This document shows, one piece after another, positions 1 to 64,000 of a stretch of DNA of 64,000 nucleotides (position 1 is its first letter; the number at the start of each line of letters is the position of its first letter). The notes beneath the pieces were generated by a model that was not told where the DNA came from, made no database searches, and worked only from the letters and a program-made list of their open reading frames with translations. Source of the DNA: an uncultured Gellertiella sp. (GTDB lineage Bacteria > Pseudomonadota > Alphaproteobacteria > Rhizobiales > Rhizobiaceae); the NCBI RefSeq assembly GCF_963457605.1, contig NZ_OY735139.1:3812001-3876000 (forward strand), given 5' to 3'. A program made the position numbers and the translations under genes.

Positions 1-464
1 ATGAAGGCGACGGGGAGTGGACGCGCCTGATGCAGCGCGCCCACCACCGGCCCCTTCGGGCTTTCGGTTGCCACCATCGGGAATGACAGTTCCAGCCGGT
101 CGAGCAGGCGTCGACGCTCGGTGGCATAGCGCGGTGGCATCGCCGTCAGAAACACGACGTCGGCATCCCGGCCCAGCGCCTGCAGGGTCTCGACCGCCCT
201 GGTGAAGGGCGTCTGCCAGTCTTCCTGTGCCTTGAAAAAAGTTTCCAGCATGTCACTTACAATACTGTCCTCCAGGGCCATTTCAGTTTCCAGTGAAATG
301 ATGTTGCCATGCAGCCGGAACGAGCGCGGCAGGAGTTTGGCCCCTGTGGCGGCCAGAAAGGCCTCGAAGGGGCTCAGAAACTGCAACACGACATCATCGA
401 CATCGCAGACCACCAGCGGCCTGTCGGCAAGGGTGACGTGGTCAAGTGTCGGCAACGGGGCCAT
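1..464 (-). CDS. HAD-like hydrolase family protein, 3' part beyond the window
   Basis: Only about the first 154 codons are visible; the gene runs off the left edge. Near residues 18-26 there is a hydrophobic strand followed by D21-V-D23, the DxD arrangement of HAD motif I, and further on V-V-F-L-T-A resembles the motif II strand with Thr. This suggests a haloacid-dehalogenase-type phosphatase or hydrolase of unknown substrate. The ATG overlaps the TGA of the upstream DUF3572 gene (TGATG), so the two are probably translationally coupled. Family assignment is moderate because motifs III and IV lie outside the window. Confidence 0.6.
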   Translation of the reverse strand, partial: MAPLPTLDHVTLADRPLVVCDVDDVVLQFLSPFEAFLAATGAKLLPRSFRLHGNIISLETEMALEDSIVSDMLETFFKAQEDWQTPFTRAVETLQALGRDADVVFLTAMPPRYATERRRLLDRLELSFPMVATESPKGPVVGALHQARPLPVAF

Positions 465-763
465 CAATATTGTCCTGAGTCGAGGCCGGGGCCGGAAATC
501 CGGTGCCAGGCTGCCGAAATCTGTTCCGGACTGTAGCCGCTGGCCCCGGCAAAGGCGACGAGCGATGGTTCGTGCTGCATGATGAAGTCGAGCAGACCGG
601 CGTGAAAGCCGGGTTCGTTCATCGCGGCCCTGAGGTCATGCGGGCCGAGGCCGGACAGTGCCAGAAAGCGGGACAGCATTTCCGGCTCGCTGGCAAGCCA
701 GCCGAGAATGGCGATTGCGAGCTCGGAAGGATCGGCTTTTTCGAATTTGGGACCGGTCTGCAT
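464..763 (-). CDS. DUF3572 family protein
   Basis: A 99-residue, mostly helical cytosolic protein with no signal peptide or membrane segment. Its pattern (an A-I-A-I-L-G-W-L-A helix near residue 17, then an L-G-L-G-P-D-L-R-like turn and a C-terminal helical bundle ending in W-H-R-I) matches the small alphaproteobacterial family DUF3572. Function is unknown. It lies divergent to divK, with 129 bp between the two start codons, and overlaps the downstream HAD-like gene by one base. Confidence 0.7.
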   Translation of the reverse strand: MQTGPKFEKADPSELAIAILGWLASEPEMLSRFLALSGLGPHDLRAAMNEPGFHAGLLDFIMQHEPSLVAFAGASGYSPEQISAAWHRISGPGLDSGQY

Positions 764-892
764 TTTTCTGAAATGATTACCTATTTCTCAACTAAATCGG
801 GCTAGCGTCTCAATGGGAAATCGGATGCGTTAACCGCCCGGAAGGCAGTATTTGTCTTTTGCAACGCGGACACTGAGGACAGGCTGAACGAT

Positions 893-1264
893 ATGCCGAA
901 GCAGGTTATGATTGTAGAGGACAATGAGCTCAATATGAAGCTCTTTCGCGACCTCATCGAAGCCTCTGGCTATACCACGATCCAGACCCGCAATGGCCTG
1001 GAAGCGCTTGATCTTGCCCGCAAGCATCGTCCGGATCTCATCCTCATGGATATCCAGCTGCCTGAAGTTTCCGGTCTGGATGTGACAAGGTGGCTCAAGG
1101 AAGATCCTGAACTGCACGTGATTCCCGTCATTGCCGTCACTGCCTTCGCGATGAAGGGCGATGAGGAGCGGATCCGGCAGGGTGGCTGCGAAGCCTATGT
1201 GTCGAAGCCGATTTCGGTGCCGAAATTTATCGAAACCATCAAGACCTATCTTGGTGATGCCTAA
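893..1264 (+). CDS. divK: DivK, single-domain cell-cycle response regulator
   Basis: A stand-alone receiver domain of 123 residues and no output domain. The phosphorylation site is D53 in L-M-D-I-Q-L-P, the acidic pair is E9-D10, and the switch residues are T83 and K105. In Caulobacter and rhizobia DivK is phosphorylated and dephosphorylated by the PleC and DivJ histidine kinases and acts through DivL to control CckA and CtrA, setting cell polarity and division. It is followed after 15 bp by pleD, as in other alphaproteobacteria, so the two are probably co-transcribed. The length equals the usual family length. Confidence 0.96.
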
Positions 1265-1279
1265 GGCAGGAAGAACTGC

Positions 1280-2647
1280 ATGACTGCGCGCATTCTCGTC
1301 GTCGATGATATTCCAGCGAATGTGAAGGTGCTCGAAGCCCGTCTGCTGGCGGAATATTTCGAGGTGCTGACGGCTGGCGACGGATTCGTGGCCCTGTCGA
1401 TCTGTGAACAGACGCAGGTGGATCTGATCCTGCTCGACATCATGATGCCGGGGATGGACGGGTTCGAGGTCTGCGAGCGGCTGAAGGCAAATCCCCGCAC
1501 GTCGCATATTCCCGTTGTCATGGTCACCGCACTCGACCAGCCCTCCGACCGCGTGCGCGGTCTGAAGGCCGGTGCAGACGATTTCCTCACCAAGCCGGTC
1601 AACGACCTGCAACTGGTATCGCGGGTGAAAAGCCTGCTGCGGCTGAAGACGCTGAGCGATGAACTGCGCATCCGAGCCGGACATGGAAATCCGATGGATG
1701 AGCAGGGCCGGTTTGCCGAGGGCAGGGTGGAAGAGGCAGCCCAGGTGCTGCTGGTCGATTCCCGCGCCAGTTCGCAGGAACGAATCATCAAGGCCCTGAA
1801 GCCGGTGGCGGAGGTGACGGCGATGCCGGACCCGCAGGCCGCGCTGTTTGAAGCGGCTGAAAATGCCTTCGACCTCGTCATCGTCAATGGCAATCTCGAC
1901 GACTATGACCCGCTGCGTCTCTGCTCGCAGCTGCGCTCGCTGGAGCGCACCCGCTTCATCCCGATGCTTCTGATCACCGAGCAGGGCGAGGAAGACCTGA
2001 TCATCCGGGCGCTCGATCTCGGGGTCAACGACTATATTGTCCGACCGCTTGATCCCAACGAGCTGGTGGCCCGCGCGATCACCCAGATCCGCCGCAAGCG
2101 CTATAATGACCGGCTGCGCAACAGCATGAAGCAGAGCTTCGAGATGGCCGTTACCGATCCCCTGACGGGTCTCAGCAACCGCCGCCATCTCGACAACCAC
2201 CTGAAGATCCTGTTCAACCGCGCGGCTGCGCGCGGGCGTCCGCTGTCGGTCTGCATCACCGATATCGACCGGTTCAAGAGCGTCAACGACACCTACGGCC
2301 ATGATGCCGGTGACGAGGTGCTGAAGGAATTTGCCGCCCGCATTCGTGCAACGGTGCGTGGAGCAGATCTTGCCTGCCGTTACGGCGGCGAGGAATTCGT
2401 GGTGATCATGCCAGACACGCTGCCCGATACGGCAACGGCGATTGCCGAGCGGTTGCGCAGTGCAATCGAATGCCGGGAGTTTCGCCTGAGGCCCGGCGGA
2501 CCGTCGATCACCATCACCGCGTCGATGGGGATTGCTTCCAACCTGGCGGGTGCCGCCACGCCGGAGCAGATGCTGAAACAGGCAGACCTGGCGCTCTATG
2601 AGGCGAAAAGCAACGGTCGCAATCGCGTCGTGGCCGCCGCCGCCTGA
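1280..2647 (+). CDS. pleD: PleD, response-regulator diguanylate cyclase
   Basis: 455 residues: a first receiver domain (about 1-125, acceptor D53 in L-L-D-I-M-M-P), a second degenerate receiver (about 150-285) and a C-terminal GGDEF domain. The active-site signature is GGEEF at 369-373, and an allosteric c-di-GMP inhibition site R360-G-A-D363 lies just upstream. The protein makes cyclic di-GMP from two GTP when D53 is phosphorylated and the receivers dimerise; in Caulobacter it sits at the stalked pole and drives the swarmer-to-stalked transition. It is in a divK-pleD operon. A weak GC-rich hairpin with a T run follows the stop (about 2665-2697). Confidence 0.96.
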   Translation: MTARILVVDDIPANVKVLEARLLAEYFEVLTAGDGFVALSICEQTQVDLILLDIMMPGMDGFEVCERLKANPRTSHIPVVMVTALDQPSDRVRGLKAGADDFLTKPVNDLQLVSRVKSLLRLKTLSDELRIRAGHGNPMDEQGRFAEGRVEEAAQVLLVDSRASSQERIIKALKPVAEVTAMPDPQAALFEAAENAFDLVIVNGNLDDYDPLRLCSQLRSLERTRFIPMLLITEQGEEDLIIRALDLGVNDYIVRPLDPNELVARAITQIRRKRYNDRLRNSMKQSFEMAVTDPLTGLSNRRHLDNHLKILFNRAAARGRPLSVCITDIDRFKSVNDTYGHDAGDEVLKEFAARIRATVRGADLACRYGGEEFVVIMPDTLPDTATAIAERLRSAIECREFRLRPGGPSITITASMGIASNLAGAATPEQMLKQADLALYEAKSNGRNRVVAAAA

Positions 2648-3244
2648 GCTTGCCAGGTGCGGATGGGGCGGCGGGAGCGGCCCCAGAATCATTTTTCGAT
2701 CATATTGTTTTAAAGTATATCGTCAGCATTTATTGAACACTTAAAGCGTGTATGTGCTGCAATTGTCGATTTTATCCGATAGATATATTATTGTTATGAC
2801 CCATTGAGTGGTGATACCCGTCTCTCTCTTGCTTTGCAGGCGTGTTTTTCACGAAGAGGGCCACGAAAGTAGATGGGGCGATTCTGCAACATTAATGTGA
2901 GACGGTTTTGCTCCCGCGCGATCATCGGAGATATTGGCGTGCATAGTAAACTATGTATCTTCCTATTTCTTCCGTTGGTTGTCGCTCTGTATGTGAGCGA
3001 TATTCATGTAATTTTGACGAGAATCCATATAATGCGTAAAAACTAATGGATATGCATCTAAATAATGGGAAAATACTTTACTAATCTTATAACTGCTGCG
3101 GGAATCCACGAAAATCCCTATGGATGACCACAGTCAAAATTTAAGAATTTAACCATATACGCAGACTTTTGGAAAAATCCCTTAAGAAGTGGTTGATTTT
3201 CCGCCAGAATAGAGCGACTTTCTCACTATTGAACAAAAGACTTT

Positions 3245-3401
3245 CGGGTCTACGGTTACCCCATGATGCTCAGGTCCGCCGCATCTCCTGAATCGTGGGG
3301 TCGGCCGATCGGTTGGCAACAAACGCGGATCCTCGTACCGCATGCGAACCGGTCGGCCCCCAATTGAAACGCCGTGCCCCCCAGGGGCACGGCGTTTTTG
3401 A
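3245..3401 (+). ncRNA. Possible small RNA ending at a strong intrinsic terminator
   Basis: A plus-strand terminator at 3366-3401 has no plus-strand gene before it until pleD, 700 bases upstream. The preceding 120 bases contain a C-T-C-C-T-G anti-Shine-Dalgarno-like stretch (about 3284) and complementary segments around 3300-3315 and 3342-3360 that could fold. This is the usual outline of an alphaproteobacterial trans-acting sRNA. No known family was recognised and the start is a guess, so confidence is low. The terminator could equally serve a long pleD transcript or readthrough from the other strand. Confidence 0.22.
3366..3401. terminator. Strong intrinsic terminator, possibly bidirectional
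   Basis: A perfect GC-rich stem (AACGCCGTGCCCC paired with its complement around a short C-C-A-G-G loop) followed by five T on the plus strand. On the minus strand the stem is followed only by a CAATTGGGG context, so termination is better supported for plus-strand transcripts. Confidence 0.75.
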
Positions 3402-3543
3402 GTCCGGCATGGCGGTCGCCCGGTTGGTCCCGGTTGCCCTCAGGAGGACTGCAGAGCGACAGCTTGCCTTCAGGTTCCGCAATCCATCGTTGCCGCGCCC
3501 CGCCGTCGGGGATCTGGCCGCAGGCTGGCTTCCGGTTCCGGCC

Positions 3544-3574
3544 ATAAAAAAAAGCGCCCCGCAGGGCGCCTCTT
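3544..3574 (-). terminator. rpmG intrinsic terminator
   Basis: Read on the minus strand: a GAGGCGCCCTGCGGGGCGC-type hairpin followed by eight T, about 20 bases after the rpmG stop codon. Stem and T run are both clear. Confidence 0.85.
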
Positions 3575-3595
3575 TCGTCAGGTCACGGCAAGATC

Positions 3596-3763
3596 TTACT
3601 TGATCTTGGTCTCCTTGAATTCGACGTGCTTGCGGGCGACCGGATCATACTTGGTCTTGGTCATCTTGTCCGTCATGGTACGGCTGTTCTTCGTGGTAAC
3701 GTAGAAGAAGCCCGTGTCCGCGGTGGACAGCAGCTTGATCTTGATGGTGGTGGCCTTTGCCAT
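3596..3763 (-). CDS. rpmG: Large ribosomal subunit protein bL33
   Basis: 55 residues, starting [11 protein letters not shown] and ending E-F-K-E-T-K-I-K, the normal bL33 length and pattern ([10 protein letters not shown] then Y-D-P-V-A-R-K-H-V). There is no cysteine, so it is the zinc-free (C-minus) form. The start is supported by an AGGA ribosome-binding site eight bases upstream. It is a single-gene unit with its own terminator, in the same position after divK-pleD as in other rhizobia. Confidence 0.95.
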
Positions 3764-3856
3764 AGTCATCCTGCCTTTTTAAAAACAATGGAGCCGTGGA
3801 CGAAACTGAAGCCCGCAGCCAAACTTGGCGCGAAACTACAAATCGCGCCCGAAAAG

Positions 3857-5041
3857 TCAAGCCCGTTTTGGCTTGAACAACAGTCGAACCCCGGTAAAGA
3901 CCACATAGAGGCCGAAAAACATCGCAATCGCCCAGGCGAAGCCGTCATTGCCGGCCGTATCGATGGCCGCGCCGATGGCCTGCGGTCCGGCAACCGTGCC
4001 CACGGCATAGCAGAAGACGAAGGCGGCGTTGGCGGCGGCGAGATCGGCCCCTTGCAGCCGTGACCCCAGATGCGACAGTCCGACGGTGTAGAGGCCCGCA
4101 ATGCTGCCGCCCCAGAACAGCAGGATCATCGACAGCAGCCGCCAGTCATAAAGGAACCTCGGCATCAGCAACGCACCGGCAAGCCCGATCAGCGCCATGA
4201 TGGTCAGCAGCACGCGCCTGTCCTTCATCCGGTCGGAAATCATGCCGATCGGGATCTGGAACAGCACATTGCCGACCGCCATGACGGTCAGCAGATTACC
4301 GGCCTGCGATTCGGTAAAGCCGACCCGCGTGGCATAGACGGGAAACATCGAGAGGCCGCCGGCTTCGACCGCACCGAAGATGAACACGGCTGCGGTCGCG
4401 GTCGGCACGATGAACAGGTAGCGCCAGAAATTCATCTCCGGCCCCTCATTCAGCACCGGGCTTTCGTCGCGGGCGATATAGACCGGAATGGCGGCAAGCA
4501 GGATGGCGATGGCCCCGACCACGAAGGGCAGGGGACCCGAACTGCCGAGCAGCGAAAAGATCAGCGAGCCGCCGCCGAAGCCGAGCGACAGCACCGTGGC
4601 ATAGATGCCGAGCACCAGCCCGCGCCGTCGCGGCGGCGAGGCGACATTGATCCAGAACTCCGACAGGATGAAAAGTGAAGTGGTGGCCCCGTGGAACACC
4701 ACACGCAGCGGAAACCACATCCAGAAGGCTTCGGCATAATAGAAGCTGAGGGCGCTGACGGCGGAGAGCACGACCGCGATGATCATCGTTCTTGCCACCC
4801 CCAGCGCATGGGCGGCGCGCGTGGTCAGTGGTGCCGCAATCATCGCGGCAATGCCGGCCATGGCCGAATTCAGCCCGATCATCGTGGACGAGATGCCGCG
4901 TTTTTCGAGGATGATGCTGAGCAGCGGCAAGCCGAGGCCGATGGCAATGCCCACCGCTGAAATGGAAGAAATGGCCGCCACCAGAGAAGGCCAGTGGATC
5001 TCTTCAACGGGTTCGGTCGACCCGCGCGGCGGCTCTGTCAT
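3857..5041 (-). CDS. MFS transporter, inner-membrane permease
   Basis: 394 residues with about 12 hydrophobic segments. The motif after the central loop, G-M-I-S-D-R-M-K-D-R-R, fits the major-facilitator loop pattern G-x-x-x-D-R-x-x-R-R and marks a proton-coupled or facilitative transporter. Substrate cannot be told; the sequence is of the general YcaD/UPF0226-like type often annotated simply as MFS. The chosen ATG has AAGGA seven bases upstream; an earlier in-frame ATG at 5062 would overlap the NUDIX stop. It is the last gene of the topA-rnr-DUF983-NUDIX-MFS run. Confidence 0.85.
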   Translation of the reverse strand: MTEPPRGSTEPVEEIHWPSLVAAISSISAVGIAIGLGLPLLSIILEKRGISSTMIGLNSAMAGIAAMIAAPLTTRAAHALGVARTMIIAVVLSAVSALSFYYAEAFWMWFPLRVVFHGATTSLFILSEFWINVASPPRRRGLVLGIYATVLSLGFGGGSLIFSLLGSSGPLPFVVGAIAILLAAIPVYIARDESPVLNEGPEMNFWRYLFIVPTATAAVFIFGAVEAGGLSMFPVYATRVGFTESQAGNLLTVMAVGNVLFQIPIGMISDRMKDRRVLLTIMALIGLAGALLMPRFLYDWRLLSMILLFWGGSIAGLYTVGLSHLGSRLQGADLAAANAAFVFCYAVGTVAGPQAIGAAIDTAGNDGFAWAIAMFFGLYVVFTGVRLLFKPKRA

Positions 5042-5051
5042 GCATGCATCC

Positions 5052-5741
5052 TTAGATTTCATCCCGGACATGCGCCCGGTGCCGCCCATGGTAGAACGGA
5101 ACGGGTGCTCCGAAAGACAGGCTCGGGTCTTTATCCCCCAGATTGCGCAGCTCTTCAAGAATGAGGCGGGTAATATCCGGCATGTGAAGGCTGTCGGTGT
5201 GTCGAATATCGATCCAGCGCAGGTCGTGCAGCTCGTGCGAATCACGGATGGCTGCGGGGTCGATGCCGGTCTCGTCGGCAAAGGCGCTGAAAAAGCGCGT
5301 ATCGAATCGCCTGACCATGCCGGGCGGGGTGATGGCGCGGGCGAGGTAGCGCAGCCGGTCGAGCCGCGCGTCAAAGCCGCCGGCGGCGCGCGCCGTGCCG
5401 ATGGTCAGCCCGGTTTCCTCCTGCAACTCGCGCAGCGCTGCGAGCGCCAGCGCCCGGGCCCGGACGGGCGTAATCGCACGCTCGCCTGAAAGCTTGCCCA
5501 TCACATCGGGATGCAAGTCGGTCTCATAGGGCAGGGCATGGTCGCGCCGGTCGCGCCTGCCGCCGGGAAACACATAGGTATCCGGCATGAAGACATGCCG
5601 GGTGCTGCGCTTGCCGACCAGCACCCGCCAGGCTTCGCCGGACCGGTCGATCAGGACGAGGGTCGCCGCATCGCGGGGGCGCAGCGCCCGGGGTGCCTTG
5701 TCCGTCGCGTCCGTCTTTTCTGGCCGGGAGGCGGCACTCAT
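5052..5741 (-). CDS. NUDIX hydrolase
   Basis: 229 residues. The Nudix box is visible as A-L-R-E-L-Q-E-E-T-G-L around residues 100-115, with the metal-binding R-E-x-x-E-E core. An N-terminal strand has L-V-L-I-D-R and V-L-V-G-K-R, followed by F-P-G-G-R. Enzymes of this superfamily split nucleoside diphosphates linked to another moiety; the sequence resembles the CoA-pyrophosphatase/NUDT8-19 branch more than MutT, but the substrate is not certain. The ATG overlaps the DUF983 stop (ATGA), so it is probably coupled to it. Confidence 0.85.
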   Translation of the reverse strand: MSAASRPEKTDATDKAPRALRPRDAATLVLIDRSGEAWRVLVGKRSTRHVFMPDTYVFPGGRRDRRDHALPYETDLHPDVMGKLSGERAITPVRARALALAALRELQEETGLTIGTARAAGGFDARLDRLRYLARAITPPGMVRRFDTRFFSAFADETGIDPAAIRDSHELHDLRWIDIRHTDSLHMPDITRLILEELRNLGDKDPSLSFGAPVPFYHGRHRAHVRDEI

Positions 5742-6196
5742 CCGGAAATGTCCGAATTCTGCCCATGGTCGGGCTCGTTGTCGGGGCCGCCGAAGCCGTG
5801 CATCCTCAGCGCCCATTGCAGCCCGATCACACCGCCCTTGACCGGCTGGATCAGCAGCAACGACGACAGAAGCGTGATCGGAGCCCAGATGGCGAGATGG
5901 GTCCACATCGACCAGCTGGTAAACACCGTGTCGGTCATCATGTAGCCGCCGACGGCAATATGGCCGATGATGAAGATCACCAGATAGGGCGGCAGGTCAT
6001 CGGCCTGCTGGTGATGCAGGTCTTCCTGGCAGGAGGCACAGCGGGCGACCGGCTTCAGATAGGCGGAAAACAGCTTGCCCTCGCCACAGGCCGGGCAGCG
6101 GTTTAGGAGACCGCGCAGGATCGAGCGGCCCACCGGCCTTTCGCGGCGCTCGCTGTCGCCGAAGCGGATCAGGTCGGTTGCGTGTTCTGTGGCCAT
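5738..6196 (-). CDS. DUF983 family membrane protein
   Basis: 152 residues. A zinc-ribbon-like part near residues 33-60 has C-P-A-C-G-E-G-K-L-F and C-A-S-C (two CxxC pairs), followed by two hydrophobic helices (about 70-95 and 102-125). This layout is that of DUF983, a family of unknown role found next to rnr in Hyphomicrobiales and next to cytochrome oxidase genes elsewhere. ATG 6196 has AGGA eight bases upstream and is preferred over a TTG six bases earlier. Confidence 0.88.
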   Translation of the reverse strand: MATEHATDLIRFGDSERRERPVGRSILRGLLNRCPACGEGKLFSAYLKPVARCASCQEDLHHQQADDLPPYLVIFIIGHIAVGGYMMTDTVFTSWSMWTHLAIWAPITLLSSLLLIQPVKGGVIGLQWALRMHGFGGPDNEPDHGQNSDISG

Positions 6197-6231
6197 TGCC
6201 AAGTTCCTTTTGTCCGGCCTTTGACAGCCTG

Positions 6232-8595
6232 TTACCGTCCGCGGGGCGGTCGGGTACCCGGCTTCTTGCCGCCGCGGTTGCGGTTGGCACCTCGTGCCGA
6301 CTTGTGGAAGGAGCGGGTTGCCACCGGCATCTTGCGTCCTTCGCTCAGGATCTCGAACCGCAGGGCACCGGCAAGCGGCACCGCTTCGACGAGTTTCACC
6401 TGCACACTGTCGCCGAGACGATAGCCAAGACCGGTTCGTTCGCCAGACAGGGCCTGATGCGCCTCGTCATAGAGGAAGTAATCGGTCCCGAGTGTAGATA
6501 CAGGCACGAAACCGTCCGCGCCATAGGCAGGCAGAGTGACAAAAAGTCCCGCCTTGGTGACGCCAGACACCCGTCCCTCGAATTCCTGGCCGACCCGGTC
6601 TGCCAGATGATGGGCAATCAGCCGGTCGACGGTTTCCCGCTCGGCGGCCATCGCCCGGCGTTCGAAGGTCGAGATTTCGGCGGCAATGTCCTCCAGCTGC
6701 CCCTCTTCGTCAGGCGTCAGGCCGCCGGGGCCGAGATGCAGCGCCCCTACCAGCGCCCGGTGCACGATCAGGTCGGCATAGCGGCGGATCGGCGAGGTAA
6801 AATGCGCATATTTCATCAGGTTCAGGCCGAAATGGCCGATATTGTCGGGGCTGTAGACCGCCTGGCTCTGCGAGCGCAGCACCATCTCGTTGACCATCGT
6901 CTGGTGCGGCGTGCCCTCGGCCTTGGCGAGAATGCCGTTGAACGAGTTGGAGCGCATGTTGCCGCCCTTGGCCATCGGGATCGATAGCGTCGCCAGAAAC
7001 TCGCGCAGCACCTCCTGCTTGGCCAGCGACGGCGCGTCATGGACCCGGTAGACCAGCACCTGGCGCTTCTGCTCCAGCGTCTCGGCCGCCGCGACATTGG
7101 CCTGGATCATCATCTCTTCGATCAGCTTGTGCGAATCGAGCCGTGGCGGGACGACGACCCGGTCGACGGTGCCGTCGGGCTTCAGCAGGATCTTGCGCTC
7201 GGGCATGTTGAGTTCGAGCGGCTGGCGGCGGTTGCGGCCGATGGTCATGATCCGGTAGGCTTCCCAGAGCGGCTTCAGTACCGGCTCGAGCAATGGTCCG
7301 GTCTTGTCGTCCGGCACGCCATCGATGGCGGCCTGGGCCTGCTGATAGGAGAGCTTCGCCGCACTTTTCATCATGATGCGGTGGAAAGTATGGCCGGCCT
7401 TGCGGCCCTCGCGGGAAAACACCATCCGCACCGCAAGCGCCGGGCGGTCTTCGCCCTCGCGCAGCGAGCAGAGGTCATTGGATATCCGCTCCGGCAGCAT
7501 CGGCACCACCCGGTCCGGGAAATAGACCGAATTGCCGCGCTTCAGCGCTTCGCGGTCCACTTCCGAACCCGGGCGAATATACCAGGAGACATCGGCAATC
7601 GCCACGGTGACGATCACGCCGCCAGGATTTTCAGGGGCAGTGTCCATTTCCGCGTGGACGGCATCGTCATGGTCCTTGGCATCATGCGGATCGATGGTGA
7701 CAAGCGGCAGCCTGCGCCAGTCCTCGCGATGCGCCAGCGTCACCGGTTCTGCCGCGTCGGCGGCCTTCAGCACCGATGGCGGGAAAATGTGCGGGATGCC
7801 ATGGGCATAGATGGCGATCATCGAGATCGCCTTTTCCGAGGCGACGGAGCCGACAACGGCGATGATCCGGCCACGCGGCAGGCCCATCCGGCCCGCCCGG
7901 TTGATTTCGACCTCGACCAGATCGCCGTCCTTCGCGTCCCCGACGCTGTCGGGATCGATCACCAGTTCCTCGCCGCGCCGCTCGATCGGCATCAGCCGTC
8001 CGCCGCCGCCCGGGATGGCGCGATAGACGCCGAGCGAGGCATTCTTGCGCCGGTCGATCAGCTTGATGATCCGGGCGGTATAGGCGGGGCCGCCGCGATC
8101 CTTGGAAGGGAAGATCTTGGCCAGAACCCGGTCGCCGATACCGCCGACGGGGCTCTTGCCCCGGGCGCGGTCCTGCGACGACTGGCGGATCAGCACGGCA
8201 GGGGCGACGCCCGATTCCTCCGGCCATTCCGCCGGACGTCCGATCAGTTCGCCATCCTTGTCGCGGGTGGTGATGTCGAGCACGGTGACCGGCGGCAGAG
8301 CGCCTGGTCGCATCAGCGCCTTGCGGTTCTTCTGCAACAGCCCTTCATCCTCGAGCTCGCGCAGCGCCGCCTTCAACTCCACCCGGCTGTCGCCCTTGAG
8401 GCCGAACGCCTTGGCGATCTCGCGCTTGGAGGCGCGATCCGGGTAATCGGTGATGAAGCGCAGCAGCACGTCGCGCGGCGGGACCACGCCATGAATGATC
8501 GCCTCGGGATTGCTCGATGCCACGGCCTTGCGGCCCTTTGCAGCCCTGGTCGGACGATCGGTGGAGGGGGCTCTGCCGCGCGGGGTCTTGTTCAA
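6232..8595 (-). CDS. rnr: Ribonuclease R (VacB/RNB family 3'-5' exoribonuclease)
   Basis: 787 residues in the order: N-terminal helix-turn-helix (about 35-95), cold-shock-like domains, the RNB catalytic domain (about 295-625) with T-I-D-P-H-D-A-K-D-H-D-D-A holding the metal-binding aspartates, a C-terminal S1 domain (about 675-755) and a basic Arg/Gly/Pro tail. RNase R degrades structured RNA, including rRNA and mRNA fragments. The start is TTG, supported by AGGAA eight bases upstream inside the topA end; the intervening gap is two bases, so translation is probably coupled to topA. Confidence 0.95.
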   Translation of the reverse strand: MNKTPRGRAPSTDRPTRAAKGRKAVASSNPEAIIHGVVPPRDVLLRFITDYPDRASKREIAKAFGLKGDSRVELKAALRELEDEGLLQKNRKALMRPGALPPVTVLDITTRDKDGELIGRPAEWPEESGVAPAVLIRQSSQDRARGKSPVGGIGDRVLAKIFPSKDRGGPAYTARIIKLIDRRKNASLGVYRAIPGGGGRLMPIERRGEELVIDPDSVGDAKDGDLVEVEINRAGRMGLPRGRIIAVVGSVASEKAISMIAIYAHGIPHIFPPSVLKAADAAEPVTLAHREDWRRLPLVTIDPHDAKDHDDAVHAEMDTAPENPGGVIVTVAIADVSWYIRPGSEVDREALKRGNSVYFPDRVVPMLPERISNDLCSLREGEDRPALAVRMVFSREGRKAGHTFHRIMMKSAAKLSYQQAQAAIDGVPDDKTGPLLEPVLKPLWEAYRIMTIGRNRRQPLELNMPERKILLKPDGTVDRVVVPPRLDSHKLIEEMMIQANVAAAETLEQKRQVLVYRVHDAPSLAKQEVLREFLATLSIPMAKGGNMRSNSFNGILAKAEGTPHQTMVNEMVLRSQSQAVYSPDNIGHFGLNLMKYAHFTSPIRRYADLIVHRALVGALHLGPGGLTPDEEGQLEDIAAEISTFERRAMAAERETVDRLIAHHLADRVGQEFEGRVSGVTKAGLFVTLPAYGADGFVPVSTLGTDYFLYDEAHQALSGERTGLGYRLGDSVQVKLVEAVPLAGALRFEILSEGRKMPVATRSFHKSARGANRNRGGKKPGTRPPRGR

Positions 8596-8597
8596 TG

Positions 8598-11297
8598 TCA
8601 GGCTTTCCTGGTCTTTGCCGCTGTGGTCTTCGCCTTGGGCTTGGCAGTCGCAGCAGCGTTGGCGGGGGCCTTGGCCTTGGCGGCCCCGGCGGCATCTGCG
8701 GCCTTGGCCTTGGGAGCAGCCTTTGCCTTGGCGGGGGCCTTTGCCTTGGCTGCGGGCTTCTTGCCCGTTCCCGCCTTGCCTGCCTTGTCGGCAATCAGCA
8801 CCAGCGCCTGCTCGACGGTGAGCGCTGCCGGATCGGTGCCGCGCGGCAGGGTGGCGTTGATCTTGCCCCAGTTGACATAGGGGCCGAAGCGACCGTCGCG
8901 CACCGTCATGGCACCGCCATCCGGGTGATCGCCGAGTTCCTTGAGCGCCGTCGCCGCGCCGCGACCGCGTGCCCCGCCGCCATTCTTCTGCTTGTCGGCG
9001 ATAACGGCCACGGCCCGGTTCAGGCCAACGCTGAACACATCCTCGATGCTTTCAAGATTGGCATATTTGCCGTCATGCAGCAGGAAGGGTCCGTAGCGTC
9101 CCAGTCCCGATGAAATCATCTTGCCGTCTTCCGGATGGGCACCGATATCGCGCGGCAGCGACAGCAGCGCCAGCGCCTTTTCGATGTCGATATCGTCCGG
9201 CTTCCAGCCCTTGGGCAGCGACGAGCGCTTGGCATCCTTGGCCTCGCCGCGCTGTACATAGGGGCCGAAGCGGCCATTGCGCAGGGTGATCTGCTCGCCG
9301 GTGATCGCATCGGTGCCGAGCGCCTTCGGCTCGCTGAAGCCGGAATTCTCCGCCTCCGTCCCGCCGTCGCTGGACAGTTGCCGGGTGAAGTTGCAATCCG
9401 GATAGTTCGAGCAGCCGACAAAGGCGCCATATTTGCCGAGCTTCAGCGACAGGTTGCCGGTACCGCAGACCTGGCAGATGCGCGGATCGCTGCCATCCTC
9501 GCGCTTCGGGAAGACCAGCGGGGCCAGCGCCTCGTTCAGCGCGTCCAGCACATTGGTGACGCGCAGTTCCTTGGTGTCCTCGATCTGGGCGAAGAAATCC
9601 TTCCAGAAGTCCCGCAGCACATCCTTCCAGTTCAGCTCGCCTGCCGAAATCCGGTCGAGCTTCTCCTCCAGGTCGGCGGTGAAATCATATTCGACATATT
9701 TGTTGAAGAAATTTTCCAGAAAGGCGGTCACCAGCCGGCCCTTGGCCTGCGGCGTCAGCTTGCGCTTGTCGATGGTCACGTAATCGCGGTCGCGCAAGGT
9801 GGCGAGCGTTGCGGCATAGGTGGAGGGGCGACCGATGCCGAGTTCTTCCATCTTCTTGATCAGCGTCGCTTCCGAATAGCGCGGCGGCGGTTCGGTGAAA
9901 TGCTGGCTGGCATTGATCTTCTGGCGGGCGAGCGCCTCGCGGGCGTTGATCTCGGGCAGGCGGCCATCCTCGTCGCCATCGTCACTCTGCTCGCCATCTT
10001 CCTTCTGGTCCGTATAGGCGGCGATGAAGCCGTCAAAGCGGATGATCGAGCCGACGGCGCGAAGGCCGGCCTTGCCGCCCGGCGCGTCGGCCAGAATTTC
10101 GGCGGTGGTCCGTTCGATTTCGGCGGAAGCCATCTGGCTGGCAATGCCGCGCTTCCAGATCAGGTCATAGAGACGCTGCTGGTCCTGGTCCAGATAGGAG
10201 CGCACCTGATCCGGGGTGCGGTTGAAATCCGTGGGGCGGATCGCCTCATGGGCTTCCTGGGCATTCTTCGCCTTGGTCGAATAGAGGCGCGGCTTGTCGG
10301 GGCAGTAGCGGGCACCGAACTGCGCGCCAATGGCGAGACGGGCCGCGTCGATCGCTTCCGGGGCCATCTGCACGCCGTCGGTTCGCATATAGGTAATGAG
10401 ACCGGTGGTCTCGCCGCCGATATCGATGCCTTCGTAGAGCTTCTGGGCAATCTGCATGGTGCGGGAGGCGGAAAAGCCGAGCTTGGAGGACGCGGCCTGC
10501 TGCAGGGTGGAGGTGGTGAAGGGCGGTCCCGGATTGCGCCTGACGGGCTTGGCCTCGATGCTGTCGACCACATAGATCGCGGTTTCGAGCAGCGCCTTCA
10601 GGTCGCCGGCATCCTTGCCATTGGTGACAGTGTTCTTCTGCATCCGCTTGCCGTGGGCGCTGACAAGGCGGGCTTCGAATTCATCGCCGCGCGGGGTCTT
10701 CAAAAGCGCGGAAATCTGCCAATATTCCTCGCTGACGAAACGTTCGATTTCCGATTCCCGGTCGCAGACCAGCCGGAGCGCCACCGATTGCACCCGGCCC
10801 GCCGAACGGGCACCCGGCAGCTTTCGCCAGAGAACCGGGGAGAGATTGAAGCCGACGAGGTAATCGAGCGCGCGGCGGGCCAGATAGGCATCGACCAGCG
10901 GCCCGTCTATGTCGCGCGGATCCGCCATCGCATCGAGAACGGCCTTTTTGGTGATCGCATTGAAGACGACTCGCTTGACCGGCTTGTCGCCGATCACCCG
11001 CTTCTTTTTCAGGAGATCGAGCACATGCCAGGAAATGGCTTCGCCTTCGCGATCCGGGTCGGTTGCAAGAAACAGGCCGTCAGCGGACTTCATCGCGTCG
11101 GCAATATCTTTCATCCTCCTGGCGGAGGCGGCATCAACCTCCCAGAGCATTTCGAAATCCTGATCGGGCAGCACCGAGCCGTCCTTGGCGGGGAGATCAC
11201 GCACATGGCCAAACGATGCCAGAACCTTGTAGCCCGGTCCCAGATATTTATTGATTGTCTTGGCCTTTGCAGGCGACTCCACCACAACTACATTCAT
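8598..11297 (-). CDS. topA: DNA topoisomerase I
   Basis: 899 residues. The TOPRIM domain opens with M-N-V-V-V-V-E-S-P-A-K-A-K and contains D-P-D-R-E-G-E (about residue 85). The catalytic tyrosine is in I-T-Y-M-R-T-D-G (about residue 305). After the core come a four-cysteine zinc ribbon (C-Q-V-C ... C-S-N-Y-P-D-C, about 595-625) and two further topoisomerase-C repeats, then a Lys/Ala/Pro-rich histone-H1-like tail of about 55 residues. It relaxes negative supercoils. A longer in-frame reading upstream lacks family similarity, so the ATG at M-N-V-V-V-V is used. Confidence 0.96.
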   Translation of the reverse strand: MNVVVVESPAKAKTINKYLGPGYKVLASFGHVRDLPAKDGSVLPDQDFEMLWEVDAASARRMKDIADAMKSADGLFLATDPDREGEAISWHVLDLLKKKRVIGDKPVKRVVFNAITKKAVLDAMADPRDIDGPLVDAYLARRALDYLVGFNLSPVLWRKLPGARSAGRVQSVALRLVCDRESEIERFVSEEYWQISALLKTPRGDEFEARLVSAHGKRMQKNTVTNGKDAGDLKALLETAIYVVDSIEAKPVRRNPGPPFTTSTLQQAASSKLGFSASRTMQIAQKLYEGIDIGGETTGLITYMRTDGVQMAPEAIDAARLAIGAQFGARYCPDKPRLYSTKAKNAQEAHEAIRPTDFNRTPDQVRSYLDQDQQRLYDLIWKRGIASQMASAEIERTTAEILADAPGGKAGLRAVGSIIRFDGFIAAYTDQKEDGEQSDDGDEDGRLPEINAREALARQKINASQHFTEPPPRYSEATLIKKMEELGIGRPSTYAATLATLRDRDYVTIDKRKLTPQAKGRLVTAFLENFFNKYVEYDFTADLEEKLDRISAGELNWKDVLRDFWKDFFAQIEDTKELRVTNVLDALNEALAPLVFPKREDGSDPRICQVCGTGNLSLKLGKYGAFVGCSNYPDCNFTRQLSSDGGTEAENSGFSEPKALGTDAITGEQITLRNGRFGPYVQRGEAKDAKRSSLPKGWKPDDIDIEKALALLSLPRDIGAHPEDGKMISSGLGRYGPFLLHDGKYANLESIEDVFSVGLNRAVAVIADKQKNGGGARGRGAATALKELGDHPDGGAMTVRDGRFGPYVNWGKINATLPRGTDPAALTVEQALVLIADKAGKAGTGKKPAAKAKAPAKAKAAPKAKAADAAGAAKAKAPANAAATAKPKAKTTAAKTRKA

Positions 11298-11554
11298 CGT
11301 GTTTCTCTTACCGTCCGAGGTCGCTTCCCATATGCCGCAGGAAACAGGTGCAGATGCCGGACTCCGGCATTTCGACATGGACAGTGATTTGCCCGGGGTC
11401 AAGAGGGAAACATCAATTAGTTGGCTGCAACGGTCCGCAACTATAAGCGGAGATAATTATATCTTGCAATTCTAAATAAATGACATAACCTGTGTAGCGT
11501 GCAGATGCGGGCCAGAGAATGCCTGCCGGGCAATGTGCCAAACAGGAAAAAACC

Positions 11555-11737
11555 ATGGTTGCCAAACTCGAACGAATAGCGATTGTTACTAAAAAGGCCA
11601 CTGAAAAAGTTGAATTCGTGCAGCAGATGCTTGGCCAACTGGCCCAGGTCGCCCGAGCGGAACAAGAGGACATGCTCGGTTACCTGATCGACATGGCCTA
11701 TGAAGAAGCCGGGGACGCCTTGAAGCGGCGAAACTGA
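11555..11737 (+). CDS. Small conserved hypothetical protein
   Basis: 60 residues, predicted largely helical and amphipathic (M-V-A-K-L-E-R-I-A-I-V-T-K-K then E-F-V-Q-Q-M-L-G-Q-L-A-Q-V). No signal peptide, membrane segment or cysteine. ATG 11555 follows CAGGAAAAAACC, a good ribosome-binding site; an upstream ATG at 11519 is not preceded by one. The gene stands alone between divergent topA and the convergent end of dprA. No family was recognised. Confidence 0.6.
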   Translation: MVAKLERIAIVTKKATEKVEFVQQMLGQLAQVARAEQEDMLGYLIDMAYEEAGDALKRRN

Positions 11738-11764
11738 GCTTGCAGGGGTGTGACGATCCCTGCC

Positions 11765-12940
11765 TCATGACCGGGTGTCGAACAGCGAGGGACCCATGGC
11801 CAGTGACACCATGCCGCCGGGATGCCGGTGCAGTTTGCCGGCAATATCCAGTTCCAGCAGCACGAGATAGACATCGGGTGCGGCAATGCCGGTATGGCGG
11901 ATGATATCGTCCACATCCACCGGCGTCGGCCCGAGCGCACTGACGATCCGGCCGCGGTCGGTTTCATCGGGCGGTGGCAGCATCGGCCGTTCCCCCTCCA
12001 GTGGCGGTTCGCGCAGGTCTGCGGCGGGAAACAGTCCGGTACCGGCCAGCGGTGCCAGGGCGTCAATAAGGTCGGCGGGCTCGGTGACCATGATCGCGCC
12101 CTCCTTCAGCAGGCCATTGGTGCCCTGGCAGCGTGGATCGAGGGGCGAGCCCGGTACGGCAAACACCAGCCGCCCCGCTTCGCCCGCCAGCCGCGCCGTA
12201 ATCAGGGAGCCAGAACGGGTCGCCGCTTCCACCACCAGCACACCGAGCCCGATGCCGGCAATCAGCCGGTTGCGGCGCGGAAAATCGCGGGCGCGGGGCT
12301 CCCAGCCGAACGGCATCTCGCTGACCGCAAGCCCGTTGCCGTTCCAGATCTCCTCCAGCAGGCCAATGTTTTCCGGCGGGTAGGGACGATCGAGCCCGCC
12401 CGCCATGGCGGCAATCGTTCCGGTGTCGAGACTGGCGCGATGGGCGGCCTGGTCGATGCCGCGCGCCAGGCCGGAGACGATGGCATAGCCGCTGCGGCCC
12501 ACTTCCCGGCACAGATGGGCGGCGAATTTGCAGCCGGAAATCGAGGCGTTGCGGGCGCCGACCACGCCCAGCGCGGGCAGGGCGGTCACATCCGCATTGC
12601 CCTTGATGGCCAGCAGCGGCGGCGCGCCGTCGATCTGGCGCAGCGCATGGGGATAGTCCGCCTCGCCAATGCCGATGAACCGTGCGCCAAAACGGGCGGC
12701 GGTCTCCAGTTCCGCCTCGGCTTCCGCCCGGCTGGCAATGCGGATGGCGCGGGTACTGCCGCCCCGGCGTGACAGTTCGGGCAGGGCGTCGATGGCCTTT
12801 TCGGCGGAACCGAAATGGTTGATCAGGTCGCGAAAGGTGGAGGGGCCGACATTGTCACTGCGGATCAGGCGAAGCCAGGCGATTTTTTGTCTTTCCGAAA
12901 GCGCGATCCCTTTTCGTCCTGCGCTCTCGGCCCCTGTCAT
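11765..12940 (-). CDS. dprA: DNA processing protein DprA
   Basis: 391 residues. An N-terminal SAM-like helical part is followed by the Rossmann-type DprA core: G-V-V-G-A-R-N-A-S (about 125), V-S-G-L-A-R-G-I-D (about 160) and [10 protein letters not shown] (about 215). A C-terminal winged-helix DprA domain occupies the last 65 residues ([10 protein letters not shown]). DprA binds incoming single-stranded DNA and loads RecA during natural transformation. The ATG overlaps the plsY stop (ATGA), linking it to the pyrB-pyrC'-plsY-dprA unit. Confidence 0.95.
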
Positions 12941-13554
12941 CCCTTGTCCCCAATCTTGCTCTCGGTGCCGAGAATCAGGCGCTCGATATTCGGCTTGTGC
13001 TTCCACCAGGTGATGATGGTCAGAAGCGCCATGGCCAAAGCCATTTCAGGCCTTCCTAATATCCACATTGCCACCGGAATGACAAGGGTCGCGGTGAGCG
13101 CCGAGAGCGAGGAATAGCGGCTGAGCTTTGCCATCGACAGCCAGACGATGCCGAACACCAGCACCATCACCGGCATCAGGCCGAGGAGCACGCCGATATA
13201 GGTGGCCACCCCCTTGCCGCCTTTGAACCCGAGCCAGACGGGAAACAGATGGCCGAGAAAGGCCGCCACCCCGGCGAGGATCGCGGCACCCGGACCAAAT
13301 GCGGCCCCGGCAAGCAGCACCGGCGCGGTGCCCTTGAAGGCATCGAGCAGCAGGGTGGCAAGCGCCAGTTTCCTGTTGCCGGTACGCAGCACATTGGTGG
13401 CCCCGATATTGCCCGAGCCGACGCTCCTGATGTCGCCAAGCCCGGCCATCCGGGTCAGAAGCAGGCCGAAGGGAATGGAGCCCAGCAGATAGCCGAGCGC
13501 AAGCGCGCCCGCGAGCGGGCCGGCACCGATCATAAACAGGCTGAGGTCAGGCAT
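12937..13554 (-). CDS. plsY: Acyl-phosphate:glycerol-3-phosphate acyltransferase PlsY
   Basis: 205 residues with five or more membrane helices. The three PlsY motifs are present: G-S-G-N-I-G-A-T-N (about 48), F-K-G-G-K-G-V-A-T (about 110) and the final segment with W-K-H-K-P-N-I-E-R. PlsY transfers the acyl group of acyl-phosphate to the sn-1 position of glycerol-3-phosphate in the first step of phospholipid synthesis at the inner membrane. It lies 24 bases downstream of pyrC' and overlaps dprA. Confidence 0.95.
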
Positions 13555-13578
13555 CGCTCATCTCCAGCGCAAGGAAGT

Positions 13579-14880
13579 TCAGGCGGGCGTCCGGCTGAGG
13601 GAAAACACCTTCCGGCCATTCACATAGGTCGCGACCGCGCGGCCACTGAAACGGGAATTGTCGAAAGGCGTATTCTTGGAGCGGGACAGGAGCTGATCCT
13701 TGGAGACGAACCAGGGTTCGTCAAGGTCCACCAGCGCAATATCCGCCCGCGCCCCCGGTTTCAGTGTTCCGGCATCGAGCCCGAAGATCGCGGCAGGCCG
13801 CGTCGACATCGCATCGATCAGCCGCATCAGGCCGACATCGCCGCTGTGGTGCAGGCGGAGCGCTGCCGCCAGCATGGTTTCGAGCCCGACGGCCCCGTCG
13901 GCGGCATCGGCAAAGGGCAGCCGCTTGGTGTCGACATCCTGCGGATCATGCGAGGAGACGATGATGTCGATGCTGCCATCGGCAAGCGCTTCCACCATCG
14001 CCATCCGGTCGTCCTCGCCGCGCAGCGGCGGCGACAGCTTGAAGAAGGTGCGGTATTCGCCGATGTCGTTCTCGTTCAGCGTCAGGTGATTGATCGAGAT
14101 CCCGGCGGTGACATTCGCGCCCCGGCTGCGGGCAAGGCGCATCGCCTCCGCCGATTCCGGCACCGAAATCTTGGCGGCGTGGTAGCGGGCGCGGGTGAGG
14201 CTTGCCAGCCGCAGGTCGCGCTCGAGCGGCAGGATTTCCGCCTCTTTCGGGATGCCGGACAGGCCGAGCCAGCTGGCAAGCAGCCCCTCGTTCATCACGC
14301 CATTGGCTCCGAGATAGCGGTCCCGGGTTTCAAGCGCGATCACCGCATCGAATTCGCGCGCATAGGTCATTGCCCGGCGCAGCAATTGCGTATCGTGGAT
14401 CGGCTCGCGGCCATTGGTAAAGGCAACGGCCCCGGCTTGCCTCAGCAGGCCGAATTCCGTCATCTCTCCACCCATGAGGCCACGGGTGAGGGCGGCTGCC
14501 GGATAGACATGCACATCCGCCTTGTCGCGGGCGGTCTTCAGCACATATTCGACCAGCGCGATGTCATCGATGACAGGATCGGTATCGGGCATGGTGATGA
14601 AGGAGGTGACGCCGCCTGCGGCAGCGGCACGGCTTGCTGACGCAATCGTCTCGCGATGCTCGCCACCCGGTTCGCCGGTAAAGACCCGCGCATCGACCAG
14701 ACCGGGAATGGCGACGAGGCCGGTGCAGTCGACCACCTCGGCCCCTTCGGGAATGCCCTGGTTCAGGGCGTCGCGACCTGCCGCAGCAATCCGCCCGTCG
14801 CGGATGAGGATCGCGCCGGTTTCATCCAGATTGCGGGAGGGATCGATGATTCTGGCATTGTGGAGAAGGGTCGTGGTCAT
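13579..14880 (-). CDS. pyrC': PyrC', dihydroorotase-like protein without metal ligands
   Basis: 433 residues with the whole amidohydrolase fold of type I dihydroorotases, ending in the usual G[11 protein letters not shown] beta-sandwich. The zinc site is lost: the normal D-x-H-x-H-L-R is D-A-R-V-F-T-G (about 62-68), the H-C-E-D region is E-T-R-D, A-H-x-S is A-K-I-S, and the catalytic D-H-A-P-H is S-H-D-P-Q. In Pseudomonas such pseudo-dihydroorotases do not catalyse but are needed for aspartate transcarbamoylase assembly. The four-base overlap with pyrB fits a structural role; an active dihydroorotase should be elsewhere. Confidence 0.9.
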
Positions 14881-15818
14881 GCGCGCGCTCCTCCGTTTGC
14901 CGAAACCAGCAGCGTCTCCATCACCGCCATGCGCACCGCGACCCCCATTTCCACCTGTTGTTCGATGACGCTTTGCGGGCCGTCGGCGATATCCGAGGCA
15001 ATCTCGACGCCCCGGTTCATCGGGCCGGGATGCATGACAAGCGCATCCGGCTTGGCGACGGCGAGTTTTTCCGCGTCGAGACCGTAATAATGAAAATATT
15101 CACGCACCGACGGCACGAAGGAGCCGGACATGCGCTCGCGCTGCAGGCGCAGCATCATCACCACATCGGCCCCCTTCAGGCCTTCTTCCATCCTGTGGAA
15201 AACCTCGACGCTCATGTCGGCAATGCCTGCGGGAAGCAGGGTTGCGGGCGCGACGACGCGGACGCGGGCACCCATGGTGTTGAGCAGCAGGATATTCGAC
15301 CGCGCCACCCGCGAATGCAGCACGTCGCCGCAGATTGCCACCGTGATGCCGGAGAGCCGTCCCTTGATGCGCCGGATGGTCAGCGCGTCGAGCAGAGCCT
15401 GGGTCGGATGTTCATGCGCGCCGTCGCCGGCATTGATCACCGAGCAGGAGACTTTCTGGGCCAGCAGCGCCGCCGCGCCCGCCGAGCCATGTCGCACCAC
15501 CAGTACATCGGGGCGCATGGCGTTCAGCGTCATCGCGGTGTCGATCAGGGTTTCGCCCTTCTTCACCGAGGAATTGCCGACCGACATGTTCATCACATCG
15601 GCACCGAGCCGCTTGCCCGCCAGTTCGAAGGAGGACTGGGTGCGGGTCGAGGCTTCGAAAAACAGGTTGATCTGCGTCAGGCCGCGCAGCGTCGTGGTCT
15701 TCTTTTCCCGCTGCCGGCTGATCTTGACGGCCTCGTCGGCACGGTCGAGCAAAAGCTCGATGTCCGGGGGCGTCAGGCCCTTGATGCCAAGCAGATGGCG
15801 GTGGGGAAAATGGACCAT
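14877..15818 (-). CDS. pyrB: Aspartate carbamoyltransferase catalytic subunit
   Basis: 313 residues. The carbamoyl-phosphate loop S-T-R-T-Q-S-S-F-E (about 58) and the aspartate-binding H-P-T-Q-A-L-L-D (about 138) and later L-R-L-Q-R-E-R segments are all visible. It makes N-carbamoyl-aspartate in pyrimidine synthesis. No pyrI is present nearby, and the gene overlaps pyrC', so a PyrB-PyrC' dodecamer of the Pseudomonas type is expected. Confidence 0.95.
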
Positions 15819-16034
15819 GGACCTGTCCTCCGCTGAAGGTTCGCCGCTCTATAGAGCAAAGTGTTTTCAAAGGAAACTGTCTCTCGCCGTAAAGCATTGG
15901 TTGTCCTCCATTGCCATTCCGGGCCGTTGCCGCAGGGAAGTCGGACGCTCCCGGTCGCCGTGGTTGCCATCTTTCCCCCGGCATGCAAAACCATGGCCAG
16001 AGACACGAAGAACCGCAGGATCCAGAACGCCGCC

Positions 16035-17675
16035 ATGCCCGATCCGTTTGCCGCCCTGAACCAGCCGAAGCCCTGGACCGGGATCAACGCCTACCGCTCC
16101 GATCCGCTGATCGTCGACCTCACGGCGACGATGCCGCGTGGCGTGCGCGAGGATTTCGACCAGATCGGCCGCTATGTCACCTCGCATGAGGCGCAGGAAC
16201 TGGCGCGGATGGCCAATCGCAACGCGCCGGAACTGCGCAGCCATGGCATGCGGGGCGAACGGCTCGATGTCGTCGATTTTCACCCCGCCTGGCACGCGCT
16301 GATGCGCCGCTCGATGGGCTCGGGCCTGCATGCCTCGGTCTGGGAGCGCGACGCCGATCCCGATGCACGGGGGATGTCGCACAAGGTGCGGGCGGTGCGC
16401 TTCTTTCTGACGGCGCAGCTCGAATGCGGCCATCTCGCCGCGATGACCTCGACCAGCGCCTCGATTGCCGCCCTGGTGGCCAATGGCGCGGTGCAGCGCG
16501 AATGGGCGCCGAAAATCCTCGGGCGCAAATATGATCCGGCCAACAAGCCTGCGATGCAGAAATCCGCCGTCACCATCGGCATGGGCCTGACCGAGAAGCA
16601 GGGCGGTTCGGACCTGCGGACGCTGTCCAGTGCGGCGGAACGTGTGGGCAAGGGCATCTACCGGCTTTCCGGCCACAAATGGTTTCTCTCCGCGCCGATG
16701 AGTGATGCCTTCGTGATGCTGGCGCAGACCGGCGAGGGTCTCGGCTGTTTCCTGGTGCCGCGCCTGCTGGAGGACGGCACCGCCAATGGCCTGCATTTCC
16801 AGCGGCTGAAGGACAAGGTCGGCAACCGCTCGAATGCCTCGGCGGAGGTGGAGTTCAGCGGCAGTTTCGGCTATCTGCTGGGTGCGCCCGACGAGGGCGT
16901 GCGCACCATTCTCGACATGGTGACGCTGACCAGGCTCGATGGCGCGCTCGCCTCGGCGGGCATCATGCGTGCCTCGCTGGCCGAGGCGGTGCATCACAGC
17001 CGCGAAAGGCTGGTCTTCGGCAAGACCCTGATCAGCCAGCCGCTGATGACCCGGGTTCTGGCCGACATGGCGCTCGATGTCGCGGCGGCGACCGCCCTTT
17101 CCCTGCGGCTGGCTGAGGCCTTCGACCGGGCCCCGGCCAATCCGGAAGAGGCGGCCTATGCCCGGATCATGACCCCCGTCACCCGCTACTGGTGCAGCAA
17201 GATCGCCCCGGCGCTGATCGGCGAGGCGATGGAATGCATCGGCGGCAGCGGTTATGTCGAGGACCGGCCGATTGCCCGCCATTACCGGGAAGCCCCCGTC
17301 AACGCGATCTGGGAAGGCTCCGGCAATGTCATGGCGCTCGACCTGATGCGGGTGCTGGAGCGGGGGCGCGGCCTGTTCGAACCGCTGCTGCAGGGAATTG
17401 CCCGCGACCTCGGTCCCTCAGGGCGCAAGACCGTCGACGTGCTGCGTGCCGCGATGGCCGTCTGCGACCGCGACGAAGGAGCCGGGCGGTTCCTGATCGA
17501 ACAGCTGGCCCTGGCCGCTGCTGCTGCCGAGCTGTGCCGGATCGGGGCGGGCAAGATCGCCGATGCCTTTGTCGAGACACGGCTTGGCAGCGGCTGGCGC
17601 TCCAGCTATGGCATGCTCGATAGCCGCTTCGATGCGGGCTATATCGTCGATCTGCTCTATCCCCCTTCGGCCTGA
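16035..17675 (+). CDS. aidB: AidB-like acyl-CoA dehydrogenase
   Basis: 546 residues from the chosen ATG, close to E. coli AidB (541). The order is AidB-like: an N-terminal N-Q-P-K-P-W segment, the R-R-L-D-V-V-D-F-H-P-A-W-H stretch, G-M-G-L-T-E-K-Q-G-G-S-D (about 185), L-K-D-K-V-G-N-R-S-N-A-S (about 265) and W-E-G-S-G-N-V-M (about 435). The fold is an FAD-dependent acyl-CoA dehydrogenase; AidB in E. coli belongs to the adaptive response to DNA alkylation and binds DNA, though its reaction is unsettled. An earlier in-frame ATG at 15993 is possible. Confidence 0.88.
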   Translation: MPDPFAALNQPKPWTGINAYRSDPLIVDLTATMPRGVREDFDQIGRYVTSHEAQELARMANRNAPELRSHGMRGERLDVVDFHPAWHALMRRSMGSGLHASVWERDADPDARGMSHKVRAVRFFLTAQLECGHLAAMTSTSASIAALVANGAVQREWAPKILGRKYDPANKPAMQKSAVTIGMGLTEKQGGSDLRTLSSAAERVGKGIYRLSGHKWFLSAPMSDAFVMLAQTGEGLGCFLVPRLLEDGTANGLHFQRLKDKVGNRSNASAEVEFSGSFGYLLGAPDEGVRTILDMVTLTRLDGALASAGIMRASLAEAVHHSRERLVFGKTLISQPLMTRVLADMALDVAAATALSLRLAEAFDRAPANPEEAAYARIMTPVTRYWCSKIAPALIGEAMECIGGSGYVEDRPIARHYREAPVNAIWEGSGNVMALDLMRVLERGRGLFEPLLQGIARDLGPSGRKTVDVLRAAMAVCDRDEGAGRFLIEQLALAAAAAELCRIGAGKIADAFVETRLGSGWRSSYGMLDSRFDAGYIVDLLYPPSA

Positions 17676-17760
17676 CCGATATTTCTCATAACTGCTTGAT
17701 ATCCCTGGCTCCGCCCTCTAATCACCGCGCGGTGACATCGGGGGATTCGGGGGCGGCGGT

Positions 17761-18393
17761 ATGGAATCGACAGTGGGTGAGGGCATGGTCAGGCCGGTGC
17801 GCGACCGGCAGGCGACCGAGGCACGCATTCTTCAGGCAGGCAAGACCGTGCTGGCGGAAGATGGTTTCAAGGTCTTCGGCATCAATGCGGTCGCCCGTCG
17901 GGCCGGGTGCGACAAGCAGCTGATCTACCGCTATTTCGGCGGGCTCGACGGCCTGATGGAAGCCATCGGCGGCGATCTCGGCAGCTGGGTGAAGGACAAT
18001 ATCCCCGATGATTCCGGCGGCATGTTCCTGCTGACCTATGGGGACCTGATCGAGAGGCTGGCGCTGCTGTTTCTCGATGCGCTCCGGGCCGATCCGCTGG
18101 TGCGCCAGATTGCCGCCTGGGAACTCGCCGAGGAAAGCGAGCAGGTGCGCCGTCTGTCGGAGGCCCGTTCGAAAGCCCTGATCGGCTGGATCGAGCGGAT
18201 GCGCGGCAGCATGACACCGCCAAAGGGCATCGACACCGTCGTGGTCAACGGCATCCTGTTGGCCGCCATCCAGCAGCTGGTGCTGGCCTCCGTCACCTCG
18301 GGCCGCTTTGCAGGCGTGGCGCTGAAGTCGGAGAAGGACTGGGACAAGGTCCGCCAGTCGCTGAAGCGCATCATTCGCGGCATCTATAGCTGA
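17761..18393 (+). CDS. TetR/AcrR family transcriptional regulator
   Basis: 210 residues. The N-terminal helix-turn-helix (about 20-66) reads A-V-A-R-R-A-G-C-D-K-Q-L-I-Y-R-Y-F-G, the TetR hallmark, followed by a helical ligand domain. It is 85 bases after the AidB-like gene on the same strand and may regulate it or itself; no clear palindromic operator was found in the short spacer. Ligand unknown. A second ATG at 17785 is also possible. Confidence 0.88.
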   Translation: MESTVGEGMVRPVRDRQATEARILQAGKTVLAEDGFKVFGINAVARRAGCDKQLIYRYFGGLDGLMEAIGGDLGSWVKDNIPDDSGGMFLLTYGDLIERLALLFLDALRADPLVRQIAAWELAEESEQVRRLSEARSKALIGWIERMRGSMTPPKGIDTVVVNGILLAAIQQLVLASVTSGRFAGVALKSEKDWDKVRQSLKRIIRGIYS

Positions 18394-18494
18394 TTTCTGA
18401 CGGTGCGGGGCAGGTTACCCACAGGGGGGCGCCCGGCATTAACCATAGCGCCGACTTTCCGTTGCGCGGACCAGCCGAAGGGTAGAGATTGGGC

Positions 18495-18509
18495 TTAACA
18501 AATTATTAA
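18495..18509 (+). promoter_or_regulatory. CtrA-type binding site
   Basis: An exact TTAA-N7-TTAA match (TTAACAAATTATTAA, followed by C), the consensus bound by the cell-cycle regulator CtrA in alphaproteobacteria. It lies 15 bases before the ATG of the first of two small membrane-protein genes. A further half-site, ATTAACC, occurs about 60 bases upstream. Confidence 0.55.
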
Positions 18510-18524
18510 CCATGGTGTTCCGGC

Positions 18525-18686
18525 ATGTCCGAGAGAAATGTGCTTCTCAGTGTCTGCGTGCTGTTCTTTGCCGCTCTGGCCAAGGATATCGCAGTCCCTG
18601 CCGCCGTCTTGACCGCCCTTGCCTGTCTGCGCTGGCTTGTGAGCCGCGTTCCTGCCCCGCCTGCGATGAAAGGTATCACCCCATGA
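18525..18686 (+). CDS. Small membrane protein, 53 aa
   Basis: Starts M-S-E-R-N-V-L-L-S and has one long hydrophobic stretch broken by K-D (about residues 6-40). Its stop overlaps the ATG of the next gene (ATGA), which is the main argument that it is real, since the ribosome-binding site is weak. No family recognised. It sits directly behind the CtrA-type site. Confidence 0.5.
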   Translation: MSERNVLLSVCVLFFAALAKDIAVPAAVLTALACLRWLVSRVPAPPAMKGITP

Positions 18687-19012
18687 AGTGGTTTCTCCTG
18701 CTGTGGGGTGGTCCGATCGTGCTGCTTGGCACCTGGTACGGGCTTTCCTATTACGACATGAATTTCGGCTTCTTCATGCTGCGCCGCGAGACCAATGATC
18801 TGGTGTTCCAGCTCTATGGCAAGGTGCTCGGCCTGCCGCCGCAAATCCTGCCCGCCCTGGTGATGAAGGCGGTTATCGTCGACAGTCTCGTGCTGTTCTC
18901 GATCATCGGCTTTCGCCGCCGCAAGGATATTCGCGCCTGGTGGCAGGGGCTTCGCGGCGAGGGTCAGGCGGGGCGCGGGGTCAGCGACGAAAGCCTGTCG
19001 AGCGCACCCTGA
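18683..19012 (+). CDS. DUF6105-like small membrane protein
   Basis: 109 residues starting [16 protein letters not shown], with a membrane helix at 4-24 and another at about 68-88, and a basic segment [10 protein letters not shown]. This pattern resembles the Rhizobiales family DUF6105, of unknown function. It is coupled to the 53-aa gene by an ATGA overlap, and its 3' end overlaps the 3' end of ruvX on the other strand by 49 bases. Confidence 0.75.
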
Positions 19013-19443
19013 AGAATGAAGCTGGCGGCAGCCGAATCGATTCGCTCTGCCCGCTTGGCACGCGACACATCCATTTCCAGCAGCGCACGGGTGGCGGCGA
19101 CGGTTGACAGCCGCTCGTCCCAGTAGACAAACGGAATGTCGGTTTTTTCCGCCATCAGCCGCACGAAGGCGCGGGTCGCCTGCACGCGCGGCCCCTCGCT
19201 GCCGTCCATGTTCACCGGCAGGCCAATGATGAAGCCCGCGACCCTTTCCTTCGCGGCAAAGGCCAGCAGCAACGCGGCATCTTTGGTGAATTTCACCCGC
19301 TTCAGCACCGGACGGGGCGAGGCGAGGCTGCGCCCGAGATCCGACATCGCAAGCCCGATGGTCTTGGTGCCGAGGTCGAGCCCGGCCACCGCCTGATGTG
19401 GTTTTAGATGCAGGGCCAGCTCTTCGATTGTCAGTGTCGCCAT
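18964..19443 (-). CDS. ruvX: Putative pre-16S rRNA nuclease YqgF/RuvX
   Basis: 159 residues with the RNase H-like fold of the YqgF family. The first strand holds [13 protein letters not shown] (D22 as metal ligand), the middle has [10 protein letters not shown], and the third acidic strand is in W-D-E-R-L-S-T. It matures the 5' end of 16S rRNA in E. coli. An N-terminal extension of about 18 residues precedes the core. Convergent overlap with the DUF6105-like gene is noted there. Confidence 0.92.
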
Positions 19444-19550
19444 GGGATGTCCGGCTCGCCTCTCTTCACTATCCCGGGCATGTGATTTTGCACCGGGCCG
19501 GAAGACCTGATACCGGTTGGCGCAAACGATGTCATCCGGAGGACGTGAAA

Positions 19551-20255
19551 ATGAAGATCACCTGGCTCGGCCATTCCGCATTCCGCCTTGAAACGGCCAA
19601 GGCAAACATCCTGCTCGATCCGTTCCTGACCGGCAATCCGGGCTTCGGCAGCCTTGACCGGAAAGAGGCAACCCGCGACATCACCCATATCGTGCTGACC
19701 CACGGCCATTCCGACCATGTCGGCGATGCGCTGGACATTGCGAAAGACCTCGACGTGCCGGTCGTGGCCAATTTCGATCTCTGCATGTGGCTGGCAAAGA
19801 AGGGGCTCCCGAAATACGAGCCCGGCAATACCGGCGGCACCATCCATCTGCCGGGCTTTACCGTTACCTTCACCAACGCGCTGCATTCGTCTGCCGCCGT
19901 CACCGAGGACGGCACCTCCCATTCGCTCGGCAGCGCCAATGGCATCATGCTGCATTTCGATGACGAGCCGACGCTGTTCCACATGGGCGATACGGACATC
20001 TTCTCCGACATGGCGCTGATCAACGAATTGCACCAGCCGGAGATCGGCCTGGTGCCGATCGGCGACCGTTTCACCATGGGCGGTGCCGTGGCGGCACTGG
20101 CCTGCCAGCGCTACTTCAACTTCGGCACCATCCTGCCCTGCCACTACGGCTCCTTCGGCATCATCGACCAGACACCCGATACCTTCGTTGCCGCCATGGA
20201 AGGGGTGAAGACCCGGATCGAGACCGCAAAGGCGGGTACGGTCATCACCGTATAG
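19551..20255 (+). CDS. Metal-dependent hydrolase, UPF0173 family
   Basis: 234 residues of the metallo-beta-lactamase fold. Metal ligands are in [10 protein letters not shown] (about 48-57), M-G-D-T-D and C-H-Y-G-S-F. The start [12 protein letters not shown] is the family start and follows a GGAGG site. Enzymes of this type (UlaG-like) hydrolyse lactone or phosphoester bonds; the substrate is unknown. It lies upstream of gatC on the same strand with 123 bases between. Confidence 0.88.
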
Positions 20256-20378
20256 GCGCGTCTGGCGCAGCCTTTCATAAAGAAGCATCCTGTTCGCGCG
20301 ACGGGTCAACAAATCCCGTTGCGCCCTTCGGGCCGGGCCATTATAGCGGGTCAGACCGATAGAGCCGGAGACGATTTC

Positions 20379-20666
20379 ATGTCCGTAGACCTTGCCACCG
20401 TGAAGCGCGTTGCGCGTCTTGCCCGAATTGCCCTTGCCGACGGGGAGGCCGAGCGCATGACCGGTGAGCTGAACGGCATTCTCGGTTTCGTCGAGCAATT
20501 GTCGGAAGTGAATGTCGATGGCGTCGAGCCGATGACTTCGGTGACCCCGATGGCGATGAAGAAGCGCGTGGACCAGGTGACTGATGGCAACAAGGCCGCC
20601 GACATCACCGCCAATGCGCCGGTGACCGAACAGAATTTCTTCCTTGTGCCGAAGGTTGTCGAATAG
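20379..20666 (+). CDS. gatC: Asp/Glu-tRNA amidotransferase subunit GatC
   Basis: 95 residues, the usual length. The N-terminal helix reads [15 protein letters not shown], then [11 protein letters not shown] and a conserved end with F-F-L-V-P-K-V-V. GatC clamps GatA and GatB together in the enzyme that converts mis-charged Glu-tRNA(Gln) and Asp-tRNA(Asn) to the amidated forms. It is followed after 58 bases by gatA. Confidence 0.94.
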
Positions 20667-20724
20667 GCTCCGGCTGACGCCGGATGCCTTCGCCTTTGCC
20701 CGAATCCAAGAGTGACATACGATC

Positions 20725-22206
20725 ATGAGCGACCTGACCAGCCTCACCATTGCCGAAGCCCGCGACCAGCTGAAGGCCCGCAGCATTTCCGCCCCTGAGC
20801 TGACCGAGGCCTATCTCTCGGCCATCGAGGCTGCCAATCCGAAACTGAATGCCTTCATCACCGTTACCGCCGACAAGGCGCGTGCCATGGCAACGGCCTC
20901 CGAAGCCCGGCTTGCGGAGGGCAGGGGCGGTGCGCTGGAAGGCATTCCGCTCGGGATCAAGGACCTGTTTGCCACCGAAGGCGTCCATACCCAGGCCTGC
21001 AGCCATATTCTCGACGGTTTCGAGCCGCGCTACGAATCGACCGTCACCACCAATCTGTGGAACGACGGCGCGGTGATGCTGGGCAAGCTCAACATGGACG
21101 AATTCGCCATGGGCTCGTCCAACGAAAGCTCCTGTTACGGACCGGTCACCAATCCCTGGCGGGCCACGGGCTCCGACGAGGCGCTGGTGCCCGGCGGCTC
21201 TTCCGGCGGCTCGGCGGCAGCGGTTGCAGCACGGCTTTGCGCCGGCGCGACGGCCACCGATACCGGCGGTTCGATCCGCCAGCCCGCCGCCTTCACCGGC
21301 ACCGTCGGCATCAAGCCGACCTATGGCCGCTGCTCGCGCTGGGGCATTGCCGCCTTTGCCTCCTCGCTCGACCAGGCCGGTCCGATTGCCCGCGACGTGC
21401 GCGACTGCGCCATCCTGCTGAAATCGATGGCCAGCGTCGACCCGAAGGACACGACCTCGGTCGACCTGCCGGTGCCGGATTACGAATCGGCGCTCGGCAA
21501 GTCGATGAAGGGCATGAAGATCGGCATTCCCGAGGAATACCGGGTCGAGGGCATGCCGCAGGAAATCGAAACCCTCTGGCAGCAGGGCATTGCCTGGCTG
21601 AAGGATGCCGGCGCGGAAATCGTGACGATCTCGCTGCCGCATACCAGATATGCGCTGCCTGCCTATTATATCGTCGCCCCCGCCGAAGCCTCGTCGAACC
21701 TCGCCCGTTACGACGGCGTGCGCTATGGCCTGCGCGTCGATGGCAAGGACATCGCCGACATGTATGAGAAGACCCGCGCTGCGGGCTTCGGCAAGGAAGT
21801 CAAGCGCCGCATCATGATCGGCACCTATGTGCTGTCGGCCGGCTATTACGACGCCTATTACATCCGCGCCCAGAAGGTGCGCACTCTGATCAAGCGGGAT
21901 TTCGAGACCGCCTTCCATGCGGGTGTCGATGCGATCCTGACGCCCGCCACCCCGTCCTCCGCCTTCAGCATCGGCGACAAGGACCTGGCTGCCGATCCGG
22001 TCAAGATGTACCTGAACGATATCTTCACCGTGACCGTCAACATGGCCGGCCTGCCGGGCATTGCCGTTCCCGCCGGTCTCGACGGCAAGGGCCTGCCGAT
22101 GGGCCTGCAACTGATCGGCAAGCCCTTCGAGGAGGAAACCCTGTTTTCCGCCGCCCATGTGATCGAGCAGGCCGCTGGCCGCTTCACGCCGGGTCGCTGG
22201 TGGTAA
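20725..22206 (+). CDS. gatA: Asp/Glu-tRNA amidotransferase subunit GatA
   Basis: 493 residues of the amidase-signature family. The signature [12 protein letters not shown] (about 154-165) holds the catalytic serine pair, and the lysine of the Ser-cisSer-Lys triad lies in G-I-K-D-L-F (about 79). GatA releases ammonia from glutamine for transfer by GatB. A clear intrinsic terminator follows, so gatB, 1.8 kb away, is transcribed separately. Confidence 0.96.
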
Positions 22207-22235
22207 CAGTATCTCGCAAGTTATTGAAAATGTTC

Positions 22236-22258
22236 AAGGCGCCCAACGGCGCCTTTTT
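22236..22258 (+). terminator. gatA intrinsic terminator
   Basis: Eight-base perfect stem AAGGCGCC / GGCGCCTT with a CAAC loop, followed by T. The last base touches the stop codon of the convergent oxidoreductase gene. Confidence 0.85.
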
Positions 22259-23298
22259 CATGCCGTAACGTCAATCACGATCTTGCCGACATGGGTTTTC
22301 TTCAGGAACTCCCGTTGCGCATCCGCGAGGTCGGCAAGCCCGAACACCCGCGCCACCGGCGGCATCAGCCTGCCGGAATTGATATGGCCGACCATTTCCA
22401 GAAAGCTCTTGCGCGTCTGTTCTGTCCGGCCCAGCAGGGTGAGATTGTTGAGATAGAGCTTGCGCAGGTCGATGGTGGCGCTCGCTCCGCCAATCGCGCC
22501 CGAGATCACCAGCCTGCCATGCGGTTGCAGATGATCGAGAATACCCGGCCAGCTGTCGCCGCCGACCAGGTCGACGATGGCGGTAAAGCCGGTGCTGCCG
22601 GAAGGCATGCCGGCGAAATCGCGGCCATGGCAGGCGGTGACGCCAAGCGCCTTCAGCGCATCCCATTTTTCCGGCGCGGCGACGGCGTGCACCTCGGCTC
22701 CCCGGAGGCGCGACAGAAGCACGGCCGCGATCCCGACATTGCCGGAAGCCCCGGTGACCAGCACCCGGTCATCGGCACCAATGCCCGCCTGATCGATCAT
22801 GTTGACAGCCGTGCCATAGGCGCAGGGCAGGGCGGCAAGCTCGAGATCGGACAGCGTTGCGGTGATCGCATGGGTGTCGGCGGCGGGTGCCACCGCATAA
22901 CCGGCAAACCCGCCATTCACCTCGCTGCCGATCCAGGGCGAGACGCCGTCACGGGCGCGGCTGACGAGGCAGGGCTGCACGATCACCCGCTCGCCGATCC
23001 TTGCCGCCTCCACCCCCGGCCCGACGGCCACGATCCTCCCGGCAATGTCCGCGCCCTGGATGCGGGGAAAGCCGAGTGCCGTCCCGCCCCAGCCGCCGCT
23101 GTCCTTCTCGTCATAGGCATACCAGCCGGTCCGCGTGTTGATGTCGGTATTGTTGACCGAGGAAGCGGCCACGCGGATCAGCACCTCGCCTGTGCCGGGG
23201 CTTGGCACGGCGACGTCGTCGGCCAGCCGGAGGCGGTCATAGTCGCCATGTCCGGTCAGAAGCATCGCCCGCATGGTGGTCGGGATATCTGGCGTCAC
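22258..23298 (-). CDS. Zinc-type alcohol dehydrogenase / quinone oxidoreductase family protein
   Basis: 346 residues of the medium-chain dehydrogenase/reductase superfamily: GroES-like N-terminal part with V-N-N-T-D and G-A-D-I-A-G-R-I-V-A-V-G, then a Rossmann domain with V-L-V-T-G-A-S-G-N-V-G-I-A (about 168). The structural-zinc cysteine cluster is absent, which points to the quinone-oxidoreductase-like NADPH branch rather than zinc alcohol dehydrogenases. Substrate unknown. It is inserted, on the opposite strand, between gatA and gatB. Confidence 0.88.
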   Translation of the reverse strand: MTPDIPTTMRAMLLTGHGDYDRLRLADDVAVPSPGTGEVLIRVAASSVNNTDINTRTGWYAYDEKDSGGWGGTALGFPRIQGADIAGRIVAVGPGVEAARIGERVIVQPCLVSRARDGVSPWIGSEVNGGFAGYAVAPAADTHAITATLSDLELAALPCAYGTAVNMIDQAGIGADDRVLVTGASGNVGIAAVLLSRLRGAEVHAVAAPEKWDALKALGVTACHGRDFAGMPSGSTGFTAIVDLVGGDSWPGILDHLQPHGRLVISGAIGGASATIDLRKLYLNNLTLLGRTEQTRKSFLEMVGHINSGRLMPPVARVFGLADLADAQREFLKKTHVGKIVIDVTA

Positions 23299-23429
23299 TG
23301 TTGCGTCCTTCCGGCGGGTTGCTCGCCCCGCCCGTTGTTCCTCTCCGCAACCGGCAGAGAAAAACGCTGAAAAATGATTGCTCTACTGGAAAAATAGGCG
23401 AGGCAATGTTCTACTTCATGCAAGGCGGG

Positions 23430-23945
23430 ATGGTGATGATTACAGTCAGGGACGCACGGGGGGAGGATTGCGAGGTGCTGGCCGAAATCGGTCTGCGTGC
23501 CTGGGAATCCGCCATGTCCAAGATAGGCGAGACAGCCTCGATGCTGTCAAGCGCCCGATTGGCCTTTCGCAATTTCACCAGCCATTTCTGGCTGACGATC
23601 ACGGTGGTCGAGCGCTCCGGCACGATTGCCGGCTGGGCCTCGCGCGAGCGGCTGGACGAGACGATCAGCGATTTCTGGATCGATCCGCCGTTCCAGCGGC
23701 AAGGCCTCGGCCATGCGCTGCTGGCCGCCGTCGAGGCGGAGATGGTGCGCCAGGGACTCGACAAGGCGGCGGTCCAGACCCATGCGCGCAACAACCGGGC
23801 GGTGGCCTTCTTCGAGGCCGAAGGCTACGCCATCCATTGGCTGTCGGTGGCCTATTCGCCGAAAATCGACCGGGACGTCGAATCGGTCGGCCTCAGCAAG
23901 CAGCTGGTGCCGGAAACGCCCGAGCCCTACGGGCCGCGGTTCTAG
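23430..23945 (+). CDS. GNAT family N-acetyltransferase
   Basis: About 171 residues. The acetyl-CoA-binding motif A reads F-Q-R-Q-G-L-G-H-A-L-L (about 90-100), and the C-terminal part has T-H-A-R-N-N-R-A-V-A-F-F-E-A-E-G-Y, both typical of GNAT enzymes. Substrate unknown. The start is uncertain: ATGs at 23406, 23430 and 23436 are in frame, and the AAGG before the latter two decides for this region. Confidence 0.85.
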   Translation: MVMITVRDARGEDCEVLAEIGLRAWESAMSKIGETASMLSSARLAFRNFTSHFWLTITVVERSGTIAGWASRERLDETISDFWIDPPFQRQGLGHALLAAVEAEMVRQGLDKAAVQTHARNNRAVAFFEAEGYAIHWLSVAYSPKIDRDVESVGLSKQLVPETPEPYGPRF

Positions 23946-24044
23946 GCACCCGACCGGGCGGTTCGCCGCCGCGAAAGCCTTGCGCCCCGGCTGCATTTGA
24001 TCTACCTCACCAACCAAAGACATCCTGATTTCGAAGAGCAGTCC

Positions 24045-25550
24045 ATGACCCTTGTTGATGTTCGCACGCCTGATCCGAAGCGCTTCATTCCCGGTGCCAC
24101 CGGCGATTGGGAAATCGTCATCGGCATGGAGGTCCATGCCCAGGTGACCAGCCAGTCGAAGCTGTTTTCCGGGGCCTCCACCGCCTTCGGTTCGGCCCCG
24201 AATTCGAATGTGTCGCTGGTCGATGCGGCGATGCCCGGCATGCTGCCCGTCATCAACGAGGCCTGTGTCAGCCAGGCGGTGCGCACCGGCCTTGGCCTGA
24301 AGGCGCAGATCAACAAGCGCTCGATCTTCGACCGCAAGAACTATTTCTATCCCGACCTGCCGCAGGGCTACCAGATCTCGCAGTTCAAGGACCCCATTGT
24401 CGGCGAGGGCAAGATCGTCATCTCCATCGGTCCGGATCGCAAGGGACAGTTCGAGGATGTCGAGATCGGCATCGAGCGGCTGCATCTGGAGCAGGATGCC
24501 GGCAAGTCGATGCATGACCAGCACGCCACCATGTCCTTTGTCGATCTCAACCGCTCCGGCGTGGCGCTGATGGAAATCGTTTCCAAGCCTGACATGCGCT
24601 CTTCCGACGAGGCCAAGGCCTATCTGACCAAGCTGCGCACCATCCTGCGCTATCTCGGCACCTGCGACGGCAACATGGACGAGGGCTCGATGCGCGCCGA
24701 CGTCAATGTCTCGGTGCGCCGTCCGGGCGGGGCCTTTGGCACGCGCTGCGAGATCAAGAATGTCAACTCCATCCGTTTCGTCGGCCAGGCGATCGAATAT
24801 GAAGCCCGCCGCCAGATCGGCGTTCTTGAAGATGGCGGCGAGATCGACCAGGAGACCCGGTTGTTTGATCCTGGCAAGGGCGAGACTCGCTCGATGCGCT
24901 CCAAGGAAGACGCGCATGACTACCGCTATTTCCCCGATCCCGACCTTTTGCCGCTGGAATTCGACGATGCCTTCGTCGAGAGGCTGAAGGCCGATCTGCC
25001 CGAACTGCCGGATGACAAGAAGGAGCGCTTCGTGCGCGATCTCGGCCTGTCGGTCTACGATGCGTCGGTTCTGGTGTCGGAAAAGGCGATTGCCGATTAT
25101 TTCGAGGCGGTCGCTGCCGGGCGCGATGGCAAGATGGCGGCAAACTGGGTGATCAACGACCTCCTGGGGGCCTTGAACAAAGTCGGCAAAAGCATTGAAG
25201 AGACTCCGGTTTCCGCCGCCCAGCTCGGCGGCATCATCGACCTCATCAAGGCGGAAACCATTTCCGGCAAGATCGCCAAGGACCTGTTCGAGATCATCCT
25301 CAACGAAGGCGGCGTGCCTGCCGAAATCGTCGAGGCGCGCGGCATGAAGCAGGTGACGGATACCGGTGCCATCGAAAAGGCCGTCGAAGAGGTAATCGCC
25401 GCCAATCCCGAAAAGGCCGAACAGGCCAAGCTCAAGCCGGCACTGGCCGGCTGGTTTGTCGGCCAGGTGATGAAGGCGACCGGCGGCAAGGCCAATCCGC
25501 AGGCCCTGCAGCAACTGGTCAAGGACAAGCTCGGTATCGTTGAAGAATAA
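24045..25550 (+). CDS. gatB: Asp/Glu-tRNA amidotransferase subunit GatB
   Basis: 501 residues. The catalytic cradle domain starts [13 protein letters not shown] (about 21), followed by [16 protein letters not shown] and [13 protein letters not shown]. The last 150 residues form the helical YqeY-like tRNA-binding tail. It phosphorylates and amidates the carboxyl group on the mis-charged tRNA. Its TAA overlaps by one base the ATG of a GNAT gene. Confidence 0.96.
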
Positions 25551-26053
25551 TGTATTTCGTTCGCACCGCCCATGAACGGGATCTGGACGCCATCAGGAAC
25601 CTGCTTTTGGCGGCCTATCATTTCACCTATGACGCGCTCTATGGCGTGGACAAGGTCAATGAGCTGAATGCCGACTGGAATGCAGCCGATCAGCTGAATA
25701 CCCTCATCAAGGATCCCGGCGGCGAGTTTCTGGTGGCCGACAATGGCCGCAGCATCGGCGGCGTCGCCTATGCCTGCATGTCGACACGCACGCCCCATAC
25801 GGCAGCGCTGGTCAAGCTCTATGTCCATCCCGATTGCCTCAGGCTGGGCATCGGGCGCGATCTCCTGGCGGAAATGGAAACCTGCTTTCCCGACGCCACG
25901 CGGATGCGGTTGCAGGTCGATCCTGGCAATTCACGCGCCATTGCCTTTTATGAGACGCATGGTTTTGCGGTCTCGGGACGGACGGAAAATTGCGGATCGG
26001 GCGAATCCGGCATTCCGGCGCTGCTGATGGAAAAGCCGCTCGCTGATCTTTGA
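25550..26053 (+). CDS. GNAT family N-acetyltransferase coupled to gatB
   Basis: 167 residues. Motif A is visible as L-Y-V-H-P-D-C-L-R-L-G-I-G-R-D-L-L (about 90-107), and N-S-R-A-I-A-F-Y-E-T-H-G-F follows at about 127. Such enzymes acetylate small molecules or protein N-termini; the target is unknown. The start codon overlaps the gatB stop (TAATG), so it is probably expressed with gatB. Confidence 0.87.
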   Translation: MYFVRTAHERDLDAIRNLLLAAYHFTYDALYGVDKVNELNADWNAADQLNTLIKDPGGEFLVADNGRSIGGVAYACMSTRTPHTAALVKLYVHPDCLRLGIGRDLLAEMETCFPDATRMRLQVDPGNSRAIAFYETHGFAVSGRTENCGSGESGIPALLMEKPLADL

Positions 26054-26066
26054 GAGGCAAGCGGCC

Positions 26067-26435
26067 TCAAGGGTCGAGCTGCGCCTCTGCCCCGCCGGGC
26101 GCCAGCAGGCGTTCGAGATTGCAGCCGACGAGGGTCGGCTTGCCGGTCCGGTCGCAGGCCCTGCCAGCCGCCCTTTTGGCTTCAACCTTCGAAGACCAGC
26201 CGCACGTGACTTCGTGCCATTGTTTTCCGTCGGTTGTCTGCTTGGCAATGTCGATGCTCCAGCCCGTACGGCAGTGGCGTCGTGCGCAGGCAAGGGCGGC
26301 TTGCGATGTGGCCCCGGTGCAGGGTTTTCCGAAGCGAGACGGCTGAAGACTGCCGGCCTCGGCGAAATGCATCACTGCGGATGGAGCGGATACCAGCATC
26401 AGCGCGAGAATGGCGGCGGCAAGCGGTTTGCACAT
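26067..26435 (-). CDS. Small secreted cysteine-containing protein
   Basis: 122 residues with an N-terminal signal peptide (M-C-K-P then A-A-A-I-L-A-L-M-L-V-S-A-P-S-A, cleavage near residue 27). The mature part has six cysteines (C-T-G, A-C-A-R-R-H-C, T-C-G-W, A-C-D-R, G-C-N) that could form disulfides in the periplasm. No family recognised. It is convergent with the preceding GNAT gene. Confidence 0.6.
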   Translation of the reverse strand: MCKPLAAAILALMLVSAPSAVMHFAEAGSLQPSRFGKPCTGATSQAALACARRHCRTGWSIDIAKQTTDGKQWHEVTCGWSSKVEAKRAAGRACDRTGKPTLVGCNLERLLAPGGAEAQLDP

Positions 26436-26635
26436 GATCCGGCCCCTTTCATGGATTAGCGATCACTGTTGGACAGCATATGCGCCTTTGCGGCAAGAGT
26501 GCGGCTGCACCCGGTCAAAAGCCGGGTGGAAATTGCTGGAATCACTGGACAACCGCCCGGCCCGGCGGCATAAGCTGTCTCAGACATTGGACACGCCCGG
26601 CGAGGGCTTGGCAGGGCATGCGAGGAACAGGCACG

Positions 26636-27031
26636 ATGAAGTTTCTTCTGCAGATCTTTACCTGGTGGAACGGACAGACACTGGGAACCCGTTTCCACAC
26701 CTGGCGTCACGGCAAGCGGGTCGGCGAAGATTCACTCGGCAATATCTATTATCAGGGCGGCAAGGATTCCGAAGGCCGCACTCGTCGCTGGGTGATTTAC
26801 CGGGACTATGCCGAAGCTTCCGCAATTCCGCCCGGTTGGCATGGCTGGATGCATCACCGCACCGATACGCCGCCAAGCCAGGAAAACTATGTGGCCCGCG
26901 AGTGGGAACGTCCGCACCGGGCCAATCCGACCGGTACGGCGCAGGCCTACCGTCCGCCGGGCTCCATACTTGCCAGCGGCGAACGTCCGCGCGTCACCGG
27001 CGACTATGACGCCTGGACGCCCGGTGCCTGA
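26636..27031 (+). CDS. NDUFA12-like NADH:ubiquinone oxidoreductase accessory subunit
   Basis: 131 residues. The family pattern W-W-N-G-Q-T-L-G-T, V-G-E-D-S-L-G-N-I-Y-Y-Q, R-R-W-V-I-Y and I-P-P-G-W-H-G-W-M-H-H matches mitochondrial NDUFA12/B17.2 and its alphaproteobacterial homologue, a supernumerary subunit of respiratory complex I. The start is supported by AGGAA eight bases upstream. It precedes the DUF2155 gene, an arrangement common in rhizobia. Confidence 0.93.
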   Translation: MKFLLQIFTWWNGQTLGTRFHTWRHGKRVGEDSLGNIYYQGGKDSEGRTRRWVIYRDYAEASAIPPGWHGWMHHRTDTPPSQENYVAREWERPHRANPTGTAQAYRPPGSILASGERPRVTGDYDAWTPGA

Positions 27032-27101
27032 TACCGGATTGCACCTTGGACCCGCATGAGGCGGACAGGTGCATTTCGCCCGTGACGGCAAGGACGCCTT
27101 G

Positions 27102-27938
27102 ATGACCGACAGACGAACGACCGCACGCCCCGCGATCCTGCTTGCCGCCGCAGCCCTTTCTGCGCTCCCGGTTGCGCCTGCATGGGCCGCGCGGCTCAGC
27201 AATCCGGTCGCTTCGTTTTCCGGTCTGGACAAGATCACCGGTCGTATCACCACTTTCGACGCCTATATCGGCGAAACCGTGCAGTTCGGTGCCCTGCAGG
27301 TGACGCCGCGGGCCTGCTATTCCAGCGACAGCGCCGAGGCGCAGAAGGTCGATGCCTTTCTTGAGGTGGACGAGATCACCCTCGACCGCAAGATCAAGCG
27401 GATCTTCAATGGCTGGATGTTTGCCGACAGCCCGGCACTCAATGCCATCGAACATCCGATTTTTGACGTCTGGCTGAAGGAATGCAAGGCGAAGTCGGAT
27501 GTGCCGCCGCCCGCCAATCTGAAGATCCCGCCCAATCCGCCTTCTGCGGCCCCGAAGGCCCAGGCCGAAACTGCACCAGCACCGGCAGCAGCACCAGCGC
27601 CTGTTGCGGCTCCTGCCGCCGCGACCCCGCCGCCCGCACCTGCAAACGGCAATCCGCCGCAGCCGACCACCGATCCGCTGACGCTCGACCAGCAGCAGCA
27701 GCAGATCGACCCCAACGCCCCGCCGCCGGAAGTGGCACCCGTGCCCGGCACGGTGCCCGCTCCCGAGCCTGTCGTGCCGGAAGCCTTGCCGAGCGATCCC
27801 GGCACGCCGTCGATCTCCACCACCGATGGCAACCAGCAGCCGCAGGATCTGCCGCCGGAGCCGGTTCCCTCGACGGGACAGGGCCAGCCGCTGCCGGGCC
27901 AGACACAGGGGCTGGAATCGCAGCCGGGGCTGTTTTAG
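27102..27938 (+). CDS. DUF2155 domain periplasmic protein
   Basis: 278 residues: signal peptide (cleavage after A-P-A-W-A-A, about 27), a DUF2155 domain (about 28-128) with two cysteines, A-C-Y-S and E-C-K, and W-M-F-A-D-S-P, then a long Pro/Ala/Gln-rich low-complexity tail. Function unknown; the family often sits near complex I accessory or aat genes in alphaproteobacteria. ATG 27102 has AAGGA nearby. Its stop TAG overlaps the stop TAA of the convergent DUF2167 gene (27935-27938). Confidence 0.88.
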   Translation: MTDRRTTARPAILLAAAALSALPVAPAWAARLSNPVASFSGLDKITGRITTFDAYIGETVQFGALQVTPRACYSSDSAEAQKVDAFLEVDEITLDRKIKRIFNGWMFADSPALNAIEHPIFDVWLKECKAKSDVPPPANLKIPPNPPSAAPKAQAETAPAPAAAPAPVAAPAAATPPPAPANGNPPQPTTDPLTLDQQQQQIDPNAPPPEVAPVPGTVPAPEPVVPEALPSDPGTPSISTTDGNQQPQDLPPEPVPSTGQGQPLPGQTQGLESQPGLF

Positions 27939-28861
27939 GCCCCGGGCGTCTTTCTCCCGCCGAACAGGCCCTTGATGGAGCGCCAGGCTGCACCGCCCGC
28001 CAGCAGCACCAGCAGGATGGCCTTCTTGCCAAATCCCAGCACCAGAGCGAGAAACCCGACCTTGGCCGCGACTTTCGCCCCGACACCTGCCGCGATCAGC
28101 CCCGCCAGCCCATAGGCCGCGACGCGGTCGCCATCGGCGAAGTCCTGATAGCGCCGCCCGGCGTTGAAGGTGGCGAGCGAGAACACCGTCGGAATGACGG
28201 TCTTGATCTCCGCCAGTTGATCCATGCCCGCGACGAAATTCATTTCCAGCACGCTTTCGCGTCCCAGTATGCGGATGGAATAGTTGAGCGTATGGGCCGC
28301 ATCGGCTCCTTCGCCAAACTTCAGCTCCTTGGCCCAGTGAAACACGTGGCTGGTCTTGTCGTAATAGGGTGGCGAGGCCCATCCGACCAGTTCGATGGCC
28401 TGTTCCCCGCGCTTTTTCCGCTCTTCACTGTCTGCGGCCGTGTCGGTTTTCATCGAGGTCAGCAGGGCATCGTAATCGGTGGTCAGCGCGTCTGTGTCCG
28501 ATACATAGCCGGAATCGTCGACTTCGATGACCGCGCCCCAGCTGCGACCGTCTTCCGGGGAATACTGGGCGGGAAACAACATCCCCAGCACACCTTCGGC
28601 AGCCTCGGGCGGATTGCCCCACACTTTCGTCAGCACCGCGCCGCCATCTTTGGCATCGAGGAAGTAGAAATCCGCCGGGATATTGAGACTGGCCTTGGCG
28701 GCGGGCAGATCGATTTTCCCGCGCTTGAAATCGATGCTGTTCAGGATCGTGTTCAGCTCCGGTTTTATATCCGGATCGCGATGGAACAGGTCATGGTAGC
28801 TGGCGGCCTGCGTTGCCTGTGCGGCCAGAACAAGAAGTCCGGTTAAAAGAAATCGTTTCAA
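27935..28861 (-). CDS. DUF2167 family membrane-anchored protein
   Basis: 308 residues. A signal peptide (M-K-R-F-L-L-T-G-L-L-V-L-A-A-Q-A) is followed by the DUF2167 domain (about 35-250; D-A-K-D-G-G-A-V-L-T-K-V-W-G-N-P-P and W-A-S-P-P-Y-Y-D) and one or two C-terminal hydrophobic helices with a short basic tail. Function unknown. The start is taken as TTG at 28861 because a GGAGG lies five bases upstream; a TTG at 28888 would extend it by nine residues. Confidence 0.85.
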   Translation of the reverse strand: MKRFLLTGLLVLAAQATQAASYHDLFHRDPDIKPELNTILNSIDFKRGKIDLPAAKASLNIPADFYFLDAKDGGAVLTKVWGNPPEAAEGVLGMLFPAQYSPEDGRSWGAVIEVDDSGYVSDTDALTTDYDALLTSMKTDTAADSEERKKRGEQAIELVGWASPPYYDKTSHVFHWAKELKFGEGADAAHTLNYSIRILGRESVLEMNFVAGMDQLAEIKTVIPTVFSLATFNAGRRYQDFADGDRVAAYGLAGLIAAGVGAKVAAKVGFLALVLGFGKKAILLVLLAGGAAWRSIKGLFGGRKTPGA

Positions 28862-28967
28862 AACAGTCCCTCCAAATCCTTTCGGCAATTATGGATGCGA
28901 ACAGGTCCGGATTGAAACAGAAAACATGCATTAAAGCACATAAGTTGTGGAGAGCTGTGTCCCGGCT

Positions 28968-29585
28968 TCAGAAAAACCGGATGGTGTCCTTCGCCATCGC
29001 GGCCTCGAGCAGCTTGGCATAGGCCTTCTTCGGCACGTCGATCGCCCCGAAGGTGATCAGGTGCTCCGTGGTGAACTGGGTGTCGAGCAGGGTGAAGCCA
29101 AGCGCCTTCATCCGCTCGACCAGGTGGACGAGGCAGATTTTCGAGGCATTGGTGCGCCGGGAAAACATGCTCTCGCCGAAGAATGCCGAGCCGAGCGATA
29201 CGCCATAGAGCCCGCCCACCAGTTCCTCGCCCTCGAAGGCCTCGACGCTATGGGCGTGGCCGAAGGAATGCAGGGTCGTGTAGAGGGAGCGGATCGTGCC
29301 GTTGATCCAGGTCGAGGGCCGGTCTGGCGCTTCGGCGGCACAGAAATCCATCACCGCCGCGAAAGCCGTGTTGACGCGGATCTCGAAGGGCTGCTTCTTT
29401 ATCGCCTTGGCAAGGCTGCGCGAGACGTGAAATCCGTCGAGCGGGATGACCCCGCGCAGCTCCGGCTCGACCCAGTAGATATCCGGATCATCCGCCGATT
29501 CGGCCATCGGGAAAAGCCCGATGGAATAGGCCCTGAGCAGGACATCCGGCGTTATCTGCTGATATCCTCTGCCCTTCCTCGCCAT
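28968..29585 (-). CDS. aat: Leucyl/phenylalanyl-tRNA-protein transferase
   Basis: 205 residues. The family start [17 protein letters not shown] is at about 11-27, then [12 protein letters not shown] and the central [10 protein letters not shown]-like and F-G-E-S-M-F-S segments. The enzyme adds Leu or Phe from tRNA to proteins with N-terminal Lys or Arg, marking them for ClpAP through ClpS. It is four bases after accC on the same strand. Confidence 0.95.
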
Positions 29586-29589
29586 GGTC

Positions 29590-30933
29590 TCAGGCCGGTT
29601 TGCTGGCCAGGTAGTCCTCGAGCCAATGGATATCGTAATCCCCATTGGCGATGTCCTGGTTCGACACCAGATCGCGGAACAGCGGCAGCGTGGTCTTAAT
29701 GCCGTCCACGACGAACTCGTCCAGCACGCGACGCAGCCGCATCATGCATTCGACGCGGGTGCGTCCATGCACGATCAGCTTGCCGATCAGGCTGTCGTAA
29801 TAGGGCGGGATCTTGTAGCCGGCATAGACACCGGAATCGACCCGCACCCCGAGACCGCCGGGCGCGTGGAAATGGGTGATCGTGCCGGGCGAGGGCACGA
29901 AGGTACGCGGATCCTCGGCATTGATGCGGCATTCGATGGCATGGCCGGAGAAGGTGATCTCCTCCTGCGTCACCGACAGGCCACGACCGGAGGCGACCCG
30001 GATCTGCTCATGCACGAGGTCGATGCCGGTGATCGCTTCGGTAATCGGATGTTCCACCTGCAGGCGGGTGTTCATTTCAATGAAATAGAACTCGCCGTTC
30101 TCGTAGAGGAATTCGACCGTGCCGGCCCCCCGGTATTTCAGCTTCTTCATCGCATCGGCGCAGATCTGGCCGATCTTCATCCGCTGGTCGACGTTCAGCG
30201 CCGGCGAATTGGCCTCTTCCCAGACCTTCTGGTGGCGGCGCTGCAGCGAGCAGTCGCGTTCGCCGAGATGCACGGCATTGCCTTCGCCATCGCCGACCAC
30301 CTGGATCTCGATATGGCGGGGTTTGCCGAGGTATTTTTCCATGTAGACCGCATCATTGCCGAAGGCAGCCGCTGCTTCGGCGCGGGCGGTCGAGACGGCT
30401 TCGTCGAGGTCTTCCTCGCTTTTCGCCACCTTCATGCCCCGGCCACCGCCACCGGCAGTCGCCTTGATCAGTACCGGGAAACCGATCTGCCGCGCCACTT
30501 CCAGGGCGTTTTCCGGTTTCACCTCGCCATCGGAGCCGGGAACAACGGGAATGCCCAGTTCCAGCGCGGTCTTCTTGGCGGTGATCTTGTCGCCCATGAT
30601 GCGGATATGTTCGGCGGTCGGCCCGATGAAGGTGATGCCATGCGCATCGAGGATCTCGGCGAATTTGGCATTTTCCGACAGGAAGCCATAGCCCGGATGC
30701 ACCGCATCGGCCCCGGTGATTTCGCAGGCGGCGACGATTTGGTGAATGTTCAGATAGCTGTCGCGCGACGGCGGCGGGCCGATGCACACACTTTCGTCGG
30801 CGAGCCGCACGTGCATCGCATCCGCATCGGCGGTGGAGTGAACGGCAACGGTCGGGATGCCCAGTTCCTTGCAGGCCCGGAGCACGCGAAGGGCGATTTC
30901 ACCCCGGTTGGCAATGAGGATTTTCGATACCAT
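29590..30933 (-). CDS. accC: Acetyl-CoA carboxylase, biotin carboxylase subunit
   Basis: 447 residues. It begins with [15 protein letters not shown], the biotin carboxylase N-domain, and has the ATP-grasp glycine loop G-G-G-G-R-G-M (about 164) and the catalytic [10 protein letters not shown]. It carboxylates biotin on AccB with ATP and bicarbonate, the first step of fatty acid synthesis. It follows accB by 11 bases. Confidence 0.97.
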
Positions 30934-30944
30934 AGCGGATCAGC

Positions 30945-31400
30945 CTATTCGATGACGACGAGCGCTTCGCCATATTCTACCGGGCGGCCGTCTTCGACCA
31001 GGATTTCCGTGACCTTGCCCGAGCGCGGTGCCGGGATCTGGTTCATGGTCTTCATCGCCTCGATGATCAGCAGCGTCTGGCCTTCCTTGACCGTCGCACC
31101 GACTTCGACGAAGGGACGCGAGCCCGGTGCGGGCGACATGTAGCAGGTGCCGACCATGGGGGCTGCCACGACGTTGGCGGGGTTGCGGGCCGGGGCGGCG
31201 GCAATTGCCGGAGCGGCGGCAGGGGCGGCTGCGACCGGCGGTGCCACCGGGGCCTGCACATAATGCGGCGTGCCCGCGCGCGAGACGCGGATGCGCAGAT
31301 CGTCCTGTTCGACTTCGATCTCGGTCAGATCCGTCTCGTTCAGGATATTCGCCAGATCGCGGATCAGCGACTGGTCGATGCCGGTTTTCTTGTCTGCCAT
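30945..31400 (-). CDS. accB: Acetyl-CoA carboxylase biotin carboxyl carrier protein
   Basis: 151 residues: a short N-terminal domain, an Ala/Pro-rich linker (about 50-75) and a biotinyl domain with E-A-M-K-T-M at 114-119, K117 being the biotinylated lysine. The usual second residue after lysine is M; here it is T, a conservative place for this branch. Carries CO2 between AccC and the carboxyltransferase AccAD. Confidence 0.96.
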   Translation of the reverse strand: MADKKTGIDQSLIRDLANILNETDLTEIEVEQDDLRIRVSRAGTPHYVQAPVAPPVAAAPAAAPAIAAAPARNPANVVAAPMVGTCYMSPAPGSRPFVEVGATVKEGQTLLIIEAMKTMNQIPAPRSGKVTEILVEDGRPVEYGEALVVIE

Positions 31401-31422
31401 GGATACCTGTCCTTTGTTCTTT

Positions 31423-31860
31423 TTATCCTGTTACATTCGCCAGCGCGTTGAGCGCAAGAATGTAACTGTATGGTCCGAAACCGCAGATCACCCCTTTGGC
31501 GACAGGGGCGATCATGGTCTTGTGGCGGAATTCCTCCCGCGCGTGAATATTGGAAAGGTGCAATTCCACCACCGGCACGCTGATGGCGCGGATCGCGTCA
31601 TGCATGGCAATCGAGGTATGGCCATAGGCCCCCGGATTGAGCGCCACGCCGACAGCCGTCTCGCCGGCCTCATGCAGCCAGTCGACCAGAACGCCCTCAT
31701 GGTTGGTCTGACGAAAAATGATGTCGAATCCGAGTTCCCGCCCGCAGGCAATGCAATCCGCCTCGATATCCGCCAGCGTCTTGCCGCCATAGATACCGGG
31801 CTCGCGCTTGCCCAGCGCGTTGAGATTAGGACCGTTGAGGACGTAGACCGACTTTGCCAT
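31423..31860 (-). CDS. aroQ: Type II 3-dehydroquinate dehydratase
   Basis: 145 residues. It starts with V-Y-V-L-N-G-P-N-L-N-A-L-G-K-R-E-P, has the catalytic Tyr in G-I-Y-G-G (about 24), G-A-Y-G-H-T-S (about 78) and the histidine in E-L-H-L-S-N-I-H-A-R-E. It makes 3-dehydroshikimate in the shikimate pathway. The neighbouring accB-accC is its standard partner in rhizobia. Confidence 0.96.
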   Translation of the reverse strand: MAKSVYVLNGPNLNALGKREPGIYGGKTLADIEADCIACGRELGFDIIFRQTNHEGVLVDWLHEAGETAVGVALNPGAYGHTSIAMHDAIRAISVPVVELHLSNIHAREEFRHKTMIAPVAKGVICGFGPYSYILALNALANVTG

Positions 31861-31987
31861 CCGTTATTCCGTCTGGAGACACCAAAGCCACCTATAGACC
31901 GGCTGATGCCGGAGGAAAAGGCTTTTGCCCCGCTCGCGACATTGTCCACAAGCAGGGCTGCATTAATTTCGCGGATTCGATGGAGGT

Positions 31988-32749
31988 TCAGCAGCTTGTC
32001 TTGCCGCAGCTGCGGATATTGGCGACCTTGGAGGACAGTTCCTCCACACCGATGGCCCCAAATACCGGTTCAGTGCCAACTACATAGGACGGGGTGCCGC
32101 TGACCCCGAGTTCGGTGGCCACCCGGTAGGTTTCCTTGATCGAGGCGTCGGCGGGGTTGTCCTTCATCATCTTGCGGATCTGGTCTTCCGAGACGCCGAG
32201 CGATTGCGCGACTTCAATGGCGCGGGCTTCCGTGGCCCGCGCGTGGCCGCCAAGCAGGGCCTGGTGGAAGTCGTTGTATTTTGAACGGTCGATCTTGCGG
32301 AAAGCATCCGCCACCCGGTGGGCGGCAACCGAATCCGGCCCGAGAATCGGGAATTCCTTGAGGATGAAGCGGATGTTGTTGTCCTGCTTCAACAGCGCGT
32401 TCATGTCGGGCAGGGCCTGCTTGCAGTAGCCGCAGTTGTAATCGAAGAATTCGACCACCGTCACGTCGCCCTTGGGATTGCCGAGCGTCACGTCACTGGC
32501 GTCGGCAAACAGGCTGTCCTTGTTGCGCTCGACCGCCTGGGTGGAGGCGCTTGCCTGCTCCTCGGCATGCTTCTTTTCAAGCGCTGCCTGGGCTTCCTGC
32601 AGGACCTCGGGATGGCTGAGCAGATAGTCGCGGATGAAGGCGCCGAATTCCTTCTTCTGCGTGTCGTCCAGCGCCTGGGCCGTCAGCGGAACGGCGGCGA
32701 AAGCCGTCAGGGCAAGGCAGGCTCCAGCCAGCAGGGTCTTCAGTCTCAT
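31988..32749 (-). CDS. DsbA-family thiol-disulfide oxidoreductase
   Basis: 253 residues with a signal peptide (A-C-L-A-L-T-A-F-A-A-V-P-L-T-A-Q-A, cleavage about 27), a helical N-terminal part rich in Glu and Ala (about 35-80), then a thioredoxin fold with the active site C-G-Y-C in F-F-D-Y-N-C-G-Y-C and the cis-proline G-T-P-S-Y. Two more cysteines occur near the C-terminus (R-S-C-G-K-T-S-C). The layout is that of the Com1/ScsC-like DsbA branch in the periplasm. The longer reading from 32899 lacks a signal peptide, so the start at M-R-L-K is used. Confidence 0.9.
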   Translation of the reverse strand: MRLKTLLAGACLALTAFAAVPLTAQALDDTQKKEFGAFIRDYLLSHPEVLQEAQAALEKKHAEEQASASTQAVERNKDSLFADASDVTLGNPKGDVTVVEFFDYNCGYCKQALPDMNALLKQDNNIRFILKEFPILGPDSVAAHRVADAFRKIDRSKYNDFHQALLGGHARATEARAIEVAQSLGVSEDQIRKMMKDNPADASIKETYRVATELGVSGTPSYVVGTEPVFGAIGVEELSSKVANIRSCGKTSC

Positions 32750-32964
32750 CGCCAGTCGATCCTCGTCATGCGCCCTTGTCGAAAAGGGCAGGGGGTGAAA
32801 GCGGGAAGGGCGGATGCCGCCGATCATGTGCGTCTTGATATAAGCCTGTTCGGGCCGGGAAAAAACCCGATATTTCGGGCGGTCCCGTGTTTCGCGCAAA
32901 TGTGATGGCGCATTATGGCATTGTCGCGGTGGTTCGGCGGTTTTCGACCACGCTGCGGCGCACG

Positions 32965-32996
32965 AAAAAGCCGCGCCCCTTTGCGAGGGCGCGGCT
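32965..32996 (-). terminator. rne intrinsic terminator
   Basis: Read on the minus strand: stem AGCCGCGCCC with its complement GGGCGCGGCT and five T, about 30 bases after the rne stop. Confidence 0.85.
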
Positions 32997-33027
32997 CAGA
33001 TCATTCCGTCAGATCATCCCGTCAGGC

Positions 33028-35883
33028 TCAGAAGAACCCGCGGCGCTGCCACCAGCCGGCCTTCTTCGGCTTGCCGTCCTCGCCCTTGTCGGATGCCGCC
33101 GAGCGGACCACCGGTTCGGACGAGGCGACATTCGTTCCGCGATTGGCGCGGGCGGGCTTTGCCTCGTCGGTTTCTGCGCTTTCCGCCGCAACCCCGGCAG
33201 GGCTTTCGGGCTCTGCGAGAGGCTCGGAAACGCCTGCGTCTGCTTCCAGTTCAGCGGCGGTCGATGCCGGGGCTTCCGGCTCTTCAACCGTGGACTTCGG
33301 CTTGCGGGAGCGCTTTGCCCTGGCCGGCTTGACCGGCTCTTCGGCAACGGCGGCTACGGACCCGGGTGCCTGTTCAGCGACGGTCTCGCCTGCGGCTTCG
33401 GTTGCCTCTGCCGATGTCGTGTTGTCGCCGGCCTCAGCCTCGTCGCCATCTTCATCCGACGGACCGTCACCTGCCTCAGTCCCATTTTCCGGACCGTCCT
33501 CACGGCTGCGGCGACCACCGCGCTTGCCACGACGGCGGCGCTTGCGGCGCTGGCTTTCTTCCGATTCCGATGCCGATTCACCGTTGGCGGCACCATTGGT
33601 ATCGGCGTCATCGCCATCTTCGTCCAGGTCGTCGGACTGGTTGTCACCGGCCTCGGCATCCTGGTTCAGCGAATCGTCCTCGTTGCGCTCGCCATTGCCC
33701 TTGCCGCCACGCCGACGCCGACGGCGCTTGCGCTTGCGGTTGCCCTGTTCATCCGAACGGGCAGCGTCTCCCGAACGGGCGGCAGCGGGTTCAGCCGCAG
33801 CAGCAGCCGGCTTCGGCTTCTGGACGACCTCTTCCTCTTCCTCGATCTCGTCGTCGAAAACGATGGGATCATCATCTTCGGGTTCCAGCTCGGGCAGGAT
33901 CAGGCTTTCGATCTTGACCGGGTTTTCAACGGCTTCGCCGCGATCAATGGCAAAATGCTGGCCGCCCACCGATGCATCGGCGGCAATCACGATGGCAAGG
34001 CCAAAGCGCTTCTCATAGTCGACGATGGTCGCCCGCTTGTGGTTGAGCAGGTAAAGGGCGATTTCCGGCGTGGTGCGCACGGTGATGTTGTGGGTGGTGT
34101 TCTTAAGCAGGTATTCCTCGACGCCGCGCAGCACATGCAGGGCGATGGAGGACTGCGAGCGCACATGGCCGGTGCCGCCGCAATGGCTGCAGACCTGCGT
34201 GGTGCTTTCCAGAACCGAGGCGCGAATGCGCTGGCGCGACATTTCGAGCAGGCCGAAATGCGAGATGCGGCCGACCTGGATGCGGGCGCGGTCGTTCTTC
34301 AGGCAATCCTTCAGACGCTTTTCGACCGAGCGGTTGTTGCGCTTTTCTTCCATGTCGATGAAGTCGATGACGATGAGGCCTGCAAGGTCGCGCAGGCGCA
34401 GCTGGCGCGCCACCTCTTCGGCGGCTTCCAGATTGGTCTGGAGCGCGGTGTCCTCGATGGAGTGTTCGCGGGTCGAACGGCCGGAGTTGACGTCGACTGC
34501 AACCAGCGCTTCCGTCTGGTTGATGATGATGTAGCCACCCGACTTCAGCGTCACCTGCGGCTGCAGCATGCGGTCGAGCTGCGCCTCGATGCCGGAGCGC
34601 GAGAAGATCGGATGCAGGTCGCGATAGGGCTGCACCACCTTGGCATGGCTCGGCATCAGCATCTTCATGAAGTCTTTCGCTTCACGATAGCCGTCTTCGC
34701 CAGCGACAATGACTTCGCTGATATCCTTGTTGTAGAGGTCGCGGATCGAGCGCTTGATCAGGCTGCCTTCCTCGTAGACGAGGTGCGGGGCCGTCGAGTT
34801 CAGCGTCAGGGTGCGGACGTTTTCCCAGAGACGCATCAGGTATTCGAAGTCGCGCTTGACCTCGACCTTGGTGCGGTTGGCACCGGCGGTGCGCAGGATG
34901 ACGCCCATGCCCTGCGGCACTTCGAGACCCTTGGCGATTTCCTTCAGGCGCTTGCGGTCCTGCGGATTGGTGATCTTGCGCGAAATGCCGCCACCACGCG
35001 CGGTGTTCGGCATCAATACGGAGTACCGGCCGGCCAGCGACAGATAGGTGGTCAGCGCAGCACCCTTGTTGCCGCGTTCTTCCTTGGCCACTTGCACCAG
35101 CAGGATCTGCCGGCGCTTGATGACTTCCTGGATTCGATACTGCTTGCGCGGCTTGCGCATGACGCGATCGGGAACTTCTTCCATCGCGTCTTCGGCGCCA
35201 ACGGATTCGATGATTTCCTGTTCGCCGTCATGGTCATTGTCGTCATCGTCGTCGTCGTCATTGCGACGGCGCGCATCTTCCGAGATTTCGTCGCCGTCAA
35301 CCATGGCTGCCATGCTGTCGGGCGTGCTGTCATCGCTTTCGAGATCGGAAACGGCGGTTTCGACGTCCGGTTCGACCGTGTCTTCTGCGGCCTTCTTCGG
35401 CTTGGCACGCGACCGGCGCGGCTTCTTCGGCTTTTCAGCTTTGGCCTCGACGGCGGGCGTTTCCTCGATGGCGGCCTGTGCGTTCTCATCGACGACGGCA
35501 GCCGCCGCAGCCTGAACTTCGGAAGCAATCACCGGTTCCCGGTCGGAAAGATCCGTGCCGGTTTCGACCTGCTCGATATCCTCGTCGCGGCGGTGCTCTT
35601 CGGCTTCCGCCCGCAGCAGCGCCTGCCGGTCGGCAAGCGGGATCTGGTAATAGTCGGGGTGGATTTCGGCAAAGGCCAGGAAGCCGTGCCGGTTGCCGCC
35701 GTAATCGACGAAGGCCGCCTGCAGCGAAGGCTCCACGCGGGTCACCTTGGCGAGGTAGATATTGCCGCGGATCTGTTTCTTGTGCTGGGATTCGAAGTCG
35801 AATTCTTCTATGCGGTTCCCGCGAACGACAACGACGCGCGTCTCTTCCGAGTGAGACGCATCAATAAGCATTTTGTCTGCCAT
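33028..35883 (-). CDS. rne: Ribonuclease E
   Basis: 951 residues. The S1 domain (from about 36) is interrupted after about residue 90 by some 150 acidic, low-complexity residues with a Lys/Arg patch, and resumes with I-L-L-V-Q-V-A-K-E-E-R. The catalytic DNase-I-like part has V-A-V-D-V-N-S-G-R (about 462) and V-I-D-F-I-D-M (about 505), followed by the zinc-link C-S-H-C. The C-terminal third is disordered, with Arg-rich and acidic blocks typical of degradosome scaffolds. It begins mRNA decay and processes rRNA and tRNA precursors. Confidence 0.95.
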   Translation of the reverse strand: MADKMLIDASHSEETRVVVVRGNRIEEFDFESQHKKQIRGNIYLAKVTRVEPSLQAAFVDYGGNRHGFLAFAEIHPDYYQIPLADRQALLRAEAEEHRRDEDIEQVETGTDLSDREPVIASEVQAAAAAVVDENAQAAIEETPAVEAKAEKPKKPRRSRAKPKKAAEDTVEPDVETAVSDLESDDSTPDSMAAMVDGDEISEDARRRNDDDDDDDNDHDGEQEIIESVGAEDAMEEVPDRVMRKPRKQYRIQEVIKRRQILLVQVAKEERGNKGAALTTYLSLAGRYSVLMPNTARGGGISRKITNPQDRKRLKEIAKGLEVPQGMGVILRTAGANRTKVEVKRDFEYLMRLWENVRTLTLNSTAPHLVYEEGSLIKRSIRDLYNKDISEVIVAGEDGYREAKDFMKMLMPSHAKVVQPYRDLHPIFSRSGIEAQLDRMLQPQVTLKSGGYIIINQTEALVAVDVNSGRSTREHSIEDTALQTNLEAAEEVARQLRLRDLAGLIVIDFIDMEEKRNNRSVEKRLKDCLKNDRARIQVGRISHFGLLEMSRQRIRASVLESTTQVCSHCGGTGHVRSQSSIALHVLRGVEEYLLKNTTHNITVRTTPEIALYLLNHKRATIVDYEKRFGLAIVIAADASVGGQHFAIDRGEAVENPVKIESLILPELEPEDDDPIVFDDEIEEEEEVVQKPKPAAAAAEPAAARSGDAARSDEQGNRKRKRRRRRRGGKGNGERNEDDSLNQDAEAGDNQSDDLDEDGDDADTNGAANGESASESEESQRRKRRRRGKRGGRRSREDGPENGTEAGDGPSDEDGDEAEAGDNTTSAEATEAAGETVAEQAPGSVAAVAEEPVKPARAKRSRKPKSTVEEPEAPASTAAELEADAGVSEPLAEPESPAGVAAESAETDEAKPARANRGTNVASSEPVVRSAASDKGEDGKPKKAGWWQRRGFF

Positions 35884-36497
35884 GTAACCTGTGCTCCTCG
35901 GCGCAGCAGGCCGCGTGCATGCCTTTCCGCCCGGGAGGGCGGCAAGTGAAATGCGACAGGTGATGCGCCGGAAATGAATATTCTCGATGAAGAGGGGTGC
36001 GATGCGGTCAGAGAAGCAGGGGCAGGGAAGAAAGCTCCCTCAGGTCTGCTCAACTGTGACAAATTCTGCCGCGACACCATTTGGGTCCATACGAGAATGA
36101 CGATGTTTAGATCCTTATCGAATCCGATGGATTGTGCTCCTGGGAGCATTCGGTGGTTTTCCGCCGAAAATTCTTGAAAGACCCGACTCCCGCCGGGGAT
36201 TGCGATCCAGTCTCAGGATATCAGTGCCTGTACGGCTGATGAACATGCGGTTGATGGCGCCAGATCGGTTGGCTGCCTTTTCCGCTATCCTATCCCGTTA
36301 ACACCTTTTATCCTCTTGTGCGTTGTATGTTTATTCCTGTGCAATGGCAAGCGGAAAGCCACTTCCGCCATAATATTGTAATAATTTTGGAATTGCTCGC
36401 ACGCTCCGGGCTCCGGCTCGTCCGGAATTATGGCGGGCAGGCTTTTCGGCTGCATTTGGGAGCCTGGAAACCACCGGCGCATGAGGGGGGTACTGAC
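35884..36497. other. Divergent regulatory region between rne and amiC
   Basis: About 610 bases with no supported gene. The rne side could be a long 5' leader, as is common for RNase E, which regulates its own mRNA; the stretch around 36140-36170 can fold into two short hairpins. The amiC side (36300-36420) is AT-rich and holds a GCGGAA / TTCCGC hairpin at about 36350-36368. Short reading frames here lack coding character. Confidence 0.5.
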
Positions 36498-37760
36498 TTG
36501 AGCCATGATTTCCGTCGCTGGCGGTTCGCCGCCCTGCTTGTCCTCGGGCTGTCCCCGGTCGCGCCCTGCCATGCAGCGGACGCCACGGTTTCAGGCGCGA
36601 CCGAAAAAATCGGCGACAGGGCCCTGACGGTGTCCGCCGCACGTCTCAACGCCAGAGGTACGCAGGTCAAGCTGGAGCTTGATTTCGATGCGAAACCCAA
36701 TTTCAGGCTGCATTATGTCGATACGCCGCCGCGCCTGATCCTCGATTTCCCGAGAACCCTCTTCACCCTGCCGGACAAAGCCGTGCCGCCGCAGGGGCTG
36801 GTGACCTCGGTGCGCTATGGCACGATGGGCGAGGGGCAGGCGCGTCTGGTCCTCGCCCTGTCGCATCCGGTCAAGGTGGTAAGGCTGGTGGCGGAACCGT
36901 TTCAGAAGGGCGTGGGGTCACATCTGATTCTCGAGGGTGAAAAGGTGTCGACCGCTGACTACCGGACCCTGCTTTCCACCCAGACCTGGGATGATCCAGC
37001 GCCAGCCTTCAAGGCAGGCGACACCCCGCCGCCGGACGCTGCGCCGACCGCCGGGCCGTTTCTGGTGGCTGTCGATGCCGGTCATGGCGGTATCGACACC
37101 GGGGCGACCGGATCGGATGGCACGACACTCGAAAAGGACATCACCCTCGCCTTTGCCCGGGCGCTGGTTGAAAACCTCAATGCCGAGCCCGGCATCCATG
37201 CCTTCCTCACCCGCGGCAAGGATGAATTTCTGTCGCTGTCCGAGCGGGTGCAGATTGCCCGGGACCGCAAGGCGAGCCTGTTCATCTCGTTTCACGCCGA
37301 CACGCTGAACGAGGATGGCATCCGGGGGGCGACCGTCTACACGATTTCAGACAAGGCCTCCGACAGTCTGGCGGCGAGCATCGCGGAACGGGAAAACCTG
37401 TCGGACGAGATCGCGGGGCTGAAATTTGCCGCCGAACCGGAAGAGGTGGCGGATATCCTGCTCGACCTGACGCGGCGCGAAACCCAGGCCTTTTCAGTGA
37501 CTTTCGCCCAGCAGGTGATTCAATCCTTCAAGGGCGAGGTCGAACTGATCAACAATCCGCAACGTTCCGCAGGCTTTCGCGTGCTGCGCGCGCCGGAGAT
37601 TCCCTCGATCCTGCTGGAACTGGGATTCCTGTCGAACGAGAAGGATGAAGCCCTGCTGTTGAGCGACCCCTGGCGCCAGAAGATCGCCTCGCTGCTGACG
37701 GCAGCCGTGGTCGCCTACCACAAGGCCCCTTCGGTGACCGCAACAGGAAACGGTCCCTGA
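36498..37760 (+). CDS. amiC: N-acetylmuramoyl-L-alanine amidase
   Basis: About 420 residues from a TTG start that follows GAGGGGGG and gives a proper signal peptide (cleavage near A-P-C-H-A, about 29). An AMIN domain (about 45-140) is followed by an Amidase_3 domain with V-A-V-D-A-G-H-G-G-I-D (about 195) and F-I-S-F-H-A-D (about 265), the zinc ligands, and a final P-S-I-L-L-E-L-G-F-L-S-N. It cleaves the stem peptide from peptidoglycan during daughter-cell separation; the AMIN part targets the septum. It lies upstream of mrcA. Confidence 0.92.
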   Translation: MSHDFRRWRFAALLVLGLSPVAPCHAADATVSGATEKIGDRALTVSAARLNARGTQVKLELDFDAKPNFRLHYVDTPPRLILDFPRTLFTLPDKAVPPQGLVTSVRYGTMGEGQARLVLALSHPVKVVRLVAEPFQKGVGSHLILEGEKVSTADYRTLLSTQTWDDPAPAFKAGDTPPPDAAPTAGPFLVAVDAGHGGIDTGATGSDGTTLEKDITLAFARALVENLNAEPGIHAFLTRGKDEFLSLSERVQIARDRKASLFISFHADTLNEDGIRGATVYTISDKASDSLAASIAERENLSDEIAGLKFAAEPEEVADILLDLTRRETQAFSVTFAQQVIQSFKGEVELINNPQRSAGFRVLRAPEIPSILLELGFLSNEKDEALLLSDPWRQKIASLLTAAVVAYHKAPSVTATGNGP

Positions 37761-38105
37761 GCGGCCCATCGGCTTTCCATGCTTTGCCTTTCTTGCCCGC
37801 GCATGTCGTTTCGGCAACCTGGCTGTTCAAGCAACTGTGCAACAGCGTCGGCGGAATGGTGAAAAATCTGTTACCATCAGGTTGTCCAGCCGCAATTTCC
37901 GCACATTCTGACGCCTTATTCCAGGCTTCATGAAAAAGGCCGTCCGCAGCGGGCAGATGTGGAGAAGTGAGCCCGGTGGACAAAATCGCCGCGCGGGCTG
38001 CCAGACATTCCTTGCAATGGAGAAGTCTCCATGCAAAAGCCGTAGCGCATCATTATTTCCCCTTCCGGCCTCCGGAAGGGCAGGCAAGTATCGGTAAAAC
38101 CGGCA
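37761..38105 (+). other. Spacer between amiC and mrcA
   Basis: 345 bases with no supported gene. It probably contains the mrcA promoter; no convincing -35/-10 pair or terminator stands out. Confidence 0.4.
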
Positions 38106-40565
38106 ATGGTCAGACTGATTGGATATCTCTTCGGCTTAGCCTCCGTGCTGTTCTTCATCGCGGCGGCGGGCGTCGGCATTTATCTGCACAACATTTCCCG
38201 GGCACTGCCGGATTACGAAGTGCTGAACAGCTACGAACCCCCGGTCATGACCCGCATTCATGCGGGCAACGGGGCGCTGATCTCCGAATATGCCCATGAG
38301 CGGCGGCTTTTCGTGCCGATCCAGGCCATACCTGATCGTGTCAAGGCGGCCTTCCTGTCGGCGGAAGACAAGAATTTCTACAATCACCCCGGCATCGACG
38401 TCTACGGCCTTGGCCGCGCCATCCTTGTCAATCTGAAATCCTTCGGCTCCGGTCGCCGTCCCGTCGGCGCATCGACCATTACCCAGCAGGTTGCCAAGAA
38501 CTTCCTGCTGTCCTCCGACCAGACCATCGATCGCAAGGTGAAGGAAGCAATCCTCTCCTTTCGTATCGAACAGACCTATTCGAAGGACAAGATCCTCGAA
38601 CTCTATCTGAACGAAATCTTCTTCGGCCTGAATTCCTACGGCATTGCGTCCGCCGCACTCACCTATTTCGACAAATCGGTGACCGAACTGACGATTGCCG
38701 AGACCGCCTATCTCGCCTCGCTGCCGAAGGGGCCGTCGAACTACAACCCCTTCCGGCACCCGGACGCGGCCATGGAGCGGCGCAACTGGGTGATCGACCG
38801 GATGGTCGAGAATGGCTATGTCAGCAAGGCGGATGGCGAGGACGCCAAGAAGCAGCCGCTGGGTGTCGTCACCCGCAAGACCGGCAATTACATTCTTGCC
38901 TCGGATTATTTCGCGGCAGAAGTCCGCCGCCAGATCATCGAGCGCTACGGCGAAAAGCAGCTGTTTGAAGGCGGACTGTCGATCCGCACCTCGCTCGACC
39001 CGACGCTGCAGGCCTTTGCCACCAAATCGCTGCAGGATGCGCTGGTGCAATATGACCAGCGCCGTGGCTTCCATGGCGTGACGGCCACGATCGACACAAC
39101 CGGTGACTGGGGCACCGCACTGGCGGCGCGCAGCGCATTCTATGATGTTCCGACCTGGAAACTGGCCGTCGTCCTGTCGGTCTCCGCCGACGAGGTGGAT
39201 ATCGGTCTGCAGCCGGACAAGGATGGCGCAGGCAAGGTTCTGCCCGCCCGAACCCTCGGCCACATCGCCGCCGACGACATGAAATGGGCCTATAATTCCG
39301 CCGAGCCGGGCGTCAAGGATGCGAAATCGCCGGAAGGCGTGCTGAAGGCAGGCGATGTGATCTTCGTCGAGGCTACAGGCGAGGACCCGAATTCCTCTGC
39401 CTACAAGCTGCGCCAGGCCCCGAAGGTGCAGGGCGGCTTTGTCGCGATGGATCCGCATACGGGCCGCGTTCTGGCGCTGGCCGGGGGCTTCTCCTATGCC
39501 CAGTCGGAATTCAACCGCGCCACCCAGGCGATGCGCCAGCCCGGCTCCTCCTTCAAGCCCTTCGTCTATGCCGCGGCACTCGACAATGGCTATACGCCAG
39601 CCTCGGTGATCATGGATGCGCCGATCGAGATCGTCTCCGGTGGCCAGGTCTGGCGTCCGCAGAACTATGAGGGCGAGAGCGGCGGCCCGGCCACGCTGCG
39701 TTTCGGCATCGAGAAATCGCGCAACCTGATGACCGTGCGGCTCGCCAATGACATGGGCATGGATCTGGTGGCGGAATATGCCGAACGCTTTGGCATCTAT
39801 GACAAGATGCTGCCGGTGCTGGCGATGTCGCTGGGCTCAGGTGAAACCACCGTGCTGCGCATGGTCTCGGCCTATTCTGTGATCGCCAATGGCGGCAAGC
39901 AGATCAAGCCGTCGCTGATCGACCGGATTCAGGACCGTTATGGCAAGACGATCTTCCGCCACGAAGAGCGCACCTGCACCGAATGCAATGTGCCCGACTG
40001 GACCGGCCAGCCCGAACCGCAGCTTGCCGACAATCGCGAGCAGGTGCTTGACCCGATGACCGCCTACCAGATCACCTCGATGATGCAGGGCGTCATTACC
40101 CGCGGCACGGCGGCGGGCAAGATCAAGCTCGACCGGGATGTGGCAGGCAAGACCGGCACCACCAATGACGAAAAGGATGCGTGGTTCGTCGGCTTTACGC
40201 CGGATGTGGTGGCCGGTCTCTACATCGGCTATGACACCCCGACGCCGCTTGGCCATGGCATGACCGGCGGCCAGCTCGCCGCACCCGTGTTCAACACCTT
40301 CATGAACGAGGCCGTCAAGGGCACCCCGCCCAGCCGATTCATCGTGCCCGAGGGACTGACCCGCATCGCCGTCAACCGCAAGACCGGCATGCTGGCGTTG
40401 CAGGGCGAACCGGATGCCATCGACGAGTTCTTCAAGCCCGGCACCGGCCCGGCCAGCACCTTCACCATCATCGGCGCCGACAGCACGCTGGCGCCCGAGG
40501 AAATCCTGAAAACCTCGCCGCAGGCAAACCAGGCGGTGACCGGCGGCGGCGGCGGGCTGTTCTGA
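38106..40565 (+). CDS. mrcA: Penicillin-binding protein 1A, bifunctional
   Basis: 819 residues: a short cytoplasmic start, one membrane helix (about 5-25), the glycosyltransferase domain with E-D-K-N-F-Y-N-H-P-G (catalytic Glu about 80) and G-A-S-T-I-T-Q-Q, an OB-like insert, and the transpeptidase domain with S-S-F-K (about 480), S-R-N (about 539) and K-T-G-T-T (about 682). It polymerises and cross-links peptidoglycan in the periplasm. Length and order match class A PBPs of rhizobia. It lies downstream of amiC, another cell-wall gene. Confidence 0.96.
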   Translation: MVRLIGYLFGLASVLFFIAAAGVGIYLHNISRALPDYEVLNSYEPPVMTRIHAGNGALISEYAHERRLFVPIQAIPDRVKAAFLSAEDKNFYNHPGIDVYGLGRAILVNLKSFGSGRRPVGASTITQQVAKNFLLSSDQTIDRKVKEAILSFRIEQTYSKDKILELYLNEIFFGLNSYGIASAALTYFDKSVTELTIAETAYLASLPKGPSNYNPFRHPDAAMERRNWVIDRMVENGYVSKADGEDAKKQPLGVVTRKTGNYILASDYFAAEVRRQIIERYGEKQLFEGGLSIRTSLDPTLQAFATKSLQDALVQYDQRRGFHGVTATIDTTGDWGTALAARSAFYDVPTWKLAVVLSVSADEVDIGLQPDKDGAGKVLPARTLGHIAADDMKWAYNSAEPGVKDAKSPEGVLKAGDVIFVEATGEDPNSSAYKLRQAPKVQGGFVAMDPHTGRVLALAGGFSYAQSEFNRATQAMRQPGSSFKPFVYAAALDNGYTPASVIMDAPIEIVSGGQVWRPQNYEGESGGPATLRFGIEKSRNLMTVRLANDMGMDLVAEYAERFGIYDKMLPVLAMSLGSGETTVLRMVSAYSVIANGGKQIKPSLIDRIQDRYGKTIFRHEERTCTECNVPDWTGQPEPQLADNREQVLDPMTAYQITSMMQGVITRGTAAGKIKLDRDVAGKTGTTNDEKDAWFVGFTPDVVAGLYIGYDTPTPLGHGMTGGQLAAPVFNTFMNEAVKGTPPSRFIVPEGLTRIAVNRKTGMLALQGEPDAIDEFFKPGTGPASTFTIIGADSTLAPEEILKTSPQANQAVTGGGGGLF

Positions 40566-40666
40566 GTGCCCTTCCGTCAGGACGATGCCCGCCGGGTCTT
40601 TACTTCCGGCCGGGCCGCCACTATTCACGGGCATTCATTTCAAGAGACACCGAAGAAGCGGAATCC

Positions 40667-41798
<1,132 letters not shown>

Positions 41799-41821
41799 CC
41801 CCCGGACCGATACGTGACAGG

Positions 41822-41848
41822 CAAAGCCCCGGTTTACGGGGCTTTGTT
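41822..41848 (+). terminator. prfB intrinsic terminator
   Basis: Ten-base stem CAAAGCCCCG / CGGGGCTTTG with a GTTTA loop, followed by a short T-containing stretch. Confidence 0.8.
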
Positions 41849-41886
41849 GCATCTGGAGGCAGGGTTCACCTTACGGAAGTTCCCAT

Positions 41887-42657
41887 TCAGTAGGAAAACT
41901 GCTCGGCAAGGATGCGGTCGGACCACGAGCGGTCGGGATCGGACAGGATGCGGGCCGTCACCACATCCGACTGGCTGATGCGGACATGGGTGACGGATTT
42001 CACTTCGTTATGATCGGCAACCGCATTCACCGGCCGCTTGTCCGGCTCCAGCACGTGGATGTCGATCGACACCTTGTCCGGCAGCAGCGCACCCCGCCAG
42101 CGGCGCGGGCGGTAGGCGCTGACGGGGGTGAGCGCAATCAGCGGCGCTTCCAGCGGCAGGATCGGCCCATGGGCGGAGAGGTTATAGGCGGTGGAGCCGA
42201 CGGGGGTTGCGGCCAGCAGCCCGTCGCAGGTCAGTTCCTCCAGCCGCAGCTTGCCATCGATTTCCACCCGGAGCTTGGCCGCCTGGTAGGATTGCCGGAA
42301 CAGCGAGACCTCGTTGATGGCAAGCGCCGTCGTCACCGCGCCGGACGCATCCAGCACGGTCATTTTCAGCGGATGAAACTTGTTTTCGACCGCTTGGCCG
42401 ATCCGCGCGGGCAGGTCATCGGCCCGGTAATCATTCATCAGGAAGCCGACCGAACCGCGATTCATCCCGTAGATCTGCTTGCCGGAATTCATCGTGTTGT
42501 GCAGCGTCTGCAGCATGAAGCCGTCGCCGCCCAGTGCCACCACCACATCCGCCTCGTCCATCGGCAGATTGCCATAAAGCGCCACCAGTTCGGCGAGCGC
42601 CGCCTGGGCAATTTCCGCCGGAGAGGCGATGAACGCGATGGAAGGCAAAGCCTGCAT
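41887..42657 (-). CDS. nadK: NAD kinase
   Basis: 256 residues. The diphosphate-binding G-G-D-G motif is in V-V-V-A-L-G-G-D-G-F-M-L (about 38-49), N-E-V-S at about 115, and the second signature T-P-V-G-S-T-A-Y-N-L-S at about 151. It phosphorylates NAD to NADP in the cytosol. Length is usual for the short bacterial form. It is convergent with prfB. Confidence 0.95.
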   Translation of the reverse strand: MQALPSIAFIASPAEIAQAALAELVALYGNLPMDEADVVVALGGDGFMLQTLHNTMNSGKQIYGMNRGSVGFLMNDYRADDLPARIGQAVENKFHPLKMTVLDASGAVTTALAINEVSLFRQSYQAAKLRVEIDGKLRLEELTCDGLLAATPVGSTAYNLSAHGPILPLEAPLIALTPVSAYRPRRWRGALLPDKVSIDIHVLEPDKRPVNAVADHNEVKSVTHVRISQSDVVTARILSDPDRSWSDRILAEQFSY

Positions 42658-42821
42658 GGGGTGACCTTGTTGAACAGGATCAACCCTATAGCCAATCGCT
42701 CACCCCCGACAAGGGACAAGCCCGATATTCCCCCCGACAGGCCCCATTCCCCCGCCAAAATTAACCGGAACCCGATTAAGCCCTTTACTCACGAAAGGAA
42801 TCTGCTATTTGCCAGTCCATT

Positions 42822-42897
<76 letters not shown>

Positions 42898-42978
42898 TAA
42901 CTTATTGAAAATGCTTTGTTATTAGCGAATTGTGTTTTGTTCCATTTTGCAGCAAACCGCCAATTTTGCAGTTTGTTG

Positions 42979-43180
42979 CTAATGCGTACCCCGGCTGATG
43001 GCGTCAATCACCTCCTGGCCAGCGAGATAATGGCGTCTAATTACGGCCTCAGCATCCTCTCTGGAATGGCCTGAAATTTCAGCGATCAACCTGTTGTCGT
43101 CGAATTTGGTGTGCCAACCATTGTACTTGCCGAGGCAATGGAGGTTGAGACATCCCGCTCTTGCCCGTGCTCTGCCCTGT
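42979..43180 (-). pseudogene. Remnant of a tyrosine recombinase (integrase) C-terminus
   Basis: Minus-strand reading ending at TAG 42979 gives L-I-A-E-I-S-G-H-S-R-E-D-A-E-A-V-I then R-R-H-Y-L-A-G-Q, the end of a phage-type integrase: the G-H-S helix and the catalytic tyrosine (Y) at the expected distance. Upstream the same frame loses similarity and there is no start or catalytic Arg box, so the gene is truncated and probably frameshifted. It points towards the 3' end of tRNA-Thr, the usual position of an integrase beside its attachment site. The upstream limit is approximate. Confidence 0.7.
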
Positions 43181-43226
43181 TTGAACTGCCGATGAAATCC
43201 TCGCGCGTGAAACAGATGTGATCTTA

Positions 43227-43267
43227 CTAGAGTCTGTCAGGTTCAGATAGAACCTGACAGACTCTAG
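43227..43267. repeat. Perfect 18-bp inverted repeat
   Basis: Arms at 43227-43244 and 43250-43267 are perfect complements around an AGATA loop; the core reads AGAGTCTGTCAGGTTC. A related but diverged palindrome occurs at 51895-51929, showing that this is a dispersed repeat in this genome. Confidence 0.88.
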
Positions 43268-43278
43268 GCAAATTTGTT

Positions 43279-43330
43279 TTAGTTTGTCTTTTCGGGAAAA
43301 CCGGATTCCACTTTTCCCTGACAAACTCTA
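43279..43330. repeat. Second palindrome of a RIME-like intergenic mosaic element
   Basis: Arms run from TTAGTTTGTC-TTTTCGGGAAAA to TTTTCCC-TGACAAACTCTA with a small bulge. With the preceding palindrome it spans about 104 bases, resembling the two-palindrome RIME elements of rhizobia. Its last three bases are the stop codon of the RidA-like gene. Confidence 0.6.
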
Positions 43331-43789
43331 CCCCCGCACCGCCATCACCGCCGTGATTTCGACGGAAATGTTGATCGGCAGGGAGGTCATGCCGACGGCG
43401 GCGCGGGCGTGGCGGCCGGGGTCGCCGAAGACGTCCACGAACAGATCCGAGCAGCCGTTGAGAACGGCGGGGTGATCGCCGAAGCCGGGGATGGCATTGA
43501 TCATGCCATGGACATTCAGCACCCGCTCGACCCGGTCGAGCGAACCGAGCAGTTGCCGGGCGGCGGCCAGGAGGACAAGACCGGTGCGCCGGGCGTGCTG
43601 ACAGGCGTCCTCAACGGTGAAGTCCCGGCCCACCACACCGCAGGCAAAGGTTCCGTCTTCGAGCAGCGGCCCCGCACCCGAGAGGTAGAGGATGCCGTTA
43701 TGCACCGTGCCGGGGACATAGGTGCCCTTGGGGCTCGGGACCTCCGGCAGGATGATGCCCAGGCTTTTCAGTCTTGCTTCAGCGCTCAT
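43328..43789 (-). CDS. RidA family protein
   Basis: 153 residues with the YjgF/YER057c/UK114 fold: V-H-N-G-I-L-Y-L-S-G-A-G-P (about 36-48), a middle L-G-S-L-D-R-V-E-R-V-L-N-V segment and a C-terminal A-R-A-A-V-G-M-T-S-L-P-I-N-I-S-V-E-I. Family members hydrolyse reactive enamines and imines; this one belongs to a longer subgroup whose substrate is not established. The stop codon lies inside a repeated palindrome. Confidence 0.88.
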   Translation of the reverse strand: MSAEARLKSLGIILPEVPSPKGTYVPGTVHNGILYLSGAGPLLEDGTFACGVVGRDFTVEDACQHARRTGLVLLAAARQLLGSLDRVERVLNVHGMINAIPGFGDHPAVLNGCSDLFVDVFGDPGRHARAAVGMTSLPINISVEITAVMAVRG

Positions 43790-43830
43790 GCTTCCCCCCC
43801 CGGCTATGGCTGGATTGTACCGGTTCAAAT

Positions 43831-44772
43831 TCATGTGGCCTGTCCCGCCTCAGCGGCATCATCGCGTGCGGCGGGCGAGGTCAGCGCAAACAGGCCGCCG
43901 CCGATGATCAGCGCCGCGCCGTAGAGCGTGGTAATGTAAGGCACCTCGCCGAAAAACAGGAAACCCCAGAGCGGCGACCAGAGCAGGCCGGTATATTCGA
44001 AGGACACGACGATGCTGGCCTTGGCGATCCGGTAGGCATGGGTAAGGAACATCATGCCGATGGCGGCGATCACCCCGCAGGAGGCAATCAGCAGGAAATC
44101 ACCCGTTGGCGGCATGGTCCAGGGCCGCACGAGGAAATTCAGCGAGGGATGGTGGGCGCTGTGGGTGCCGGTCAGATGCAGCACGAGTGCAAAGCCCAGC
44201 GCACCGGCGAGGTAGACGCCATTCTGGTAGAAGGCCATCACCGAGGCCTTTTCCTCGCAGCCGAGCTTGCGCGCCATCAGCATGGAAAAGCCGTAGGTGG
44301 CGGCGGAAAACAGCGACAGCAGCGCTGCCGGTTCAAAGACGCCTGCACCGGGCCGCAGCATGACGATTACCCCGGCAAAGCCGATGAGAACGGCTGAAAT
44401 CCGCCGCCAGCCGACCTTTTCCCCGAGAAACATCGCGGCCATCGCCAGCATGAACAGCGGCACGGTGAAATAGAGCGCCACCGCGTCGGCGAGTTTCAGC
44501 GCCGGGAAGGCGAGATAATAGGTGGTGTAGGCACACAGCATGATCGCCGCGCGGAACAGCAGCGCCCGGAAATTGCGCGACCGGAGCGCCGACAGCCCGG
44601 CCTCCCAATGGACGATGACAAACAGGATCGGCACGGAGACCAGGCAGCGGATCGACACCACTTCGCTCAGGGCATAGGAGCCGGACACCTTCTTGATGAT
44701 CGCATCCTGCAAAGAGAATACCAGCACCCCGATGCAGAGAAACAGGACGCCAAGCATGGTTCGGTTCTGCAT
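43831..44772 (-). CDS. DMT superfamily (EamA) transporter
   Basis: 313 residues with ten hydrophobic segments arranged as two EamA repeats (about 8-145 and 155-300); R-C-L-V-S-V-P after the second helix and P-L-F-M-L-A-M-A-A-M-F-L-G-E-K in the first repeat are typical. An inner-membrane exporter or permease of unknown substrate. It lies 41 bases upstream of the RidA-like gene on the same strand and may be expressed with it. Confidence 0.88.
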   Translation of the reverse strand: MQNRTMLGVLFLCIGVLVFSLQDAIIKKVSGSYALSEVVSIRCLVSVPILFVIVHWEAGLSALRSRNFRALLFRAAIMLCAYTTYYLAFPALKLADAVALYFTVPLFMLAMAAMFLGEKVGWRRISAVLIGFAGVIVMLRPGAGVFEPAALLSLFSAATYGFSMLMARKLGCEEKASVMAFYQNGVYLAGALGFALVLHLTGTHSAHHPSLNFLVRPWTMPPTGDFLLIASCGVIAAIGMMFLTHAYRIAKASIVVSFEYTGLLWSPLWGFLFFGEVPYITTLYGAALIIGGGLFALTSPAARDDAAEAGQAT

Positions 44773-45132
44773 GTCGGGGTCCTGTGGGGCTGCATGGCGG
44801 CTTTGCGTGATCCAGCCACGCCGGGAATCGAATCCCTCTCCTCCCAGAATAGAAACGGCTGCGACTTACGCCAGCGCCATTTGCGACATAGCCTGTTGAG
44901 GACGGGTCCGCATCGGTGAATTGAATTGAGGATGATGTCAGCCGCCGGCACCTGTCGGCATCCCCATTGCCTGCCGACCGTCAGCAAGGAGAATGGCAGA
45001 ACGTCAGGCGAAGCGCGCGGCTGGCTGGACAAATCGGGTGACAGGGGCTAGGCGAAACGGGAAACAGCAACGGCGAGCCGGTTGCCGCGCAACAGTGAGG
45101 CGCAGCCCGGCGGGATATCGAAGGAGACGACC
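44773..45132. other. Spacer between the DMT gene and the PhnA-like gene
   Basis: 360 bases, divergent promoters expected. No supported gene and no clear repeat. Confidence 0.4.
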
Positions 45133-45345
45133 ATGGATGTGCGCGACTGCAATGGCACCAAGCTTGCCGAAGGCGACAATGTCACGCTGATCAAGGACCT
45201 GAAGGTCAAGGGCACCTCGGAAACCCTGAAGCGTGGCACGATGATCAAGGGCATCCACCTCACCGACAACGAAGATGAAGTCGAATGCCGCCACGCCAAG
45301 ATCAAGGGCCTGGTGCTGCGCACGGAATTCCTGAAGAAGGCGTAA
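45133..45345 (+). CDS. PhnA-type (alkylphosphonate utilization) domain protein
   Basis: 70 residues: V-R-D-C-N-G-T-K-L-A-E-G-D-N-V-T-L-I-K-D-L, K-G-T-S-E-T-L-K-R-G-T and G-L-V-L-R-T-E-F-L-K-K, the YjdM/PhnA C-terminal SH3-like domain without the N-terminal zinc ribbon. Despite the family name no role in phosphonate use is proven. AAGGAG lies seven bases before the ATG. Confidence 0.9.
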   Translation: MDVRDCNGTKLAEGDNVTLIKDLKVKGTSETLKRGTMIKGIHLTDNEDEVECRHAKIKGLVLRTEFLKKA

Positions 45346-45370
45346 TGCCCGCCCCGGTCCGGGTTGGGCG

Positions 45371-46081
45371 TTACGGCCTCACCATGACCAGCGGCTTGCC
45401 GCGTTCGGCCTTGTTTTTCACGAACCCCTTCGGCGACATCTGGAAATCGAGGGACGTGCCGTCGGAGCCCATGAAGATCAGGTTGCCGGCCTCGATCATC
45501 CAGCTGGAAAATTTCAGTTTGCGGACATCCGGCTTGCAGGCCTTGTCGAGCGTCAGGCCATAATTATCCGAATCGTCCTTGCTGTCGTTGAGGTCGACGG
45601 TGCAGAGCGCCTCGCCGGAGGGGCGCTGCATCACCCACTTGCCCTTGAGATCGGCGGGCGAGGGGAAGTGGTCGATACCGGGTTCGGCGGGCACCATGAT
45701 CAGGTGTTCGGAATCATCGCCGGTCTCCATCAGCGGGCTGCCCTCGCCGGAGGCAAAGCGCCCCTTCACCTTGCGCAGCGCGTCGATCAGCACCACGCCG
45801 CCGTCTCCGTCGAAATTCCAGGCGGACACTTCGGCAAGCGACGGGCGCGTTGCCGCACAGGCATCGGCATGTTCGACGGCATAGCCGCCAATGGTTTCGT
45901 CGGCCTTGAGCGACAAGACGCAGCCCGGCTTGCCGTCTTGCGCCGCCAAAAGCCAGTCGCCGGTCTGCGCCTTGATCACCTCCGGGTCCAGTGCGTCGTT
46001 AGCCCTTGCCAGAACGGCGCTGCCCGCAAGCAGGCCTCCACACAAAACCAGACGGAACAGGCGTGCATTCATTCGTGTCAT
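45371..46081 (-). CDS. AprI/Inh family metalloprotease-inhibitor-like periplasmic protein
   Basis: 236 residues: a signal peptide (cleavage about 28, after L-A-R-A), then two copies of an Inh-like beta-barrel. Copy 1 (about 32-125) has G-D-W-L-L-A and G-C-V-L-S-L; copy 2 (about 140-235) has G-K-W-V-M and L-C-T-V-D-L. Each copy has a cysteine pair. Single-domain Inh proteins block serralysin-type metalloproteases in the periplasm; the tandem form has no established target. Confidence 0.78.
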   Translation of the reverse strand: MTRMNARLFRLVLCGGLLAGSAVLARANDALDPEVIKAQTGDWLLAAQDGKPGCVLSLKADETIGGYAVEHADACAATRPSLAEVSAWNFDGDGGVVLIDALRKVKGRFASGEGSPLMETGDDSEHLIMVPAEPGIDHFPSPADLKGKWVMQRPSGEALCTVDLNDSKDDSDNYGLTLDKACKPDVRKLKFSSWMIEAGNLIFMGSDGTSLDFQMSPKGFVKNKAERGKPLVMVRP

Positions 46082-46118
46082 GGAAGCGGGACCTTTTGCG
46101 CGGAGGTTTAGGTGGCGA

Positions 46119-46994
46119 TCAGGGTTTCAGGTAATGCCGTGCTGCGTAAAGCGAGATCGCCGCCGCGTTCGAGACGTTCAGCGACTTGATCGCGCCGGGC
46201 ATGTCGAGCCGGGCCAGCGCATGGACGGTTTCGCGGGTCTTCTGGCGCAGGCCCTTGCCTTCATTGCCGAGCACCAGCGCGATCTTCTTGCCCGAGAGCG
46301 TGCCCTCAAGCGGGGCCGGACCCTCCGAATCAAGGCCGATGCTGGTGAAGCCGAGACCGTGCAACTCTTCCAGCGCACCGGCGAGATTGGTGATCTGGAT
46401 ATAGGGAATCATTTCCAGCGCGCCGGACGCGGATTTGGCCAGCACGCCGGATTCTGCCGGGCTGTGGCGCATGGTGGTGATGACGGCACCCGCATCAAAG
46501 GCAACCGCCGACCGCATGATCGCCCCGACATTGTGGGGATCGGTGACCTGATCGAGCACCAGCAGCAGCGGGCTTTCCCTTAGCGCTTCGAGCCTGCGCA
46601 CCGGCAGGGGCCGTGTTTCCAGCATCGCGCCCTGGTGGATGGCGTCAGGCCCCAGATGCCGGTCGAGATCCTGCGGCGAGACCATCTCGACGGGGAAGGG
46701 GAGTTTTTCCGGTTGCGCAATGTCCAGCCGGGCGAGCGCGTTCTGGGTGACCGACAAGCGGATAATCTTGCGTTCCGGATTGGCGATGGCCGCGCGCACG
46801 GTGTGGAGACCATAGAGGAACACCTGTTCGGGCGCGATCTGCGGCGGCGTCCAGTCCTCACGGCTGCGGCGCTTTGAAAAGCGGTCCGGTGTGGGAATCT
46901 CGCCGCGCTCGCGTTTTGCGTCCCGGTGGGCGCGGCGCAGCGTGGCGTAATGGGTGTCCTTGGCGGACGGGTCTGAAGGGGGCTTTTTGTTCAT
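46119..46994 (-). CDS. rlmB: 23S rRNA (guanosine-2'-O-)-methyltransferase RlmB
   Basis: 291 residues. A basic disordered N-terminus (about 1-48) is followed by a substrate-binding domain and a SPOUT methyltransferase with the three motifs: V-L-D-Q-V-T-D-P-H-N-V-G-A-I (about 141), V-L-G-N-E-G-K-G-L-R (about 237) and S-L-N-V-S-N-A-A-A-I (about 272). TrmH/RlmB-type; the rRNA target is inferred from the family. It lies divergent from the tRNA-Tyr/tRNA-Gly pair. Confidence 0.9.
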   Translation of the reverse strand: MNKKPPSDPSAKDTHYATLRRAHRDAKRERGEIPTPDRFSKRRSREDWTPPQIAPEQVFLYGLHTVRAAIANPERKIIRLSVTQNALARLDIAQPEKLPFPVEMVSPQDLDRHLGPDAIHQGAMLETRPLPVRRLEALRESPLLLVLDQVTDPHNVGAIMRSAVAFDAGAVITTMRHSPAESGVLAKSASGALEMIPYIQITNLAGALEELHGLGFTSIGLDSEGPAPLEGTLSGKKIALVLGNEGKGLRQKTRETVHALARLDMPGAIKSLNVSNAAAISLYAARHYLKP

Positions 46995-47094
46995 GCCACC
47001 TTATAGGCGGGAAGCAGGCCCGACGCAAAGCCCCGCAGCAGAGGGCTTTGCCGGATGGCCATGAATTTTTCCGGTTTTTTGCACAGGCATCGTG

Positions 47095-47123
47095 TTGACA
47101 GATGAGATCGGGGCGGTCATATA
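47095..47123 (+). promoter_or_regulatory. Sigma-70-type promoter of the tRNA-Tyr/tRNA-Gly unit
   Basis: TTGACA at 47095-47100, a 17-base spacer and CATATA at 47118-47123. Close to the bacterial consensus and correctly oriented, about 80 bases before the mature tRNA-Tyr. Confidence 0.65.
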
Positions 47124-47211
47124 CGCGGCGCAGATCGAACGGGGCGGCGGACAAAACGGCGCCCGGCACGGTCCGCGTAAAGCTTGGTAGCTTGATCCGG
47201 ATGGATAAACT

Positions 47212-47296
47212 GGAGAGATGCCCGAGTGGTTAAAGGGGACGGACTGTAAATCCGTTGGCTCAGCCTACGTTGGTTCAAATCCAACTCTCTCCACCA
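47212..47296 (+). tRNA. tRNA-Tyr(GTA)
   Basis: 85 bases with long variable arm, anticodon loop ACTGTAAAT (GTA), T-arm TTGGTTCAAATCCAA and encoded CCA. Acceptor GGAGAGA pairs with TCTCTCC. Confidence 0.97.
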
Positions 47297-47322
47297 TTCC
47301 ATTCTCAGGATCAAACACCGCC

Positions 47323-47396
47323 GCGGGTATAGCTCAATGGTAGAGCAGCAGCCTTCCAAGCTGAATACGCGGGTTCGATTCCCGCTACCCGCTCCA
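47323..47396 (+). tRNA. tRNA-Gly(TCC), target of the inserted element
   Basis: 74 bases, complete cloverleaf: acceptor GCGGGTA / TACCCGC, anticodon loop CTTCCAA (TCC), T-arm GCGGGTTCGATTCCCGC, encoded CCA. The part from the anticodon loop to beyond the 3' end is repeated exactly at 49740-49793, so the gene was restored by the inserted DNA. Confidence 0.97.
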
Positions 47397-47403
47397 GTGA
47401 TTT
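47350..47403 (+). repeat. Left attachment repeat (attL) inside tRNA-Gly
   Basis: 54 bases identical to 49740-49793. It starts in the anticodon stem-loop and ends seven bases past the CCA, the usual crossover region of tyrosine recombinases that use tRNA genes. Confidence 0.92.
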
Positions 47404-47477
47404 AAAACGCGTACAGATTTTCAATGGCACTCGTGTGTCAGGGGAGGAACGCTTCCAACCTTTAGGTCTGGTGGGCA

Positions 47478-47672
47478 TTAGTCTTTCTGTTCCTTTGGTG
47501 GCCACGTGCCTTTTTCGACAAGCTTTTGTTCGATGTAAGGGTCAGGGTTGCGTCCTCTGAGTATTTCAGTTCTCCGCCATTCCTGCCATTGTGGCGCAAG
47601 CAGATGCGGCCATGGCAGAGGTCCATCCTGATCGATAATACCGTGGTCATCCCAATCCATGTCGCTAAGCAT
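47478..47672 (-). CDS. Small hypothetical protein inside the island
   Basis: 64 residues, acidic and rich in Trp and Pro (M-D-W-D-D-H-G-I-I-D, P-L-P-W-P-H-L-L-A-P-Q-W). No family, signal peptide or membrane segment. Divergent from the methyltransferase with 136 bases between starts. It lacks a helix-turn-helix, so it is not an R-M control protein of the usual kind. It could be a fragment of a longer gene; the frame stays open only about ten codons further upstream. Confidence 0.35.
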   Translation of the reverse strand: MLSDMDWDDHGIIDQDGPLPWPHLLAPQWQEWRRTEILRGRNPDPYIEQKLVEKGTWPPKEQKD

Positions 47673-47808
47673 ATAGGAAAATGCTCGTGCCTTCGATAGC
47701 CTCTAAACTTATTTAGATTTCAAATTGAGACGCTGCCCCAGCGGCAGACGCTATCTTCAGCCGGGGTAAGATGTTAAGCTTCTTGACAAGATATGGCTGG
47801 GAAAACGC

Positions 47809-48996
47809 ATGTCCACAAACTTTTCATTTTTCGAATTTTTTGCCGGGGGAGGTATGGTTCGCGCTGGATTGGGAAGCGCATGGCGCTGTGACTTTGCGAA
47901 CGACCTCGATGGTAAAAAGGGGCTCACTTACCAAGATAATTGGGGGACCTCTGGCGAGCTCTATGTTGGCGATATCCGCAACGTATGCCCCGCCGAACTT
48001 CCGGGCACCTCGGATTTAGCATGGGGTTCTTTCCCATGCCAAGACCTTTCCCTGGCCGGCGGCGGCGCTGGCCTTCAAGGCGAACGCTCGGGCACCTTCT
48101 ATCCGTTCTGGGACGTGATGCACGGTCTCATTAAGGATGGTCGCGGACCCAAAGTCATAGCCCTCGAAAACGTCTGTGGAACACTTACCTCCCACAGAGG
48201 TGAGGACTTCCGGGCGATCTGCGAAACCTTTGCACAAGCTGGATATCAGTACGGTGCTCTGGTGATCGACGCAGAACTTTTCCTGCCTCAATCGCGCCCG
48301 CGTCTATTCGTTATCGGCGTTCGCGGCGATGTTGAAATTGCTCCTGTGTTGGTATCGCCGGGGCCCACGATGCCTTTCCACACTCGCGGCCTTCGGAACG
48401 CGTATCTGCGGATAAGCGAGGAAGCTCGTGAGGAATGGCTTTGGTGGAATATCCCCCTTCCGCCGCTCCGTACGAAGACCTTTTCGGATATCATCGAAGA
48501 AAATCCATCTGATGTTGCTTGGCATACGAAGGACCAGACGGCACGGCTGCTTGCATCCATGTCACCAGTCAATCTGGCCAAAGTCGAAGCAGCGAAGCGC
48601 GCAGGGCGTCGCATCGTGGGCGGCGTCTACAAGCGAACAAGGCCAGAAATTGGCGGTCGTGTTGTTCGCGCCGAAGTTCGATTCGATGACATTTCCGGGT
48701 GCCTGAGAACCCCCAATGGCGGCTCTTCCCGCCAAACAATTCTTGTCGTTGAAGGCAATTGCGTTCGTTCCCGCTTGATATCCGCAAGGGAGACAGCTCG
48801 GCTGATGGGAATGGATGAAGGCTATAGGCTACCCAAGCGATACAATGAGGCATATCACCTGACAGGCGACGGCGTTGCCGTTCCGGTGGTGCGCTTTCTT
48901 GCGCATCACTTGTTCGAACCTATTGTATCTTCTCAGTCAGAGATTGTACCCCTTGCCGAAAATGATAACGAGGGAATCACGGTAAGTGGCGGTTGA
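47809..48996 (+). CDS. C5-cytosine-specific DNA methyltransferase
   Basis: 395 residues with the ordered C5-methyltransferase motifs: motif I F-E-F-F-A-G-G-G (8-15, AdoMet binding), motif IV G-S-F-P-C-Q-D with catalytic C77, motif VI E120-N-V, motif VIII Q161-S-R-P-R-L-F, a target-recognition region (about 180-300), and motifs IX and X (A-R-E-T-A-R-L-M-G; G-D-G-V-A-V-P-V). It methylates C5 of cytosine in a specific DNA site that cannot be read from the sequence. The next gene overlaps it by 11 bases, so it probably protects the host from that nuclease. Confidence 0.93.
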   Translation: MSTNFSFFEFFAGGGMVRAGLGSAWRCDFANDLDGKKGLTYQDNWGTSGELYVGDIRNVCPAELPGTSDLAWGSFPCQDLSLAGGGAGLQGERSGTFYPFWDVMHGLIKDGRGPKVIALENVCGTLTSHRGEDFRAICETFAQAGYQYGALVIDAELFLPQSRPRLFVIGVRGDVEIAPVLVSPGPTMPFHTRGLRNAYLRISEEAREEWLWWNIPLPPLRTKTFSDIIEENPSDVAWHTKDQTARLLASMSPVNLAKVEAAKRAGRRIVGGVYKRTRPEIGGRVVRAEVRFDDISGCLRTPNGGSSRQTILVVEGNCVRSRLISARETARLMGMDEGYRLPKRYNEAYHLTGDGVAVPVVRFLAHHLFEPIVSSQSEIVPLAENDNEGITVSGG

Positions 48997-49567
48997 TTTC
49001 AAATTCCGTAAAAACGCGGTTTCAAGCCTGACGAACGAGATCGGCGTGTATGTCCTGGCAGACTTGGACAATGTGCCGATCTATGTCGGCCAGTCGAAGG
49101 ACGGCATACGCTCTCGCGTTGCTCGTCATCAGACCTCGGCCCGCTCAGATATCATCGCCAACCGCCAGATTGATGTCTGGGAAATTGCCTATGTTTGGGC
49201 TTTTCCGGTTACTGATAAAGCCGAGATTGACGAGCTCGAGGCGGTTCTCTTCAATCACTACGACCCGAAATCGCAGCTGATGAACGGGGCATTGATACCG
49301 TGTAACCTAGCAGCTCTTCCACCGCTCCCAAAACCGACCGACATCGTCCAAGTGATGAGTAATGCGGAGATTGAAGATCGCAAGCAGCCTGAACAGCGGC
49401 TCCCGCGACAGGCGAGTCATTATGCTCAGCTTGTTGGTCATTTTCTAGCGGTGAAAAATTCGGCACAGATTGCAAGGGCAATGGATGCTCACTTCGATCG
49501 CCTTAAGAAGTACCATTATAGTCTCTTTGGTAGGGCGGACGCCTCTGCCGACGAAAAGGAAATGTGA
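48986..49567 (+). CDS. GIY-YIG nuclease, probable restriction endonuclease partner
   Basis: 193 residues from a GTG start inside the methyltransferase end. The GIY-YIG core is complete: G-V-Y (20-22), Y-V-G (33-35) in P-I-Y-V-G-Q-S, R44 with the R47-H48 pair, E85 in E-L-E-A-V-L-F-N-H-Y, and N100. These match the catalytic Tyr, Tyr, Arg, Glu and Asn of the family, of which R.Eco29kI and R.Hpy188I are type II restriction enzymes. The C-terminal 90 residues do not match a known domain. R-M function is inferred from the neighbour. Confidence 0.75.
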   Translation: MAVDFKFRKNAVSSLTNEIGVYVLADLDNVPIYVGQSKDGIRSRVARHQTSARSDIIANRQIDVWEIAYVWAFPVTDKAEIDELEAVLFNHYDPKSQLMNGALIPCNLAALPPLPKPTDIVQVMSNAEIEDRKQPEQRLPRQASHYAQLVGHFLAVKNSAQIARAMDAHFDRLKKYHYSLFGRADASADEKEM

Positions 49568-49963
49568 GAAAGCCGCCCTTGCTGGATTCCATCGTGAACT
49601 TCGGAGGAACTACGTGTATCAGAACGAGGAAATTGGAACGAGCCCCGCTTGCCGATTTCGGCAGGTAGGGCTATCTTGCGTTATGAACCCCGGCCTATTG
49701 CCAGTGAAACCGACCATTGAAGTATCTTCAGGTTCTCGGAGCCTTCCAAGCTGAATACGCGGGTTCGATTCCCGCTACCCGCTCCAGTGATTTCAATTTG
49801 TGTTTTTAGCAGCTTTTGCGTGGCTTTCCCATGGCCATGAGGTCGGTCCGCATCGGGCGGGCGGCAGGGATTAATTAAGTCTTGCGCATTGCGCGCGAAA
49901 GCCTTAAACGGCGGCACTAAACCGGTTCGCCGGGTCACCCTTACGTTCACAGGAAGCATTCAA
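49568..49963 (+). other. Right end of the island and tuf upstream region
   Basis: 170 bases after the GIY-YIG stop with no gene, then the right attachment repeat and about 170 bases of tuf leader. A possible promoter is CTTGCG (49881-49886), 16 bases, CTTAAA (49903-49908). A reading frame across the repeat on the minus strand is only the antisense of tRNA sequence. Confidence 0.45.
49740..49793 (+). repeat. Right attachment repeat (attR), 3' tRNA-Gly fragment
   Basis: 54 bases identical to 47350-47403 but without the 5' half of the tRNA, so no tRNA is made from here. Flanking bases differ on both sides. Confidence 0.92.
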
Positions 49964-51139
<1,176 letters not shown>

Positions 51140-51145
51140 TTCGAC

Positions 51146-51220
51146 GATTGTGATCATCGAGTAAATCGACGATTGTGATCATCGAGTAAATCGACGATTG
51201 TGATCATCGAGTAAATCGAC
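51146..51220 (+). repeat. Three 25-bp tandem repeats after tuf
   Basis: Three identical units of GATTGTGATCATCGAGTAAA + TCGAC (51146, 51171, 51196). A diverged 18-base copy at 51128-51145 includes the last codons and the stop of tuf, which suggests that the array grew by duplication of the gene end. It lies before the tuf terminator and is therefore transcribed. Confidence 0.9.
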
Positions 51221-51260
51221 GCAAAGTCAGAATGAGCAAGTCACTTGCTGGTGACTTTAA

Positions 51261-51288
51261 AGCCCCGCCGGAAACGGCGGGGCTCTTT
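51261..51288 (+). terminator. tuf intrinsic terminator
   Basis: Ten-base stem AGCCCCGCCG / CGGCGGGGCT with a GAAA tetraloop, followed by CTTT. Confidence 0.85.
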
Positions 51289-51390
51289 GCTATTGTCTAT
51301 AAGCACAACATGGAGCGCTTGCAGAAATACTCGTTTTGAGAAACCGGTGGCATGGCAAATGAATGGGCCCAGCGAAAAGGGAGCCATTCT

Positions 51391-51723
51391 ATGAGCGAAA
51401 AGTCAGCCGCCATTGCCCGCATCTGGCGCGGGCGGACCTTGCCGGAAAACGCGGACAGCTATTGCGCCTATCTCCATGAGCATGGCGTGAAGAAACTGGA
51501 ATCCCTTGGTGCGCTGGGGGTGCAGATGCTGCGCGAGGACCGTGAAGGAGACAGCTATTTCATGGTCGTGTCCTTCTGGGAATCCCGGGATGCGATGACG
51601 CGCTGGGCGGGCGAGGACCCGAACCGCATCCGTCATCTCGACCGCGACCGCGAATTCCTGATCGAACTGCCTGCCTCGGTGCAGATCCTCGATGTCGTCT
51701 CCAACTCGTTCAGGCCGACCTAG
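51391..51723 (+). CDS. Antibiotic biosynthesis monooxygenase (ABM) domain protein
   Basis: 110 residues of the dimeric alpha-beta barrel type: A-R-I-W-R-G-R-T, Y-C-A-Y-L-H-E-H-G, F-M-V-V-S-F-W-E-S and an R-D-R-E-F-L-I-E-L end. Such small proteins include haem-degrading and quinol monooxygenases, and the name is only a family label. Start chosen at M-S-E-K with AGGGAG upstream. Its stop codon lies in a palindrome (51721-51795). Confidence 0.75.
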   Translation: MSEKSAAIARIWRGRTLPENADSYCAYLHEHGVKKLESLGALGVQMLREDREGDSYFMVVSFWESRDAMTRWAGEDPNRIRHLDRDREFLIELPASVQILDVVSNSFRPT

Positions 51724-51795
51724 TGGTTTGATTCCGACATTTTCTACCGTCCGCTTTACCCTCGAGCGCAATTGGCGGAATCATCAAAACCACTA
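51721..51795. repeat. Imperfect inverted repeat, first of three
   Basis: Left arm TAGTGGTTTGATTCCG (51721-51736), right arm CGGAATCATCAAAACCACTA (51776-51795). The first three bases are the stop codon of the ABM gene. Confidence 0.7.
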
Positions 51796-51809
51796 GTAAC
51801 ACTATGATT

Positions 51810-51888
51810 CTAGTGGAATTTACGAATTTGACATTCGATCCTCGAGATCGCGGCGAATGGGCATAGAATGTCAAATTCATTCCACTAG
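51810..51888. repeat. Inverted repeat, second of three
   Basis: Left arm CTAGTGGAATTTACGAATTT+GACATTC (51810-51836), right arm GAATGTCAAATTCATTCCAC+TAG (51866-51888), matching apart from a four-base insertion in the left arm. Confidence 0.75.
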
Positions 51889-51894
51889 TCTCGA

Positions 51895-51929
51895 GAGTTT
51901 GTCCGGTTCAGTCTGAACCTGACAAATTC
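51895..51929. repeat. Inverted repeat, third of three, related to 43227-43267
   Basis: 16-base arms GAGTTTGTCCGGTTCA and TGAACCTGACAAATTC (14 of 16 pair). The core GTCAGGTTC is shared with the palindrome at 43227. It holds the stop codon of the pentapeptide gene. Confidence 0.75.
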
Positions 51930-52219
51930 CCGGATCGGCTGGTGTCCTTGCCGCCGCCGGATGCCAGCGCCAGCAGATCGGTGACGAGATGGCCATTGAT
52001 CGTCATGCCGGCGAGATTGGCATCGGTGATCGATGCATTCTGAAGGCTGACATTTTCAAACCGGGTATTCCGCATGTCGGCATTGTGAAACCGGGCCCCG
52101 GCAAGGCCGATATCCTCGAACAGGCCATTGGCCATGGCGACGGCCCTGAACCGCGCATTTTCGAGATCCACATCCGAAAATACCGTATTGGGCATTGAAG
52201 CATTTTCAAACTTTGCCAT
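51908..52219 (-). CDS. Pentapeptide-repeat protein
   Basis: 103 residues. From about 1 to 80 the sequence repeats A-x-L/M/F-x-x in series (F-S-D-V-D, L-E-N-A-R, F-R-A-V-A, L-A-G-A-R, F-H-N-A-D, M-R-N-T-R, F-E-N-V-S, L-Q-N-A-S), forming a right-handed quadrilateral helix. Start is supported by AGGAGG eight bases upstream. The last residues (about 95-103) are encoded by the neighbouring palindrome, so the original C-terminus may have been replaced. Function unknown. Confidence 0.85.
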   Translation of the reverse strand: MAKFENASMPNTVFSDVDLENARFRAVAMANGLFEDIGLAGARFHNADMRNTRFENVSLQNASITDANLAGMTINGHLVTDLLALASGGGKDTSRSGNLSGSD

Positions 52220-52296
52220 GTTGCCTCCTGCGCAGCGGATCTTCCCGCTCGGCTGAGGAAAGACCGGTTTCGGTCGCGAGGCAAGGATGGTGAGCG

Positions 52297-53196
52297 ATGA
52301 AGAAGCGAATTCTCTTTACCGGCGGTTCCGGCAAGGCCGGTCGTCACATGGTGCCCTGGCTGCTCGAGGCCGAATATGAGGTGCACAATATCGACCTCGT
52401 GCCGCTCGCCTGTTCCGGCGTGACCAATCTGGTCGCCGATGTCACCGACCAGGGACAGGTCTTCGACATCATGCACATGCACCGGGATTTTCCTGACCTC
52501 GAGCATGGAAGGGGGCCGCAGCCCTATGATGCCGTGGTGCATTTCGCCGCCATCCCGCGCATCCTGCTGCGGCCCGACCACGAGACCTTCCGCATCAATG
52601 TGATGAGCACCTACAATGTCATCGATGCCGCGCTGAAATCGGGGGTGCGCAAGGTCATCATCGCCTCCAGCGAGACGACATATGGCGTCTGCTTTGCCGA
52701 GGGCCACCGGGATTTCCACCAGTTTCCGCTGGAGGAGGACTATGATGTCAACCCGATGGACAGCTACGGCCTGTCGAAGGTCGTCAACGAGAAGACGGCC
52801 CGGGCCTTTGCCGAACGGACGGGAGCCGATGTCTATGCGCTCCGGATCGGCAATGTCATCGAGCCCCATGAATACGCCGAATTCCCGCGCTACTTCGCTG
52901 ATTCCGCGATCCGCAAGCGCATCGCCTGGTCCTATATCGATGCCCGCGATCTCGCCCAGATCGTCCATCTCGCCATCGAAACGGACGGGCTCGGCTATCA
53001 GGTCTTCAATGCCTGCAATGACACGGTTTCAGCCAATACGCCGTCGCGGGAGCTTGCCGCGCAATTCTTTCCCGACGTCCCATTCACCCGCGAGATCGGC
53101 ACCTACGAAAGCCTGCTGTCGAACCGAAAGATCCGCGATGTCCTCGGTTTCCGCGAGGCGCATGACTGGCGCAGGCATGTGAAACCGGAAGGCTGA
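52297..53196 (+). CDS. NAD-dependent epimerase/dehydratase family protein
   Basis: 299 residues of the extended short-chain dehydrogenase type: dinucleotide-binding T-G-G-S-G-K-A-G-R (about 7-15) and the catalytic Y-G-L-S-K (about 153-157). Nucleotide-sugar epimerases and sugar-acid dehydrogenases (uronate-dehydrogenase-like) share these; the substrate cannot be decided. It lies divergent to the pentapeptide gene. Confidence 0.87.
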   Translation: MKKRILFTGGSGKAGRHMVPWLLEAEYEVHNIDLVPLACSGVTNLVADVTDQGQVFDIMHMHRDFPDLEHGRGPQPYDAVVHFAAIPRILLRPDHETFRINVMSTYNVIDAALKSGVRKVIIASSETTYGVCFAEGHRDFHQFPLEEDYDVNPMDSYGLSKVVNEKTARAFAERTGADVYALRIGNVIEPHEYAEFPRYFADSAIRKRIAWSYIDARDLAQIVHLAIETDGLGYQVFNACNDTVSANTPSRELAAQFFPDVPFTREIGTYESLLSNRKIRDVLGFREAHDWRRHVKPEG

Positions 53197-53617
<421 letters not shown>

Positions 53618-53818
53618 ATGGCATCCAAAACAAATCCCTTCACGTTTCTCCAGCAGGTGCGGGCTGAAACGGCGAAAGTAACGTGGCCTTCGCAGCGTGA
53701 GACGATGATCTCCACTGTCATGGTTCTTGTCATGGTGGTGCTGGCTGCGATGTTTTTCTTCGCCTCCGACCAGCTTATCGGTTGGCTGATCAGCCTCGTG
53801 CTGCGTGTCGGCAACTAA
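53618..53818 (+). CDS. secE: Preprotein translocase subunit SecE
   Basis: 66 residues, the short single-helix form: N-terminal F-T-F-L-Q-Q-V-R-A-E-T-A-K-V-T-W-P-S, the conserved amphipathic part, then one membrane helix (about 36-58). SecE stabilises SecY in the inner-membrane channel. Confidence 0.95.
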   Translation: MASKTNPFTFLQQVRAETAKVTWPSQRETMISTVMVLVMVVLAAMFFFASDQLIGWLISLVLRVGN

Positions 53819-53836
53819 AATCAGGCGGAGATGAAC

Positions 53837-54367
53837 ATGGCGGCGCGTTGGTATATCGTCCACGCTTACTCGAATTTTGAACGGAAGGTCGCGGAATCGA
53901 TCGAAGAGAAGGCGCGTCAGAAAGGTCTGACCCATCTGTTCGAAAAGATCCTTGTGCCAACCGAAAAGGTGGTTGAAGTGCGTCGCGGCCGCAAGGTCGA
54001 TACGGAGCGCAAGTTTTTCCCCGGTTACGTGCTGGTGCGCGCCAACCTGACGGACGAAGCCTATCACCTGATCAAGAATACGCCGAAGGTCACGGGGTTC
54101 CTTGGGTCCGACAACAAGCCGGTTCCGATCCCGGACTTTGAAGCTGATCGGATTCTCGGCCAGGTTCAGGAAGGTGTCGAGCGGCCGAAGTCCTCGATCT
54201 CCTATGAAATCGGCGAGCAGGTCCGGGTTTCCGATGGTCCTTTCGCCTCGTTCAACGGCATTGTTCAGGATGTGGACGAAGAGCGTTCGCGCCTGAAGGT
54301 GGAAGTGTCGATTTTTGGCCGCGCTACGCCGGTCGAACTGGAATACGCACAGGTCGAAAAGGTCTGA
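53837..54367 (+). CDS. nusG: Transcription termination/antitermination factor NusG
   Basis: 176 residues from [12 protein letters not shown], with the NGN domain (about 5-105; F-F-P-G-Y-V-L-V) and a KOW domain (about 125-176; [11 protein letters not shown]). NusG binds RNA polymerase and couples it to Rho or to ribosomal S10. GGAG lies six bases upstream of the chosen ATG; an ATG two codons earlier is possible. Confidence 0.95.
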
Positions 54368-54517
54368 GCGGCGACGGGCGCAAGCCCATCGCAAAAGCGC
54401 GTGGAAGACGGGTTTGCCTCTTAAGCCGGGCCCGCCCGTCGCACCACGCAACCGCAGCCGCCGGGCAACCGGCAAATGGGGCCGGGCAACCGGCCGGAAT
54501 GAAAGGCAGAGAGAGAC

Positions 54518-54946
54518 ATGGCTAAGAAAGTTGCAGGCCACCTCAAGCTGCAGGTCAAGGCAGGGTCGGCCAATCCGTCCCCGCCGATCGGACCTGCGCT
54601 TGGTCAGCGTGGTGTGAATATCATGGAATTCTGCAAGGCGTTCAATGCCGCCACGCAGGAAATGGAAAAGGGCATGCCGATCCCGGTCGTCATCACCTAT
54701 TACCAGGACAAGTCCTTCACCTTCATCATGAAGAAGCCGCCGGTATCCTACTTCCTCAAGAAGGAAGCAAAGATCACCTCGGGTTCCAAGCTGCCGGGCA
54801 AGACCAAGGCTGGCTCGATCACCCGTGATCAGGTTCGTTCTATCGCTGAAGCGAAGATGAAGGACCTGAACGCTGCCGATATCAATGGTGCGATGGCCAT
54901 GATCGAGGGCTCTGCCCGCGCCATGGGCCTGGAAGTGGTGGGTTGA
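54518..54946 (+). CDS. rplK: Large ribosomal subunit protein uL11
   Basis: 142 residues. The N-terminal part has [24 protein letters not shown] and the C-terminal RNA-binding part ends with [11 protein letters not shown]. It forms the GTPase-associated stalk base. Starts the rplKA pair, four bases before rplA. Confidence 0.97.
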
Positions 54947-54950
54947 TCTG

Positions 54951-55646
54951 ATGCCGAAGATTGCAAAGCGTATCCAGAAAATCCGCGTTGGCGTTGATCC
55001 GACCAAGCTCGTCGGCCTCACCGATGCCATCTCGATGGTCAAGGAACGGGCTGTCGCCAAGTTCGACGAAACCATCGAAGTCGCCCTCAACCTCGGCGTT
55101 GACCCGCGTCATGCCGACCAGATGGTTCGCGGCGTTGTCAACCTGCCGAACGGCACTGGCCGTACGGTTCGCGTCGGCGTTTTCGCCCGTGGTGCCAAGG
55201 CTGATGAAGCCCGCGCTGCCGGTGCTGATGTTGTCGGTGCGGAAGACCTGCTGGAAATCGTCCAGGGCGGCAAGATCGACTTTGACCGCTGCATCGCAAC
55301 CCCTGACATGATGCCGCTCGTCGGCCGTCTCGGCAAGGTTCTCGGCCCGCGTGGCATGATGCCGAACCCGAAGGTTGGCACCGTGACCATGGACGTCGCC
55401 GGCGCCGTCAAGGCCTCCAAGGGTGGCGCTGTCGAATTCCGCGTCGAAAAGGCTGGTATCATCCATGCCGGCATCGGCAAGGCTTCGTTCGATGCCAAGG
55501 CGCTGGAAGAAAACATCAAGGCTTTCACCGACGCTGTCGTGAAGGCAAAGCCGGCTGGCGCCAAGGGCACCTACCTGAAGCGCGTGGCGATTTCCTCGAC
55601 CATGGGCCCGGGCGTCAAGGTTGACCCGGCGACCGTCAACGGTTGA
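54951..55646 (+). CDS. rplA: Large ribosomal subunit protein uL1
   Basis: 231 residues. Conserved [20 protein letters not shown] (in two parts) and [13 protein letters not shown] are present. It binds the L1 stalk of 23S rRNA and, in many bacteria, represses the rplKA mRNA. Gene spacing to rplK is four bases. Confidence 0.97.
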
Positions 55647-56043
55647 TCCGGCAGGCTTTCGGCCCTGAAGGGACGGGCTTTGCCTGACCCTCTGGCCAAG
55701 GCTTAGAACAGAATACCGGCGTCAAAACCGGTCCACCAGATTTCCGGCCTTCGGGCCGGGAATTTCCGGCCTCAAAAACCGGATTTCCTGTCCGAGATTG
55801 CAGGTGGTTTTCCTTAATCACTTTGCCTGCATGAGACGGGTACGGAACGGAATTTCCGGCGTGGATACGCCCGAATGATCCGGTTCGAACCTAGGTTGCC
55901 TTGTGTCTGCCTCTTCCGCAAGGGAGGGCACGCGAGGGGACAGGATCCTCAAGCGTCGTCCGGGATCCTCTAATCCAGGAGCTCGGGAGACATAAGTAAA
56001 CCCGGCAGGACCGATCTTTGGTCCTGTCAACTGGAGATAGGCA
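55647..56043 (+). promoter_or_regulatory. rplJ-rplL leader region
   Basis: About 400 bases without a gene. It contains a CCGGCC-TTCG-GGCCGG hairpin (about 55744-55761) near the rplA end and a CAGGACC / GGTCCTG hairpin (56006-56026) directly before the rplJ ribosome-binding site. In bacteria this is where the L10-L12 complex binds to repress its own mRNA; the position fits, but I could not confirm the L10 leader fold. Confidence 0.5.
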
Positions 56044-56562
56044 GTGGAAAGAGCGGAAAAACGCGAATTCGTCACGGAGCTGAGCGAAGTCTTCAAGGCT
56101 TCCGGTTCAGTTGTCGTGGCCCGCTATGCCGGTATCACGGTTGCGCAGATGAACGATCTTCGTTCGAAGATGCGCAATGCCGGTGGCACCGTCAAAGTCG
56201 CGAAAAACCGCCTGGCCAAAATTGCTCTTCAGGGCACGGAGTCGGAAGGGATGTCAGATCTCTTCAAGGGCCAGACGCTGATTGCTTACAGCGTCGACCC
56301 GATCACGGCTCCCAAGATTGCCATGGAATTTGCCAAGACCAACGACAAGCTCGTTGTTCTCGGTGGTGCCATGGGGGCAACCACGCTCAGCGCCGATGCA
56401 GTCAAGTCGCTTGCGACCCTGCCTTCGCTGGACGAACTGCGTGCAAGGCTGCTGGGCATGATTCAGACCCCGGCTACCCGCATCGCCACGGTTGTCAGCG
56501 CACCGGCAAGCCAGCTTGCCCGCGTGTTCGCCGCTTACGCCAAGAAGGACGAAGCCGCTTAA
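56044..56562 (+). CDS. rplJ: Large ribosomal subunit protein uL10
   Basis: 172 residues from a GTG start with GGAG seven bases upstream. [23 protein letters not shown] and K-N-R-L-A-K are family segments. It anchors L12 dimers to the stalk. Sixty bases before rplL. Confidence 0.96.
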
Positions 56563-56622
56563 GGCGGATTTTCGCTGTAAATCAACAATACGGTTCGAAC
56601 CGATATTCAAGGAACTAAGACA

Positions 56623-56997
56623 ATGGCTGATCTCGCAAAGATCGTAGAAGACCTCTCTGCACTGACAGTTCTCGAAGCTGCTGAACTGTCGAAGCTGCTC
56701 GAAGAAAAGTGGGGCGTTTCCGCCGCTGCTCCGGTAGCTGTTGCTGCCGCTGCTGCCGGTCCGGCCGCTGCTGCTGAAGAAGAAAAGACCGAATTCGACG
56801 TGATCCTCACCGACGCCGGTGCAAACAAGATCAACGTCATCAAGGAAGTCCGCGCCATCACGGGTCTCGGCCTGAAGGAAGCCAAGGACCTCGTTGAAGG
56901 CGCGCCGAAGGCTGTCAAGGAAGCTGTTTCCAAGGCTGAAGCTGCTGACCTCAAGAAGAAGCTTGAAGACGCTGGCGCCAAGGTTGACGTCAAGTAA
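56623..56997 (+). CDS. rplL: Large ribosomal subunit protein bL12 (L7/L12)
   Basis: 124 residues: dimerisation N-terminus ([11 protein letters not shown]), Ala-rich hinge (about 33-52) and the globular C-domain with [16 protein letters not shown]. It recruits translation GTPases. Two strong hairpins follow before rpoB. Confidence 0.97.
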
Positions 56998-57010
56998 GTC
57001 AGGCAATACC

Positions 57011-57034
57011 CGGAGGAGCGGCAACGCTCCTCCG
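57011..57034 (+). terminator. Hairpin after rplL, partial terminator or processing site
   Basis: Perfect ten-base stem CGGAGGAGCG / CGCTCCTCCG closed by a GCAA tetraloop. There is no T run, so it is more likely an attenuator or RNase III-type processing site that adjusts rplL relative to rpoB. Confidence 0.5.
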
Positions 57035-57057
57035 GACCTGTCTGTTTGGGAAAACAT

Positions 57058-57089
57058 TACCCAAAAGCCCGGAAAACGGCTTTTGGGTA
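57058..57089 (+). repeat. Second hairpin between rplL and rpoB
   Basis: Twelve-base perfect arms TACCCAAAAGCC and GGCTTTTGGGTA around CGGAAAAC. It is followed by ordinary sequence, not a T run. Confidence 0.6.
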
Positions 57090-57233
57090 ATGGGTTCTTG
57101 GGCCAGGGGCTGGACCGGTTGCATAGGTTCCCCACGTGCCTTCCATGAAAACAAGACCCATTCGTTGATGGAGCCGACTGGCCAGCGTTCTCCATCTGTT
57201 GCAGGCCCGGATGCAAAATAATAAGGAGCGACG

Positions 57234-60200
57234 ATGGCTCAGACCCTTTCGTTTAACGGTCGCAGGCGCGTACGCAAGTTTTTTGGAAAAATTCCAGAAG
57301 TCGCAGAAATGCCGAACCTCATCGAGGTTCAGAAGGCATCGTATGATCAGTTTCTCATGGTGGACGAGCCGGTTGGCGGCCGTCCGGATGAGGGACTTCA
57401 GTCGGTGTTCAGGTCCGTTTTCCCGATCACCGATTTTTCCGGTGCGTCGATGCTGGAATTCGTGTCCTATGAATTCGAACATCCCAAGTTCGACGTGGAA
57501 GAATGCCGTCAGCGCGATCTGACCTATGCAGCGCCGCTGAAGGTGACGCTGCGCCTGATCGTGTTCGATATTGACGAGGATACCGGCGCCAAGTCGATCA
57601 AGGACATCAAGGAACAGAGCGTTTACATGGGCGACATGCCGCTCATGACCAACAACGGGACGTTCATCGTGAACGGGACCGAGCGCGTCATCGTTTCCCA
57701 GATGCACCGTTCGCCGGGCGTGTTCTTCGACCACGACAAGGGCAAGAGCCATTCGTCGGGCAAGCTGCTGTTTGCCGCCCGCGTCATCCCCTATCGCGGT
57801 TCGTGGCTCGATATCGAATTCGACGCCAAGGACATCGTCTACGCCCGCATCGACCGTCGTCGCAAGATCCCCGTGACCTCGCTGCTGATGGCGCTTGGGA
57901 TGGATGGCGAGGAGATCCTCAACACCTTCTATACCAAGGCGCTTTATGAGCGCGACGGCAAGGGCTGGCGGATTCCGTTCCAGCCGGACGTGCTCAAGGG
58001 CACCAAGACCATCACCGACATGATCGACGCCGATACCGGCGAAGTTGTTGTCGAGGGCGGCAAGAAGCTCAATCCGCGCCTGATCCGTCAGTTGCAGGAC
58101 AAGGGCCTGAAGGCGCTGCGCGCCACCGACGAAGACCTCTACGGCAACTATCTGGCCGAAGACATCGTCAACTACAAGACCGGCGAAATCTATCTCGAAG
58201 CCGGTGACGAAATCGACGAAAAGACCCTGAAGATCATTCTCGATCACGGCACGGAAGAAGTTCCGGTTCTCGGCATCGACCACATCAATGTCGGCGCCTA
58301 TATCCGCAATACGCTTGCCGCCGACAAGAACGAGAACCGCCAGGATTCGCTGTTCGACATCTACCGCGTCATGCGTCCGGGTGAGCCGCCGACCATGGAA
58401 TCGGCAGAGGCGATGTTCACCTCGCTGTTCTTCGATGCCGAACGCTATGACCTGTCCGCCGTTGGCCGCGTCAAGATGAACATGCGTCTTGACCTCGATG
58501 CGGAAGACACCGTGCGCGTCCTGCGCAAGGAAGACATCCTGGCCGTGGTCCGGATGCTGGTCGAACTGCGCGACGGCAAGGGCGAGATCGACGATATCGA
58601 CAACCTCGGCAACCGCCGGGTGCGCTCGGTCGGCGAACTGATGGAAAACCAGTATCGCCTCGGCCTGCTGCGCATGGAACGGGCGATCAAGGAGCGCATG
58701 TCGTCGATTGAAATCGACACCGTCATGCCGCAGGACCTGATCAACGCCAAGCCGGCTGCTGCCGCCGTCCGCGAATTCTTCGGCTCCTCGCAGCTGTCGC
58801 AGTTCATGGACCAGGTGAACCCGCTGTCGGAAATCACCCACAAGCGCCGTCTTTCGGCACTTGGACCGGGTGGTCTGACCCGTGAGCGGGCTGGCTTCGA
58901 AGTCCGCGACGTTCATCCGACCCACTATGGCCGCATCTGCCCGATTGAAACGCCGGAAGGCCCGAACATCGGTCTGATCAACTCGCTCGCCACCTTTGCC
59001 CGCGTCAACAAGTACGGCTTCATCGAAAGCCCGTACCGCAAGATCGTCAACGGCAACGTGACGACCGACGTGGTCTATCTCTCGGCGATGGAAGAAGCGA
59101 AGTACCACGTGGCCCAGGCAAACTCGGTGCTCAACGCCGACAATACCTTTGCCGAAGAATTCGTGGTCTGCCGCCATGCCGGCGAAGTCATGCTCGCACC
59201 GCGCGACATGATCAACCTCATGGACGTGTCGCCGAAGCAGCTGGTTTCGGTCGCCGCGGCGCTGATCCCGTTCCTTGAGAACGACGACGCCAACCGCGCG
59301 CTCATGGGCTCGAACATGCAGCGTCAGGCCGTGCCGCTGGTGCGTGCCGAGGCTCCGTTCGTCGGAACCGGCATGGAACCGATCGTGGCCCGCGATTCCG
59401 GCGCGGCCATTGCCGCCCGTCGCGGCGGCGTGGTCGACCAGGTCGACGCGACCCGTATCGTTATCCGCGCCACCGAAGACCTCGATCCCTCGAAGTCCGG
59501 CGTTGATATCTACCGGCTGCAGAAGTTCCAGCGGTCCAACCAGAACACCTGCGTCAACCAGCGCCCGCTGGTCACCGTCGGTGACATCCTGAACAAGGGC
59601 GACATCATCGCGGACGGTCCGTCGACCGATCTGGGCGATCTCGCGCTTGGCCGCAACGCGCTCGTCGCGTTCATGCCGTGGAACGGCTACAACTACGAAG
59701 ACTCGATCCTGCTTTCCGAGCGGATCGTGCGCGATGACGTGTTCACCTCCATCCACATCGAGGAATTCGAGGTGATGGCGCGTGACACCAAGCTTGGTCC
59801 GGAAGAAATCACCCGCGACATTCCGAACGTTTCGGAAGAAGCGCTGAAGAATCTCGACGAAGCCGGTATCGTCTATATCGGTGCGGAAGTGCAGCCGGGC
59901 GACATCCTGGTCGGCAAGATCACGCCGAAGGGCGAAAGCCCGATGACGCCGGAAGAAAAGCTGCTGCGCGCCATCTTCGGCGAAAAGGCCTCCGACGTCC
60001 GTGATACCTCGATGCGCATGCCCCCCGGCACCTTCGGGACCGTCGTTGAAGTTCGTGTTTTCAACCGCCACGGCGTTGAAAAGGACGAACGTGCGATGGC
60101 AATCGAGCGCGAGGAAATCGAGCGTCTCGCCAAGGACCGTGACGACGAGCAGGCGATCCTCGACCGCAACGTCTACGGCCGGCTGATCGACATGCTGCGT

Positions 60201-61373
60201 GGTCACGTGGCGGTTGCCGGTCCGAAGAACTTCAAGAAGGGCTCGGAACTGTCCAACGCCCTCATCAGCGAATTCCCCCGCTCGCAGTGGTGGATGTTTG
60301 CCGTCGAGGACGAGAAGGTTCAGGGCGAGATCGAAGCCCTGCGTGGCCAGTACGACGAATCCAAGTCGCGCCTTGAACAGCGCTTCATGGACAAGGTCGA
60401 AAAGGTCCAGCGCGGCGACGAAATGCCTCCTGGCGTGATGAAGATGGTCAAGGTCTTTGTCGCCGTGAAGCGCAAGATCCAGCCGGGCGACAAGATGGCC
60501 GGCCGTCACGGCAACAAGGGTGTCGTGTCTCGCATCGTGCCGATCGAAGACATGCCGTTCCTCGAAGACGGCACCCATGTAGACGTGGTGCTGAACCCGC
60601 TCGGCGTGCCGTCGCGCATGAATGTGGGCCAGATCCTTGAGACCCATCTGGGCTGGGCCTGTGCCGGCATGGGCAAGCAGATCGGTGAACTGCTCGACGC
60701 CTATCAGGCGGGTGGTTCCATCGAGCCGCTGCGGGCGACCATCGACAGCGTCATCGGCACCGGTCCGAAGGGCGAGCCGATCAAGGACTATGACAACGAG
60801 TCCATCGTTCGTCTGGCCGAGCAGACCCGCCGCGGCGTGTCGATTGCAACGCCGGTGTTCGACGGCGCGGTGGAAGCCGACGTCAACGAGATGCTGAAGC
60901 TTGCCGGCCTGAAGGAAAGCGGTCAGTCGACCCTTTATGATGGCCGTACGGGCGACCAGTTCGACCGTCAGGTGACCGTCGGCTACATCTACATGCTGAA
61001 GCTGAACCACCTGGTGGACGACAAGATCCACGCCCGTTCGATCGGTCCCTACTCGCTCGTGACCCAGCAGCCGCTGGGTGGCAAGGCGCAGTTCGGCGGT
61101 CAGCGCTTCGGGGAAATGGAAGTCTGGGCACTCGAAGCCTACGGCGCAGCCTACACCCTGCAGGAAATGCTGACGGTGAAGTCGGACGACGTGGCGGGCC
61201 GTACCAAGGTCTATGAAGCAATCGTGCGGGGCGACGACACGTTCGAAGCCGGCATTCCCGAGAGCTTCAACGTTCTGGTCAAGGAAATGCGCTCGCTGGG
61301 TCTGAGCGTCGAACTGGAAAATACCCGGGTCGACGAAGCACAGGCCGGCCAGCTTCCTGACGCCGCCGAGTAA
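57234..61373 (+). CDS. rpoB: RNA polymerase beta subunit
   Basis: 1379 residues, the alphaproteobacterial length. The rifampicin region reads [14 protein letters not shown] (about 522) then [13 protein letters not shown]. Near the end H-G-N-K-G-V and the final [13 protein letters not shown] are intact. The wild-type-like residues at this site suggest a rifampicin-sensitive enzyme. Start [10 protein letters not shown] follows AAGGAGCGACG. Confidence 0.97.
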
Positions 61374-61384
61374 GCGATGAGACA

Positions 61385-61415
61385 GGGTGCGCGCCGTTGA
61401 TGGCGCGCCCCTTTT
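61385..61415 (+). terminator. Terminator-like hairpin between rpoB and rpoC
   Basis: Stem GGG(T)GCGCGCC / GGCGCGCCCC with one bulged base and loop GTTGAT, followed by four T. It lies twelve bases after the rpoB stop and 145 before the rpoC start, so if it terminates it must be partial. Confidence 0.5.
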
Positions 61416-61484
61416 CCCGACCGGGGGTACGAGGCCAGCGGTTGAGGGAAATATCGCCGCAATTTGCGGTTATATCCAGTTTAG

Positions 61485-64000
<2,516 letters not shown>

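Follow-up and report, generated by a model that had tools for sequence, protein, structure and literature searches.

Integrated elements that keep both attachment sites, attL and attR, but have no integration or transfer genes and carry cargo only are described as CIMEs (cis-mobilizable elements) in Streptococcus salivarius and Streptococcus agalactiae (PMC5704250, PMC7563491). Classical CIMEs are given as 1.2 to 13 kb long and common in streptococci (PMC7563491). The 3' ends of tRNA genes are described as their typical sites, and they are defined as derivatives of conjugative or mobilizable elements (PMC5704250, PMC7563491). Islands are also described at the ssrA gene of Dehalococcoides, some of them with an integration module and 15 without one, the latter suspected of having moved with their neighbours (PMC3146451).

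The element analysed here lies in a 64,000-nucleotide stretch of bacterial DNA (the window, meaning that whole stretch) and is most likely a CIME-type islet, consisting of attL, attR and cargo without a recombinase, and thus of a known kind. Like a CIME, it keeps both attachment sites, carries only cargo, has neither recombinase nor transfer genes, and occupies the 3' end of a tRNA gene. In contrast to CIMEs, the integrase clade to which it is linked also occurs on viral contigs, any descent from an ICE or IME by deletion would be hypothetical, and the element stands alone rather than in tandem. With the Dehalococcoides islands it shares the use of one RNA gene by several islands, some of them lacking an integration module, whereas those islands use a tmRNA site, a serine recombinase module and reductive dehalogenase cargo. 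The features of the locus are as follows.

47323..47396, plus strand: tRNA-Gly(TCC), intact (ARAGORN); its 3' part is the left attachment core
47350..47403, plus strand: attL, left copy of the 54-bp attachment core (exact direct repeat)
47425..47441, plus strand: weak candidate for a left arm site, TGGCACTCGTGTGTCAG, similar to the GTGTCAC repeats in islands that have an integrase
47478..47672, minus strand: 64-aa open frame of uncertain standing
47809..48996, plus strand: C5-cytosine DNA methyltransferase, 395 aa (PF00145, 1.2e-40; TIGR00675, 9.2e-38)
48986..49567, plus strand: GIY-YIG nuclease, 193 aa, probable restriction enzyme (PF01541, 1.1e-8)
49702..49739, plus strand: right arm; its GTGAAAC (49704-49710) lies 36 nt before the core
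49740..49793, plus strand: attR, right copy of the 54-bp core, an orphan tRNA 3' part (exact direct repeat, no tRNA called)
49964..51139, plus strand: tuf, the first host gene past the element

The preliminary description of this DNA had claimed perfect 54-bp repeats, and positions 47350-47403 and 49740-49793 are indeed identical over 54 bp; extended by three bases (47350-47406 and 49740-49796), the match is 56 of 57 bp. An exact match of this length is far beyond chance, and because the source genome (4.17 Mb, 99.6% complete) is assembled as two contigs, the repeat is not a contig-end effect. ARAGORN calls an intact tRNA at the first copy and none at the second (49740-49793), in agreement with the claim that the first completes a tRNA and the second is an orphan 3' fragment. 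The orphan copy starts at tRNA-Gly position 28 and lies 2.39 kb downstream of the start of the repeat. The gene order in the window is tRNA-Tyr, tRNA-Gly(TCC), the orphan tRNA-Gly 3' part and then tuf, and the repeat copies bracket 2.34 kb between tRNA-Gly(TCC) and tuf, so that the element does separate the two genes as had been proposed. The G+C content of the interior is 53.2%, 8 points below the 61.2% of the whole window.

When the flanks are joined without the element, they align with the uninterrupted site of the congeners G002 and G004, and the last 100 nt before the tuf ATG share 88 and 89 identities with these genomes. They are the two readable cases among four congeners; the contig of G003 ends one base past the tRNA, and G001 gave no match. 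The tuf ATG (49964) lies 177 nt after the second core copy. Among 104 fetched tRNA-Gly loci, in which some genomes appear twice, tuf lies downstream of the full tRNA-Gly in 49, at a gap of 113-1409 nt that narrows to 113-349 nt in 42 of these 49; in 46 others no tuf was within reach, and 9 loci broke off too early.

Use of this tRNA by mobile elements is not confined to the window. A pattern search, in which only genomes with two matches were counted, found two exact copies of the core in 14 of 394 family genomes, the source genome included. Where measured, the distance from one copy to the next ranged from 2.2 to 75 kb: 17.0 kb and 2.23 kb in a tandem array at tRNA-Gly (G006), 45.3 kb (G085), 22.2 kb (G141), 55.8 kb (G151), 56.7 kb (G349), 51.8 kb (G321), 48.8 kb (G340), 42.4 kb (G228), 54.8 kb between two orphan copies (G165), 9.0 kb (G162), 2.30 kb (G370) and, with diverged copies, 40.9 kb (G111) and 75.1 kb (G203). 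The 2.30-kb element of G370 is a second integrase-less element at the same tRNA and carries a reverse transcriptase. The tandem in G006 shows that accretion happens at tRNA-Gly.

Elements of 17-75 kb in the same bacterial family use tRNA-Gly with one clade of tyrosine recombinases, and the core in the window is the 3' half of tRNA-Gly, as it is for the elements of this clade. In G006, a 401-aa tyrosine recombinase adjoins tRNA-Gly and reads toward it, and relatives of this integrase at E 1e-70 or better were found in 14 of 337 family genomes. All 12 integrases with at least 46% identity sit 54-83 nt from a tRNA-Gly gene (TCC or CCC) or from a 3' fragment of one; in the other two genomes the relatives are at 37%, and two of their three copies are beside tRNA-Arg(CCT).

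The ends of the islands of this clade carry recognizable arms. On the integrase side, two or three CGT(G/T)TCAC sites lie within about 80 nt after the tRNA, and on the opposite side (G/T)TGA(C/A)AC, typically GTGACAC, lies 35-37 nt before the core. The window element ends with TTCTCGG before the core, like several clade islands, and its 38-nt right arm has a mean identity of 0.516 to ten clade-island arms, which among themselves share 0.44-0.60 over the same length. This ten-arm set excludes G006b, which is decayed, and a repeated G165 copy, and G221 and G243 had no located right end. When 3000 random window positions were compared with the ten arms, the mean was 0.293 and the maximum 0.439, so that none reached 0.516, and five other tRNA-Gly islands (G162, G370, G315, G141 and G027) scored 0.28-0.33. 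None of the 12 integrases had a match in these five control islands, G141, G315 and G027 being covered in part. The 9-nt right-arm motif alone matches at 6 of 9 positions, compared with 5 of 9 in all five controls, and is equalled by 0.05% of window 9-mers; since it does little better than the controls, the case for the right arm rests on the 38-nt comparison. Judged by sequence, the window element is a carrier of the right-end arm of this clade.

The left end gives a fainter signal. Its best arm site is degenerate and weak, is equalled by 4.1% of random stretches, and scores 6.0 in the element against 4.8 in the empty site of G004. The summed local similarity of the left arm to 11 arms is 94, against a maximum of 86 in 300 random stretches. 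Positions 47404-47810 had no match beyond the core among the matches listed, and none in phages or plasmids; for the right end, the plasmid matches listed covered the tRNA part.

In IMG/VR, 43 stretches contain the core. The same arm motif is present in 16 of the 23 stretches scored as orphan copies, a set that includes a variant intact tRNA (L322), the G006 island itself (L301) and several pairs from one contig, and the best of these arms equals that of the window at 24 of 38 positions. All six IMG/VR contigs that encode the integrase also contain the core, one of them being the G006 island. The joint presence of integrase and core on viral contigs indicates that the clade is at home on prophage-like elements. 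The proposal of site-specific integration into tRNA-Gly is thus supported from three sides: two congeners have the empty site, the same repeat recurs in many other elements at tRNA-Gly, and the right end bears an integrase-type arm.

Only two recognizable genes, the methyltransferase and the nuclease, lie inside the element. The 64-aa frame has no homologue in Pfam, NCBIfam, PADLOC, PHROGs, plasmids or phages, and gave only weak, chance-like matches to the fetched loci. Against PADLOC models the methyltransferase matches DruM (2.7e-161) and MTase_II (1.3e-106), and the GTG start of the nuclease overlaps its 3' end. A scan of named genomes returned 65 related loci. A methyltransferase relative is present in 63 of them, within about 0.9 kb in 61 and in four gene arrangements, and the two loci without one are both at contig ends. 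Of the 65 loci, 19 have a Vsr-type gene near the pair and 7 have a 285-aa gene of unknown function; neither accompanies the pair in the window. An alignment of 59 nuclease proteins, from which seven of the 65 loci are omitted for a stop or partial codon (L062, L084, L088, L091, L092, L097 and L108), shows at least 97% conservation at residues G20, Y22, Y33, G35, R44, H48, E85 and N100. The closest relative found of the cassette is on an Ensifer contig of 20.6 kb that also has a gene for a ParA-like ATPase; its nuclease is 84% identical, and the DNA of the two genes together 85%. Close nuclease relatives occur in just 3 other genomes of 394, none of them at tRNA-Gly with repeats.

For Eco29kI, the active-site set Y49, Y76, R104, H108, E142 and N154 is described as supported by mutagenesis (PMC1952068). 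As far as that account goes, the window nuclease mirrors the set with Y22, Y33, R44, H48, E85 and N100, including the R-to-H spacing of four, and like Eco29kI it is a GIY-YIG nuclease beside a cytosine methyltransferase. Similarity at the level of the Eco29kI family was not seen: a phmmer search of the PDB gave just UvrC, at E 0.054. The predicted structure of the nuclease (pLDDT 81.5) has the GIY-YIG domain of UvrC as its best Foldseek match (E 0.002), and Eco29kI is absent among the best 50 matches listed, of which the best are UvrC domains and none is at E 0.001 or better. An intact methyltransferase family match adjoins a nuclease with catalytic residues, and we take the pair to be a compact, putative type II-like restriction-modification system. 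The Pfam matches and the pairing in 63 of the 65 loci bear out the two-gene modification and restriction cargo of the preliminary description.

The gene pair also occurs in elements that carry an integrase. In Burkholderia phage AH2, a methyltransferase and a GIY-YIG nuclease (62.5% identical) are next to an integrase gene, although there they belong to a phage-borne, four-gene operon that includes a 285-aa protein and Vsr. In a betaproteobacterial assembly (L078), the same gene pair lies between 45-bp tRNA-Lys repeats, but in a 5.6-kb element that also encodes an integrase, a Rep_trans initiator and Vsr and looks like an autonomous counterpart of the islet.

A recombinase was sought in the window element in two ways. 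None of its frames searched against Pfam gave an integrase match, and a six-frame search with a profile of the 12 clade integrases found neither an integrase nor a remnant, whereas the same profile recovered the truncated integrase in the 2.2-kb module of G006 at 6e-52. Transfer genes are absent among the recognizable genes of the element. The source genome has 11 other PF00589 matches but no relative of the tRNA-Gly clade integrase. With no recombinase inside, the island as it stands cannot have moved by an enzyme that it encodes.

Taken as a whole, the locus is probably best explained as a non-autonomous islet that a tyrosine recombinase of the above clade integrated at tRNA-Gly(TCC). Positions 47404-49793 would be an element in which two attachment sites enclose a two-gene, type II-like restriction-modification cassette with no recombinase of its own. 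Its placement would be the work of a clade member such as those used by the prophage-like elements and larger islands of the family, with a crossover within the repeated 3' half that would keep the tRNA intact and leave the orphan copy before tuf. The integrase may have disappeared together with the remainder of a larger element, or it may have left with a tandem neighbour, a departure that the tandem arrays at tRNA-Gly (G006) make conceivable. The cassette could then persist by restricting phages or by punishing its own loss, and it would move only if a clade member entered the cell. In short, the element is a small recombinase-free tRNA island that this clade most likely placed, and its link to a recombinase clade is unusually clear.

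Two histories fit this placement: in one, a larger element lost its integrase part, or a tandem neighbour departed; in the other, the islet entered in trans. We favour the remnant. No larger relative with both the cassette and a clade integrase was found, and the cassette is not known from any integrase-bearing tRNA-Gly island. An unlikely reading, yet the one that survives best among the rivals, holds that the islet is a hitchhiker, which tRNA-Gly prophages or islands that enter the cell still move in trans, and that a small size without an integrase is its normal condition. In favour of this reading, the element has both of its ends, no integrase remnant is left, and the two core copies do not differ, even though no tRNA function constrains the orphan; the last two points together lean mildly toward a young insertion. 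The integrase-less 2.30-kb reverse transcriptase element in G370 at the same tRNA also speaks for it, but that element has different arms. Against it, no second copy of the islet was found, the three nuclease relatives being elsewhere than at a repeat-flanked tRNA-Gly, and the left flank matched nothing beyond the core in the searches above. The weak left arm and the lack of a second copy lean toward a remnant.

Restriction-modification units have reportedly been proposed by Kobayashi's group to insert, in some cases, by themselves with a long target duplication, in which case the tRNA would be a chance target. Long direct repeats around such a unit, together with an empty allele in relatives, agree with that pattern. 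However, other elements at this tRNA have the same 3' half as their repeat, likewise starting near tRNA position 28, and the integrase-clade arm is present at the right end, so that we consider self-insertion very improbable. Most improbable of all is a tandem duplication, or an old homologous exchange between copies of tRNA-Gly, that would leave the cassette as ancestral DNA, which the direct repeat itself and nothing else supports, against the empty site in two congeners, the lower G+C content of the interior and the closest cassette relative on an Ensifer contig with a ParA-like ATPase gene.

Placement by the clade would make this a minimal restriction-modification islet whose end sequence links it to one particular recombinase clade. 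Because the link runs through the ends, the movement of recombinase-free defence genes becomes directly testable with one integrase and two short DNA ends. The combination of clade, tRNA and arm motif is also a search tool for other recombinase-free islets at tRNA-Gly. A bolder idea, which we hold to be unlikely, is that tRNA-Gly(TCC) in this bacterial family is home to a class of islets that lack an integrase and measure about 2.3 kb, each with a single compact defence module and moved in trans by the integrases of visiting prophages. The restriction-modification islet here and the reverse transcriptase islet in G370 would be its members, and defence cassettes would then travel by means of recombinases that belong to the phages they defend against.

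The gene pair also occurs in other settings. In a Pseudomonas locus (L057), it lies between 23-bp tRNA-Met repeats 7.2 kb apart, with no integrase among the five frames searched. Further tRNA islands were suspected where tRNA-Leu(CAG) is upstream of the pair (5 of the 65 loci), and the suspicion was dropped when no second tRNA piece was present in any of the five. In Rhodobacteraceae, the pair adjoins a gene that we take from its sequence to be ispG in 12 loci, so that it can also be an established part of the chromosome.

A second element without an integrase, 2.30 kb long, occupies the same tRNA-Gly as the studied islet in a genome of another genus (G370), and a tandem array at the tRNA-Gly of G006 consists of a 17-kb integrase-bearing island followed by a 2.2-kb module whose integrase is truncated.

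L274:823-3198 (G370:C1:1001322-1003698), integrase-less element
L109:6218-8493 and L110 (G006:C20), tRNA-Gly tandem array

The G370 element carries a reverse transcriptase gene (PF00078, 3.7e-18), the upstream portion of which may lie in a different frame, and its arms are unlike those of the studied integrase clade. A more distant integrase subclade (37%) adjoins tRNA-Arg(CCT) in two genomes (L241 and L243).

The methyltransferase-nuclease pair was also found at other places. Several Rhizobiaceae have tRNA-Leu(CAG) upstream of the pair (L047, L049, and L050, also L045 and L048), at a distance of at most about 0.3 kb in three of these loci, and tRNA repeats are absent from these tRNA-Leu(CAG) loci. 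A Pseudomonas stretch bounded by 23-bp tRNA-Met repeats (L057:3483-10664) contains PAAR, CHAP, and NERD together with the pair, with no integrase in the frames searched. In Rhodobacteraceae, the pair has a conserved chromosomal position at 12 loci (L085-L101 and L107), beside an IspG-like gene. A 285-aa protein, for which the single copy searched (L055) had no Pfam match, accompanies the pair in 7 of the 65 loci and likewise in phage AH2.

L286 (phage AH2), L055, L058, L070, L087, and L052-L054, 285-aa companion protein

At the 3' end of tuf, a 25-bp unit is present three times in tandem (window 51128-51221), each unit duplicating the final tuf codons and the stop region (ATCGAGTAA).
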